Shown piece by piece: positions 1-64,000 of a DNA stretch of 64,000 nucleotides; within the stretch, counting starts at the first letter, position 1; the number at the start of each line of letters is the position of its first letter. The notes below the pieces were generated by a model, which made no database searches, had not been told where the DNA came from, and saw only the letters and a program-made list of their open reading frames with translations. The stretch is from Salminus brasiliensis (taxonomy: Eukaryota > Chordata > Actinopteri > Characiformes > Bryconidae). Where the stretch lies: assembly GCF_030463535.1 (NCBI RefSeq), contig NC_132878.1, forward strand, positions 26,298,425 through 26,362,424, in the 5' to 3' direction. The translations under genes were made by a program, and so were the position numbers.

Positions 1-112
1 AATAACAGACCTTTGACTCATCTCGGTCCAGCCGTTCCCGAAAAACGAGAGAGAGAGAGATACTTTCTCTTTCTACCAACCATGATAAGACTCCTCTCCA
101 CACAACCCAAAC

Positions 113-622
113 ATGACCGCGGACATTCAGACTAAAGCCGGTTATAATGACCTGAAAGAGGACTCCGGAGGAAGCGCGCAGTCTGGAAGATGGGGCGCTT
201 ACTTTCTGATTTTGAGTTTGGTTTTGGCCGTGGAAACCTTCATCACAGCCTGTTTTCTGTATGACTTCGCCAGTGACATACACACTGTGAGTACGACCAG
301 ACAAACTGCAGTCTACAGCCTACAGCCCTATAACACCATCTGTGATCATGAGGAAAGACTACAACCACTACTACTACTATTACTACTACCAGTACTAATA
401 CTAAAATTGTATAAAAATAACTGATTTTATACAATTATCATTTCAAATTGTAAAAAAAAAAAACATATGAGAAAATGCATGTTAACATACTAATATTAAA
501 TCTAATGAAGTCCTGTGTAGATTTTGTTCCCAGTTTGTAGTTTGTTGCGTTCCACCTTAAATGGTGCGGCAGTAAAATCATAATGGCCACGATGTAGCGA
601 CAGCACTGCTTAAGGTGGAACG

Positions 623-707
<85 letters not shown>

Positions 708-798
708 CATACATACATATAGGTTAATAAAAAAAACACATTCCCATTACTTAAAAACAACATAATATTTGGTTTCATAATTGAGCACATTGCTAGGT

Positions 799-862
<64 letters not shown>

Positions 863-3148
863 TTGACATGCCAAATACCGTGATTAAAGTATTTGCTTTA
901 TTTCAGTGCTGCAGTCACCCTCGTTTCAGAGCATATTTGGGACATATATATTATTCATTTATTATGTATATATAATTCTGTTCTTTTAAAGGAAAAAAAA
1001 AAATCTTTTTTTAATGAAGTGATTTTACCTTTGTATCCTTTTTGAAATATATGCATAGTAAAGCTTTTGGGATTGTGTTATTAAGACACATGCCAGAAGT
1101 CATGTTCCTGTTTATATGCAGTTGTTTGTTTCAATGCTTTTCTCTTCACTTTCTCAGACTGATGAATCCCTAAGGCAGGGACTCTACCCCACAGACTGTC
1201 TTTACCATTTCACAGATGAAGATGAGGTGAATGGAGGAGGGATGGCAAGCTGTGAGCTAATGAAGAAAGAATTTCAGAACAGCGCCCATCAGGTACTGGC
1301 CAGGGATGTAAATATTGATATGATTGAGAAAAGGATTCAGAGCATCAGGAAATGTCTATTCAGCTAATTTGGTATTGTTCACAAGGATTCTCCGGGGGAA
1401 AAAAAAGAAATCTTCAGGATTTTGAAGACATGTTCAAAATTCAGAGTTTGGTCCCTAGTTCATATATGCAAAAATAGCGTGTTTGGAGTTCACAGTTTTT
1501 ATAATGTTACAGAAACCATCACATTTACATATCACTGTCACACAAAAGGCTTGTCATGTCAAGTATTTTAACCCTATACAGAGTACACAGTGAAACGAAA
1601 CAACGTTCCTCCAGGACCATGGTGCAACACACAATGTAGACAGTACAGTACAAGAAAGTGTAGCAGGCAGGATACTATAAATAAATCAGTTTGTGAAACC
1701 ACAAACTTTATAAGTGGATCATGGTGGGGTACGGGGGAATGTGCTCTTTCAGTATCACAGATGCTCTGAACATTTGCTGTAAATCAGTCAATCAGTGTTT
1801 TTGTTTCCTGTGCAGAGACTTCTGCTGGACATCCAGAACTCTCTTTGGCAGAGTTTAGGAGGTAACACCCTATAACTGCATTTTACCACAGATAGTATTT
1901 ACTGATTACACATCAGTTTGTAAATGCTCCTATTTGCTTTTTTCACAGAACACAATGTTACCCAGATTTTCAAACCAGCTATACACCTCGGAGCCAAGCA
2001 GGAGCTGAAACAGTATCAGTATCTGCAGAAAACAGGTGGGTTAAACTGATACTCTTGTGAAAAAAAGAATACATCTTATTTGCCTCAATCTCAATGTAGC
2101 CAAGACATGTAAGCTAATGGAAGCTTATATCCCAACCATTTAGCATGGGTCTGCTAACTGTATGTCGAATTCACCACACACAGCTTCTAAAACCAGAGCT
2201 TTGTCAGAATTGTCAGAGCTTCTTTCTGGTTTTGTTGATAACAGCATGTCATACATGTCCAAGGCGAGCGTGTGATGTCTGAAGCGTGCAGTTCGCACAT
2301 TGCTAATTGGTGGGGTATAATCTTGCATGGCTTGCTCGCTCTCCTCATCACGCTTAAGTGATGTTAGCCAGCACAGGAGTCAGGCGTTAGCTGGTGTGGT
2401 GGAGCTGGGGATACCAGCCCTTTTGTTGTGAGCATGATGGCTGTCTGGCAATACAGCATCAGCGGCAGTTCGAAGGGGCGGTGGCTTTGCATGTATCGGA
2501 AGAGACATTCTTACCCTCCTAGTGTCGGGAGCATTGCTAGTGCTAGGGCGGGTTAATTGGCAGTTTCAAAAGACAACGTATGTATTGACCTGTGTAGGCT
2601 TCACTCAGTGCTTTAAGGTGAATTAACTGTAGGATAGTCTTAAATACCTGGGTGTTAGCATTGGGTGACCATTTGCATGGCATATAACTGCTACATAAAG
2701 CCATACATCCTTAAATGTTTGTTCTATAGGTGACCCTGAGGCTGTCGCACTTGCATTAGAGCGTTTAAACTGGGAGGCCTTGAGTGGACAGAGCAGTCAG
2801 GAAGGCCTGATGCGCCTCAGTCCTGACGGAGAGATTGTGGTGCCACAGGATGGGATTTATTTTGTGTACTCGCAAGTTTATTTCGAAAGTGCGCACTCAG
2901 GACGTGACCTGCAGGTCATGCAGTACTTGTTCAAGCGGACAGACCTTCATCCGGAACTGACTGTGTTGGCCAAAGCTGCGGCGACTCAGTGTCTCAACTC
3001 AGAATCCGGTGTGGGACTATATTCCAGCCACCAGGGCGCACTATTTCACCTGGAACGGGGTGACCGGCTCGCACTTTACGTGCGCAACATGGGCGCTGTG
3101 CACTTCCCCCCAGAGGCCACTTACTTTGGGGCTTTTATGATAGATTGA
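113..3148 (+). CDS. tnfsf10l: TNF-superfamily ligand, TRAIL (TNFSF10)-like, complete
   Basis: Coding exons are 113-286, 1158-1292, 1816-1861, 1949-2035 and 2730-3148. All junctions are GT-AG, and the phases join into 861 bp (286 aa plus stop). The protein is a type II membrane ligand: a short cytoplasmic tail, one hydrophobic segment at about residues 27-50, a stalk, and a C-terminal TNF homology domain from about residue 125 to the end. Domain landmarks are [26 protein letters not shown] and the terminal ATYFGAF. Cys235 in the ATQC motif sits where TRAIL has its trimer-coordinating zinc cysteine, which points to TNFSF10 rather than FasL or TNF. Known role of the family: a homotrimer at the cell surface engages death receptors and triggers caspase signalling. 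Fish carry several TRAIL-like paralogues, and I cannot say which one this is. The start at 113 is the first ATG leading into the open frame; the ATG at 82 is out of this frame. Confidence 0.9.
548..622. mobile_element. 75-bp fold-back MITE in intron 1 of the TNFSF10-like gene
   Basis: A perfect 13-bp terminal inverted repeat, cgttccaccttaa, is present at 548-560 and in reverse complement at 610-622. The inner sequence is partly self-complementary. It is followed immediately by an A tract. A very short non-autonomous element of this form is common in fish; the superfamily is unclear. Confidence 0.6.
623..860. repeat. Poly(A) tract and two (TA)n microsatellites
   Basis: A tract of A spans about 623-648. 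(TA)n runs at about 652-702, ending in (CATA)n to about 720. A second (TA)n occupies about 800-860. The Tyr-Ile open frames across this stretch on both strands are artefacts of the dinucleotide repeat. Confidence 0.95.
2200..2600. repeat. Interspersed repeat in intron 4 of the TNFSF10-like gene
   Basis: The segment carries a string of motifs (gctaattggtggggt, then a cagcatcagcggcag / ggcggtggct block, then tcggaagagacattcttaccctcctagtgtcgg) that recurs in diverged form at about 19390-19450 and 19780-19910. The recurrence shows it is a dispersed repeat rather than an exon. A SINE-like origin is likely; the family is not named. Confidence 0.6.
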
Positions 3149-3288
3149 CAGAACCTGTGCTGAATGTCCACAGTATCTCAGGAATCAAGATCAAGCCAAG
3201 TACAACACTCCGGTCCACCACGACAGACACAAGTTGGTCAATATATATTTTAAAGCATTGTAATGTTTTAAAGTCTTAAAGTGCAACA

Positions 3289-3294
3289 AATAAA
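3289..3294 (+). terminator. Polyadenylation signal of the TNFSF10-like gene
   Basis: A canonical AATAAA lies 141 bp after the stop codon, followed by T/G-containing sequence. It would give a short 3' UTR. The signal is seen directly; its use is inferred. Confidence 0.6.
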
Positions 3295-3299
3295 GCAGT

Positions 3300-4270
3300 G
3301 TATAAGCTCACTTTTCTCCAAATAACTGAACACACTGGGAAGTGCTAAGGCTCTTGAGCTTAGTGTATAAAAAGCAAGTAAAAGGCATAATGTAAAGCCA
3401 GGCTGATATACATGACTGAAATGTATATCATGTAACACACTAAATAACAGTTTTTTGTTATGGCATCATAAGAATTTGCAATCTTTTTGCTAACTTTTTT
3501 TATATGTAAATGAATTATGTAAACATTAAAGTTTTCTACTTTCCAACTTTTTAATTACTGTTTTTTTTTTTACACATTGTCTTAACATTTTATGACGAAT
3601 GGAAAAGTGAAGATTGTTTCTTCTCTCATTCAGCTTGCCATTCTGGAAAAAACAAGGTTTTGGCCTGACCGCAATAAAAGAAACCCTGCTACAAAAAAAA
3701 AAAAAAAAAAAGTTTACATGCACTTAGCAATCCAATCATTTATGCCGTAATTGGATTATTCAAGTGGTCATGTAAACAAAAAAATAAATAAATAAATAAA
3801 ATCAGAGTATGATCTAGAAATCCAATAGAGAGAGCTGGATTTTAGCTCAGTAATCAGATCTCAGTGCATGCATCTTAACTGGAGTACTCTTAGATTCAAG
3901 CGGTTACCTGCAATTAGCAAGCATCATTTCACTGCAATACTTAAGCAGTATTAAAATCAACATTTTCACCAAAGTGTTGTCAAGGAGTCTGAGACCCAGA
4001 CTACAACCAGGTCCAATTTTTTTTTTTATAAATAAACCTACCATAAGAGTATAAAAGCTAATCAACATTAGTAGAACATTCACTACAGTATGTTTAGTAT
4101 GGTAATATCTGGTTTTGGGTGCAGCCTGTGACCCTCTGGCATGTAGTCAAGCCTGGCAGATACTGTGAGGATTTACTGAATTTATGATTGCAATATAACA
4201 AGTGTTTAAAAAAAATAAATAAATAAATAAAAAAGACCAGGTAAGATAACATTGTAACATGGAATTCTGA
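3300..4270. other. Convergent intergenic interval between the TNFSF10-like gene and nono
   Basis: No open frame of interest is present. The interval contains a retroposed-looking 3' end (AATAAA at 3673-3678, then about 18 A residues ending at 3711). A small element with inverted ends gtttacatg/catgtaaac lies at 3712-3777. Short (AAAT)n tracts lie near 3780 and 4210. Confidence 0.6.
3712..3777. mobile_element. 66-bp MITE-like element with inverted ends
   Basis: It starts gtttacatgcact and ends agtggtcatgtaaac, giving 9 bp of perfect terminal inversion that continues imperfectly inward. It abuts a long A tract on its left. I assign it to the non-autonomous DNA elements by structure only. Confidence 0.45.
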
Positions 4271-4276
4271 TTTATT
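4271..4276 (-). terminator. nono: Candidate nono polyadenylation signal
   Basis: The plus-strand tttatt gives AATAAA on the minus strand about 440 bp beyond the nono stop codon. The AT-rich 3' UTR between them has no other gene-like content. Other AATAAA-like words occur nearby, so the site in use is uncertain. Confidence 0.4.
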
Positions 4277-4718
4277 GTAAGGCGTTTAGAAATGTGGGTA
4301 TTTCAGAAAATGTGACCGACAAATGAATTTTCTAATTCTATATAAAAAGTACACTGGGTGAAATACAAAATAAAAATACGAAAAAAAAGAAAACACAATA
4401 AAACAGAAAAACAAAACAAAAAGGTCTATACAAAAAACGAGTTTTCCCCACCCGTAAGGTACAAGATAATAAATCTTCAGGAGCAAATTGAAATTAATAC
4501 TCTGTATAAGCTTAAAACAAACTCCACACAGAAGCCACATGTTTTTTTAAAATGTGTGCCAGAGAAGCTACCAATCCATGGGCTGGACTTAAAAATATTG
4601 TACAGTTTGTGTGTGTGTGTGTAAAAAAATAATCCAGAAAAGATAGACAGAGAGGGAGGGAGAAAGAGACACGATGAGAGAAAGAAATAGAAAGGGGAGG
4701 GTGGTCTGTTGTAGGGTC

Positions 4719-6755
4719 TCAGAACCTGCGGCGTTTGTTGGGGCCAAAGTCAATTGGAGGTCCTGGGCGAGGGAATGGAAGAGGAAGACCACCGGGATTC
4801 CCTCCAGGACTCTGAGAGAAAGCGAAGGAAAATAATGCAGCAATAAGTTGACGCATTTTATTTTCCACATTCACCCAATAAAGAAAAATTATGAATAAAA
4901 GTGATCTTGCATGTATGGCATGACTGAGATTTATGCACAGACTTAAGCCATTACCTCGTTGGCAGTCAGGTTGGGTGCACCTGGAGATGAAGCGTTTCCT
5001 CCCATTGGGTTCCTGTTCATGGGCAGGCCCTGACCTTTAACCCCACAGAGAGAAAATTGAGAGTCACAGGTGGGTTAGGATTTCACACACTGCTAGTTAC
5101 AGGTATATAGCTAGCACAGTATACCAGTGCTTGCAATGCCTATCCTCTGTCAAATGCAGCTTCATTGAGATTTGTTTGCAGACTGAAACCAAAAATCCCT
5201 GCTTGCAGTAGTAGTTTCTATGTGAATTCAGCCCAGCACACAAATGACACTTGTTTTAACAGTCGAGGGAAGAAAAAAAAATAAAAGAAAAAAGGTCATC
5301 ACATCTAGTTTACATGGACATTCATGCATCCCAGTAAAACGTGTGTGATCAATATAGTGGCACTGGAATTAGCAGCAGCTCTGCATCAGCACACCAGATG
5401 GCATTGTTTTACCTGCAACTCTGCACTGGTAGAAGTCTTGCAGTATTTATATTTATATAAAAAAAATGATTTACCAAGCTTTCTTCTGTGCCCTGGTTGT
5501 GTTGCATTTGTGCTAGAACTGAATGATCATGTGTTAATCTCTGTGATAAGATAAATAATTACTTCAAGCTTTCCTTAAGCCACAATATGCAAATATCACA
5601 CCAATCCAAGCTCAAACCAGCAGTAGTAGCAGCTGTTATTTTTAGAGTTTTAAATAGAAAAACCAAAGTAAAATAAACAATTAGCTTGTGTGTACATGTA
5701 AAACTGTTTGATGGCTTTTGATTGGCAAGTCTGAACCACTATATGGCACACATTCAAAACTAAAAGGTTCCTAAACGGTCTGATGAAGTTCTACCTGACA
5801 TTGTGCTCTTTTTTTGCCAAAACCAAGAATGCTTCTAAAAATCACAGCAGAAAACCTTCCTGAATCCTTATTTAAAGACTGTAGCTCTTAAACTCATTTT
5901 TGAAATTCATCATTTAGTGTAGTGACTCACCTCCCATGTGCATTCTCATGTCTTGTTCCCTCTGAAAAGCAAGCAGAAACACCAGAGGCATTAATGACAA
6001 ATATGAAGTCACTTAAACGCAATACATGTGGAACATACATGCGTGTGAAAACATGTCTGCCTGTGTATATACAGGGTTTCCCAATTTTTAAGATGAACAG
6101 ACAAAGAATGAATAAACAGAAAAGCATGATTTACCATTGATCTGTTGAAGTGTGTGGGAAAGGCTGCAGTGTATTGTTTAAATATTAAACAGTGGCCTTT
6201 AAATTACTAATATATGCTGCAATATTTAAATAACCCAATAACCAATCAAATGTTCACAGCATGATGTGTAGAGCTGTTTAAAATATCAAGTCATTGATTT
6301 CCAATGGCTTAGGTCCATTTATGTATTTAAAATAAGCCAACACCAAGGAAACATTCTACTTGCCTGCTTTTGAAGAATAATGCGATGACCAAAAAAAAAA
6401 AAAAGAAAAAAAAAAAAAGAAAAGAAGTGGACTCTGGTGATCAAACTACAACCCTGTAATCACTAAACCAGCATTCTAACCACTGAGCCACAGTCTGGAC
6501 CTTGGTGTTAAGACAAGTGGTGATTCTTTGTCATAGTATGATTTTGTCTTTAGCACTCTGACATTACACTTGGTATCAGTGCTATAAGGAAAAGACAACT
6601 GTAATGCTGTAAGAATTTCAACCTAAAACTGTCAGGAGTTCTGACACATCACGATACTCATTTAACATAACTAAATTATCTGGGTAAAACAAATACAGTC
6701 ACCATTGAGTGCAACTTCAATATTAAGGAAAAAAACAGCAATATAGTATGCAGCC

Positions 6756-6802
<47 letters not shown>

Positions 6803-9800
6803 GCATCATGTACAATCCCAGCTAATCCACCCCCTGGCCCTGTGTGTATATATTAGATAGTATAAAATCTCCTTCCTTGGCAACTTGCATGCGTGTAGTG
6901 CATGTACTGATGGATCAAAAACGTACTTTCTCTGCAAAGTTTCCCCCCTGGCCCTGCTGTCTCCTCATTAAATCCTCTGTGTGGGCCCGTAGCTCCTCCT
7001 CCCTGCGGCGCCGCTCCTCCTCCTGGCGCAGCTCCAGCTGCTTCCTCTTCTGAACCTCCTGGTTGTGCGCCTCCTCCATACGCCTCAGCTCTTCCTGCCT
7101 CCTCAACAGATCTGAGAGAGAAATAGAAGCAAGTTTTTAAAGCACACAGGTTTAAAATCAACTGTGGATTTGTTAAGATTTACCCTCCACTTAAGCTCCA
7201 CTACTTTTTACACAACTTGTTTTACACAACTAGTGTATTTGGCTTTGTTACTAACTCAATGAACTGAAAAAAATAAAATAAAAACAATTTGTTGCATCTA
7301 CTGCATTACCACTAATAAGGCATTTTCAACTGAACATAACAGCTTGGTATTTATTACCATTGAAAGCCATGAGATAAAGGTGCACGTATTTGTCACTGTA
7401 CAGCGAAATGTGTCCTCCGCATTTAACCCATCTGGTCTGTCACACACACACACACACACACACGCCCAGGGAGCAGAGAGGGTAAAGGGCCTTGCTCAAG
7501 GGCCCAACAGTGGCAGCTTGCCGAGCCCGGGAATCGAACCCACAACCCTGTTATTAATATCCTGGCGCTCTAACCGCTGAGCCACCACTGCCCATGAAAC
7601 ACTGTGGGAAGACTTTGGCCATATCCCCCACCTCTAGAGGAAAGGGACACGCAAACAATGTTTTCAGACTCACCCTGTCTCATGAGCATGACCTGATGCT
7701 CGTGCCTGGCCGCATCCATCTCCTGCTCCAATTTCTCCTGAGCTTCTTTAATGTTCCTGTCCACCTGCTCAAACTGCTGCTTCTCCATCTCCATCAGAGC
7801 CTTCCAACGCATCGCATACTCATACTCAAACGAGCCAGGTTGAGCAAAACGAGGAGGCTGCTCACGCTCCCTAGGGAAGACGAAAGAGAAATTAAAATAT
7901 TTTCTTTACATTGCTTTTCAATTACATCAAATTATGAATGAAAAGCACAATCAAAATATGTATGATTTCACCTAAATGATTAGATTTTATTGATGTTTAA
8001 TGCTAGCCCATTTTACAGTATACGACACTCCCTTGTGGTAGCAAAGTAAAACTAAGCAGAGACTAACATGAAAAAGAAAACGCTAATCATGAAAACCTTT
8101 GTGAGAAAAACTCACTTGTGGTACTGAGGATTTTTGCTGACCAGCCTCTCTGGAAGTCCCTCATCTTCATCCAGCTGATCCATGGGCTCCACCATTACTG
8201 GCCGAGGAAACCTGAGCAAGCGCACACATACACACAGCTGCTTAGAACTGCTACACCAAAGGTGACCAATACATAAAAATACAACCATCATAAATATTAC
8301 TACCAAACACACTACGTATCCTAAATCTAATGAATCAGGGCGCTTATTATCCTGTGATTTGCTCAGAAAAGCATACCCCCATACTTAATCATGAAAATTA
8401 AATAGTGATATTCCCCTCAGCAAAAAGAATGCGTCATGGTTCAATATTTCCCTAAAAACCTCATTCCATCAGTGCTAACTAACCCACAAATTAAAACCCA
8501 GGGATTTTTTTTTTATCTGTCTAGGTTCAACAGATCAGAGGATTTAACAAGCTGTTCATATTTGGCTGTTACAGCTACTGTAGAAAAGGGACGAGGGAAA
8601 CAAGCTTTGTTTCTTTAGCCAATTAGCACTAGCTAACATTAACAAGGCAAAAGAACTGTAGAAACACGTTTAAATAAACTTGTTCTGATACATTTAAACG
8701 TGTAGCTGATTCAGGATCAGTACTGCATTGTCTGAAAAACTCACGAGGTGAGCAGAAACGCTCCGTCAGCGCAGCGATCAAGAGCTTTCCTGGCTGATGG
8801 TTTGTTGGCAAACTCTACGATGCCTTTGCCGGTGGGTCTGCCTCGGTCATCCACAATGACGATGGCACGTTCGATCGGGCCGAACATGGCGAAGGCCTCC
8901 TCCAAAAGCTCGTTGGAGACGAACTGAGGAAGGTTCTTCACAGACAATGCTGCACCATGAGTGGCAAAGCGCACACGGATCTGGCGGCCACGGAACAATG
9001 TGTCGTCCAGTTCAGCTTTGGCGATGTCAGCCAGTGTCTTTGTTTCCTGAGAGGAGAGAAGAGGACCATCATTAATGGCTCCTGAGAGAGCAGTGGGATT
9101 TAACATGACTGCTTTCCCACCTACTGTCTTGACCTGCAGATTAGGTTCACAATCATAAAGAACTGACAGGCAGGGGAAACATAGCTCAATCTCGGTAAAC
9201 AAGTGGCACTGACGCACCACTACAGACAAGGTCACTTTGCCCCATCCTACATTCATTCACGTTTATATTGCCTGTGCGCCCCAAAATCATCAAAATTACA
9301 ACCAATTTGCATGAGAAATAATGACAATGATTAATTACATAAGCAATTATAAAAGCAGCCTGTTATGATTTTATGGATGCGTCACCATTGGAACTAAATT
9401 TTGCTTAATTTAAAAAAAAAAATTGAATAACTTCATAACTTGTTTAGGGGTAATGGTGAACCCCTAAGAATCCTCCCTAAAGCACTCAAACAGTGGTACT
9501 GCTGTAGGGGCAAAGCAGGCCCATTTACTGCCACTGCTTTCTCATTTGGGACACAGTCTAACATTCAAGTCTGTCAGGCTTAGCCACCACCCTTACCAGT
9601 CGGATGAAGCCAAACCCGCGGTCCTTGTTAATGAAGATCTCAGAGGGTTTGCCATATTTGGAGAAGAGCTTCTCCACTTCTTCTTCGGTGGTGCCAGCCG
9701 GCAGGTTCCCCACAAACAGCCGGCTGCGCTGTGTGTAGGTCTTCTCTCCAGGCTTTCTAAAGCTCTGCAGGTCTATGGTCAAGGCATCATCTGAGCAAGA

Positions 9801-10676
9801 CAAAAATAGTCAATTTTAGTCACAACAAATGGTCTAGAATAATAGCTGAACTACGTAGCAATATAGCTGCAGTACTGTTCAAATGTGCAGGCACATTTCA
9901 CAATATACATTCATATTGAACAGCACTAGAAAAAAAGAAAAAGTGCCATACATGCCAACCAATCAATCACTTCTCAACTGACCTAGAGATTAACCTCTGA
10001 CACTAGACAACAATGACAAGCAAGCGACACCTGTCCTCCTCATGGCTATGTAACACACATGAATCCAAGGTCTTATGGAAAGAGCTGGGCAGAACATGTA
10101 GTAATAGTAGTGCCTGCTTAATACCGAACCCACTATGATAGATATATATAATCAGATAAATACAACAGTACATAAAATAATATCCAGATAACACATTGCA
10201 GACATGTAAGGAGGGGAAGGGTTGATTTAATGTATACTTCGTTTACACTGTTACAACTAGAGCAAAAAAGGCCATTTTCAACCCCTCTCTCTATAACCAA
10301 AAGGTGGTGAAATTTGTTGCATGTATGCAATATAGCACCGCATAATGCATATTCTACACAGCCTTAAACTAACATTACGCATTACTTAACTAACATTAAT
10401 GCCACTTTACAAATGTTTTTAGTGCATAAATATAAAAAAAATGCTCTTCTTAAAAATAAAAAATAAATAAAATAGCAAAAACTGATTTATGCCACGTGAA
10501 CACAAAGTAAACACAGCCTTACTGGGGCTGGCCTGGTCGGTGGAGTCAGTGTGCTGCCCATTGCTGTTGTCCGCTCCTCCACCGGGCTTCCTCTGCTGTT
10601 CGTGCTGGGGGTTGTTCTGCTGTCTCGGGGGGCCATGGTTGTGGTGCTCGGGACGAGGTCCTCGGTTTCCCTGCAT
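4719..10676 (-). CDS. nono: NONO (p54nrb), non-POU domain octamer-binding protein, complete
   Basis: Coding exons, in transcript order: 10676-10523, 9790-9597, 9046-8745, 8211-8116, 7870-7674, 7111-6927, 5961-5931, 5034-4955 and 4811-4719. All are GT-AG and phase-compatible, giving 1,332 bp (443 aa; human NONO is slightly longer at 471). Order of parts: a Q/N/H-rich N-terminus; RRM1 from about residue 75 (RLFVGNL, then GFGFIRL); RRM2 at about 148-225 (LSVKNLP, GKGIVEF); the NOPS segment ([12 protein letters not shown] through EYEYAMRW); a long charged coiled coil to about 375 ([20 protein letters not shown]); a Gly/Pro/Asn tail; and the terminal NKRRRF, matching the family's C-terminal nuclear signal. 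DBHS proteins dimerise with SFPQ/PSPC1 in paraspeckles and act in transcription, splicing, nuclear RNA retention and DNA repair. The NOPS and coiled-coil wording is closer to NONO than to SFPQ or PSPC1. The 31-bp exon at 5931-5961 is unusually small, and its junction is confirmed by phase. The start at 10676 begins exactly at a splice acceptor. Confidence 0.95.
6375..6500 (-). repeat. tRNA-derived SINE fragment in a nono intron
   Basis: The minus strand at about 6500-6430 reads GTGGCTCAGTGGTTAGAATG, a good Pol III A-box region, followed by a box B-like GTTGTAGTTTGATCACC. An A-rich tract lies at 6390-6424. The tRNA fold is not intact, so this is a SINE head rather than a tRNA gene. Confidence 0.65.
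6759..6800. repeat. (TG)n microsatellite
   Basis: About 21 uninterrupted GT dinucleotides in a nono intron. Confidence 0.97.
7370..7602 (-). repeat. tRNA-derived SINE with intact A and B boxes, in a nono intron
   Basis: On the minus strand from 7602 the element begins gtggtggctcagcggttag (A-box region) and has a textbook B box, GGTTCGATTCC, about 45 bases later. It runs into a body containing a (GT)n tract (plus-strand CA at 7441-7463) and the words gaccagatgggttaaatgcgg and tttcgctgtacagtgac, typical of an abundant fish repeat. It sits about 70 bp outside the exon ending at 7674. Orientation is the same as nono. Confidence 0.75.
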
Positions 10677-11579
10677 CTGAGAAGGAGAGGAGAAAAAGTA
10701 ATCAAACTGATCATACACACCCAAAGGCAACAAATCTTACTTGAAACCCAAAAATCTAAAAACTAAAACACAACGAGACAGAGAGGAAAGCTGCAGCAAT
10801 AAAAAAGTCTTTCATCTGTGATCACAGACAAAGAGCAAGTCCAGCTGGTGCTTGGTCCAAGTGACTGAAGTGAATAGGGCAGAAGTCCATATGGTGACCC
10901 AGAGCACTACCAGGGTTCACAAACCACTTCTTAAAGAGTTATGTCGCGCACTACATAGGGAGTAGGGAATAGGGACCAAGGAACAAATACATAATAAATC
11001 TCTTACGCTGGCTAGCATCGCTGCAAGTAACGACTGTATGACAAAGAGATACATCGAGCTCCACACAGGCAGCAATTAAAACTAGCTAAACGTCCCAGCA
11101 ACCTTATAAAAGTCTAACTGAACCATATCTTTAAACAGCAGACGAACATCATTTCAGCTCACTATACACCATTTTTAAATGATGGTCTTTTCAGGCTAAC
11201 GCAGGTAGGCTAGCTACACAGCTAGCTAACTAGCTACATAACGCTAGAAATACACAGGCTAACCACATCTGATATGAACTTAGACATGTAAGAAGCTAAA
11301 TGAGAAATGAGCAATCTGTCAGTAGTTAGACACAGACTCTGGTAGTTGTACTGTTTTATTTAGCTAACATCGTGGTGCAGGAGCCACAAGGCTTAATGCA
11401 GAGATTCTCTGCTACTAGCTAGCCAGCTAGCCCCCTCAGCTAGCTCATTCACATGCACTGATTCAGAGCTTCGGCGACAGAGATTTTCACTGCATTTACT
11501 GTGAACAGACTAATTGCATTAATAAACACTAGCGTTATTAATTTAAAAGAATTTATAAACCATAAAAAAGGTCCGTTAC

Positions 11580-11700
11580 CTTAAAGTAGATGAAATATTC
11601 CGCCGCACACAAAAACTAGGTTGCCCACAAAGAAGACTGAAGGAGGAGGAGCAACTCTCAACTCAACCCGAGCCTTATGGTCGACGTTCATTAGCCGACA
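11580..11700 (-). promoter_or_regulatory. nono: nono 5' non-coding exon and promoter region
   Basis: On the minus strand an AAG|GTAACG donor at 11580/11579 would end a non-coding first exon that splices to the acceptor directly before the nono ATG at 10676. The surrounding 11640-11880 is CpG-enriched relative to its neighbours and contains CCAAT boxes in either orientation near 11734 and 11784, plus acgtca/tgacgt elements near 11761 and 11847. There is no clear TATA box. The exact transcription start cannot be read from the sequence. Confidence 0.55.
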
Positions 11701-11948
11701 GCAAGCCAACGTCGAACGAGTGGCTGGATTTTAATTGGACAATTGTATGACAATCATATTACGTCAGGCAATCCAAACGTTTTCATTGGTGCGCGTCGGT
11801 TTCAAACTGCTCCGTAGACTCTCGTTGGTCAGAGCAGTGTGGAAATGACGTAGGAAGCTAGTGCGAGGCGCAGAGATGAAGCTGCGATGGCGCCACCAGC
11901 TGGTGTTATTAATAAACAGGCCGTTTGAAAACCTAAAATCGTAGATAC

Positions 11949-12039
11949 CTCGTAGCCCGTCTTCGTTTAGACGATGATTCTCGCTGCTGAACCAGAAGTC
12001 CAGAAGGTGGAGCTGGACCTGATCCAACTCCTCTGCCAT
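11949..12039 (-). other. Possible orphan coding exon upstream of nono
   Basis: From an ATG at 12039 the minus strand stays open through MAEELDQVQLHLLDFWF and SSENHRLNEDGLR to a consensus donor (CGAG|GTATCT) at 11949, 30 codons plus one base. Composition looks protein-like (amphipathic, acidic), and a CpG-containing promoter region lies around it. Spliced to the nono acceptor at 10676 it would be out of frame with nono. It could be the first exon of an overlapping gene, an alternative nono leader, or chance. I do not recognise the peptide. Confidence 0.3.
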
Positions 12040-12109
12040 CGTGTTTTCATCGGAGGTTTTGTAGCTAGTGAGGAGCTGAGGTCTGAGAAAGCGCCTCTGA
12101 TTTGTGACC

Positions 12110-13620
12110 CTCTGTGCAGTGGCAGCTGGTGAAATTATCCTAGATGGGGCTGTTTGTGCTATAGTGTCAGTTTCAACAACTTTTTTTTAGTGAAGGCATC
12201 CTTTTAACATTTTTGAGACGACTTATTTAGTAAGAGTAAAACCTGTCGCTACCGTTAGTCCCCCTGGTCTGGAACTGCGGCTGGCTCTCCGGCTCGGCAG
12301 ATGCAATTGGCTGTGCTGCCGAGATCAGTGGGTGATATTTGACATTAATTTTTCAAATAAGTATAACTGACTATATAAAAATGTCTTAAAAATCTATATC
12401 ATTTCTGAAAGCTTTTGTTTTTGTGTTCACAAAGCACCAAAGGGCTGTGAAAATCCTTGTGCTGGTATGGGTCTTGGTCTTTTTATTATTATTATTACAC
12501 CGAAAGCTAGATTAAATTGTTGGATTTAATTTATTGGATGTGGGAATGACTTTGCTGAAAGAACCCCTTTCCTCATTATCATGTTGAAGAGACTAAATAG
12601 GTCATGTTACCACAGACAGACTGTGAAGATCTATGCATGAGGCATGGTCAGCTCTAGGGAAGCTAGTGGGTAGTATACAAAAGTTACCCATTAGCTCAAT
12701 TCAGAGAATCATCTATTATTATTATTATTGTGACAAAACTGAGAATAGGTTTTAGTAACAAATACATAGCATATAAATTCAGCGTGTCAGGCATTGGTCT
12801 GAGCAGGTTACCTGTTATTGGCAAACCTTTAATTAAATGGCCCACTAAACAAGCTGTCCTCAACCAGATGCCGAGGCTTTATGAGAAACCTTAACAGATG
12901 AAGATTCATAATAGACTGTACAGAAATGATCATTGAGCAGCCTGGTACTTCGACCACAAGGGCACAATGTGGACCTATTTTACAGTGAAATATGAAAACT
13001 TACAGTACTATATGAAACTTTATAAGCTGTCACTGAACCGCTCTGTTTTAACAGTGGGAGAACCGCACGCTTTTCTTTGTTTTTAAACCATCACTAAAGA
13101 ACACATTCAGGACTGAGTAAATAAATATGTGTATTTTAGTCCACATATGCAAGAGAATAGGTTTTATAAAGGGACTGAGTTTTGTTTACCTTTTAAATTT
13201 TGGTGCAAAATAAGATCCATAGATCCATAGATTCTATGTTTCATAGAATGATTTAACAGATACCATTCAAAGTGTGTTTTTCTGCAAGATCACAATGGGC
13301 ATGCCTATTTTGTTTATTTTTGTTTTAAAAATAAATGTATTAATTGAATTGAATAAACAGTGATTGCACATTGAAAGTATGCAGAAGTATGTATTGGTAG
13401 AGGACAACGTTTTTATTTTTTATTTGAACATACAAAATCAACAAAACATGCCATTTGACCCCGGGATGACCAACCACTGCCACAGGCCTGGACCTCATAA
13501 ACACTGGTCTGGTCTGGTCTGGTCTGATCATGTGGGAAAATAACTGGTGTACATTTGGTGCCTCTGCTCTTAATCTGTGAGCTCCTCTCTCCACACTGGC
13601 ACCGCTAGACCTGTCTGTTT
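12110..13620. other. Intergenic stretch without recognisable genes
   Basis: AT-rich unique-looking DNA with short (ATT)n near 12485 and 12715 and a small (TCTGG)n run near 13507-13527. No open frame or splice structure worth calling. Confidence 0.6.
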
Positions 13621-13639
13621 GATCGAGCTAGCGACAGTA

Positions 13640-13775
13640 ACGAGGAAGGGCGGGGCTTGTGTCGTCCTGATTGTGACGCCACGGTTCGGTATTTAAGCGC
13701 GTTCGTCAGGAGAGGGACTCGTCTTTCCAACGCTGCTTCTTTACGCCTCAGATGGATTGAAAACAAAGACACGTG
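13640..13775 (+). promoter_or_regulatory. Promoter-like CpG patch with a possible non-coding first exon
   Basis: A CpG-rich segment contains a CRE-like tgacgcc near 13674 and a TATA-like tatttaag at 13690-13697. About 30 bp downstream is a pyrimidine-rich start region (ctcgtctttcc), and then a strong donor, gacac|gtgagt, at 13772/13773. The only ATG in this leader gives a two-codon frame, so the transcript would be non-coding or start later. A possible 23-bp internal exon with good splice sites lies at 14465-14487. No open frame follows except LINE remains. It could be a lncRNA or snoRNA host gene; I found no snoRNA boxes. Confidence 0.35.
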
Positions 13776-14719
13776 AGTACAAGACAACTGGAAAAAGAAG
13801 TAGTACAGCAGGTGATTAAGACACCTGCAAGGGTGGCTTTGAGGAAATGTATTATTACTTTTTATTAGTAGTCATTTAATAGTAAATATATATTTATTAA
13901 GAGTATCCCTTGTGTGGTTAGCTACCTATCTTGCTAGATAAGTTAACTTAGAGAAACAAGTGAATTGTGAGGCGAGAAGAGAAAGAAGAGCAAGAGAAAA
14001 AAAAAAAGAAAAAGAAGTGTCTAAGTGTTTATTCTTCATTCACTTTATTACTGTTTTAGGAGAATTTTGCAGTCCAGCTAGCTTTGCTAACTTTATTAAA
14101 TTTGGATGAGAATAGAGTTGGATTGCATGTACACACTGTGAAGCTATTGAATTGTAAACTGTGGGCACAAATGAGTGGATTTTAAAGCTCATAAGCAGAT
14201 TTTTAAAACCCTAACTGCACTGCTCGTTTAGACAACTATATAAAGCTACAACAGTCATTTAAATGACTCTTCTCTTTTGAAAAAGTCCTTATGGGCAAGT
14301 GTGTTCACCCGGTGGCCATCTTTTCAACGTTATTTTCCAGACTACTGAGCAAAATACTGGAAGCTGAAGGTCAGATTACCATTTCAAAAATGTACATTAA
14401 ATCATTGATGATTCTTTAAAAACAAACAAACAAAAAGCTTGTTCTGGCTGCTGCTTCTGCACAGATCTCCACATCCAGGGCAGGAAGGTAAGTGGGGCAT
14501 AGCCAGCAAACTGTTTGGCCCATTTGGTCCATGGCAGGACTTTATCTGTCAACAGACACAGAAGTTCTGTTCTGTGTTTGTATGATTCTTTCTATAGGTG
14601 ACTTCCATTCTTACAGAGCTTTGTCCAAGTCCCCCTATAGCTCTACTCCAGCTTGATGTACCAGCAGAGAAACTGCTGAGAAACTAGTCATTTCCACAGC
14701 AAACAAGATGCAGGAGTTC

Positions 14720-15910
14720 TGACACCTGCACATCTGACTGGATAAGCGCCTCCCACGGGTCCCCAGCAAACATCAATGATGTGGTGGATGTCTACTTCTC
14801 CCGTCTAGCGACCGAGGCTCTGAGCGCTTTCTTTGAGAGCTTGTTGAGCATCTGCAGCGAGAGAACATCCATTGATTTTACAGGATTTTGATACTGACAC
14901 ACCCCTGAGTAGCTTTGTCCAGGCTGTGGTTAGTAACATCATGGTTCCCTTAAAACCAGCCAGGCCAAGGCAGGCCTCTAGTGGAGGAGGAATCTACAGG
15001 CGTGACCATCTTCCTGTCATTGAAGAACATTGTAGCGAAAAGATCTTTGAGACAATCCTCTTGCACTGATGACTATGATGATGACTTGGACTTGATTTTG
15101 ACCAACTGCCAACCGTATGTGCTCTCCTGTGAGACTCTGTTTGTATTTAGAGTGCTGTGAAAGTGTTTGCATCCTCCTGATTTCCTCCATATTTGTCACT
15201 GAGTGGTTTCCTGGGCTAGTTTGCAAGGTGTCCCTAGCTGGCAGCCACACAGTTGGAGTTTGTCCCGGTAGATGACAGGGGCCGCCTGCAGAGAGGTAAA
15301 CTCAAGACTGTTGTGTGTGTAAATATGTGCCAAACAAGAAGTTCAGAGTTTGTGACGTTCCTGGAGAAACTACATGGGATTCCATAGTGTCCTGTGCACC
15401 AAATCTTGCTCTGCTGGGTGACTTCCACACTCAAGTTGGCAATGCCCGGGTAAACTGAGAAATGATTGGGGAATAGGTTGGGGACACGAAAGAACCTGAA
15501 AGTCATTGTACTCTCACTGTAAGAGCTGTGTCCTTATTCTTGGCACTAAGTCAAGCTCGTTCAGTGTTGCCGTTGGACTGTTCAGAGCTGTTTGTGGCTT
15601 CCCCCCCCCCTGTTTGTGATTTTTCCTGAACAGGATAGCAAGGTGTAGCCAGGGTAGTTGTCTCTGCTGTTTGCAGATGGCATTGTCCTGCTGGCTTCTG
15701 CATGCAGCAATCTCGCACTTGAATGGTTTGCAGATAAGTGTGAAGTGATCTGCATGAGAATTAGCACCTTTAAGTCCATGAGGACATGGCAAGATTGATC
15801 ATGGGTTACGTGCAGCAGCTGCAGAAATGCACTGCAAAGGTAGAGAAAACGCTGAGCTGTACAGCTAAGCTCTCTGTTTACCAGCCGATCTACATCCCCC
15901 CACTATTTTG
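14720..15910 (+). mobile_element. Decayed non-LTR retrotransposon (LINE) fragment
   Basis: Broken plus-strand frames still show endonuclease and reverse-transcriptase landmarks in the right order. LLGDFHTQVGN (endonuclease, about 15410) is followed by SLLFADGIVLLASACSN, an RT catalytic FADD-type box with the second Asp changed to Gly, near 15662. Then come MRISTFKS and AKLSVYQPIYIPPL near 15750-15900. Many stops and frameshifts make it inactive. The region at 14770-14870 probably belongs to the same element. Confidence 0.75.
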
Positions 15911-16388
15911 GGGAAGGTGTTTCTGAGTGGAGTGTTTTTTTTTTTGTTGTTTGTTTTTTGTCTGTAAAAGTGTAAAATATCTAATTTTTATTTGATGTGT
16001 TCTTTTTACAGGTTCCAGCAAACATAAAGGACAAGATCCTTTTCTATAGTAATAAGTCATTTTATTATGTTACAAAAATCATATCAAAAACAAACCATAA
16101 ACGCAGGCAAAAGAGTTAAGCCAGGCCAGTTTAACCTAGCATCTGTTCTTTTGTATAGTAAGGCTGAGCTGGGTTATGGAAAAGCCAGCATTGGGTAAGC
16201 AGGGTGATTGACTGTTTTATTTTGTACAATATTATCAAATCACATATTATTTGCAGAATTGTCACTTTACCCAAACCTAAACCCTAAACTGACTCCAGAC
16301 TTTGTCATGTCAAGTCAAATCAAAGTCTATTTTCATATATAGTCCATCAAGCTGGCAGTGAAAAACTTAGAAATATATTACCAGAAAA

Positions 16389-16650
16389 TACACTATATGG
16401 ACAAATGTTTTGGGACACCCGCTCTTGTTAGAGTAACTGTCCAGGGAAGGCTTTCTACTATTGTGGTGAACTGCTGTGAGGATTTGATTGCATTCAGTGA
16501 CAAGTGCAGTAGTGAAGGCAGGATGTTGGATGACTACCACCCCGACTCATAATTCCAAAGGGGGTGGGGTCTTACTCCTCTAGCCCACATCTGGCATTAA
16601 GCATGGTGCCAATAAGTTAATGTTTATGTGACCAGCCGATCCCACCACTC
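16389..16650. mobile_element. Tc1-like MITE, copy A
   Basis: It begins with a Tc1-style terminus (tacactatatggacaaa, then ttttgggacacc) and continues with ggatgttggatga..accacc and a block near 16590-16622 (tggcattaagcatggtgcc). The same order of blocks occurs in the copy at 20103-20480. No transposase frame remains. Confidence 0.65.
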
Positions 16651-17559
16651 GTTCCTCCTGCTTGGTGCTGTTTCCAAACCAGACTGTGATGTTTTTCCAA
16701 GAGGATGCTTTCAATGGTGCAGGTGTAGAAGTTCCACATAGCCTTGGAGGGCAGTTTTAGAACATTTAGAATGGTTTCAATAGAAATATTTTGCTAACCA
16801 TTAACACTAATGTGAATAAGTGATCTGTGATTAATAGCACAATGTTCAATCTTGAGTAATTATTAAAATCATCAAAAATAATCAAACAATTATGTTCTTT
16901 TAACGCAAACCTCATGAGATCAGGTCAATGAGGCCTAAAGGCCCTCATAGCATATAGAATTAAGTTGATTAAAGATGTCATGAGGTGATTATATGCATGT
17001 ATTATTATGGATTTATAAGCTATAATGGGGAAGTCATTTTTGACCAGGACCACAAAACATGTTAACATGGAAGAAACACAACAGGAAGGTTACAAAATAA
17101 AAGGGCTCAACATAATTCACTCGCATCCACTCTACACTACCAGACCGCTTTATGTGAAACCTTCTCTCTGGCTCCATCTGCTGGTGTAGTTATAGACTGT
17201 AGATTATCTGTTGGACAAGCCATTCTTTAGGCCATCATTAGTGGCCAAAATTAGGCCAGTAACACTGGTATCACCAGCTTCATAGCAGTGCTCTGATAGA
17301 TTTATTTATATCTGAACAAATGTACAAAACATTTCATAAAACATCTGCAATATCTGTATCTTTTTATTCATAGCCAACAATGAAACAAGACATGCAGCAA
17401 AAACTGGAATATAAACAAATAAAAACTTCATAACAGGGAAAAAAGTTGGTGGAAAACAACAGGACACAGTTACATCACACTTCCCTAAAATCCCCTGATA
17501 TTACCATTAAATATTTAGTTATTATATAAAACAATTCTAAAGATTAAAACATATATAAA

Positions 17560-18187
17560 ACAGTTAAAAGTAAAAAATCATCACCTTGAGATATAGACCA
17601 GAGAACCCCAAGCTCTCCATTATTTGTTTTTTTATTTTTATTTTTTGTCTTTTTAATGTGTTTGAGTTTGTTTATCCTCTAGCCCTTCGTCAGCGGTCAG
17701 TTTGTAAGCAAAAGAGATGTTTTTGTTTTCCAGATTAAAAAACAAAATGTTTAATGCACAATAGCTCTTCAGCGCAGGTTCTGAGCAACATTCAGACATT
17801 ATATGACTTTTGATTATTTCAATTCCCACACCATAACAAGGCCTCCCCAATTACATGATGCTACCCATGCTGGGAGGGTGAAGGCTACCACAAAGTGAGG
17901 GGGGTAAGGGAGGGCCCTATACTCACCCCTAAAGAGAGTGAAGCCAGTTGTGCTTATTGGGACTTTTGGCCTCAAATGGCTGTGTCATCAGTGGGCATCG
18001 AACTGGGGATCAAACTAGCGATCTAATGATGACAGGTCCAACGTTTAGACTAAGACTTCTTAATGAATTGCAGGAACCATCCTAGAAGCTTTTAGAGACA
18101 TTAAACTTTTGATGTTTGACTATACGAAAGGCTACTTACATCAAAACCATTTAATTATGCAGAGAAACGATTCCATTAAAGGTGTTT
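17560..18187 (-). other. 3' region of the uncharacterised gene, with SINE-like insert
   Basis: Downstream of the stop at 18188 there is no other gene. AATAAA overlaps the stop codon itself and recurs several times on the minus strand near 17630-17645. The interval 17853-18060 resembles a SINE (gggatcgaac-like box B on the plus strand near 18006). The open frame at 17653-17850 is not supported. Confidence 0.4.
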
Positions 18188-21100
18188 TTATTTAGGTTTG
18201 ACCCTCTTAGCCCCCTCTCTGTAGTCCTCCTCAGTGAGTCGGTAGCCCCAGTGCTGAAGGGTCTGTCGGACCACTGGAGACACACTGGGGTCATCAAACC
18301 TCCGTCCGGATCGTACTACCTTTGTGATGAGGTTATTCCGCCAACGACCTTTGACCCCAGTGCAGTTGGCCCAGCGGCTAATCTGTCGTACATCATCCTC
18401 CGTACGTCGACCCTGATAAAACCTACGAGAGAGAGCATGAGATCATGTTGATGAGGGCAGATCAATATGATAAAATAATTATGCACAATATATGTTGCTT
18501 ATCTTTTGATATTGGTAAGTATTGTATGTATGAAGGCTTCATTTTTAATTCTGAATGCAATTTTTATTATTAAAACCATTTATTGATTGTGCAATTTACA
18601 TTTTAGGGCTGTTACACACAGAACATGAAGTTTTTCACATCAAAACAATACATACCGGATGTGGTGCAATTTTCTGGGGAGTTTCAGATCAGGCAAAATC
18701 ACAGCAAGCAGACAGGAAAGGAAGCCGTATTTACATGATGCAGAAAAGCTAAAGAGCTAAGGAGCTTTACTGCTTCTTTTAGGAGAGTAAGAAACTTTTT
18801 TCAAAGTTTACTCAAACATTTCAAAAACATTTCAGCTGCTTTTGGAGCACCATGTGATGAGGACAAACTGTCTTTTCTGACATTTATTAGTTGCAGAGAT
18901 AACACCAGAGACATCTCTGTTTGCAAATATAGAACTGGTAGAATACTGGTAAAATACGGTCCCATTTTAGCATGAAAGTTGTTCAAAATAAGTTACAGTC
19001 TCAAGTTTGGGCACTGCTGGTCACATCTTAAAAATGTACAAGGAATTTTAAAACCTAAATAGAAGATAAAAATATTTGACTAAATAGAACTATATCATAC
19101 AAATGTGTACATCTCAGAGCACAATTTCTATTTATTCACTGAATATAACCGATTTAATGCACAATTACTTCTGTACAAGCCACATTACATGCTTTTTTGA
19201 ACATGCTTAATCCAGTACATAACAATCTTTTACACAGTGTTATCAAATCAATGTTTTCAGAAGGGGAGCTCAAACTTTATGCATAAGACTGTATCTATAA
19301 AAAAACTGTTTACATGCCATACACTGACAGAAACCACAAATGTAAGTCAATTAAAGATTATTGAACATCTCCACACAGTTTGAGGTGAGTGTGTGATGAC
19401 TGAGGTGTGATGCTAACTGGTGGGGTTTAAGCTTCAGACACCTAACAAACACGGGTAGTCTTTTAGTCACAGGTAATCTTTTTGTTGAGCTGTTTCTTTA
19501 CTGAGTGGGTGTGTTTCACTCAGGTGAGCGTTACCTGCAGTACCACTGGAACCAGCCGTAAGGGTCCTGGGGTTTTATCCAGCCGCTGCTCTCCCACATC
19601 TCCAAACTGCCGCCACACTTCACCTTATAGGTGTTCACCTGCTCTCTGTATGTCGCTGAAGACACCTGTAGGAGAAATGACACACACTGGGTCACTTGCA
19701 GAGAACGCTAGATCTGTACACCATCAGCCATAACATTAAAACCAGGTGAAGTGAATAACACTGATTATCTGCTTTCCTCAGAGTGCGTTGGTTGCCCAGT
19801 GATACTGCATCAGCAGCAGCTGGAAAAGAGGCGGTGGCTGATTGCAAATGTGTCGGAGGAGGCATGTGTCCTCACCCTCCCAGTGTCAAGAGCATTATGT
19901 GTGATAGGATACTAATGAGTATTTGGATACTCTATTTGACCTATTTAACATTATTTAACAAAATGTCTGCCCTGTTTGTTAATATGCTAACAAGCAATGA
20001 AAGCTAATTAAACTAAAAAATATCTGGTATTGTGATGTGATGAAACAGGGTTGTCTTTTAAGCACTAAGCTAAACATTTTCAATGCACTACAACAGATAA
20101 ACTACACTACATGGACAAAGTATTGGAACACCTGCTCATTCAATGTTTCTTCTAAAATCAAGGGTATTAGCATTAGTATTGGCATTAGTGAGGTCTGGAT
20201 GTTGGATGATCACCACCCCATCTCATCCCCAACTCCCTGAGTCATTGTGCTGGATAGAGCACGAACCATCATTCTAGATAACACAGTTCCACTGCTCAAT
20301 AGCTCAAAACTGGAGGGCTTTATACCCCTAAAGCCCACAACCTGGCATTACACATTGTGTCAATAGGTTCATGTTTATCTGCTCTAGAGGGACTAGATAA
20401 GCTGCATGTGTGCATTTGCACATCTGTGTCAGCAACGGGTGCAAACTAAAGTAGCTGAATGCATTGATTAGTCATCCCTCACAAACTGACGTGAAGTTTG
20501 CTTCATCTCGAAGGCAATGCTAAATCTACAACCCCATCTGCATGTCTGAGCTGATTGTGTGTTTGCAGATCAGCAAAGAGCTCTGTTTAGGGTTGACTGC
20601 ACAAATAATAGAAAAAGAAGGCAAACCCCTTCTTTGGGTTTTCCACACGACTTGGCTTTGACCTCACTAAACTTGCAGCTGCATCAGCCTGTCTGAATGG
20701 CTCAAATGTTCTATGCCCATGTAATTGGTAATAAAAAAAGCTAATAAACTGGCTCTCTGCTAGTGCCAGGTCGTATGGCTGGCATCACTTAATGGGTTAC
20801 AGTGACTACAATGACGTAACTCCAGCAGCAGCTGTCTTGCATAACCTCATTCCTGACATAAAGAACATGATGATCTGAACAGTCTGGCCAAAACTAATTT
20901 ACACAATTGTTGTCTTACGTTAAATGCAATCGATCAACCAAGACATGTTGTCAGAGTCTTGTACTAGGGCTACAAGGCAAATGTAGCTAACGAGCAGTGG
21001 AAGCACTACATGGCATGGCAAGCGTTGCAACACACATTTGTCCATTTTTACAGATAATGCTAATTCTGTTTACATGAGCTTTTTTTTGTTAGCTACATTA

Positions 21101-24100
21101 GCTTTGCAGAACGAGCGAGGGTCCCACAATTGTCGTTTGCCGTGTGAGAGGTAAAGCCCTTTATAATGATCTCTATATTCTGCACAGAAGGCATGACCGC
21201 TGTTAACATCCGGCTGACTGGAAACCAAAACAGTGCCAAACCGGCCTTTTTTTCTGGACAAGCTTGTTCATTCTACTCTCTACTTAATTATTATATAATA
21301 ATAATAATTGAAAAGAATTATAGAATTATTTCATCCCAAAATCAGTGAAAGTGTAGTGTTATCATCAATATTTTGTTTAAATAATGTTCATTACAGGATT
21401 TTACACAGATATGACTCATAGCGTTAGGCAGGTATTGTGAGCGTTGTTCTGCCTGCTTTACCAGAGTTATGTAATGCAGTTAGCAGTGCACAGAGCCCGG
21501 AGTAGGAACGACAGTGATGCTATTCTCCCTACTGCAGGTCAACGAAGTGTTCGCAGTCTTCCTTTGGCCTGTTCTGTATATTAAGTATTAGAAAAACAAA
21601 TATAAATAAAAATGATCTATATTCTTATCCTTATTATTAACAAGAGTAAACATTAAAACAGCAGGTGATCGCACATTATGGCAGAATATTTATACCCCTG
21701 TCTGTCAAAATGACAAAGAGAAAATGCAAACTCTGAAACCGTGTTCTATACATGCAGCACTATTAGAGTTATCACCTCGGCAAGTTTGCTGTTATTTTGT
21801 TGTAACTCTGATTTAGAAGTATCAGCAGCCCTCTGATTATTATTCCTGCTATACATGGTCATGTTCATAGACAAGATACAAGCCTATTAAAAATTGCTTA
21901 ACAACTCCACATGATTGGAGGTGTTGCTAATTGGTGGATCATCAACCTTGTAGCTTGTGTGCATGTCGTGTGCTATTATTCTATTATTATGCTTCAAATG
22001 GCTTGAGGTGGAATTACTTGCTTAAGCCCATTTCACACCAGATGTAATCAATGTGCCACTCGACATACCATGCCGTGAATACGCTTTTACTACACATAAC
22101 GTTTCAACAATAAGCTGTTTGGCACCTGATATTGTAAAGAAAACAGCTAGCTAACAAAATCTAAACAGTAGCTAACATTATGTTTAGTTTAGCAATATAT
22201 GAACAATGGACACTTTTCACATGCATGTTAAATTTTTTCGGCTTTTTTTTTGGGCGCTGGTTTTGACATTCGGACCCTGGCCACCTCATGAGCATCAGAA
22301 CCGTTCACAGATACATTAATAACCATGGCAACCCTTGGGAGCTGTCGCCATAGCAGCAGCAAAACACCTCTCCAGGACCAGTGAGGGGAGGCGCATTCTT
22401 CCTTCACTAATGAGCAGGATCTCTTTCGTCCCTTCAGTAAAGTCATAATTGCGGCGTAGCTGGCAGGGATCAAACCCAGCTTCTGCCGAAACATGATGAT
22501 ACCTGCTTCTCAAGCAAGAGTCTGAGTTTCTTAACAATCGAGTCTGAGTTTTTATTTACTTTTTTACCGGAATGGCTAACACGCACTACTCTGCCCCACA
22601 TATTCCAGCTCCAACACACCCACTCCTCTTCAAGACTGGGCTGTTAATGAGCTGATTAGTTAGATCAGGTGTCAGAACAGTAGGTTGCATCTAACTGGTG
22701 GGTTGCACTGTAGGGCTGACTAGGTTGTGAGGAAGGCACATCAATGCATGCATCGTGGTGTTTTTCTGTGATGACAGAGCAAAATAAAGCTATTTTAGCC
22801 TTTCAGAAGTGGAACCTGTCTTCTTCTATACCACTGTGCAGCTGTTTACACAGGCACACATGTGTAAACAATGGTGGAAGGGACATCTTTTTCTCATAGT
22901 GATAGTTCTGATTACTGTTATTTTGGTATATCAAGAGGTTACTTATCTCAATAAGTAATAAGAGGTTAAAATCACACTTTAGCAAAACGTAACTTGTCGC
23001 TTTCAAACACCAAAAACTTTTACGTAACAGTCCGGACTGTTATATTCACACCTCCACAGTTTACATACACCCAGCCCACTAGCGAAAGCCCTAAGAAATC
23101 TTATTTAGGCAGCTTTACCTATAAATAAACACTATGATAGCAAAACTCTGCGTTCATGTCAGCAGCCATCACTTTGCCAGGTTTGATTTATGCTTGCAGG
23201 TGGTGCTGTACCGTGCTGTTTCTCTTGGAATAACTTTGACAAGCGCAGGATTCTGTTTACTGAAGAGGATCCACATGGCGCGGAACTGGCGTTAACAGCC
23301 AGAATGAGGAGAACGTTGATGAAAAAGTGAACGTACCTTTAACATCTGACCATGACTGTTTCTCAACCACCCCATGGTAAATGAATCCGTTCATGACAGC
23401 AGAGGATTGAATAATACTAAAATATTAGTCATAATATTAATAATATTCTAATTGAACCATCCCAACTTTGTCTAAATGGAAAATTTAGCTTAATTAAAAC
23501 TTAATTTCTTAAAAATATGAGGAAGGTTCTTAAGACAGCATGAACAATTTCACCTGCTTTCTCGCTATTTCCTCTTCATGGCATAAGAGACAGCTGTTTA
23601 TACTGGGAAATTTACATTTTGCTCTTCGTGCACAAAAGGCTCTCAAGTTTTTTGCTTTCTTGGCAGAAGCTTCTTGGGCTGAAAAAGTGAGGAAGGCCTT
23701 TAGAGACAGTGTGTAAACATGGAGGAGAGACTAGGGGGTACAGGCTCTTTGATTTCGCAGGTCACAATGATCACACCACAGTGCTGTTTCAGCATCCTGA
23801 AAGTGAGCGCAGTGGCAACACTATCGCTATTTTGCATCAGGGGAATGTGGAGCCAGCAGTTTTCAAAAACATGCACATGGTTTTATACTTTCATCATATA
23901 CTGTTCTTTAAATGTAATAATTGAATATATCTTTCATACATTCTTCTGTTGTTTTCAAACCAAGCCCGTCCAGCCCTGCCTCCTGATGTGTGCCTGATGT
24001 TGGTACACTGTTGGTAGTTTAATGCAAAACCTTTTCTGATAAAAAAAAAAAGTTACTTTTGGGATACAAAACAGTCTTCAGGATGAATCTGGAAAAATAT

Positions 24101-24974
24101 CAGTCAAGATGACCTTGCTATGGAAACCCAGGAAGATGACTAACAGCATGTTTGACTCGAATTTGGACTACATGAAAAGTCCACTTTAAAACGTTACCCC
24201 GCATTAGTCTTCCTACTCAGTTCTGGCCCTGGAGGGCTTTGGTTCAGTACGGTTTGGTGAGTTCTCTGCTCAAATGCACCTGATTCAACTCATAAGGGAA
24301 TCACAGTATTCAGTTGGCTTGTTTAGAGCAGCAAAATCAACAAACATATCTGGTATAGAAAGAACTGTTTACCCCAACATATTGAAGCACACAACAGAAA
24401 TATAGAATACCATATCACATTTCATGTTTTCCTCAACTCCGGTTAAAAAGGTGGGAGTTATCTGATCCACACATCTAAAGCATAACCCCCCCGCACCCTC
24501 CCCCGTGTAAAGCTTTGTTCTCTTACTTGCACTCATTACTCTACCGGTTCCATGCTCTAGACTCTGGATGTTATGTGATCAGACATTTAGTGTTGCTGGA
24601 CCAAAGCTTTGAAATGGTCTCCCCTAGGAGTTGCATGCCTGTACATCTTTGTCCTTAAATGCATTTTAAAAATCAAATTTTTATCTTTTATTATTTGGAC
24701 CTTGGTTGATTCATAACTCTACAAAGCAATATATGCTAAAATACTGCAATATTGTGTTTTGCAAAACTGTATCAGTTCTACCTAACACAGTATTGCTTTT
24801 TAATGAATAGCTTACCTGCACAAACCCGTGGCAGGCAGTGGTTCATTCTGTGTTGTGTATAAACGCTGACCGCTAGATAACAGTGTCTTCATATCCCACT
24901 GTTCTGCTTGCATAAGAACGTAAACTTTTCTTTTACTCAGATTTTATGCATATGGTCCGGTGATTTATATTTTT

Positions 24975-25061
<87 letters not shown>

Positions 25062-28000
25062 TTTTTTTGCAATATACAGTCTTGCTTACAGTATCACAAT
25101 ATTTTTAACTGTAACCTCTGTATTGTGGTACGAATCATGACACCAGGTTCTTGTCAATACTAGGGATGCACTGATCTGATATTAGTATCGGATATCGGTC
25201 CCGATTTTATCAAAATTAGCTGGATCGGGTATCGGATAATTAGGCCGATCCATGGAACCGATCCTTTTACTTTAATTTGGTGGTGTGAGACTGCACTAAA
25301 TGTGCAAATAAATAAATGACCAATGGCAATTTAGTACATTTATATCTATTTGTTAATTTGTTATTATATAAAGTAATGTTTAAGTCAATCCTGATGCCTT
25401 AAGTCTCTCCCACAAGGTGAGGTATACGGTTTATTAATTCAGCAATGGTATTGGACTGGTATCGAGTATTGACCAACATGTAAAGTTTATGTATCGGTAT
25501 CAGAACTGAAAAAGCTGGATCAGTGCATCCCTAGTCAATACACCAAGATATAAGGAGCACTAAAATATTCTACTCAATATTCTGCTCATTTTAGTTTGAT
25601 GAAATGTAAAATTAAAAGCAACGGCTGATACTGCTTTCTTATGTTTTGCCATTGACCAAACCGCAGTAATTGCAGTGTAGTAGTACCCTTATCCAACCCA
25701 AGTGAGTATGTTTAATTATGACACTCAACGTATACATTCACAGCCAAAAAGCACTCTCACAACAAAGCCGCCCACGCGTCACATCAGAGCAAGACCTCCA
25801 GTTTCTAATGAACATCTGGTGTTGATTAGTGTTGTTCATTTAGAATAAATCAGTGTTAGGTGACTGACCTGTTTATGGATGTCCAGTCCTTGGAGCCAAT
25901 TTTGAGGAAGCTCCTTATACACGTCCTTATAGTGCTGCTCTGTAAGAACACACACAAACACACACATAGACATAGACACAAATTAGAATACAGGCTACAT
26001 AGGCTTGATTTAAATGATTTAGTTTACTTCATATTTGGATAGCTGTTTTTATAGTTATAACAACTTTCGGCTGGCTTGATGCACATGCGTAGAACTGGGT
26101 AGGGAAGATAGGAGCATGTCCCTCCCAATATCCAGCGACTACTGAATTGTCCCTAGCAATATGTTTTATTAAAAATTCTAATACAACAGTCGGTCATTGT
26201 TTATTCACTGTATTTGGTACAAAAGCGCTTAACAGAGCTTGTTCTCTACTATGAGTTCCGCCTGCCTAACCCACATCACTTACAGGACTGACTTTGCCAT
26301 AAGTGCAGGTGGAGAGACAAGGCCACAGGTAAAGTGGAATGGTGACTGAAATCAGTAAATAATAAAAACCTAAATGTCAACATTTTTCTTTTTCAATTAT
26401 TAATGTTTGTTAAGATGTTCTAACATGAAGTACAGAGAGTTAACTGTGATGTTGGTCATAATAAAATGTGTAATTATTGTCTGAGAAGCACACCAACAGA
26501 ACAAAACATTCCCTTTATGAGTCTGTTGGCTGCCATATCTATTAATAAAGGCTCTAGATGACATGAAATTGCAGTCAGATGCAGATTATGAATGCAATAA
26601 GCCTTAGCTTCCAGAGGTCCCCTGTGGACCGCTTTTATGTCCCAACCAATGTTAAAATCAAACCTTGGTTTAATATGATTAGTTATGTTCACTAGGCCAG
26701 AACCAGTTGAAGAGGACGTTTTGTGCAGTATTATTAACAGTACTGCTCAAGTGCATGCTGACAGTTATGCAATGTAATTGCAGGAGGTGAGAGAGTTCTA
26801 TGTGAGAAACAAAGGGTAAAGCAGTGTTGTAAAGTGTTGTACAGACATGTGAGATATAGATAAATGAATGAATGAGACCTTAAGCAGCTTAGTCTCAAAA
26901 ACACAGAAATAACTGAACATGAACAGTTCTTAGTGATTCGTTCTCTACGCTGCTCATGCCCAACTGTTATCCTCCAAGCCATGTCTTAAAGCCCTTCATC
27001 TGCAAACATACACTATGTGTGCAAAAAAGTAATGGGACACCTACACATCACGCCTACAGGAGCTTTTATGATATTCCATTCTAAACCCATAGGCATTAAT
27101 GTTGAGTTGGTCCCCTCTTTGCAGCTCTAACAGCAGGTTGGGAAATCTGCAGTTATTGAGTCAGGAGAGTGTTGGTCACCTTATGCACCTCGGCACTCGA
27201 CGACCCCACTCTGTAACTCTTCATGGCCTGGCACTTAGTGGCTGAGTGGTGGATTATCTAGAAGGGAAGACATTTTACCAACTTTCTTGCTGCAACGACG
27301 GCTCCTATTACAGCACCACGCTGGAATTTAGTGAGCACTTTAGAACCACCCATTCTTTCACTAATGTGTCTAAAAACAGACTGCATGGCTAGGTGCCTAA
27401 TTTTATACACCTGTGGCAATGAGACCCAACTCCTAAATTTAATGATTAAGAGGGTGTTCCCCAATATTATTATCCATATAGTATATGGTTTGGTGCATTT
27501 TTTCTACCAGTGTACTGTGACACTGACATTAACAATATTGCATTGCAATTGTAGCAATATTTTTAGCGATTTTGTAAACTAGAGTAGAAAAGAGTGAAAT
27601 TACTGTTTAGAAGTTTGAAATTAATATAAATCAATATAACAACAATACTAAAATCCAGATTGGTTACAGATAAATATATAAAAGGATTCCAACAGGTCAC
27701 GGGAGGGCAATTCCAGTCATGGAGGGCTGGGTTCCTACACAGTTTTAAAGAGCTTTTCCTGCTTTTCCTGCTTAAGAACACCTGATTCAACTGACAGGTT
27801 GAGTAGATCTGTTCAAGCAGGGAAATCAGCAAACTGTGCTGGACTTGGGCCCCCGTTGCCCATACAGATTAATCCTGAGCACAGTTTTCAAATAATCAGT
27901 AAGAAAAATGGAAGCTGCAAATTTTAAAAAAGCATCGTTACATGAGTTTACAGGCAGGACATGACTCTAAATAAACTCTTAATTACTAAATATAAAATAA

Positions 28001-31000
28001 ATGAATACAAATATAGCACGTGCTTCCAAGGTTTTGGTGGACTTGACCAAACCTTTGGTGTATTTGATCATTATGTCCGTTTTAAAACTTATTTTGTGCT
28101 CTTGTATCCAGGAAATGTGTCTGCTTAACATTTACAACACTGTAAGAATCCCTTCATTGTCACTGTAAGTGAAGAACACAATGAAAAACAGAACAACCAA
28201 GCCATGCTACTTCTAGTTTGTAAGATATCCTTACATTAGCTGCATTTAGGAAGAGTGGGATCATCATGTTATCAGTGCTAACAAATACCATCTGATACTG
28301 AATATATATTTGGAAAATATTGTGATATTACATCTTATCCATAAAGCCCAGCAGTAGAGCTTTTCTAAACAAGCAGTCCTCCAAATCTTTCTCTGCTCTG
28401 CGTGGTCTTGCCAAAGCAGCGAGCAAATGTTTATTTGCTGCTCACTGGTGATGCTGGAGTAGATGGGTCTGAAGTAGGTGCCCCCAAAACTGCCCGCACG
28501 CAACACCTCCTCAGGACTCATATTGGGACGGAATTCTGGGTGATCTAAAAAAGCAAGAGGACACAAAAATGTAATTAACCTTCAGAGATTTAAGCGATAG
28601 CATAACTTTATATAATGTAGTTCATAGAAATTAGCTCATAGGCGCAACATTTGTCAGGTTCTAAACTTTCAATTAAGACCACATTAGCAAAAAATACAGT
28701 AAATATAAGTAGGTATAATAAAATATAATATAATAAAAAAAAATAGTAAACATAGTATACTAATGATTATTGATTAATCATTAATAAAGAACTCTGTATC
28801 AAAGGCATATCGTTATATATTAAGTCCTGAATATTGCATGTACAATAATAAATGTCATTGATTCATTTATAATCAATGTTCAATGTGAACACAAGTTGAT
28901 ACATTACAGAGTGTAATACAGTGAAGTGAAGATTATGGGCAGCAGAGTGGAACTCTTCTGTGGCACTTCACTCGAGTTTAACAACATTGGGAGTGAAAAC
29001 GTACGTGATTTTAGTACAAAGTAGCACAATCAGCAAAGCAAAGATGGTAATTATGCTTTCCTTTCAGGATACAGATAGAATTTCTCATGCTCTTGTATAG
29101 TCATATCTTCATTATTGTAGTGCCTAATATACATGTCTTAGTCATGGGGCTATGACACGTGACATGGGGCTATGAAGTTGGTCCAGAATGTGGCAGCTCG
29201 GGTGCTTATTGGGACCGAAAGAAGAGAGCATATTATACCAGTACTGGCTTTACTGCATTGGCTACCTGTTGCTGTTAGGGTAAAGTTTACAATTCCGGTG
29301 TTAACATACCAGGTGGTGCATGCAATATATCTCTGAGCTAATAGTATTCAAATATTAGGACACTGAGGTCCTCTACTCAAGGGCTTATAGTAGTCCCTAG
29401 GTGATTGGGCCTTTGCAGTATGTACTCTAAAGCTTTGGAAAAGTCTGGAAATTCATTAGACTTGCTGGATCTTAGTTGTTACCCTAAGACTTATTTGTAT
29501 GTTGTAACGTTTGAGGTTGGTCACAGCTAGTCGTTCTGTTAATGTTGTTGTGGATGAGGTGGTATTGTCTGTTTTTTTATTGTGTTCATGTATTTTGTTT
29601 AAAATGTTTACTTACAATATTCTGGGAGAGTATTTTGTACATGATTTAGGACTAAAAAAGCTGTTGGCTGTTAATGGTGGGGATGCCGTGTCATGTTTAA
29701 CAAGATTTTTATTGTTTTTGTGTGTGTGTAAAAAGTCCAGACTTTTACCTGTAAAAGCAGCCCAGTAATGTCCAGGATTTTGTGAGGCTTCGTAAAAGCT
29801 AAGCGTAAAGTGCTGACACATACCTTCAAAAACAAGTTGTCCTTTTTTGTTTCTTTTCAATTCTGAGGCACTTATGGTTTCATCAGAATGCGCCATGTTA
29901 TCATCCTGGGTGATCTTGTGCGCAGAGCCTTGTTTCTTCTCATTAGCCTTCTCCTTCAATTCCTTCTTTCCTCCAGTCAATCGGGATACAGCTCTATGCC
30001 TGGTAGCTAAAAAAAGATCAATAGCACGACAAATAAAAAAATAAAAATAAGAAATTAAATAAAAAAGGCAGATTCGAAATTGTATAACCCTGAAAAACAT
30101 GCCAGGGTCGGTGTAAACTCCTCCTATGTGAGAATGCTCTGTAAGAATTTCAAAGCCAAGTGCTCCATCCAGAACGCAGAGGTTCTAGTAACTCTGTTTT
30201 GGTGAAGAAGGGCCTTCAAAAGAGCCCAATGACAAAAATCATTATCAGTTAAATCTTCAGGTCCTGGAGACTGCTTTCAAAGGGATACTTTGCTCTGCCA
30301 TCTTAGCATGGTGTTCATAATGACACTCTTTTGGAAGTTGGAGGAGGCTTTCATGTGGTATCAAACAGGGTGAAAGCAAAACAGCGCAGCTATCGATTTT
30401 CATCTTGGACCGTTAAATCTGGCAAAAGCTTTTCATACTTCAGACAACTGTTCTTTCTCTCTTCTTCTCTTTCTCTCTCTCTCACTAACTTTTAGAGAGA
30501 GTAATGATTTTCATGCAAAAGTCTGAGAAGTGTCTCTACAAAGAACCCAATGCTGCAGGTTCAACTGCAGCACTGCAGACCAAGTCACAGATCAGCACAG
30601 TCTCAGACCGAGTCTCAGACGGATACCTAACAAGCGATTAATGTTCATCAGCCAGCTAAAATTATGGTTTCAACATCAGGTAAAAATAAACCAATTAGGC
30701 TGGATAAAGTTTCAGTGTCAGGACAAAACTTAAGCTAACAATCTATTAAAAGTTAGTTAGCAAGATCTGAAGTCTTAGTGAGGTAGCTAATAATAATGGC
30801 AGATATGTGCAAAATTTAAAGTCCGGGTAGAAGTTAACCAACTAGCTAGAAAGCTACCAAAATTAGCTGAAGTGTCTGTTGGGTAGCTCACATTAACATT
30901 CAGTACAGTGTAGTAAGTTACAGTAAAGTAAACCACCTACAGGTTAAGTACCTGTATATGATATAAAGGGTAAACTTAAACTTAAGGGTATTGATTACAT

Positions 31001-32226
31001 TTGTAACTACATTATCTAGTGTACAGGTTATGCATGATATTCTACATATACATTAGCTGCTTTGCAAACCAAAACAGTTAAAAAGTGTTTAAACTTTTTA
31101 AAACTTAATGCCCTCAAGAGTTTTTGGCTTATTCCAGAAGATACAGGTGGCAACCAATCTGGGTATGGTTTACTTCACAGCTGCCTGACCAAAGTGTCCT
31201 AGACATAGGAGACGATTATGACCAACAACAGTCTAGGCAGGTACAGATTGAACCCAGCTCCCTTGAGGAATATTGGCCTTTTACATTTGCATGCTGCTGA
31301 TATTCCCAACATGCAGACCTGGAGGAGGACCATAAGGCATATGGTGCCTTTTGGGATAGGACCGTCACCAACCCACTGAACCGTGGGATATATAGCTAGC
31401 TACTTTCAACACTACTTTAATGAGGTTTTGGGGGACAGGGTGTGGTCAGTGTTCAGTCTCATGCAATGTGCTTTTCCAAGTTTAGGAAATAGGGCACACT
31501 TGGAACTGACCAGAAAAGGCAAGAAGGCACAGAGAGGCATTAGCACCCACATATTTAAAGATTATTTAACCGCATCTGATATAAATCAGAAATGACATAA
31601 AAAAGCAATAAACTGAGCACATTAAGGACCTGTGTAGGCTTGATTTAAAGTGGAATTGGGCTTTTTATGATTTTAGTAGTAGTACCTGTTTTTGCTGCTG
31701 TAGTGAAGCTGCATTTCATCACAGCGAGCAGAATTGAGTCCATGGCGTCCAAACTGTCTCTGAATCTTTCTGTCTCATTTACACTTTCTCTGCTCACTGA
31801 CTCTTTATCTGACGTCCTTCTCAAAATCACACTCCTTTTTTTACCCTCTTCCTCACTCACACACAAAAACTTGAACAAAAGACATGCCGAATGAGAAAGA
31901 AACGTCGGGTTTATAGAGAGGACACTGAGTCGGTTCCCGTACAGAAGTCCGAATCCTCTTTCGGTTCATCCTCAGTGTCTCAGCATCTCAGTTACTGGCC
32001 TAATTCAGACGGCAGCCAAGTTTCTTCAGTGAAACACTAAACGTGAATCGCTCTGTTACTGAAACCGCCAACGTTAATGCAACTTACCGGCGGAATGCTG
32101 AGCTGTAGCACCGCGTTTCTCTTTCTTTTTCTGCTCTGTAGTTTTAGTTTTAGGTTTCTTTCTTGGAGAGCTTTCCTCGTCTCCCTCGCTGGACTTCCTT
32201 TTAGCTTTCCTACCGGCCGTTTCCAT
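18188..32226 (-). CDS. Conserved uncharacterised protein, six exons, complete
   Basis: Coding exons in transcript order: 32226-32088, 30006-29824, 28544-28446, 25939-25869, 19665-19535 and 18422-18188. All are GT-AG and phase-compatible, giving 858 bp (285 aa plus stop). Residues 1-45 are rich in Lys and Arg (SPRKKPKTKTTEQKKKEKR), which suggests a nuclear or nucleic-acid-binding protein. Residues 47-107 are a charged linker. From about 108 the sequence becomes highly ordered: DHPEFRPNMSPEEVLRAGSF, GGTYFRPIYSS, LPQNWLQGLD, KVKCGGSLEMWESSGWI, QDPYGWFQWYCRFYQGRR, ISRWANC, GRWRNNLITKV, FDDPSVSPVVRQTLQHWGY, LTEEDY. These read as a family signature, with many invariant-looking Trp, Gly and Arg residues. 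I recall similar unnamed proteins in fungi and plants but can give no function and no named domain. No signal peptide or membrane segment is present. Confidence in the exon model is high; the function is unknown. Confidence 0.9.
19380..19920. repeat. Repeat fragments flanking exon 5 of the uncharacterised gene
   Basis: About 19390-19450 and 19780-19910 match the repeat seen at 2200-2600 (gctaactggtggggt; gcatcagcagcag; ggcggtggctg; tcggaggaggcatgtgtcctcaccctcccagtgtc). About 19715-19770 carries one end of the Tc1-like family found at 43630 and 51480 (caccatcagccataacatta, gtgaataacactgat). Exon 5 at 19535-19665 is intact between them. Confidence 0.55.
20103..20480. mobile_element. Tc1-like MITE, copy B
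   Basis: Left end tacactacatggacaaagtattggaacacc, then ggatgttggatgatcaccacc, cctggcattacacattgtg and a tail tttgcacatctgtgtcagcaac. Same family as 16389-16650 but longer. The right inverted end is missing, so it is truncated. Confidence 0.7.
20500..24950. other. Intron of the uncharacterised gene, AT-rich, repeat-derived
   Basis: No exon-like frames on either strand. A tRNA-like/SINE-like fragment lies near 22250-22490 (box B-like gggatcaaac on the plus strand). About 24215-24305 holds a copy of a repeat that recurs at 27700-27850 and 35340-35470 (ctggccctggagggc .. cacctgattcaact). A weak copy of the 2200-type repeat is near 21910-21960. Confidence 0.5.
24978..25068. repeat. (TA)n followed by a poly(T) tract
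   Basis: Uninterrupted TA dinucleotides to about 25044, then 25 T residues. The Tyr-Ile open frames here are artefacts. Confidence 0.97.
25161..25533. mobile_element. hAT-type MITE with intact ends and target-site duplication
   Basis: Perfect 16-bp terminal inverted repeats (tagggatgcactgatc at 25161-25176 and its reverse complement at 25518-25533) are flanked by an 8-bp direct repeat, gtcaatac, at 25153-25160 and 25534-25541. The 8-bp duplication and the TAGGGATGCA-type ends are diagnostic of hAT elements. The 373-bp body has no coding capacity. Perfect ends suggest a fairly recent insertion into this intron. Confidence 0.92.
27009..27485 (-). mobile_element. Internally deleted Tc1-like transposon
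   Basis: The ends are tacactatgtgtgcaaaaaag at 27009 and tatccatatagtata at 27471-27485. On the minus strand near 27330-27260 a transposase N-terminal piece remains (VLTKFQRGAVIGA). The plus strand near 27194-27245 retains a second conserved block (cactcgacgaccccactctg). Most of the transposase is gone. Confidence 0.7.
29070..29340 (+). mobile_element. LINE 3' coding fragment
   Basis: An open stretch from about 29181 reads VQNVAARVLIGTERREHIIP, then VLALLHWLPV, then LTYQVVHAIYL before a stop. This is the conserved C-terminal segment after the reverse-transcriptase domain of L2/Rex1-type elements. It lies in intron 2 of the uncharacterised gene in antisense orientation. Confidence 0.8.
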
Positions 32227-32435
32227 CGTTTATTAGCTAGCTAGCGCTGGCTACATTAAGCGACTCCTGCAACTAAATATATCTAGCTAGCTAAGATTTC
32301 CTGCTCGGCAGATGAGACTCAGGGTACCATGTATGAACACTCTTAGCTTGACTCTCTGATCGACTAAAACCACAATTTAATCAACGCTCTTCACACGACA
32401 ACTTTGAAATGTACACAACCGCCTCACAGAGCAGA

Positions 32436-32446
32436 GCGCATGCGCA
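32436..32446. promoter_or_regulatory. NRF1-type palindrome upstream of the uncharacterised gene
   Basis: gcgcatgcgca matches the NRF1 consensus core and lies about 210 bp upstream of the ATG at 32226, within a CpG-containing block (31960-32460). This is typical of a TATA-less housekeeping promoter. Binding is inferred. Confidence 0.5.
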
Positions 32447-35400
32447 GACCATGGGCACGCCCACCGCAAGTGCTGCAGTAGTAAACAGTAGTAAACAGTA
32501 GTAAAGTGCTAACAGCGTTTGATGTCTTGTAATAGAGATAGAAATATATTGATATGAAGTTATCAATAACATAGTGTGGAATTTGTTTTACAATGTAAAA
32601 AGATCATCTTCAAGGAAGTGCTTTTAAGACATCTCAAAATACACTTAATAAATGCTGTATTAACTCTAGCCTTTTCCACCTCAGATGTATGTCTGTTCCC
32701 ACACTGATGCAACACATGCATTTATATCGATCGAAGAAGCCATAGAAGGCATTTATTGAGTATTTTAAGTTGTTGTTATTTTTGCATTGATTGGTCGATT
32801 AGACTAATTTTCACAATCATGAGTGTAATATGTAGCTTCTGCTTTTCCCATGTGTTTGCCTCTCTTGATCCTTTGGACTGCCATATACCCTATAGCACAT
32901 GCCTCTGTTTTGTTTTGGTCTGTATCTGTGCCTTAACCTGGCCAGGACCCAACTTTTAAGCACACAGTCCATTTCACACCACATTTGGTGTGCGTTTGGT
33001 GATTTAAGGTGGTCTGATGGTTTCAGGGCTTTGTTATGCTGGAGAATATTGAGGTAGTTCTCCTTCTTTAGTCTTTCATACACTCTGTACAGTCCTGGAG
33101 CACGTGTCTACCTCTGTCATGCTGGTACAGTGTTCTTGGGGTTGAATGTCTCACCATTACTTTTTCAAGATCTGATCATAAAACTTAAAAAAATTTTCTT
33201 GGTGTTAAATTTTGGAGCAGGGCCTTCTTTCTTAGATGGAAGCATTTCAGTCCATAGCGATGCAAAACTTACTTTAGTACAGACAATGACACTGGTGTTC
33301 CAGCAGCTTCTAGATAATGGCAGGCCTGTGCCTGTGCCTTGGGGGTTCTTGGGTTGTTCCTGACCATCTGAACTAATTGTTGATCTACAGTCCTTCTTCT
33401 CAGATCTGCACTGAGCAGATTGTACTGATTGTACTGTATGTTGGTCAATCCAATGAGTATTGTCAAAGAAACCTTTTTAATGTCGGCACAGTAGTAAAAG
33501 TTACCAGCTGTAGTCAATCATGATCACTGACAGGATGTTAAGAGGCCTTGGCAGGGTAAAACACATTTTGAAATGTTGAAACCATGAAATGAATAGATTT
33601 AAGTGTTTAAATACATATGTTTAATTGCCTTTGTGGATAAAATGTTATATTATATCCTCATATTAAACTTGCTTTTTATATAAATGGACACATTACGGTT
33701 GGAATGTTGTCCTTTGGGGTGTTGATAAATTTTTAGCTCTGAACTGCAACTTGATTCTGTATTCTTTATAGCACTTCCTGAAACTGAAAACACTGCGTAT
33801 ATTGACTTTAAAAAAGCGTACACTGCCGAACAATAAAAACGTAAAGTAAACCAAACAGTAACAACATCTTATGCTAAATGGCTTGACCTGCAATAGGCTA
33901 TTGAATTTGAACTTAAGCACTTGAGAACTGACCTGGAGCTGAGAGTAAATGACTGCAGTCTAGGCTGTTGCAGAAGAAAAAAAAAATATATATATATGTA
34001 TATTTCTCCATATGTTACACTATATTTTCAGTTATCATTTCATCCACCTATAGGTACAAAACTAGCATATCCTGGAAATGAAATAAAATTACTTATTTAT
34101 TTGAATACCAATTTCCATGAACCAATGGTTTGATTTGGTTTCTTTTCGAGGCCTCATACAAAATAAGGTCATTCTTTTTAGCCCATACAGTTAACACAAA
34201 CCCAGTATTTTGCATTTTGCACTCATTTAAAGGTCAAAATGTCCAAACTGGAATTGGTAGGCCTAGCCCTTTATATTCATGCCCACCCATTACATTGTTC
34301 TGGCAAAGCAGGCCAAAACCGCAGCAGTGAAGTATGTTTTGTTCTGGTGTGATGACTTTGGCTTTTTTCCAGTTTGAATGTTTTCAACCAGGCTATGGAT
34401 GGAGGGACCACTTTGAAACACTTACATGAGGCAATGCATTTTCCCTCGGTGCCTGTGTGTGTGTTTATCAGCAAAAGCACTGAAGGATAATCAGTAATAA
34501 AATCTAAAAAGCAAAAAATATAGTGGTTGTAGATCTGTAGTTCAGAAGAACCAATTGTATAATGCATATTTATGGGTCTCGTTGAAAGAAGTGTGCTACA
34601 TCAAAATTTAATTACGCGAGTGAACCGTAGGGATTTAGCATGACTCTGCAAGATTTTACAGCATTCCAGTAAAAACAGTTCATATTTGGGTAACAGCCTT
34701 GCCCATCATTTGGGATAACTCAGGCACGTCTGAGGCAAGACAGGTTGAAATGTTTTAAACAGAAGCAATGCGTAATTGGGGTCATCTGGGGAACTGTGTA
34801 CACCCCGGCCAATACGATGTCGCCTCTAATCATTTACAGGATAAAAATGGACTACACCAATTAACGATACGCTGAAGGGCAGAACTTTGAACTGCTATGC
34901 CTTGAACATCGATCTGAAGGAGCTGAAGGAGTCTTTGGTCAAGGGCAGCCGGTACATGAAAAGGAGCGTCAGCTACAAGAATGTTCGAAAAGAAAACTAC
35001 AGGCGCTCTAGGAATACGATCAGGCGAAACTTACCAACTTTTGTGGGTTAATTTGGCTTAGAACTCTTCAGGCTGACCAGCAAGGACCACTTTTTTAGTG
35101 GCTGTCTGCTGCAGAGGAAACCATCTATCTTTGTTGCCAAGGAGAGAATGCACAAGGGAGGGTTAAATGTGTGACGAGAACAGTGAGGATTCACACACAT
35201 GGTCTAAATTGGTGTAACTGTTTCTTGGTGCCAGTTGAAGATGGTCCTACAAGGCTCTTGAAGAGGGTATTGAATCAGCCAGACTTGGCGAAGGCTATAA
35301 GCCAGGCAAGCCAAGAATCTGCTACAACAGAAATGTCCAACCTCCAGTTCTTGAGCTCCAGCAGCCAGCCGAGTTTAGCTCCATCCCTAATCTAACACAC

Positions 35401-36899
35401 CTGAGCCTGATAATCAAGTCTTTCAGTAATGTCTCAGAATTAGACCCAGGTGTGTTGGAACAAACTGTAGACCAAAGTTGGCATCACCTAATCACAGTCT
35501 CGTAGCCCAATAAGGAGAAAAGCCAACTCTACGGTGGTGAACTGTCTTCATTAGTGACATATCTGTATGGCTGAACTTCGTACTTGGGCAGTGTTGGCTG
35601 TAGTGAAGGGACATTTATGGCATTTATGGAACCTTTAAAGCAGCGGCTCTCAAACTGGCATTCAGGGACACCCAGGCGGCCCAGATTTGTCTACCAACCC
35701 AACTGGCGAAACACAAGAATAAAGGGAATATATGAAACGACTGCTCTAGAGAGGCCAAACAAGAGTACACTGGGGTCATACTCTTCAGTCCGTAATGATC
35801 TACTCCCCCTCCCCCATTCTTGATGCTTGGTTCTTCCCTATCATTCTTGCAGGTTGAACTAGCTCAAGGGTTGACTGAGTTCTTCAGGGGGGAAAAAACC
35901 CTAGACTTGGGATTGTGATATCAAGGCCTAAATAAACAAAACTAGTGAATCACATGTGAAGCCATGTGGTGAAGCGTGGATTAGAAAAAGGGAGCTACCA
36001 GGAGGGCCCACAAGACTCCACTTTATAATATAAAGAGTAAAACATCTGTACATCAGATGAATCATTACTGAGGGAAATGAAAATCGATCCTGCTAGTACA
36101 CCTGAGGATCCATCAATGGGGATGCAGGTGCAGACTGTCTGCACAAACAGAAGCAAAGAGTTCATTGGATCCACATTTGATGACAACTTGTACATCTTTC
36201 AAAACAACCCAAAACGAAGATTGCTTAGCTTTTTTTAGTATAGTCATGTGAAGCACTGGATGTGGAGTGGTTTGCATTTCCAAAAGGACAGTTTTGGACC
36301 AAAAGCCTCAGTTCTAGATAATTCAGTCATGGCAGTTGGCATCTGCATTGCTGTATGACAAGTCTTGAAGGATCTAAAATGAGTAAGAAAGGTCACCAGG
36401 TTCTAGCAACACTGAGCACAATCTGGAAACAAAATAAATTAAGAATAGAAGCTCTGCTAGAAGCTATCTACCACAAAAGCGACTGTAGTCAAGAGCTTTG
36501 AGCTTGTGACTGGTTCATTAGTAATATGTTGTTTGTAGTGTCTATTTGGAACCCTGTGGTAACTGAAGCATCAGAAGATGAAAGATGTTTACAATTACCT
36601 TTTTGCACCTAGAAGCACCCAATTCACAATAATATAACCTACAGTTGTCTGGGGCAGCTCTAGCAATGCAGGACATACAATGCCACATTAGCTCTCCAGT
36701 ACAACCCATTTTACTGATATGTTTGGTGTGGTTTTCAAAGCGGAAGGAGTCACTTAAAAATAAACAGGGTGTGCTTTGAGGTGAGCTACAAGATACAGAA
36801 AGTCTTTAAAAAAGAAATTCTAATAGAGTCTAAACCTAAATCTATTTGTAGCTGTTTGTAGATCGCTAAAAGCCACACAGCGCGGGAGAAGAGATCTAA

Positions 36900-37430
36900 C
36901 ATGTACACTTACGGCATTTAGCAGACGCTCAAATTCAGAGTACTCACAAAAGTGCCTTGTGGAAAACATCCTTAGAGAGTTTGAATTAGCTAGGATCCAA
37001 AAGATGCCTCTAAGCTTAGATACTACTAAATACAAAAGTGAGTATGGGGACCACAATACTCAACACTCTTAGAATAGGAGAGTCTTTAATACTTTAAGCT
37101 TGAAGGGCTGGGGCTGGTCCATTCTTGTCTTTGTAGGCCATCGTCAGGGTTCAGAATCTGATGCAGGCAGCTATAGGGAGATAAATCGCTAGATAGATAG
37201 CTAGATAGCAATTTATTTTATTGATCCCAAAGGAAATTTAGCATCCAGCAGCATTACACTGTACTGCACTATAGGAACAGGTACAGACAGGACACTGATG
37301 CAAAGTGTCCTGAAAGTGAATGCAAAGTGAAGGGTACTCAGCAGAGGAGTAACATGGCTGAACTTAGAAGACAGCCAGTGCCGTTGATTCTGGATCAGAC
37401 CAGCCAGAGGTTCTTGCTCCAAACAGATAA
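36900..37430. repeat. Long interspersed repeat, copy 1, interrupted by a LINE tail
   Basis: Words shared with 50428-50960, in the same order: ggcatttagcagacgctc, cacaaaagtgc, agatactactaaatacaa, gtaggccatcgtcagggtt, gaatctgatgcaggcagc and gagtaacatggctgaa. Between about 37180 and 37322 the homology is interrupted by foreign sequence carrying a (GATA)n-like tail. Confidence 0.7.
37180..37322 (-). mobile_element. LINE 3' end with (GATA)n tail, nested in a repeat
   Basis: On the minus strand the segment ends in atttcctttgggatcaataa, then aataaattgctatct and a short TATC repeat. This is the layout of a fish non-LTR element 3' end terminating in a microsatellite rather than poly(A). It splits the repeat at 36900-37430. 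Confidence 0.6.
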
Positions 37431-38279
37431 ATATGATGGTATATTCCAATGCTACACTGGTGTCAGAAGTGGCTGCCTGGAGCGCCTGCAATGTGTCTGC
37501 ATCTGTCACTAGTTGGGAGCGTGTCTGTTTAGACTCTAGGTAGCTGGCTGGCGATAGTTCTCTGTTGTTTGGAAGCTTTTTTAGCATTTTAAGCACATAT
37601 TCTGGTCAGTTGCCATGTACGTAAAAACATGCGTAGTTACTGGAATGGCCAATGCCTGTAATTAGAGCGAGGTTTGCCAGTCACTGTTCAGTGAATCAAT
37701 TGCATCTCTGATTCATGTGTCTCAACTGAGACATTCTGCTTGCCTCCTGTTTTTTTTTTTTTTTTACTGACATGTGGCGCTTTAAATAGTGATAATTTGG
37801 GCATTTTTGCTGTATATAGGCTACGGTGCCCCCCATTGGCAGACCAACACTCCACCCTTGAGGAGGGGTGTCAAGCGTCCACATACTTTTGATGTAGAGC
37901 AGCTATGACTGAACGCACTGCTTTAGAAATAGGGTGACCATGTTTTTGGAGTAAAAGTTGAGCAAATGAGACAAGTGCGATTAATCGCGATCGAAACAAC
38001 ACGATTAATCGCGGTTAACTGAAGCCAAATGTAATCGTATAGCGCCGTTTTACAGATGATCTTGTCGCAAATCAGCATTACGGTTTACAGTGAGGGTATC
38101 GACGTGGTCGAAAGTCTGTAAAGTTGCTTGCTCGTGATTTCGTGTCTTCGGTATCTCTATAAACCCGCTCGCTCTTCTCGGCGCTTACCCGCTCTGGCGC
38201 TGAAAGGCAGGTAATCATCCTCTATTTGTTCTCCTCGTCCTGACATTCCCTCCTGACATTTACCGCCGCCAATCCCGCG

Positions 38280-38640
38280 AGGTCGAGCGTTAAAGCTGGG
38301 AGAAGCGCGCGGAGACGAACTGCTGGTGCTTGTTGCTCTGTCAGTCGAGGGCTGCGCGTGCAGGATGAGCATCTCGCGGGGAAGAAAGTAGCCGAGTCGC
38401 GAGCAGCACCTCGTTGCGTATTCCTCACCCGTCTCATGCCACGGAGAAGGGGACGATGCGGGAGGGCACGCGGTCTCGCTCGCACGGAGCTTCAGGCGCA
38501 GCCGTGAGAGCACGACCCCAGCCGCTGCGTGCCCGTTGCCGTTGCCGGACAGCCGCCTCGCATCGGATGCTCGCAGACGCGTGCGGGCAGCTTTCGCGGC
38601 GGGAGGAGCGCGCGCGGGGCTGACTCGCGGGATGGCGCTG
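38280..38640 (+). promoter_or_regulatory. mtnr1c: CpG island and 5' leader of the melatonin receptor gene
   Basis: Dense CpG dinucleotides (for example gaagcgcgcggagacg, ggaggagcgcgcgcggggc) mark this as the only strong CpG island in the right half of the window. It continues into the coding exon. Several upstream ATGs exist (38363 and 38536 among them). Antisense and alternative long frames here reflect high GC content rather than genes. Confidence 0.65.
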
Positions 38641-38830
38641 GAGGGGAACGCGAGCTGCGCGGACTGCATGTCCCAGAGCGCGCGAAACAGCAGTCCAGGC
38701 GCCCAGGCGGCGTCTGGCCCCGTGACCGGCACGCTCGCGGGAATCCTTATCTTCACCATCGTGGTGGACATCGTGGGCAACCTGCTGGTCATCCTGTCCG
38801 TGTGCAGGAACAAGAAGCTGAGGAACGCAG
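38632..38830 (+). CDS. mtnr1c: Melatonin receptor, Mel1c-like, first coding exon (partial gene)
   Basis: The exon encodes 66 residues plus one base and ends at AACGCAG|GTGAGA. Visible parts are an extracellular N-terminus with glycosylation sites (NAS, NSS), then TM1 (GILIFTIVVDIVGNLLVILSV) containing the GN pair conserved in class A GPCRs, then intracellular loop 1, RNKKLRNAG. The loop and the exon end match the single intron position known in vertebrate melatonin receptor genes. The NASCADC start resembles the NSTCLDC-like N-terminus of Mel1c receptors more than MTNR1A or MTNR1B, hence the tentative symbol. The protein would be a Gi-coupled receptor for melatonin. The second exon, about 280 codons covering TM2-TM7, is not in the window, so the intron exceeds 25 kb. 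An in-frame upstream ATG at 38536 exists, but 38632 gives the normal family length. Confidence 0.85.
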
Positions 38831-38917
38831 GTGAGAGTGCAGAACCAGCATTCAGTCCCGTGACAGTTAGAAATACAAGGGGGGGCAAGCACCTTTATCA
38901 CACTGCCGTTGGTAGAC

Positions 38918-38985
38918 AGGTGTGTGTGTGTGTATGACGATCTATATGGTAGTATGTGTGTGTGTGTGTGTGTGCGTGTGTGTGT
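38918..38985. repeat. (TG)n microsatellites at the start of the mtnr1c intron
   Basis: Two GT runs, about 38919-38933 and 38954-38984, separated by a short unique spacer. Confidence 0.9.
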
Positions 38986-39145
38986 TCTTCTCTTTCTGGT
39001 GACCAAATTCTTAGTCTAGTAGAAAACATGCTGATGTTATGAGGGAAATTGATTTATTTGTTTGTTTATTTACACACTGTATTAAAAAAGGTTTCTAAAA
39101 ATGTCCACAGTTATTAGTTGCAGAAGTAACAAGATGATTTGTTTA

Positions 39146-39172
39146 AACACACACACACACACACACACACAG
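39146..39172. repeat. (CA)n microsatellite
   Basis: About 13 AC dinucleotides in the mtnr1c intron. Confidence 0.95.
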
Positions 39173-40069
39173 CATTTACATACACTTACACAGATGTGCA
39201 CATGCAAGCCAATACACACTAGCGTGTATGTGGGTAAGTGCATATTCAGAAACATGCCAGATGTTCAGAGGATTGGCACAAGTCACTTGGACTCAGGGCA
39301 AATCCCTCTAAGAAGCCTCTTGTGAAGCTGTTGACGGACCGAACTGCACAGCTCAAGCATTATGAAATATGACAATGAGCATTATAACACACTTGTATTG
39401 TATTGCATTGGAAAGCATTGCCTCATGCCCCTTTAACTGCTATGTTTTCACATATTCACTTTGCATTATTACATAACCCACGATAAAGGAAATCCTGCAT
39501 AGCAACATAAACTGTAGTGTTTCATAATGCCAAGTGCCATACGGTGGCATATGAGGAGTGGCACAGAGATTATAGCATGTTTATGGATGCGGAGAAATGA
39601 ACACTGACGGATGAGTTTTAATGAAGGGAGGAGCATGGTACACAGGAGTGTAAGGGGGACCGGCAGCAGTGCTTGTTTTTGTACATATTCAGGACATAAT
39701 GCCCCATTTAGAAAAGCTTAAGAAAAGTGCTATATACAAAAATGCTTTTTTTTTTTTACAAAAATGCAAAAATACAAAAATGCAAAATGCAAAAATACAT
39801 TAAAACCCTGAAAAGTTTAGGTTAAGATTGGCAGAAAGCAAATATGTATGTAATTTAGAGTATAATTTAATGTTTGTTATTGTTTATTTCAGGTAATGTA
39901 TTTCTATTGATCTGTTCATCCAGATGTATTTAGAATGCAAGCAAAAATGGAGATACATGTTTTCAGCAGCGACATGTTCCTAATCTATCCATATGGCACT
40001 ATTAACAACAAATAGCAATTTGTAGAGTCAAATTGTGACGTCTATACAACTGCGACAGAGCATCTCCAA

Positions 40070-40260
40070 AACATTAGGCAGGTTTTGTGGGGTATTTTGT
40101 AGTATGAAGTGGTCAGTACCTACCAAAATTGCACCAAGGAGGCACCGCCAGTGAACCAGCGACAGGGTCATGGGTACCTAAGGCTCAGTGATGTGATCCA
40201 TGGAAAACCCACCTCACAATGTATAGGACAACGTAATGAATCAGGTACCACAGGACACCG
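40070..40260 (+). repeat. Fragment of a Tc1-like family, copy 1
   Basis: It shares gacagagcatctccaaaaca, ttaggcaggttttgtggggt and a cagtgaaccag block with the fuller copy at 43630-44012. Ends are not recognisable. Confidence 0.5.
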
Positions 40261-40395
40261 AACACAGGACATATGGGACATATCATAACATATAGATAAT
40301 TATACATTAAATTACTTCAAATACATATAATAATATACATATGTAATGTATATGGAACATATAATTATTACATCTAGGTATTTACATATTGGACA

Positions 40396-41387
40396 TACAC
40401 TATATTGCCAAAAGTGAATTCCAGCATGGTACTGTGATAGGATGTTTCTAAGATATTCCACAGTCAGCTGTCAATGGTATTATAATAAAGTGGAAGCAAT
40501 TGGGAACGACAGCAAGACGAAGTAGTAGGCCATGTAAAATTACAGAGCAGGGTCAGCAGATGCTGAGGTGCTTTGTGCACAGAGGTCTCCAACTTTCTTC
40601 AGAGTCAATCGCTACAAACCTCCAAACTTCATGTGGCCTACAGATTATCTCAAGAACAGTGTGTAGAGAGCTTCATGCAATGGGTTTCCATGACCAAGGA
40701 TCTGCATCCAAGCCTTACATCACCAAGCGCAATGCAAAGCGTGGGGTGCAGTGGTGTAAAGCACTGTGCCACTGGACTCTAGAGCAGTGGGGACGTGTTC
40801 TCTGGAGTGCAAAATCACGCTTCTCCATCTGGCAATCCATTGGACGAGTCTGGGTTTGGTGGTTGCCAGGAGAATGGTACTTGTCTGACTGCATTCTGCC
40901 AAGTGTAAAGTTTGGTGGAGGGGGGATTATGGTGTGGAGTTGTTTTTCAGGAGTTGGGTTCGGGCTCTTAGTTCCAGTGAAAGGAACTCTTAATGTTTCA
41001 GCAAACCAAGAGATTTTGCTCAATTTCATGCTCCCAACTTTGCGGGAACTGTTTGGGCACGATCCCATTCTGTTCCAACATGACTGTGCACTAGTGCACA
41101 AAGCAAAGTCCATAAAGACATGGATGAGCAATAGAACACCTTTGGGATGAATTAGAGCGGAGACTGTGAGCAAGGCCTTCTTGTCCAACATCAGTGTCTG
41201 ACCTCACAAATGCGTTTCTGGAAGAATGGTCAGAAATTCCCATAAAAACACTCCTAAACCTTGTGGAAAGCCTTCCCAGAAAAGCTGAAGCTGTTATAGC
41301 TGTAGTTTCCATCATATTAAACCCTATGGATTAAGAATGGGATGTCACTCAGGTTCATATGCGTGTGAAGGCAGGCAATATAGTGTA
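40396..41387 (+). mobile_element. Tc1-like transposon with terminal repeats, inactive
   Basis: The terminal inverted repeats tacactatattgcc (40396-40409) and ggcaatatagtgta (41374-41387) have TA at both edges, as expected for Tc1/mariner target sites. It is shorter than a full fish Tc1 element, so sequence is missing inside. It carries the broken transposase annotated separately and lies about 1.6 kb inside the mtnr1c intron. Confidence 0.9.
40500..41150 (+). pseudogene. Tc1-like transposase, broken
   Basis: The open frame covers the paired HTH region (SSRPCKITEQGQQML) and the DDE core. Recognisable parts are VCRELHAMGF, NAKRGVQWCKA, VLWSAKSRFSIW, SVKFGGGGIMVWSCFSG and FQHDCALVHKA. The first catalytic aspartate, normally in a WSDESRF context, is replaced (WSAKSRF). 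The second, in FQHD, is kept. After SIKTWMS a deletion shifts the frame and removes the segment before the third acidic residue. The ELERRL and LLNLVESLPRKAEAVIAVV parts follow in another frame (41140-41320), broken by a stop. Upstream, the usual start is also interrupted. It cannot encode an active enzyme. Confidence 0.88.
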
Positions 41388-43629
41388 TTTATGACATCAT
41401 GTTCTGTGCCCTGACATGGTATAAAACCGAACATGTGCATATGTGTATGGGTGTGTTTTTGTGCATGCGTGTGTTTTTATGTGTGCTACTCCAGAGTTCT
41501 GTGTGTAACTCATTAAAGTCATCTGCCATTATCAGTAGCAGTCTGCTGAATTTCAGGCCTTGAAAAAACACAGCGTCAGACTATTCTCACAACTGCGTCA
41601 GACTATAATCAGACTCTGCAGAGAGCAAACATTCCCACGCATCCGTCTCATCCCTGTTTCACATATTAAACACCACAATCACACTCAACCTGCGGAGCTG
41701 TTTACCTACTTATATTATATAGGATTTAATATTTACATCTTTAAATAGGCAATATTCAAATATTCCAAACTGAATTAGATTTTCTATTGTTTTGCATAAG
41801 AAACGAAATTCCATGCAGAGAATGTAGGAAGTAATCCGTACCAGATGGCTGTGCTTATGTAGTGATTTATCTGATGGATTGGATTAATTTAGTGCTGTAG
41901 GTGTGTGCGATTGAAAAAGGCTACTAGAATGATTACCTTCAGTCTGGAATGTTTCCATATGCAGCTCTGATTAGATGTGTGCATTTGGCTCAGTGTGAGA
42001 TGCAGTATTAGCTGCTTCTTTCACCACATTTGCACACAAGGTAATATTACATGAAAATAATTAGAGATAGGCCTGCCACAGTAATTATATGATCGACTTA
42101 GCGTACAATATATGCCTGATATTGCCCATTGGGTTTACTGGTATGAATTTTAGCAAAGTCATTGATTTCAGCCAGTTGCGCTGTTCTGTTGTCTCATCTG
42201 ATCTCTGTAGGAGGCGAGGGCGAAGTCTGCACGCAGGCAGCGACATCTATTGTGTATAATAGATCAATAATGCACCTTCATACACACAGAGCAGACTGCG
42301 ATCGCCCTCCCACAGTTCAGCACGCATGTGAACCGTGAATTTACCACCAAAGTTTAACCATGATAGCATGGAATACAGTTCTACTGCTGCTGTAGTTTTT
42401 CACAGCATTTATTCAAGTGATACACAGACATTTGTAGCTTGCATCTTAACTCAATCTGCGTCCTTGTCTGAGCTTGTTATTCCTGTGTTCTTGTTAAATG
42501 TCATCAGTTGCAGCCCAAGTACTGTTCCATTCAAAAGTTCACATCTAACCAAGTACAGTCCAAATGCCCGGATGTGTTCTTGTTTGCCCGTGTTATCCAG
42601 GATGCATCAGGATATGACTCGTATGGACGTGGCACAAAAATCCCAGAATGCATTACACACCACGCTGCTGTTCCAATTGCAAGATTACAGTACTGCACCA
42701 ACTTGCCAAGTCAGTACTTGCAAGTACGCCAGTCTGAACTTGAGGGACCTTGCACACGGCTTCAAAAGCAGCAGGTTATTTTTGTTATGTATTCCGCTAA
42801 AAAAATGACGCCAGTCTTTCAGGTTTTTATAATAAGCCATTTTTTATTATCTGACTCATACTCTTCTCTACATACTAGCTGAAGCTACTGTAAAATGTGT
42901 AAAACGAACGAGCCTTTTGGAGAATCAGAGTAAATACTTAACACCACTAACCTGATACACACTGACAGTACATCACTCAGTATAGTGAGTATCAGAACAC
43001 AGACAATAACTGGTCCTTTCTTCTTTATGTGACATTAGTAATACATAGAGCATGATCACATGTCTGAAGTGACATCACTCTGATGTTTCAGTGGAGAGAA
43101 ATGTTTCTCTCCTTTTTTTCTTGATCCGATCTGTGATGCAGAAAACATGATCCGTTACATCGCTAGCAACAGGTGAAGACTCGATCCATATAGCTGTTTT
43201 TCCCCAAAGACTGCTTCATTCCAGCCAGAAAGTTTGAAAAGCTAAGTCCAAATGGTCTTGCTTTCAAAAGTCACATTCCACAGCTCTGGTGTGGGAACAT
43301 TTTGGCTTGAAACAGAATAAGTGAGGAGAGCCCATTACCATGAACAAACCGGCATGTCGACTCAAACAGCAGTTTATTGTTATTTAGGTTTTATTCATTT
43401 CCAACATTTAAACATTTTTTATATTAGAATTCCAGTGTCTTAACATTCTTAATTATGAAAGGTTAACTGCTGTTTAAAATGGTGTAATTGCATTATTATG
43501 CTTTACATTATCCTCATATCAGTGTCAGACACATAAACGCTTACAAAAAGTAGAAGTTGATACCAAATCCAACTGGATCACTACGCACCAGTGGGCAGGA
43601 CAAAAAGTCCTTATTTTAAAATAGGTATG

Positions 43630-44012
43630 TATGTAAGGTGAGGTGAATAACACCAATGATCTGGTTATAATGGCGTCTGTCAAGTGATGGGATATTCATA
43701 TTTGGCAGCAAGTGAACAGTCAGTTCTCGAAGGTGATGTGTTGGAAGCAGAAAAAATGGGCAAACGTAAGAATCTGAGATATTTTGACAAGAGCCAAATT
43801 GTGATGTGTAGACAACTGGGTCAGAACATCTCCAAAACATCAGGCGGGTCTTGTGCGGCATCCTGGTATGCAGTAGTGGTTCGTAGCTGCCAAAAATAGT
43901 CCAGTGAACCAGTTCAACTGTTCAACCAACTTCCAGGATGCCACAAGACACGTCCAAAAGGGGAACTACACAATGTTAGGCAGGTGCTTATAATGTTATG
44001 GCTGATTGGTGT
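43630..44012 (+). mobile_element. Tc1-like family, copy 2, with transposase N-terminal remnant
   Basis: The left end, gtgaataacaccaatgatc, and right end, ttatggctgattggtgtat, are of the type seen in this fish family. Inside, a plus-strand frame from 43757 reads MGKRKNLRYFDKSQIVMCRQ, then LGQNISKTSGG, a helix-turn-helix N-terminus of a Tc1-like transposase. The catalytic part is absent, so it is an internally deleted copy. Confidence 0.7.
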
Positions 44013-44214
44013 ATTTCTGTTAGTGGGTAAATAGTATGTAAGTCATGCTGGTGTATTCAGTGTATATTTAGTAAAAAAAAATTAACTCTCCAAGATTATA
44101 ACTGATGACTGAAATTTTACACTATGTGTATGTCTTCCTGCTTAAAAGTTAAAGGAATGTTTCAAAGAAACCTTCGCACCGTTTTCCCCATTACCCTGAA
44201 TGTAGGGTCAACCA

Positions 44215-44345
44215 GGACAGCGGTGGCTCAGCGGCTAGAGCACTGGGCTATCCCTGTGTGTGTTCACTGCACAGATGGGTTAATGGCAGAGGCCAAATTC
44301 CAGCTGTGTCCAACACTAATGGTGAACATGGGTGTCTTGTCTTAT
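44215..44345 (+). repeat. tRNA-derived SINE head
   Basis: gcggtggctcagcggctag at about 44219-44237 is the same A-box region as the element at 7370-7602 in the opposite orientation, followed by a degraded body. The B box is lost. Confidence 0.55.
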
Positions 44346-44346
44346 T

Positions 44347-44458
44347 TGGTGAGTGAGGTTTGTTTAGTTTTACACTGGAGCTATGAGGCTAATGTAAGTA
44401 AGCTAAAATCTCTACATTAGCCCCAGTGCAAAACTAAACAAACGTCACTCACTAAACC
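44347..44458. repeat. Long imperfect hairpin
   Basis: The left arm at about 44348-44395 (ggtgagtgaggtttgttta through gctaatgta) is reverse-complemented by the right arm at about 44412-44457 (tacattagcccc .. aaactaaacaaacgtcact). The loop is about 16 bases. Only a few mismatches and one small bulge interrupt about 45 bp of pairing. Confidence 0.8.
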
Positions 44459-46399
44459 TATCCTAGTTAATTGACTACATTCAGGGTACAGGATACCATA
44501 CCGAAAAACCGGTTTTGACACAAGTAATATGTTGGCGTTGTGAGATTATTTCACGTTTGAGATGAACAGCCACAGAAACAGCCCGCTGCTAAATCTAAGT
44601 CCAGTTTTTCCAGGACGAATGATCTGCAAACGACTGCAACAATCTGTACAAACCAGATGGAACGCAGAATACTTTGACTACACTTGACTGTTTTCTGTCA
44701 TTTTAGCCCATGCCACCAAAACCGTGCAGGATCACGACTGGTTTGAAACGAAACAGTCACATAAACACTCCGTTTTACCAGCAAACATACACTGCAATAT
44801 CTTTCTTATGATTCTTAACTAGGACTTGACAGCACGTCCAAACCTGAGTGGAGTAGGCTAATGCATGCACACCAGTTCAGATAGTGTACCGCTATATACA
44901 CACTTCACACATGTGATGAGATTACACTACAGCGTTTTAAAGTAACTGGGACCTGGATGATCAGGCAGATCAGTCTGGCTGTATTAGAAGATATTGAGTC
45001 CTCATATGGGGACATTACATTTCTGCTTCTCTGCACCATGACACCATGAATTGTTATTGACCCTTTGGCCTCATATGAAGACATACTTGTTTGGCCCTAA
45101 TAAATACCAAATAGGAGAAATTAAAAATGCACACCAAGCAAAAGTCTGGATCTCAGGAGGTTAAAAACACCATAAAATACTAATTTAAAACAAAAAAAGG
45201 AGGTACGAGTATTTAATTAGCAGCACGTTTTACCTAAATTGTGTTGCTGTATTATCGAATCAGGGCAATAAAACTGGGGCATCCCTAGTATTAATATACC
45301 AATGTTGAGTAGCTAAGTTAGATAGAGTTGGTATTGGCCTATAGCTGAGGATCAGATTTCGGTCTGACGCTAATAACGAGCAACACTGTGTACATTAGAT
45401 TTGTCAGTGAAGTTACACAAACTAAACCCTCTGTAGGTGCCAATCAGACGTAGTGAGCTAACGACAGTGGGACATTTTTGTAGGAGAAGTCTAGAAAATG
45501 GTTTCGCTCCGCTCCAAACTGCGGAATAATTTAGTTTCTCTGAGCGCCGAACTAAGTTTGATATTTAAAGCGGCCTTATCGTTTCTCTCCACAGTCTGTG
45601 CCCCTGCCGTGCGCTAGTTAGCGTAGCGTGTACATTCCCTCTAAAATGTCAGCAGTTCTCTCTGGGCACCATTTACGTAACACCTCTTTATTTATTTAAT
45701 CTTCTTATGTTATTTATTTATTTCTTTTTCGCACTGTATTGGTTTTATCTTAAGTGTGTATGGCTGGCATTGTGCCTGCGTGTGGCGGGGAGGAGGGGTG
45801 CGTCTGAGCTATACAGAGCAGCATGGTATCACACACACAACGTTATCAGCATTTTCCACTGCATCACACACACCACACACACACACACACGTAAGTCTTT
45901 AGAGTACGTCTCTATGTCTGCCTTTTTTTTTGTGACAGATATAGGGAAGGTAATCCCTTGGACAATAAATACCTTTTAACTGTATGTGAGTGTGTGCACG
46001 TGTGTGTTTGTGTGATGAACCTGAGTGTACTTTGTATAATGTGTGTGTGTGTTCGTTTCGTACTTGTTTCATCTAATACTAATTAATAACAAGTTTTTGG
46101 ACTAATAAATAACAAGTATGTTCTACCCGGTTACATAAAAATAATATGCCATGGGCCCAGAGAGAGCACGATTGGCCTTGATCTCTCCAAGGTGAGTAGA
46201 TGGAGATGGTGGGATTTGGAGTTAGTCCAAATTGTGGAGAAAATGGGTGAAAGATTGGATAAAATTTAAAAAGAAAAAACAAATATTGCATCAACACCTT
46301 AAAGTGAGGTTTTGGTGACCCCTCTCCCCCCTCCAAATAGAGGTATCTGACGTCTGAAGCTTTCTTTGCTTTAGAACTTAGAACTGGAGCTAAGAGGCT

Positions 46400-47350
46400 A
46401 CTGTAGCCTCTTGAGTAATATATACAGCAATTAGCATTGCACTTAAATTATCACACACTTGCTTCAAATTGTGTGGAGTTTATTAAAAATGATTTTTACA
46501 GATATTTGTATATAAATTCCTGCAGAATGAAACAGTTCAGACGTGAACAGAGTCATTCACATGGTTTGTTGAGAAACGCCCCGTTCCAGAGAAACGTACA
46601 GAATCAGAACTGTTCACAGTGGTGGTAAATAAAACTAGACGTCTGAAGAGTTGAATGTGTCTATTTGCAAGTATGGACCATGCCCGTGGTGCTAGATCGG
46701 GAGAGCGAACTCAGGAGACTTTGGACTGTAGTTCTATAGTTCGGCTACAGGTGGATGCGTGGAAAAGAGCTGAGAAGAAGGAGGGAGCATGAACACATTT
46801 ACATATGATCACCTGTTCAGTCTACAGCAGCTTAGCCCCACCCATTCATCCTACAGCAGTTCAGTGCCTCCCATTTGGTCTACAATAGTTTAGCCCCACC
46901 CATTCATCCATAGATCGGCTACAAGTGGATGCATGGAAAAGAGCTGAGAAGAAGGAGGAAGGTGACGGGTTGAATTGGGTGCCACATTGTGCGACACATA
47001 GGTGAAATGAGAGAGGAAGGTAGAGCGTGGTCCATCTCCCAAACTTTTTTTCCACAAAGCTCCCTCCCACAAATTGTTACCTCAAATGGTTATGGAATAT
47101 GCTGCCTGATATCTGAGACACTGTTTTACCATAGGCGTTCAGGCCATTTCATTCATGATGAAGGGACACATGCAGAACATTGTGAATTATCCTCAAAGAA
47201 AATGTTTTCATTTATCATCATCATCAACATCACAGTTTGTAGTCATGGAGACACCTGGTTCCCATCCCATTTGCCACTGTAAAGAAATCCATATGTTTCT
47301 CGCAAGTGAACCATTGCACACCAAACTCTACTCTGGATAACAGTTTACAT
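46400..47350. repeat. Interspersed repeat, copy 1 (with local duplications)
   Basis: It shares caagtgtt-poor but ordered blocks with 50080-50420: cacagtggtggtaaata, agacgtctgaagagtt, aaatggttatggaatatgctgcctgat and ctgttttaccatag. Internally, gtggatgcgtggaaaagagc at about 46752 is repeated at about 46926. No coding frame is supported. Confidence 0.5.
46805..46915 (+). repeat. Satellite outpost of the 29-bp minisatellite
   Basis: Three to four diverged units (ctacagcagcttagccccac; ttcatcctacagcagttcag; tctacaatagtttagccccac) match the main array at 48330-49010, about 1.4 kb upstream of it. Confidence 0.75.
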
Positions 47351-48329
47351 CTCAACCACTGAATGTTTCACAGAAAAATGTTGATTCACTCTTAAATGCC
47401 TATAAAATATGTGGTTTCTGACAATAATGGCACACTGTTATAATAATTTATCTATAAACATATACTAAAGTCAAACAAATTTCAGGCTTCAATATGGCTG
47501 CAACTGTTTTTATGCCTAGCCACTTTAGTCCATGTTCATAGATAACAGTGTGTCATACAGTGTCAGGATTTGTAGCTCCAGTGCAAACTAAAGAAGCACA
47601 AACCTCAGACGCAAAAATATCTTGGCTGATTGACTACATTTGAGATAATGGGGATATTTGTGTGATTTGCTTAAAACAGAATTGACAGTTTTTGCCCAAT
47701 AATGAGGGAAATTGTGGCAGAACTTTCTTCAAACATGTCAGCAGAGTTGGGGGATTACAAGTGACTTTAATACATCATGTCTTGTTAATTGCTCCCTATT
47801 CGTTTGCAGTGGATTGTTTTGGGCGGGCTATTAGATTCTTACACAGAGAATGATTACTTCAAGTGTGATGAAGTGTGTGGGCTGACACAGTTCTTCACAG
47901 ACCTTCTCACCCCAGCTGAACAGAAAGCTTCATTTGGTACTTCCACCAGCATGAAATAATTTCAAACCATCTTTTTTTCTGAATGTGGAAAACTGAGGAC
48001 TAAAATGAAACACTTTCTGCTCAGGGTTTTCAGGGTCAGTAAACTTGTTTTAGAGAATGTCCATTCTTTTAATGGTGGATTCTCAGCCTGGAGCATCCCA
48101 TGAAATGTCTGAAGAATGAGCAGCATTTTGTTTTACTTTATTTCACCTTTCACTGGATCATACACACACACACACACACACAAACATTCATGCATGAAAT
48201 GAAAATAGGCCTTTTGACTATGCTCTGTAACATTCATTCCCAACTCCATTCATGGAAACTGCAAAAAGGCTGCAAAAATAACACAAAAACCGTATGGTTG
48301 TGATGTCAAAGCCATGAACACATTTACAT

Positions 48330-49010
48330 ATGACCACCTGTTCGGTCTACAGCAGCTTAGCCCCACCCATTCAGCATACAGTGCTTTACAACATTGTTGC
48401 CCACCCTTTTAGCCTGTAGAAGCTTGGCCTCACTTGCTCAACCTAAATAGTCACACCCTTTCAGCCTTCAGCTGTTTAACCCCTCCCATTCATCCTATAG
48501 CAGTTTAGCACCTCCCATTTGGTCCACAATAGTTTAGCCCTACCCATTCATCCTACAGCCGTTTAGCCCTACCCATTCATCCTACAGCCGTTTAGCCCAA
48601 CCCATTCATCCTACAGCAGTTTAGCCCCACCCATTCATCCTACAGCAGTTTAACACCTCCCATTTGGTTTACAATAGTTTAGCCCTACCCATTCATCCTA
48701 CAGCAGTTAAGCCCCACCCATCCTTCCTACAGCAGTTTAGCCCCTCCCAATAATCCTACAGTAGTTTAACCCCTGCTCCTTCATTCTACTGCAGTTTAGC
48801 ACCTCCCATTCGGTCTACAATAGTTTAGCCCCACCCATTCATCCTACAGCAGTTTAGCCCCTCAAAATAATTCTACAGTGGTTCAGCCCCGGCTCATTCA
48901 TCCTACAGCAGTTTAGCCCCTGCTCAATCGTCCTACAGCAGTTTAGCCCCTCCTATTCATATTACAATTGTTTAGTCCCGCTCATACAGCCTACAGCAGA
49001 TACAGTTAAT
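48330..49010 (+). repeat. 29-bp minisatellite array in the mtnr1c intron
   Basis: The unit is 29 bp and contains cattcatcctacagcag followed by tttagccccac. About 22 diverged copies are present. Variant units replace the first half with ccatttggtctacaatag. The 29-bp register is clear at 48545-48660. Confidence 0.9.
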
Positions 49011-50079
49011 GAGTAGAAGGAGTCCTCATTAGCAATAATAAACCTAATGCAGAGTGAAGCATTCAGGTCAAGTGTGAAGGTGCTGTAAACAGATTGTATA
49101 GAGGAAAAATCTAGGAGACACACCAGTGACTGTTGTGAGACTAGTGAAACAGAAAAAGATTTGATGGACAAGCGATTATGTAACGACTGTTTTTAAAACA
49201 AATTGCCTATCGTAAACGAATCATTCGGCGACGGAAAAGCTAATTAAGTCAGAGCAACTCGGTTGTCCTCCAGCAGTCATTTCCTGAAAAGATCCAAGCG
49301 TTCCTCCTGTTTGCTCCTGTTTACGGCAGACGCTGATAATAAAACACGGTCGCTCTGGGACAGCCGAGTAGGTGGGTGATTAAAAACAGTGTGTATAATC
49401 CCACTAACGCCGAGAGACAGTAGTGACAGAACTGTGAGTGTTATGTGTAGAAGTGGCCTGTAGTTACGTGACAGGTTATAAACAGGTTATCATTTTGTAT
49501 AGACATAATTTGATCTAGGAAATTGTCTTACAAGCTTACTTGATTTGCCCTCTGATCATTTATACAGTATGAGTGCTGCAAGCACTAATTGTTCCAGACT
49601 AGCTTTTTAAAAAAGTCATAGGATGAAAAGGAATATCTATCAGAATAAACAAAAAAAACAATTACAGCCATACATGCAAGGTTGAAACCAAGTCTATCAA
49701 ATTAGAACATCCTTTAATGAACAAACTAAATGAAACTGATTATATGAAATTGTCTCCTCAGCAAAAAGTGTACCGAACTTCACCCAGTCTGAGAATTAGC
49801 TGGCGTCAGCCCATGCTTTTTATTCATTATGTTGTTTCAGCCCAACGTTTTCATATTTTCTCTTGTACATTTATAATAGAAGTGCTGAGAGCAGGGCCAG
49901 CAGCTGTAGATCAGGTGTGGCAAAGGTCCCGCAGTTTCTAACCTGGACTAAAGCCATCGTCCCACAAATGCAAGTCAAAACTAGTCTACAGTGTTCATAG
50001 TGTCCAATAGACACATTAAAGGTGAATCCTGAAATTTCATAATGTCTGCATAATCAAATGGCTGAAAGTGGTTTGGTGT

Positions 50080-51000
50080 GAAACACGCTGAGTCAGAATT
50101 GTACACAGTGGTGGCGAATAGAAATAGATGTCTGAGGAGTTTAATGTCTCTAAAAGCTCCTTGACAGAAAGTAATTCCATCAAATGGTTATGAATACTCT
50201 GCCTGATGCTCGAGGCACTGATTTACCATAGTTTTAAGAAACATTTTGCCCAAAATATATAAAACCTATAAAAGGTATGTGCAGGGTATTGTGCAGCAAA
50301 AGAGTCCTTAAAATTGTATGTGTTCAGATTTGTCACTATTTTACCCTTATCAACATCACATAGACCACTCAGAAGACATGTGTAGGTTCATTGGTCATTT
50401 TGGATGGTAAATAAAATGGCTATATTTACATTTACATTACATTTAAGGCATTTAGCAGACGCTCTTATCCAGAGCGACTTACAAAAGTGCTTTGCTGTTT
50501 ACTCAAGAATAACCTCAGCTGAATAGCTGAATCTCAGCCTGAATAGGCTAAAAATTCAAAGATACCTCTAAGTTTAGACACTACTAAACACAAGTCAGAA
50601 GGGTGACCACTCTGCTATTCGCCCAAATATTCTCTTAAGAGGTGGGTCTTCAGTCTGCGTTTGAAGACAGTGAGCGACTCTGCCGTTGTTCCACCACTTT
50701 GGTGCAGGACAGAAAAAAGCCTGGATGCTTGTCTTCCGTGGATTTTGAGGGATGGCAGGTTGAGCCGAGCCGTACTTGAAGCTCAAAGGGCTCTTGGTGC
50801 GGATCGGCTTTTGACCATTGCCATCAAGTATGGAGGAGCTGGTCTGTTCTGGGCTTTCTAGGCCAGCGTCAAGGTTTTGAATCTGATGCGGGAAGCAGCT
50901 ACAGGAAGCCAATGAAGAGAACGCAGCAGTGGAGTGACATGGCTGAATTTAGGAACCTCAGCTATATTTGTGTTGTAGTCATGGTGACCACTTGTTCTTA
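50080..51000. repeat. Interspersed repeat, copy 2, split by an insertion
   Basis: 50080-50427 and 50961-51000 match the repeat at 46540-47260 in order (cacagtggtggcgaata, agatgtctgaggagttt; then ttgtagtcatgg). The interval between them is the insertion at 50428-50960. Confidence 0.6.
50428..50960 (+). mobile_element. 533-bp inserted repeat with 9-bp target duplication
   Basis: It is flanked by gctatattt at 50419-50427 and 50961-50969. The insert starts acatttacattacattta, has the widespread fish word catttagcagacgctc near 50449, and ends near gctgaatttaggaacctca. The homologous copy at 36900-37430 shows it is a repeat family. No terminal inverted repeat is visible, which favours a retroposed origin. 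The long minus-strand frame at 50595-50912 is not thought to be a gene. Confidence 0.7.
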
Positions 51001-51474
51001 TCACCTGGGGCACTTCTAAGGTTTTTGGGCTCCATGTAAAGAAAAGATTACACTGGGCCCCACAACTCTAACAATTCTGGCAAAATATTAATTGAATACA
51101 TTTTTAGGGCTCCTGTTAGTCACAGACCCTAAGACTGGTCTCCATTTCTCTTCACTGTAGAGAAATGGAGAAGACTGTTAGTTGATAATTACTATTTTGG
51201 GGTTCCTAAGTAGCACATCGATCTAACATGCACTGATTAATGGATTATGGACGATTCTGATTTCTTTACAGAATTCTTTTCATGTGGGAGACAAGCATTC
51301 TTTGAAACCTAAAGCCTAAACCATGTGGGATAAATGACCACATGCAAAACACTTGCTCATTTCCAATACTTTTCTATTAACTCAATATTATTTTCTCATT
51401 TACTGGTCAAAGTGGCATTTTAACAACAACAGTCATAACGTTAAAACAACTTGCTTAATACTGTACAGCTTCCT

Positions 51475-51860
51475 ATTGCCAGAACAGCTCTGAAGGTGTC
51501 CTGTGGTATCTGGCACAAAAGCAATCACCAGATCACAAAATCCTGTATGTTGTAAGTTGGGCCTCCAAACATTGCATCAGTGAGCCTTATGTACCCATGA
51601 CCCTGTTGCCAGTTCACCGGTTGTCCTTTGTTGGAGCATTTTTGGTAGGTTCTAAGAGTTTGGAGTGTTTGGAGAGACTCTGACCCGGTTGTCTAGCTAT
51701 CACAATTTGGTTGTTGTCAAAGTTGATCAGATCCTCACATTTGCCCATTTTTCCTACCTCCAACATCAACTTCAAGAACTGACTGTTCACTTGCTGCCTA
51801 ATATGAATATCCCTTCCATTGACCGGTGCCAGTGTTATTCACCTCACCCGTCTGGTGTAC
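51475..51860 (-). mobile_element. Tc1-like family, copy 3, reverse orientation
   Basis: The reverse complement aligns with 43630-44012. Shared blocks are ggtgaataacactgg, gggatattcatattaggcag, caagtgaacagtcagttctt and aaaaatgggcaaatgtgag. Further shared blocks are ccgggtcagagtctctcc, then caacaggg and ccacaggacacc. It is a degenerate, deleted copy. Confidence 0.7.
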
Positions 51861-52429
51861 AGCACAAGTACACTGCTTCAGGTTATTTATAAAACTGCAG
51901 CTCAGAATAAAAAAAATACAGAGAAAACATTCGTAAAAACTGGTGAAAAATGAACTGTAGCTGAACTAATGAACACAAACCAACAAAACCGCAAGGAATG
52001 CAGCGAATCTTCGCCCCCACGGCTACAACATGCTTGACTATGACCTTCACCTTCAGGTTTAATCAACTCTTTAATAAAGAGCTTACGCTCTCCTAAGACA
52101 TCAGGCTCCGAGAATTTAAAACACCCTGGATGTTAAGAGAATCATCACTTCTCCAGACTAAACATTAACAGGTAAATGCGGAACCATGTTTTGAGAGAAT
52201 TACCACAGGACACCATGTAAATTTAATCCCAAGGCTTCAAAGCCCAAATAGGCCTTTTAACCACTGTTGTGATTAGACTAGTTAATCAGGAGGACATAAT
52301 GATAATAAAAAGACCTCAACAAGATCGAGAAAGATTAGTACCAGAATGTTTACATGACGTGGTCACATGAACATAATTTGTGTCCAAACGACCACTGTTT
52401 TTTATTTCAGTTTGGGGCGGCTAGCAGAG

Positions 52430-52640
52430 GATCTCTGTCAGATACATGCACTTAGATTAAGGGGGTGGGAGGAAATCGGAGCAACCAGAGGAAACCCAGG
52501 TAGACACAGAGAAAGCACAACAACCCCTCATAGACAGTGACCAGAGTGAGGCCTAAACCCACAACCTCAGGCCCCTGGAGCTGTGCGGCACACACACTAC
52601 CTGCTGCTATCTAGCTACCACTATGCCACCCCTGAGTATA
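52430..52640. repeat. SINE/LINE-tail-like interspersed repeat
   Basis: The segment gaggaaatcggagcaaccag, then aggaaacccaggtagacaca, then ctaaacccacaacctcagg and ctaccactatgccaccc follows the layout of a very common vertebrate repeat that ends in a degraded tRNA-like region. Confidence 0.6.
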
Positions 52641-53674
52641 GTGAATTTTGAACTATGAATTATTTTACACAAAGAATAAGAAAATAATGAGGTAATATAA
52701 TGGGATGACCGCTACTTGTTACTATGCAGTTTATTTAGATACTCTACATCTCAAGTACAGTGGGTCCAGACAGTTGTTCAGAGCTCTTGAAGATGCTGAG
52801 GAATGTTGTTAATATCGGAAAGTTTAATTTAGGAATATTATGAATTTTTAAAATGCTGTGGGTAACATGATGTTGCAATTACTGGGAATGCTGCTGGTGA
52901 GCCAGCCCAGCCCATTTACACAACACGATGAGATGAGAAAAGTTAAGCAACAGGACATGAGCTGTATTGGTTATGAACCTTCTCTGACTTTAGAAGCAGC
53001 GCTGGCGTAGTGGCCGCACATCGCTTCTGGGATGCTCTGCTCATACAGGCTGTGTGAACACTGTACCATCACATGGGAAATCAGCCTTAGACTGTGATTG
53101 AGAGCGCAACAAATTATGCCAATTATCTCTGGGAGCAAGAGGAAGTCTTGTGAGCGCAAGACTAAAAAATTGCTCCCACTCAGACATCTAACATATATTT
53201 TTAATACAGCATACATCTCTATACGCAATATAAAAAATACAGTTTCTGTTCCAAACGAACCATGAAATGAAGCTAAATCACAAATCAAAGGAAGACCACA
53301 TCAGACTCATCAGATAGGAGACACATCGTTTAAATACTAAACTAAGTGTAACTAAATGTGACCCACCGCAACCCTGACCAGAAAAAAGCGTCAACAAGCC
53401 AGCACTGACATATTCAGTGATAATGTTGATATACTGATGCTGGGTCAAAGGCAGGCACATGTCACGGTGTCTGGGCAGATGCCGGTGAGGCGAGTCAAGG
53501 GAGGTGGTGTTGCCATGTACAGAGGTTATCCAACAGGTCAGCCCAGCCCAACCCTGCTTCCCCTCTAATAAAAGTGGTAAAATAAATAATAAATGCTGCA
53601 CTTGCTCCAGCGTATAGTATAGGTGGCTGAGAAGATCATCGGGGTCTCTGTTTCCTCTGTCGTGGACTTCTATA

Positions 53675-53720
53675 CCACACACACACACACACACACGCGC
53701 GCCACACACACACTCACACA
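53675..53720. repeat. (CA)n microsatellite
   Basis: CA dinucleotides at about 53676-53697, an interruption gcgcgcc, then a second CA run. Confidence 0.95.
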
Positions 53721-54987
53721 AAAAGGCCTTTAGACTCCTCCTTGCCCAAAAGTGAAAGAGAGAACATAATTTCACAGAGTTGTACATCTCTCTTTTTTAT
53801 ATCTGTCCTGCCGTTACCCTTAGAAAAGCATATCATGTTGTAAGCATGGTGTAGTACCTTTATATTTAGTATATTTATTTAGTAATTTACAGCCATCTAG
53901 TTGTTAGTCATTTTATACTGTAGGTATTCATTGTGGAAGTTCTGCTTTCTACTTGGGGGTTGGGGATGGGGGGTTGCATGCCAGATATCAATTTTAGAGT
54001 TTAAGGAAATACAAACATGTAAATGTGCTTAACACTCATACTTTTTAATCGGAATCTGAGTAGCCTGGAGCTACAGATAGAGGGTGAGCTCTGTATTGTT
54101 GGAAGATGAAATGCCTCTCTTCTTGTGTGTCCCACTCTGGGGCGTGCCCTGCGGCTTGCTCCATCTCTAAGCACGCAGCTCTCTAAATCTCAGCACTCAC
54201 CAGGCTTCTGTTTGCCGCCAGCCGCTTACGCTCACCCACCCGCTGCTGGCATGTTCTCATCCATAATGGATGAAAGGTGCCACTGGAAGAGTTCTATCGG
54301 TGCCTGATCACCTGACCTACCCTTTTACACATTGAATGTAATCAAGCACTGTGGTCCTACAAGGAGAGAGAGAAAGACAGAGAGGATGAGTGACAGAGAG
54401 AGAAAGAGTACATGAAGGAGTGATTGGGAGGCAATCAGTCAGAACTGCTGTAAGGGATTGATAATGACAGGTCTGTCTGAGAGGCATATGGAGTGAAGAA
54501 CAGTAGAGCCTTAGACACGAAAATGTTGGAAATGATGGACATTTCCAGATATTATTTTTGGGAATGTTCCCATAGGTTTGGGGACATCATAACTGGTAAA
54601 ACAATGTAAAAGTTTTGTCAATGAAAATATAATGTATGTGATATTTTTGAAAAAGCTGTAGTTTACTGCAGAATGCAGGATGATTAGGCAGTAAATGGCA
54701 GATATGTAAAAGGTACTGAAATATTGTAAAAAATATGAATCTCAAACTGGTTAAAAGTCTTTTAATTAAAGTGCAATAACAAAATTAAACATGTTGACAC
54801 ATGACATTCACAACATTTATGGAGGTATAATGTGTAATTTTAGTGCAGGCCATCCCATACAACATGTTCTAACAATACGGCTATTGAAAAGGGCATAAAC
54901 TGTGAAGCCTGTGTGAAGCTGTGTAGACCATCACTCTTTTGTTCCCCAACCAACACTAATCATACAGCAAATCCATACATCAAAATG

Positions 54988-54997
54988 GGTCAAGGTC

Positions 54998-55032
<35 letters not shown>

Positions 55033-56325
55033 GAGCTGTAGATAGAGCGAGACAGCTGTAGGTTGATAGAGCTGTAGATAGGTAGAGAGCTGTAGATACA
55101 TAGAGAGCTGTAGATAGGTAGAGAGCTGCAGGTTGATAGAGAGCTGTACATAGGTAGAGAGCTGTAGATAGAGAGAGACAGCTGTAGGTTGATAGAGCTG
55201 TAGATAGGTAGAGAGCTGCAGGTTGATAGAGAGCTGCAGGTTGATAGAGAGCTGCAGGTTGATAGAGAGCTGCAGATAGATAGAGAGCTGCAGATAGATA
55301 GAGAGCTGCAGGTTGATAGAGAGCTACAGATAGGTAGAGAGCTGTAGATAGACAGAGGGCTGTTGATAGATAGAGAGCTGTAGGTTGATAGAGAGCTGTA
55401 GGTAGATAGAGAGCTGTAGGTAGACAGAGAGCTGTTGATAGATAGAGAGCTGTTGATAGATAGAGAGCTGTTGATAGATAGAGAACTGTAGGTAGATAGA
55501 GAGATGTAGATAGACAGAGAGCTGTAGATAGATAGAGAGCTGTAGATAGATAGAGAGCTGTAGATAGACAGAGAGCTGTTGATAGGTAGAGAGCTGCAGA
55601 TAGGTAGAGAGCTGCAGATAGATAGACAGCTGCAGATAGGTAGAGAGCTGCAGGTTGATAGAGAGCTGCAGATAGGTAGAGAGCTGCAGATAGGTAGAGA
55701 GCTGTAGATAGGTAGATAGAGAGCTGTAGGAAGATGGAGAGCTGTAGATAGGTAGAGAGCTGTAGATAGTTAGAGTGCTGTAGATAAGTAGAGAGCTGTA
55801 GGTTGATAGAGAGCTGTAGGTTGATAGAGAGCTGTTGATAGATAGAGAACTGTTGATAGATAGAGAACTGTAGGTAGATAGAGAGCTGTAGATAGACAGA
55901 GAGCTGTTGATAGATAGAGAGCTGTAGATAGATAGAGAGCTGTTGATAGATAGAGAGCTGCAGATAGGTAGAGAGCTGCAGATAGATAGAGAGCTGTAGA
56001 TAGACAGAGAGCTGTTGATAGACAGAGAACTGTAGATAGATAGAGAGCTGTAGATAGACAGAGAGCTGTTGATAGACAGAGAACTGTAGATAGACAGAGA
56101 GCTGTAGATAGACAGAGAGCTGTTGATAGATAGAGAGCTATAGATAGAGAGAGAGAGCTGTAGGTTGATATAGCTGTAAATAGGTAGACAACTGTAGGTT
56201 GATAGAGAGCTGTAGATAGGTACAGAGCTGTAGGTTGATAGAGAGCTGTAGGTTGATAGAGCAGTAGGTTGATAGAGCTTGTAGAGTGAGTTGTAGATAT
56301 ATACAGAGTTGTATATAGACTTGTA
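54988..56325. repeat. 18-bp minisatellite array derived from (GATA)n
   Basis: The array begins as pure (GATA)n at about 54998-55031 and becomes an 18-bp unit, gagagctgtagatagata, repeated about 70 times. Sub-variants include gcaggttgata, gcagataggta, gttgatagata and gtagatagaca in the second half of the unit. The open minus-strand frame (LQLSINLQLSTYLQL) is a repeat artefact, open because 18 is a multiple of three. Confidence 0.95.
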
Positions 56326-57224
56326 GATGTATCATTTTTATTACATATTTTTTTAATCGATGTTCATTTCAAAAATGCTATATGTAAGTTTATGATGTTA
56401 GGGTATATTTATATTAACATGCTGAAGCTGTAGTTGGGGACGGTAGTTGGTAATTTAGTTATTGTCAATATGAATTTAAGCCTCTTATGCAAAATGCAAT
56501 TACTGGAATGATGTGTTAAAAGTCAATGGCCATGTGTAATTAACTTAAACGAGTCAGCAGTGAAATGAAGGAAAATATGCTCACAATTTATTTGGGCCTC
56601 TTGTTTCGAAGCATCATGCCTCCCAGCAAACCTTGTCAGTCTCTAAAATCAGAGCTCCGCTGCTCATTGTGATTTTGTTGGTGGGATTTGTAACCTGGGA
56701 ACTTTTTATCAAACACTCATCTCCTCGTTTGGCACAGGTTTATGACAGCAGCTTGTGAGTGATGAGCTTTAAAATGTCTCGAGGAGACAGCAGCTGGCAC
56801 GCGTGATGGAGTTCGAGTCAAGCGGTGTGACAAATGCAGGTCATCCATCACTAGTCGGAAACTTAAAATAGATTTAGCGCTAGCGATTACAACTGCTTTA
56901 AAATAGATGTAGCATTAGTGCTGAGCACTAAGGCATCTGTTGCTATAGCAGGGAGCTTTCATGGTTTGGAAAAGTCTCAGTTACCTCAGTATATTGTTCC
57001 TTTGTTCCAGGGTTTTAGTATTGAGCAGGTGGGTATACTGTGCATTATATTTTCTTAATACTTTTATGTCATGTTACATTTCTTACATTTTCCAGAAGAA
57101 CAAACATACTTTTGACTCTATATGTTTTCATTCTTCAAAATGCAAAATAAAATATATATTCTATTATTAATAATATTATTATTATAGCAAAGGCCAGTAT
57201 TGCCCACTAGTCACTGCAAAGTAC

Positions 57225-58258
57225 TCACACTTTCACTATAGTACCGTTTCTCAGCTTTTTAAATTGGGTTCTATTATGATATAGTATCCATGCTTTTACT
57301 ATAAAACAGTTTCTGTTCTTTTACTTGAGTTAGATTGTGATGCAGTACTCATACCTACACTATAGTACAGTTTCTGCTCTTTTAATTGAGTTAGATTGTG
57401 ATACAGTACCCATACTTACTCTATAGTACAGTTTCTGCTCTTTTAATTGAGTTATATTGTGATACAGTACTCATACTTTCACTATAGTCCAGTTTCTGCT
57501 CTTTTAATTGAGTTATATTGTGATACAGTACTCATACTTTCACTATAGTTCACTTTCTGCTCTTTTGATGGAGTTAGATTGTGATACAGTACTCATACTT
57601 ACACTATAGTACAGTTTCTGCTCTTTTGATGGAGTTAGATTGTGATACAGTATCATACTTCCTCTATAGTTCAGTTTCTGCTCTTTTAATTGAGTTATAT
57701 TGTGATACAGTACTCATACTTTCACTATAGTACAGTTTCTGCTCTTTTGATGGAGTTAGATTGTGATACAGTACTCATACTTACACTATAGTACAGTTTC
57801 TGCTCTTTTGATTGGTGTAGATTGTGATACAGTACTCATACTTTCACTATAGTACAGTTTCTGCTCTTTTGATTGAGTTAGATTGTGATACAGTACTCAT
57901 ACTTTCACTATAGTTCAGTCACTGCTCTTTTGATTGAGTTAGATTGTGATACAGTATTCATACTTTCACTATAGTACAGTGTCTGCTCTTTTAATTGAGT
58001 TAGATTGTGATACAGTATTCATACTTACACTATAGTACAGTGTCTGCTCTTTTAATTGAGTTATATTGTGATACAGTATTCATACTTTCACTACAGTACA
58101 GTCACTGCTCTTTTAATTGAGTTAGATTGTGATACAGTACTCATACTTTCACTACAGTACAGTTTCTGCTCTTTTAATTGAGTTAGATTGTGATACAGTA
58201 CTCATACTTACTCTATAGTACAGTTTCAGCTCTTTTGATTGAGTTAGATTGTGAATTA
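57225..58258. repeat. 61-bp minisatellite array
   Basis: About 17 head-to-tail copies. The unit contains ttctgctcttttaattgagt, then tagattgtgatacagtactc and atactttcactatagtacag. The period of 61 is exact between 57361, 57422 and 57483. Copies differ mainly by point changes (tttcact or ttacact; ttaattgag or ttgatggag). Confidence 0.95.
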
Positions 58259-59099
58259 TAGTACCCTGTAATTTAGATAAATAATAAACACAATAAACAC
58301 AGCATTGATTACTTTCTTACAGTTTCAGCATCTGTATACTGACTTCTATTTAATGTTACGTACAAGCCAAAAGGTTTCCAGTTTTTTTCCAGCACACATT
58401 AAAATGATCATCCACAGTGACCAGTTGTATGACACAATGAATTACTGGAGCTCATATGATTCGTATGATTTTATTACTAGAGTTAGATAAAAGCTATTTT
58501 AAGAGACCTCATGAACTGCATTACACACTATCAACTGCATTCAGTATCATTCTTGCAGGTAATAAAAGGTTTATTCACTTTTATTCCACATCGTAGTATA
58601 CCTAATCATTCATTACATTCATACCATACCTTCATTACAGAAAATACTAGAAAATGTTCCCCTCTCTTTCTCTACCCTCCCACCTTTATTTTTCACACAC
58701 ACTCACTATGTCATTATGTGTGCAGTTAGATCAGCAGCTGTTGACTGTTATTTAGAGAGAATAGGCTCGTGCAGGTGTGTGTTTGAGGCACACACGCAAG
58801 CTTCCACATGCTCTTATATGGTCATATCTGACGCTTGTGTGTGTGTGTGCTCATGTGAGGAATGTTTGTAGGCTTCAGTGTTGGACATTGTGTGTGTTTT
58901 GTGTGGAAAGGCTGGGATCACGTTCATGCTGTCAGCTCGAAGTTTGAGTCCAGCAGTGAAATCAGATATGCACCCTCAAGCATAACTGCCCTGTACTGAG
59001 CAATGCTGTCATGCTGCTATTAGATGATCAAACTGTCAGACTTGTCTTACAGCCAATTAAACACTAGGGCTTATTCATTTTTACTAATGACTGTTCATT

Positions 59100-59300
59100 C
59101 TTTACATCACATTGTGCTTACAACAAGCTTTGTAGCCTAACATTCGTCCTATTGTGTTTAAAACAAATACAGTATGGCCTAAAATTTATCTGGCTGTGAT
59201 TAACACAAATACAATATAGTCTAATGTTCAGCAAACTGTGTTTAAAACAAATACAATGTAGCCTAATGATCATCATGCTGCTTAAAACAAATACAACATG
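59100..59300. repeat. Degenerate tandem repeat, about 43-bp period
   Basis: Four to five diverged units built on aaacaaatacaatgtagcct and taatgttcatc, with the aaacaaatac motif recurring at about 59161, 59204, 59247 and 59285. Confidence 0.7.
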
Positions 59301-60299
59301 AGAAAGAATACAAAATCTTAAAAAGTTGAAAGCTGGAGTGCTAAAATGTTGCCTACACTATATTATGAAAAAGTGCTGAACTTTGGGAACATTTTGGGAA
59401 CACTTGAGCTGAAGACTGACATTGAACACATGAAATGTTTAAAAATCAATATGCGGGTTTCCAGCATGAACCCAAAGCAGCAGCACCTCAGTGTGAGCGC
59501 TGTGGGTTTGTGAGTTTGACGTTCAGCATTACTCTCTTCTGTCTCCAGAAAACTCCTACGCACATCCCTGCTCACCCAGCTGGAGCAGCACAGCAGCGGG
59601 TTAATCACCAAAACACATTAACTGAGCTACTGCATTCCGTAGTAATTTCAGTGTAATCACAATGCTTCAGAAGACTGAGATCATCTGTAAGCACCTAGCA
59701 GAGGTTCAGACAGTAGTAGTGGTAGCAGTTTTTATTCTTGGGTTGAGTGTAGACACTACTATGTGGTGGTTGATATTGGAAATAAAGGAAAAATAAAAAA
59801 GTAATACTCATACAGCAATAATCATTATAAAAGTGTACTTGTCACTTTGTATCTTGTATTACATACAGAAGACAGTAAGATGGTAACAGTAAATACTGCA
59901 AAAGAACTCATTCTGAGAGCTCACTGACAGATTCAAAACCAACAGAATCCTTTGTTTTTCGGTGTTCTTTGCTCTACAGTTTGTCCGTTCAACAAACTGA
60001 TGCAAGAACAATTGGGCAAACAGTGTAGAAGTAAATGCTTTATGCACACAAATAAATAAAAGACTAATAAACACTCTGTATCAGTAATACTGATGAATCC
60101 ACACAATGGATTTGATTATAGTTTCGATTTCTGTTGTGTTTGCTAAGACAGTGCTAGATTAATCCACCCCTCTTATAGGACAGCAGACAGCCAATATATG
60201 TCATATTTTTTCCATTAATTATTATTACAAGAACAACAAGAAAAAAGTCCAAAACAAAAGTTACAGCACTCTGTACACGGGCACTCGCAATGTAAATAG

Positions 60300-60327
60300 T
60301 ACTACTATTATTATTATTATTATTAAT

Positions 60328-60362
<35 letters not shown>

Positions 60363-60395
60363 TAATATAAATAACAATATTTGTTGTTGTTGTTG
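60300..60395. repeat. (ATT)n/(TAA)n compound microsatellite
   Basis: (TTA)n switches to (ATA)n around 60326, followed by (TTG)n near 60380-60393. It creates spurious long Ile/Asn open frames on the minus strand. Confidence 0.95.
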
Positions 60396-60756
60396 TTCCT
60401 ATTCCTACAGCATATTTGATACATACTAGTGCAGGTCTAAGGGCTTTAGAAGAGTGTGTGACTGACTGTAATAGAGGTTGTGTGATGAGGTATGTACATT
60501 GTGTTGAATGGTATGAGTGATGGGAACAGAACTGTGAGTGTGTGTGCAGTATATGGATATAAAAAACGCATGCTGTGAGTGATGTGTGCCTATTATACAA
60601 ACATAAAATGCATGTGGCGAGTTGTGTGTGTGTGTCTGAGTGAGTGATAGGAACAGAAGTGTACCCAAACAATAAATAGATGTATAAAACTGAAGGCTGC
60701 AAGAATCTTTAAATTGGTAAGTAAGTAAGTAAATAAATAAATAAATAAAACTTACA

Positions 60757-60933
60757 TTAAGTACACACATCTCTATTGCATGCACATGCGACTCTTAATG
60801 GAACCACAAATGGTGTGGTTGTTCAGTGGCATTGCTGGAAGAACCTTTAGAAGCAATCATCCTTTATTTGTAAGATGATTTGGCCCTGTATTGTAGCTCT
60901 TTCAACTAACATTCCAGGCTGAAGCACTCCATA

Positions 60934-60970
<37 letters not shown>

Positions 60971-62300
60971 GCAGGTCAATCTGGTAGTGAGTGAGTAATG
61001 CAGTAATTTGTCCCCATGTTAAATGGTAAGCTGCCAACCAGAATTTACATCTGCTTTTCCTGGTAGCCCAGCTCGGCAAGAAGAAGCTGGAATGAGCTCC
61101 ATTATTTACGCACCACACATCAGTTCAGTAGTGAGAAGTAGAGAAGGTGATTTGGGATTTGCCAAACAATAAGACAGAAGAGGCAGAAGGTGTAGCGTCT
61201 GAAATGCTGAAGACCATTAAGAGATATTTTATTCATGCATTAAAACAGGTATCTAATATTTTCAGAATGGTTATATCCCTAATGTAAGCGACAGTTTACA
61301 TTATTTAAGAATGTTCAATGTTTAAGTGTTTTCAGTCTGCTTTCAAGAATTCCTCCTTGACTGGTGCACATAGGAAAAGACCTGACCTGTATGGAGTTCT
61401 GGAATTTATCTAGTGATAGATCCTTTTATTAAAGAGTAGAACAATGTTGTAGGTTTTACAAGTACTGTGGTTGGAAATATATTTTTTAGAGAACATATGT
61501 AAATGTTGAGAAAACTGGATTTGGGCAATATTGCAAATGTTGGGTATGTCTTTAGAATAATGTAATTGTTATGGTTGGTAATATTGCAAACTACAAAATG
61601 CTGTGATTGGGAATACTGCATTAGAGAAAAGTACAAATTAAGTACAAATCTCTATTGCACACGTGACTCTTAATGAGACCAAAAAGTGTATGGTTCTTTA
61701 ATTGCATTGCTGGAAGAACCTTTATTTGTAAGAGTGTTTGGCCCTGTATTGTAGCTCTTTCAACTAGCATTCCAGGCTGATACACTCCATATAGCTTTAG
61801 TATAAGTGGGCGGGGCTAAACTGCTATAGGATAGGTGGATATATGTGTAACTGCATTGTTTTTTCGTGAAAACAAAAATTGAGTCATTCAATTCAAAAGG
61901 GGCAATTTTTGCAACTTAATTTTAACATACAGAATGGAAAATTATGTTTTTTTTCCAAGATATGAGCCCTTAATAACCATTATAAAGAACATCCAACTCT
62001 TAGATTTCCAAAAAGTGAATAAAATTGGTTGTTCATATGGACCCTTTAGCTTTTGAATGTGGAACAAAAAGAAGCGCCTGAAATGTATGTGTGAGTGGTA
62101 GCGACAGAAGCCAAGTTGGTAGAGGGAGTAATGGCTAATGCAGTGATCTGTCCCCCTGCTAACGAGCCTTTGTAATCGTACAGCACGCACAGGAGACACA
62201 GCGAACCTTCAGTGTTTCATCCTGCCAATTCCTGGCCCAGCAGAGAGAGATGGAAAGCCAGATAATGGAAGGGGTAATTTTCACCACTGATGTGTCTGGT
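60757..62300. repeat. Direct duplication, two diverged copies
   Basis: Copy A at about 60757-61135 and copy B at about 61637-62300 share gtacaaatctctattgcac-like starts, cattgctggaagaaccttta, tgtattgtagctctttcaac, cattccaggctga and ctccatatag. They then share taatgcagt..tgtccccctgctaa and agccagataatgga-like segments. Copy B contains an extra block, about 61798-62080, not present in A. Copy A contains a (TG)n run at 60937-60966 instead. Confidence 0.7.
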
Positions 62301-62959
62301 ATAAAATAAGCGTGTGAAATTGTCTCTGCAGCAGCGATGAGGGAAGCTGCAGAGTGGCCAGTGATGTAGAAGGATGAAAGCCGTTCATCATTACTGACAC
62401 TCTGGTCCCAGAGAAATCTTCCCCAGGTGACAGCTCACACCCTTTTTCGCCGAAGAGTTCCTGCGTTAAGTTTTTGAAGGTTAGGGGTAATTACGTTCCT
62501 TAAAGGTGTCTGCTGTCCTTAAGAAAATCAAGTTGCTATGGAAACTGATGTCCACCAAAGTTAGAATCAAGATTCCAGTACCAGAATCCGACAAAGCACA
62601 GAGCAGGGGGGTAACCTAGGGTTGGACCAGACATTCAGAGGGGATCTGGAGGCATGCAAAATACATCACAATTACTTTTAACAGCATGTTTAGTTAATAA
62701 TATTATTATTATTAGTGATTTTTTATCAAGACACATTGTTGCAGACTAAAGCCTCAGGTTGGGGGAAAACTACTGGCTTGGCTAACACGTTCAGAGAAGG
62801 CTTACTGCTACCTCTGTAATGTCAGCTAATATACATTAGAAATGGGGAGAGGGACGGCCCTCCTACCCACCCAGGGTCTCTTGTATGAAGACATGAAGAC
62901 TTTCCATGATGTCATCTGCCACAACTGTAAACTGATTTTCACCAAATGTACTTAGTTGA

Positions 62960-63060
62960 GGCCCCTATGTGGTGCAGTCGTCTAAGCATTGGCCCTATAA
63001 TCGTGTAAAACCCAGGTTCGAACCCCTGGCATGCCACAGTTGGCCTCTCTGGGACTCAGC
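62960..63060 (+). repeat. tRNA-derived SINE head with good A and B boxes
   Basis: tggtgcagtcgtctaagcat gives an A-box region, and ggttcgaacccc a consensus B box, about 45 bp apart near 62972 and 63016. The acceptor stem does not pair, so it is not a functional tRNA gene. Confidence 0.65.
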
Positions 63061-63084
63061 TAGACAGCTGAAACACAACTGGGT

Positions 63085-63205
63085 GTTCCAAACAAGACAA
63101 CTGACCCCAAACACACATCAGAGGTGGCCTTCACACAGTCCTGTACCTATCGAAAACATGTGGGCTGTGCTTAAAAGTTGTGTCTATGCCAGAAAAACCA
63201 ACTAA
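63085..63205 (+). pseudogene. Tc1-like transposase C-terminal fragment
   Basis: Across frames the text DPKHTS and then PIENMWAVLKSCVYARK can be read. This corresponds to the end of the second catalytic block and the third acidic residue region (PIENLW) of Tc1-like transposases. It directly follows the SINE head at 62960-63060. Confidence 0.7.
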
Positions 63206-64000
63206 TAAATATGGACTAAAGCATTTACACTATGGATAGCAGATGCTACTGTTGTTTTTAGCTATGCTAATATACTTATGCATATGTTTATAGATAACAG
63301 TGTCATACATCCATACAGTGTCAAAAACATATAAGCAATGTGATGATTTAGGCATGCAGTTTAATGCTAATTAGTGGAGCTTCCATTAGCTAACAGCTAG
63401 CCTCAAGCAGTACGATGCAGTTGCTCAAGTTGCAGTTGCAGTCAATTGACTACATTTGGAGTGTGTAGGGAAATTGTGTACGTTTTTTCATTGAACAGTT
63501 CCTTTATTAGTTTTCTGCTCTGTTTGCAACAGCTGATTCAGTACTTCTAGGAATAAATAAAAAAAGAAGTGTGCCTGCGTAGCCATCTCATTAGCAGTCT
63601 CTGTTTGTCCTCAGCCTTCAAAACACAGCGACTAACTCCACTCAACTGACAAATTTAACTCCGCCGAAAGCCCTCTGTTATCCAGTTCGCAGCTCACTCC
63701 AGACAGATGTGCCGAGTCAGCGGCAGAGAAAGCAAAGAGTCGCAGGCCGGGATCGTCGCACACTGTGTGCCACTTTTACCAAAAACATCCATCAGCCAGC
63801 AAGTCAGGGCAGCATAGCAAAAGGTTTCTATGTCCCTAGAGAGAACAGATTTCTATATAAAACTTTTGAGATCAGATGTAATCTCCACAGAGGCAGTATA
63901 GAATCCCTGCACTCACAGCACTCTCCTGCATATATCATGTTCTGGATTAAATGGATTTTCAGTGAATAACTGGGAGGGGCTTTGTGAAGTAGGCCTGAAA

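Follow-up and report, generated by a model that had tools for sequence, protein, structure and literature searches.

The background to this locus includes DNA photolyases and bacterial responses to light stress. PF00875 is presumably a mostly CPD-type photolyase family, and PF04244 is taken here to be the prokaryotic FeS-type photolyase family. Zebrafish has several photolyases. The singlet-oxygen RpoE regulon of R. sphaeroides includes the fasciclin gene RSP_1409, the photolyase phrA and cfaS (PMC7074977), a Chlamydomonas singlet-oxygen expression table includes DUF1295 and DUF2177 genes (PMC4067076), and RudS (TudS-DUF1722) is frequent in light-responsive operons (PMC11417400). The window, a 64,000-nucleotide stretch of Salminus brasiliensis DNA, contains an orthologue of the unnamed and uncharacterised gene zgc:113208.

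Gene model and conserved domain

The gene is on the minus strand from 32226 to 18188. Its six joined exons give 858 nt encoding 285 aa and a TAA codon with no internal stop, and all five introns have a GT donor and an AG acceptor. Exon 1 (32088..32226) contains the ATG and the Lys-rich N-terminus (residues 1-46), and exon 2 (29824..30006) contains the remainder of a basic, low-complexity tail, to residue 107. The conserved domain begins in exon 3 (28446..28544; residues 108-140; F.PN..P and GSFGGTYFRPI) and continues through exon 4 (25869..25939; residues 141-164; KELP.NWL.GLDI), exon 5 (19535..19665; residues 165-207; KCGGSLEMWESSGWI and DPYGWFQWYC) and exon 6 (18188..18422; residues 208-285 and TAA; GRR..DD.RQI.RW, GRWRNNLI and RQTLQHWGY), all on the minus strand. 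The Salminus brasiliensis protein P0001 has 100% identity to the window protein over 84% of the query. P0002 has 80% identity across 100% of the query, and exon 1 is supported since the N-terminus of P0002 agrees with it. The source of P0002 is a 1.3-kb contig, perhaps a transcript. The gene model is therefore settled by homology, and the complete six-exon gene given in the preliminary description stands, as do the motifs quoted there, which the translation contains. Each of two back-translated motif patterns has one match in the window and none in 100 shuffles. A search of the Salminus genome with the 178-aa domain resulted in four matches, all of them exons of this gene. The palindrome GCGCATGCGC (32436..32445, plus strand), which we take to be an NRF1-type motif as named earlier, is 210 bases upstream of the ATG. 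It has one match in the window and none in 100 shuffles.

The C-terminal domain is under strong constraint, as had been claimed. In an alignment of 93 rows, which leaves out five divergent phage-record rows, 21 columns are invariant from F.P..TP to RQ..LHW.Y. The window protein has every one of these residues (P114, P118, G125, F127, G129, Y131, N175, W188, W193, D198, G201, W205, Y206, G212, R214, D218, Q221, R224, Q261, H265 and W266). When the five divergent rows are included, 16 columns are invariant in 59 rows. Conserved Trp and Tyr are dense in the domain, and the fish and coral domains are about 70% identical. No Pfam family matches the window protein (hmmscan, E<=1), which agrees with the earlier view that the protein belongs to no named family. 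The profile and fold searches suggested at that stage gave no PDB match, either significantly by sequence (best E 0.94 with phmmer and 0.42 with the profile) or by Foldseek with the AlphaFold model of an orthologue (pLDDT 95.5). The product is probably soluble, with a single domain that belongs to an unnamed family and whose predicted fold has no Foldseek match in the PDB. No photolyase chain is among the Foldseek/VIA-align matches listed, an absence that is compatible with a photolyase fold. A literature search on zgc:113208 and DUF5824 found nothing, and none of the papers listed for the DPYGWFQWY motif contains it. Zebrafish papers with the number 113208, among the matches listed, all look unrelated by title, and zgc:113208 is absent from the main text of one zebrafish light-response paper.

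Distribution of the family

Family members occur in phages, prokaryotes, animals and protists. The protein had been called ancient; this is borne out, but the range is wider than was thought, as bacterial and phage relatives had been missed. A genome-contig search with a mixed alignment confirmed at least 584 prokaryotic loci among at least 591 stretches, of which 80 loci were kept; an earlier genome-contig search with eukaryote-type patterns gave no prokaryotic loci. The search with the window protein gave 2645 matches, of which the best 120 were listed. By our taxonomic reading, the vertebrates named in these best 120 comprise ray-finned fish, a lungfish, a coelacanth and salamanders; no amniote, frog or shark is named, so the patchy vertebrate record suggested earlier holds as far as it is visible. 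No fungi or plants are named among the matches in three listings of the best 120 each, where most entries are nameless. No well-characterised family was matched, and homologues reach beyond close fish relatives.

Carriers are sparse and many are Patescibacteria. The five Patescibacteria carriers looked at have genomes of 0.6-0.9 Mb. Ribonucleotide reductase, thymidylate synthase, dUTPase or dCTP deaminase is nearby in some phage neighbourhoods, which have no clear common theme. A giant-virus origin of the intronless metagenomic members was considered and found no support; five loci were found and none is evidently giant-viral.

Photolyase content and gene neighbours of bacterial carriers

The family gene and the PF00875 photolyase are near mutually exclusive in the genomes sampled. 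By whole-genome search, PF00875 is present in 0/27 Pelagibacterales carriers vs 164/190 non-carriers (Fisher p 4.7e-20), 3/42 vs 224/343 in Alphaproteobacteria (p 1.2e-13) and 0/7 vs 109/222 in Gammaproteobacteria (p 0.015), with kinship ignored in all three; each sample counts its centre genome, which was chosen as a carrier, and with that genome left out the carriers number 26, 41 and 6, respectively. Besides the three in the Alphaproteobacteria sample, carriers with PF00875 include both Sphingobacterium genomes and one of eight further carriers. Since zebrafish has both zgc:113208 and several photolyases, the exclusion would not hold in fish.

It is possible, though unlikely, that the function is unrelated to light and that the carrier lineages, e.g. 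deep-water or sediment clades, happen to lack PF00875. The exclusion statistics ignore phylogeny, and the sparse carriers with many Patescibacteria among them, as well as the small genomes of the five looked at, fit this explanation. PF04244 is likewise found in 0/10 of the other (non-SAR11) alphaproteobacterial carriers tested, so these could be dark-living. However, the exclusion repeats in Gammaproteobacteria, in Alphaproteobacteria and within one order, and the light-stress neighbours repeat in Patescibacteria and Alphaproteobacteria. In addition, PF04244 was matched in 10 of the 11 Pelagibacterales (SAR11) carriers tested (E<=0.001; nine over the cut-off), a count made among carriers only; because of these matches, the SAR11 carriers probably meet light. 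The carriers may also be a few clades in which photolyase was lost for other reasons, which would speak against a role in light defence.

Photo-oxidative-stress neighbours recur in two bacterial phyla. In Patescibacteria and Alphaproteobacteria, genes near the family gene encode TspO, DUF1295, DUF2177, fasciclin, lipocalin and CMAS among others, and several of these are induced by light or singlet oxygen in other organisms. By BLAST clusters, TspO is a neighbour in 7/75 loci, all seven of them in Patescibacteria. Among 150 neighbour proteins of 115-520 aa (19 marine-type loci, L011-L029, left out), TspO is the commonest family with five, and there are three DUF1295 and two each of DUF2177, DUF1722 and lipocalin. 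The 86 alphaproteobacterial neighbours include NAD_binding_8 (5), lipocalin (3) and CMAS (2). TspO is directly upstream of the family gene in rhizobia, where three plasmids have the order fasciclin, DUF378, TspO, family gene. In Mesorhizobium the pair of TspO and the family gene adjoins genes for a sigma-70-family factor, an anti-sigma factor and fasciclin. The rhizobial operon is known from acid and nutrient stress too. In Phaeobacter a replication gene is followed by the family gene, and few of the loci read by eye (11 + 5) have a light-related gene. In a control at +-3/+-4 genes (104 proteins, 140-480 aa), TspO does not appear in the 25 families shown out of 130; the control is weak, as it may conceal families seen once and its length range loses some TspO proteins. 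A photolyase gene in the same operon was also considered and set aside. Over the 80 loci, a first set of regexes had no match; in a second set, one pattern had two matches, spurious by eye, and the other had none. The regexes are insensitive (the TspO regex found one locus vs seven by BLAST, and the DUF523 regex missed copies found by Pfam); therefore, the null result for photolyase is no evidence of absence.

The rank of TspO among the neighbours, its position in rhizobia and the dense conserved Trp and Tyr would suit a protein that serves the singlet-oxygen response as a quencher or by binding a ligand, e.g. tetrapyrroles with TspO, and has no contact with nucleic acid. This is improbable, as such a protein does not predict the presence in phages, the eukaryotic TFIIS-N fusion or the mutual exclusion of the family gene and a DNA repair enzyme.

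Proposed function and comparison with known systems

Some eukaryotic members have an N-terminal TFIIS-N/Med26 domain (PF08711). It was found in P0059, P0066, P0078, P0085 and P0092, 5/10 of a set partly picked for the TFIIS-N label, and in P0278 and P0288, 2/10 of a second set. The nuclear role proposed in the preliminary description gains indirect support from these fusions, for eukaryotes and in some members only. The fusions, the basic tail and the NRF1-type site could also indicate a eukaryotic transcription or chromatin factor that arose from a nucleic-acid-binding domain of phages or bacteria and is not specifically tied to damage, but this reading, the least probable considered, leaves the bacterial neighbourhoods and the photolyase exclusion unexplained.

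Based on the exclusion in three samples, PF04244 in the SAR11 carriers, the neighbours and the TFIIS-N fusions, we tentatively propose that the family is a photodamage-defence protein that probably acts on nucleic acid. It would defend cells against light damage (UV or photo-oxidative), most likely through the handling of photodamaged nucleic acid, and in carrier genomes it would take the slot held elsewhere by the PF00875 photolyase. The chemistry may be repair, recognition or quenching, and the conserved Trp, Arg, Asp and Gln would form the working surface. In animals the basic tail would put the protein in the nucleus; in other eukaryotes the TFIIS-N domain would do so, possibly beside elongating RNA polymerase II. 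A wider reading, quite unlikely in its full extent, is a photolyase-independent handling of UV photoproducts. The new-fold protein would stand in for CPD photolyase in other bacteria and in some of SAR11, be carried by phages, and persist in fish, salamanders and invertebrates as a photodamage factor of the nucleus, tethered to polymerase II in some lineages, with apparent loss in amniotes. If the exclusion is a replacement, bacteria that are abundant in the ocean have a novel route by which to repair or tolerate damage from sunlight. The domain is common to fish, corals, bacteria and phages, and no Pfam match, solved relative or paper was found for it.

DNA photolyase (PF00875/PF03441) is the proposed holder of the same light-stress defence slot, and neither domain has a match in the window protein (hmmscan, E<=1). 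PF08711 is an N-terminal fusion partner in some eukaryotic relatives; it is separate from the domain of the family and is absent from the window protein (hmmscan, E<=1). DUF5824 (PF19141), presumably a domain of giant viruses, is fused N-terminally in four metagenomic relatives, yet is also a separate domain and likewise has no assigned function. Vertebrate zgc:113208, e.g. in a dozen cypriniform members, has 63-68% identity to the window protein over 92-100% of the query and does not differ from the window gene; it is the same gene. The same protein is present in the kin of zebrafish and is open to testing there.

Gene model and family

The window gene lies on the minus strand, and its six exons (32226-32088, 30006-29824, 28544-28446, 25939-25869, 19665-19535 and 18422-18188) join into 285 aa, with every intron bounded by GT-AG. 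This model matches the start and end proposed in the preliminary description (18188..32226). The window gene was the only copy found when its 1.07-Gb genome was searched with the conserved domain. Upstream of its ATG, at a distance of 210 bases, is a palindrome of NRF1 type. At a threshold of E<=0.001, 2645 proteins matched the window protein. Among the best 120 of these, from which descriptions were taken, are cypriniform proteins named zgc:113208, the Salminus brasiliensis model P0001 (100% identity over 84% of the window protein) and an unnamed protein that aligns over 100% of the query at 80% identity and therefore supports exon 1. The N-terminus of P0001 is longer and different, and is probably a wrong first exon. 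The intron between exons 4 and 5 contains a TA-rich simple repeat adjoining a homopolymer run (24964-25085), which translates as long YIYI frames.

In an alignment of 24 members, mainly animals from fish to cnidarians, the domain is near-gapless over about 178 residues behind a variable tail. There are 21 invariant columns across 93 aligned members (A5), all kept by the window protein, and 16 across the 59 rows of alignment A2, which includes five divergent phage rows absent from A5. The Phallusia protein P0065 (230 aa) has the UniRef name Serine/threonine-protein kinase SMG1, yet aligns as a family member over most of its length; the name was probably wrongly transferred.

The family also occurs in viruses and prokaryotes. 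By tblastn, 15 of 50,697 phage records matched, each below 60% identity and seven with at least 80% query coverage; carriers include Flavobacterium phage immuto, Vibrio phage pVa-21 and Cobetia phage Carin-5, with partial matches in phages BONAISHI and Yersinia YerA41. IMG/VR gave 105 confirmed loci and prokaryotic genomes at least 584, and 80 of each were kept. Prokaryotic carriers include Bacteroidota, Patescibacteria, Proteobacteria with SAR11, and one archaeal MAG. A quick unrooted tree of 71 rows, compatible with transfer in either direction, shows two types (support 99), of which the first is bacterial and also includes some viral rows. The second divides into marine bacteria with phages (90) and a group (83) of eukaryotes, metagenomic members lacking introns and a pair of long phage rows.

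The TFIIS-N/Med26 domain (PF08711) is fused in five of ten proteins from a set chosen partly for that label and in 2/10 of a second set. Four of the second ten (metagenomic P0254, P0266, P0274 and P0276) carry an N-terminal DUF5824, which we take to be a giant-virus family. At 18 of the 72 viral loci in the family's BLAST cluster (within L097-L142), the first 1.9 kb or so downstream contain a small ORF of 61-89 aa with a motif of the GW.FD type, and BLAST links this ORF to the cluster. It is either a recurrent small phage neighbour or a chance similarity.

Photolyase exclusion

Carriers rarely have the DNA photolyase domain PF00875. Each sample was drawn around a carrier chosen as such and counted in, and groups are named after these centre loci. 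In Gammaproteobacteria (G001) the family occurs in 7/229 genomes and PF00875 in 109, with no overlap (Fisher p 0.015). The Alphaproteobacteria (G527) gave 42/385 and 227/385 with an overlap of three (p 1.2e-13), namely G535, G648 and G656, the last a partial match. The Pelagibacterales (G534) gave 27/217 and 164/217 with no overlap (p 4.7e-20); four genomes common to these two samples are all family-negative and PF00875-positive. These p values overstate independence because the unit counted is the genome, not the evolutionary event. Genomes were counted whatever their completeness. In the class of Sphingobacterium G003 the only carrier among 295 genomes is the centre, which also has PF00875, as does a second Sphingobacterium. 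PF00875 was present in one of eight further carriers taken from the loci.

The main threat to a reading as photodamage defence is confounding by lineage or niche. Among carriers, the only genomes tested, PF04244, presumably the prokaryotic FeS-type photolyase family, was found at E<=0.001 in 10 of 11 Pelagibacterales (nine over the cut-off) and in none of ten other Alphaproteobacteria. The tested SAR11 carriers mostly have PF04244 and lack PF00875, a hint of two photorepair types within SAR11. The four SAR11 loci among the kept prokaryotic loci bear single-cell names (AG-...) and may belong to GORG-Tropics, a set whose described origin is the surface of tropical and subtropical oceans (PMC8931226). 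Photolyase loss in deep-water clades is described for Thaumarchaeota (PMC4354383), and such loss is the confounder of concern here.

Neighbours and stress systems

The family gene falls in one BLAST cluster at 75 of the 80 kept prokaryotic loci, and TspO occurs at seven of the 75 (six within three genes), all seven Patescibacteria. Among 150 of 151 eligible proteins at +-1 and +-2 (L030-L090, three near-duplicate SAR11 loci excluded beforehand), 134 families were found, including TspO (5), NmrA-type (4), DUF1295 (3), DoxX (3), and DUF2177, lipocalin, DUF1722 and DUF523 (2-thiour_desulf; 2 each); positions +-3 and +-4 provide a weak control. Twenty alphaproteobacterial carriers were fetched and 17 gave neighbours. 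The 86 proteins scanned out of 89 (three long ones excluded) held 104 families, including NAD_binding_8 (5), OmpW, lipocalin and DAO (3 each) and CMAS (2). A light-related gene was seen at few of 16 bacterial loci inspected by eye.

The family gene is also on 49 plasmid records, six of which were examined, including S. meliloti pSymA without annotation. The Rhizobium lentis, R. etli and Sinorhizobium medicae plasmids have fasciclin, DUF378 and TspO, in this order, immediately upstream of the family gene. In Mesorhizobium, TspO precedes the family gene, and nearby are fasciclin, an anti-sigma factor and a factor of the sigma-70 family; on a Phaeobacter plasmid a replication gene precedes it. 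A swarming expression table of S. meliloti lists nex18, SMa1078 and tspO together (PMC2848241). Since nex18 is described as induced by acid and nutrient stress (PMC2651895, PMC2976971), the rhizobial operon may also be read as a general stress operon.

Photodamage defence, in the simplest case at the nucleic-acid level, is the reading indicated by the exclusion, by the bacterial neighbours and by the family's spread in phages and, through the fusions, in nuclei. Each link in this argument is indirect. Among known systems, the singlet-oxygen RpoE regulon of R. sphaeroides is described as including the photolyase phrA, cfaS and fasciclin RSP_1409 (PMC7074977), a Chlamydomonas singlet-oxygen expression table includes DUF1295 and DUF2177 genes (PMC4067076), and light-responsive operons are reported as a frequent setting of the TudS-DUF1722 protein RudS (PMC11417400).
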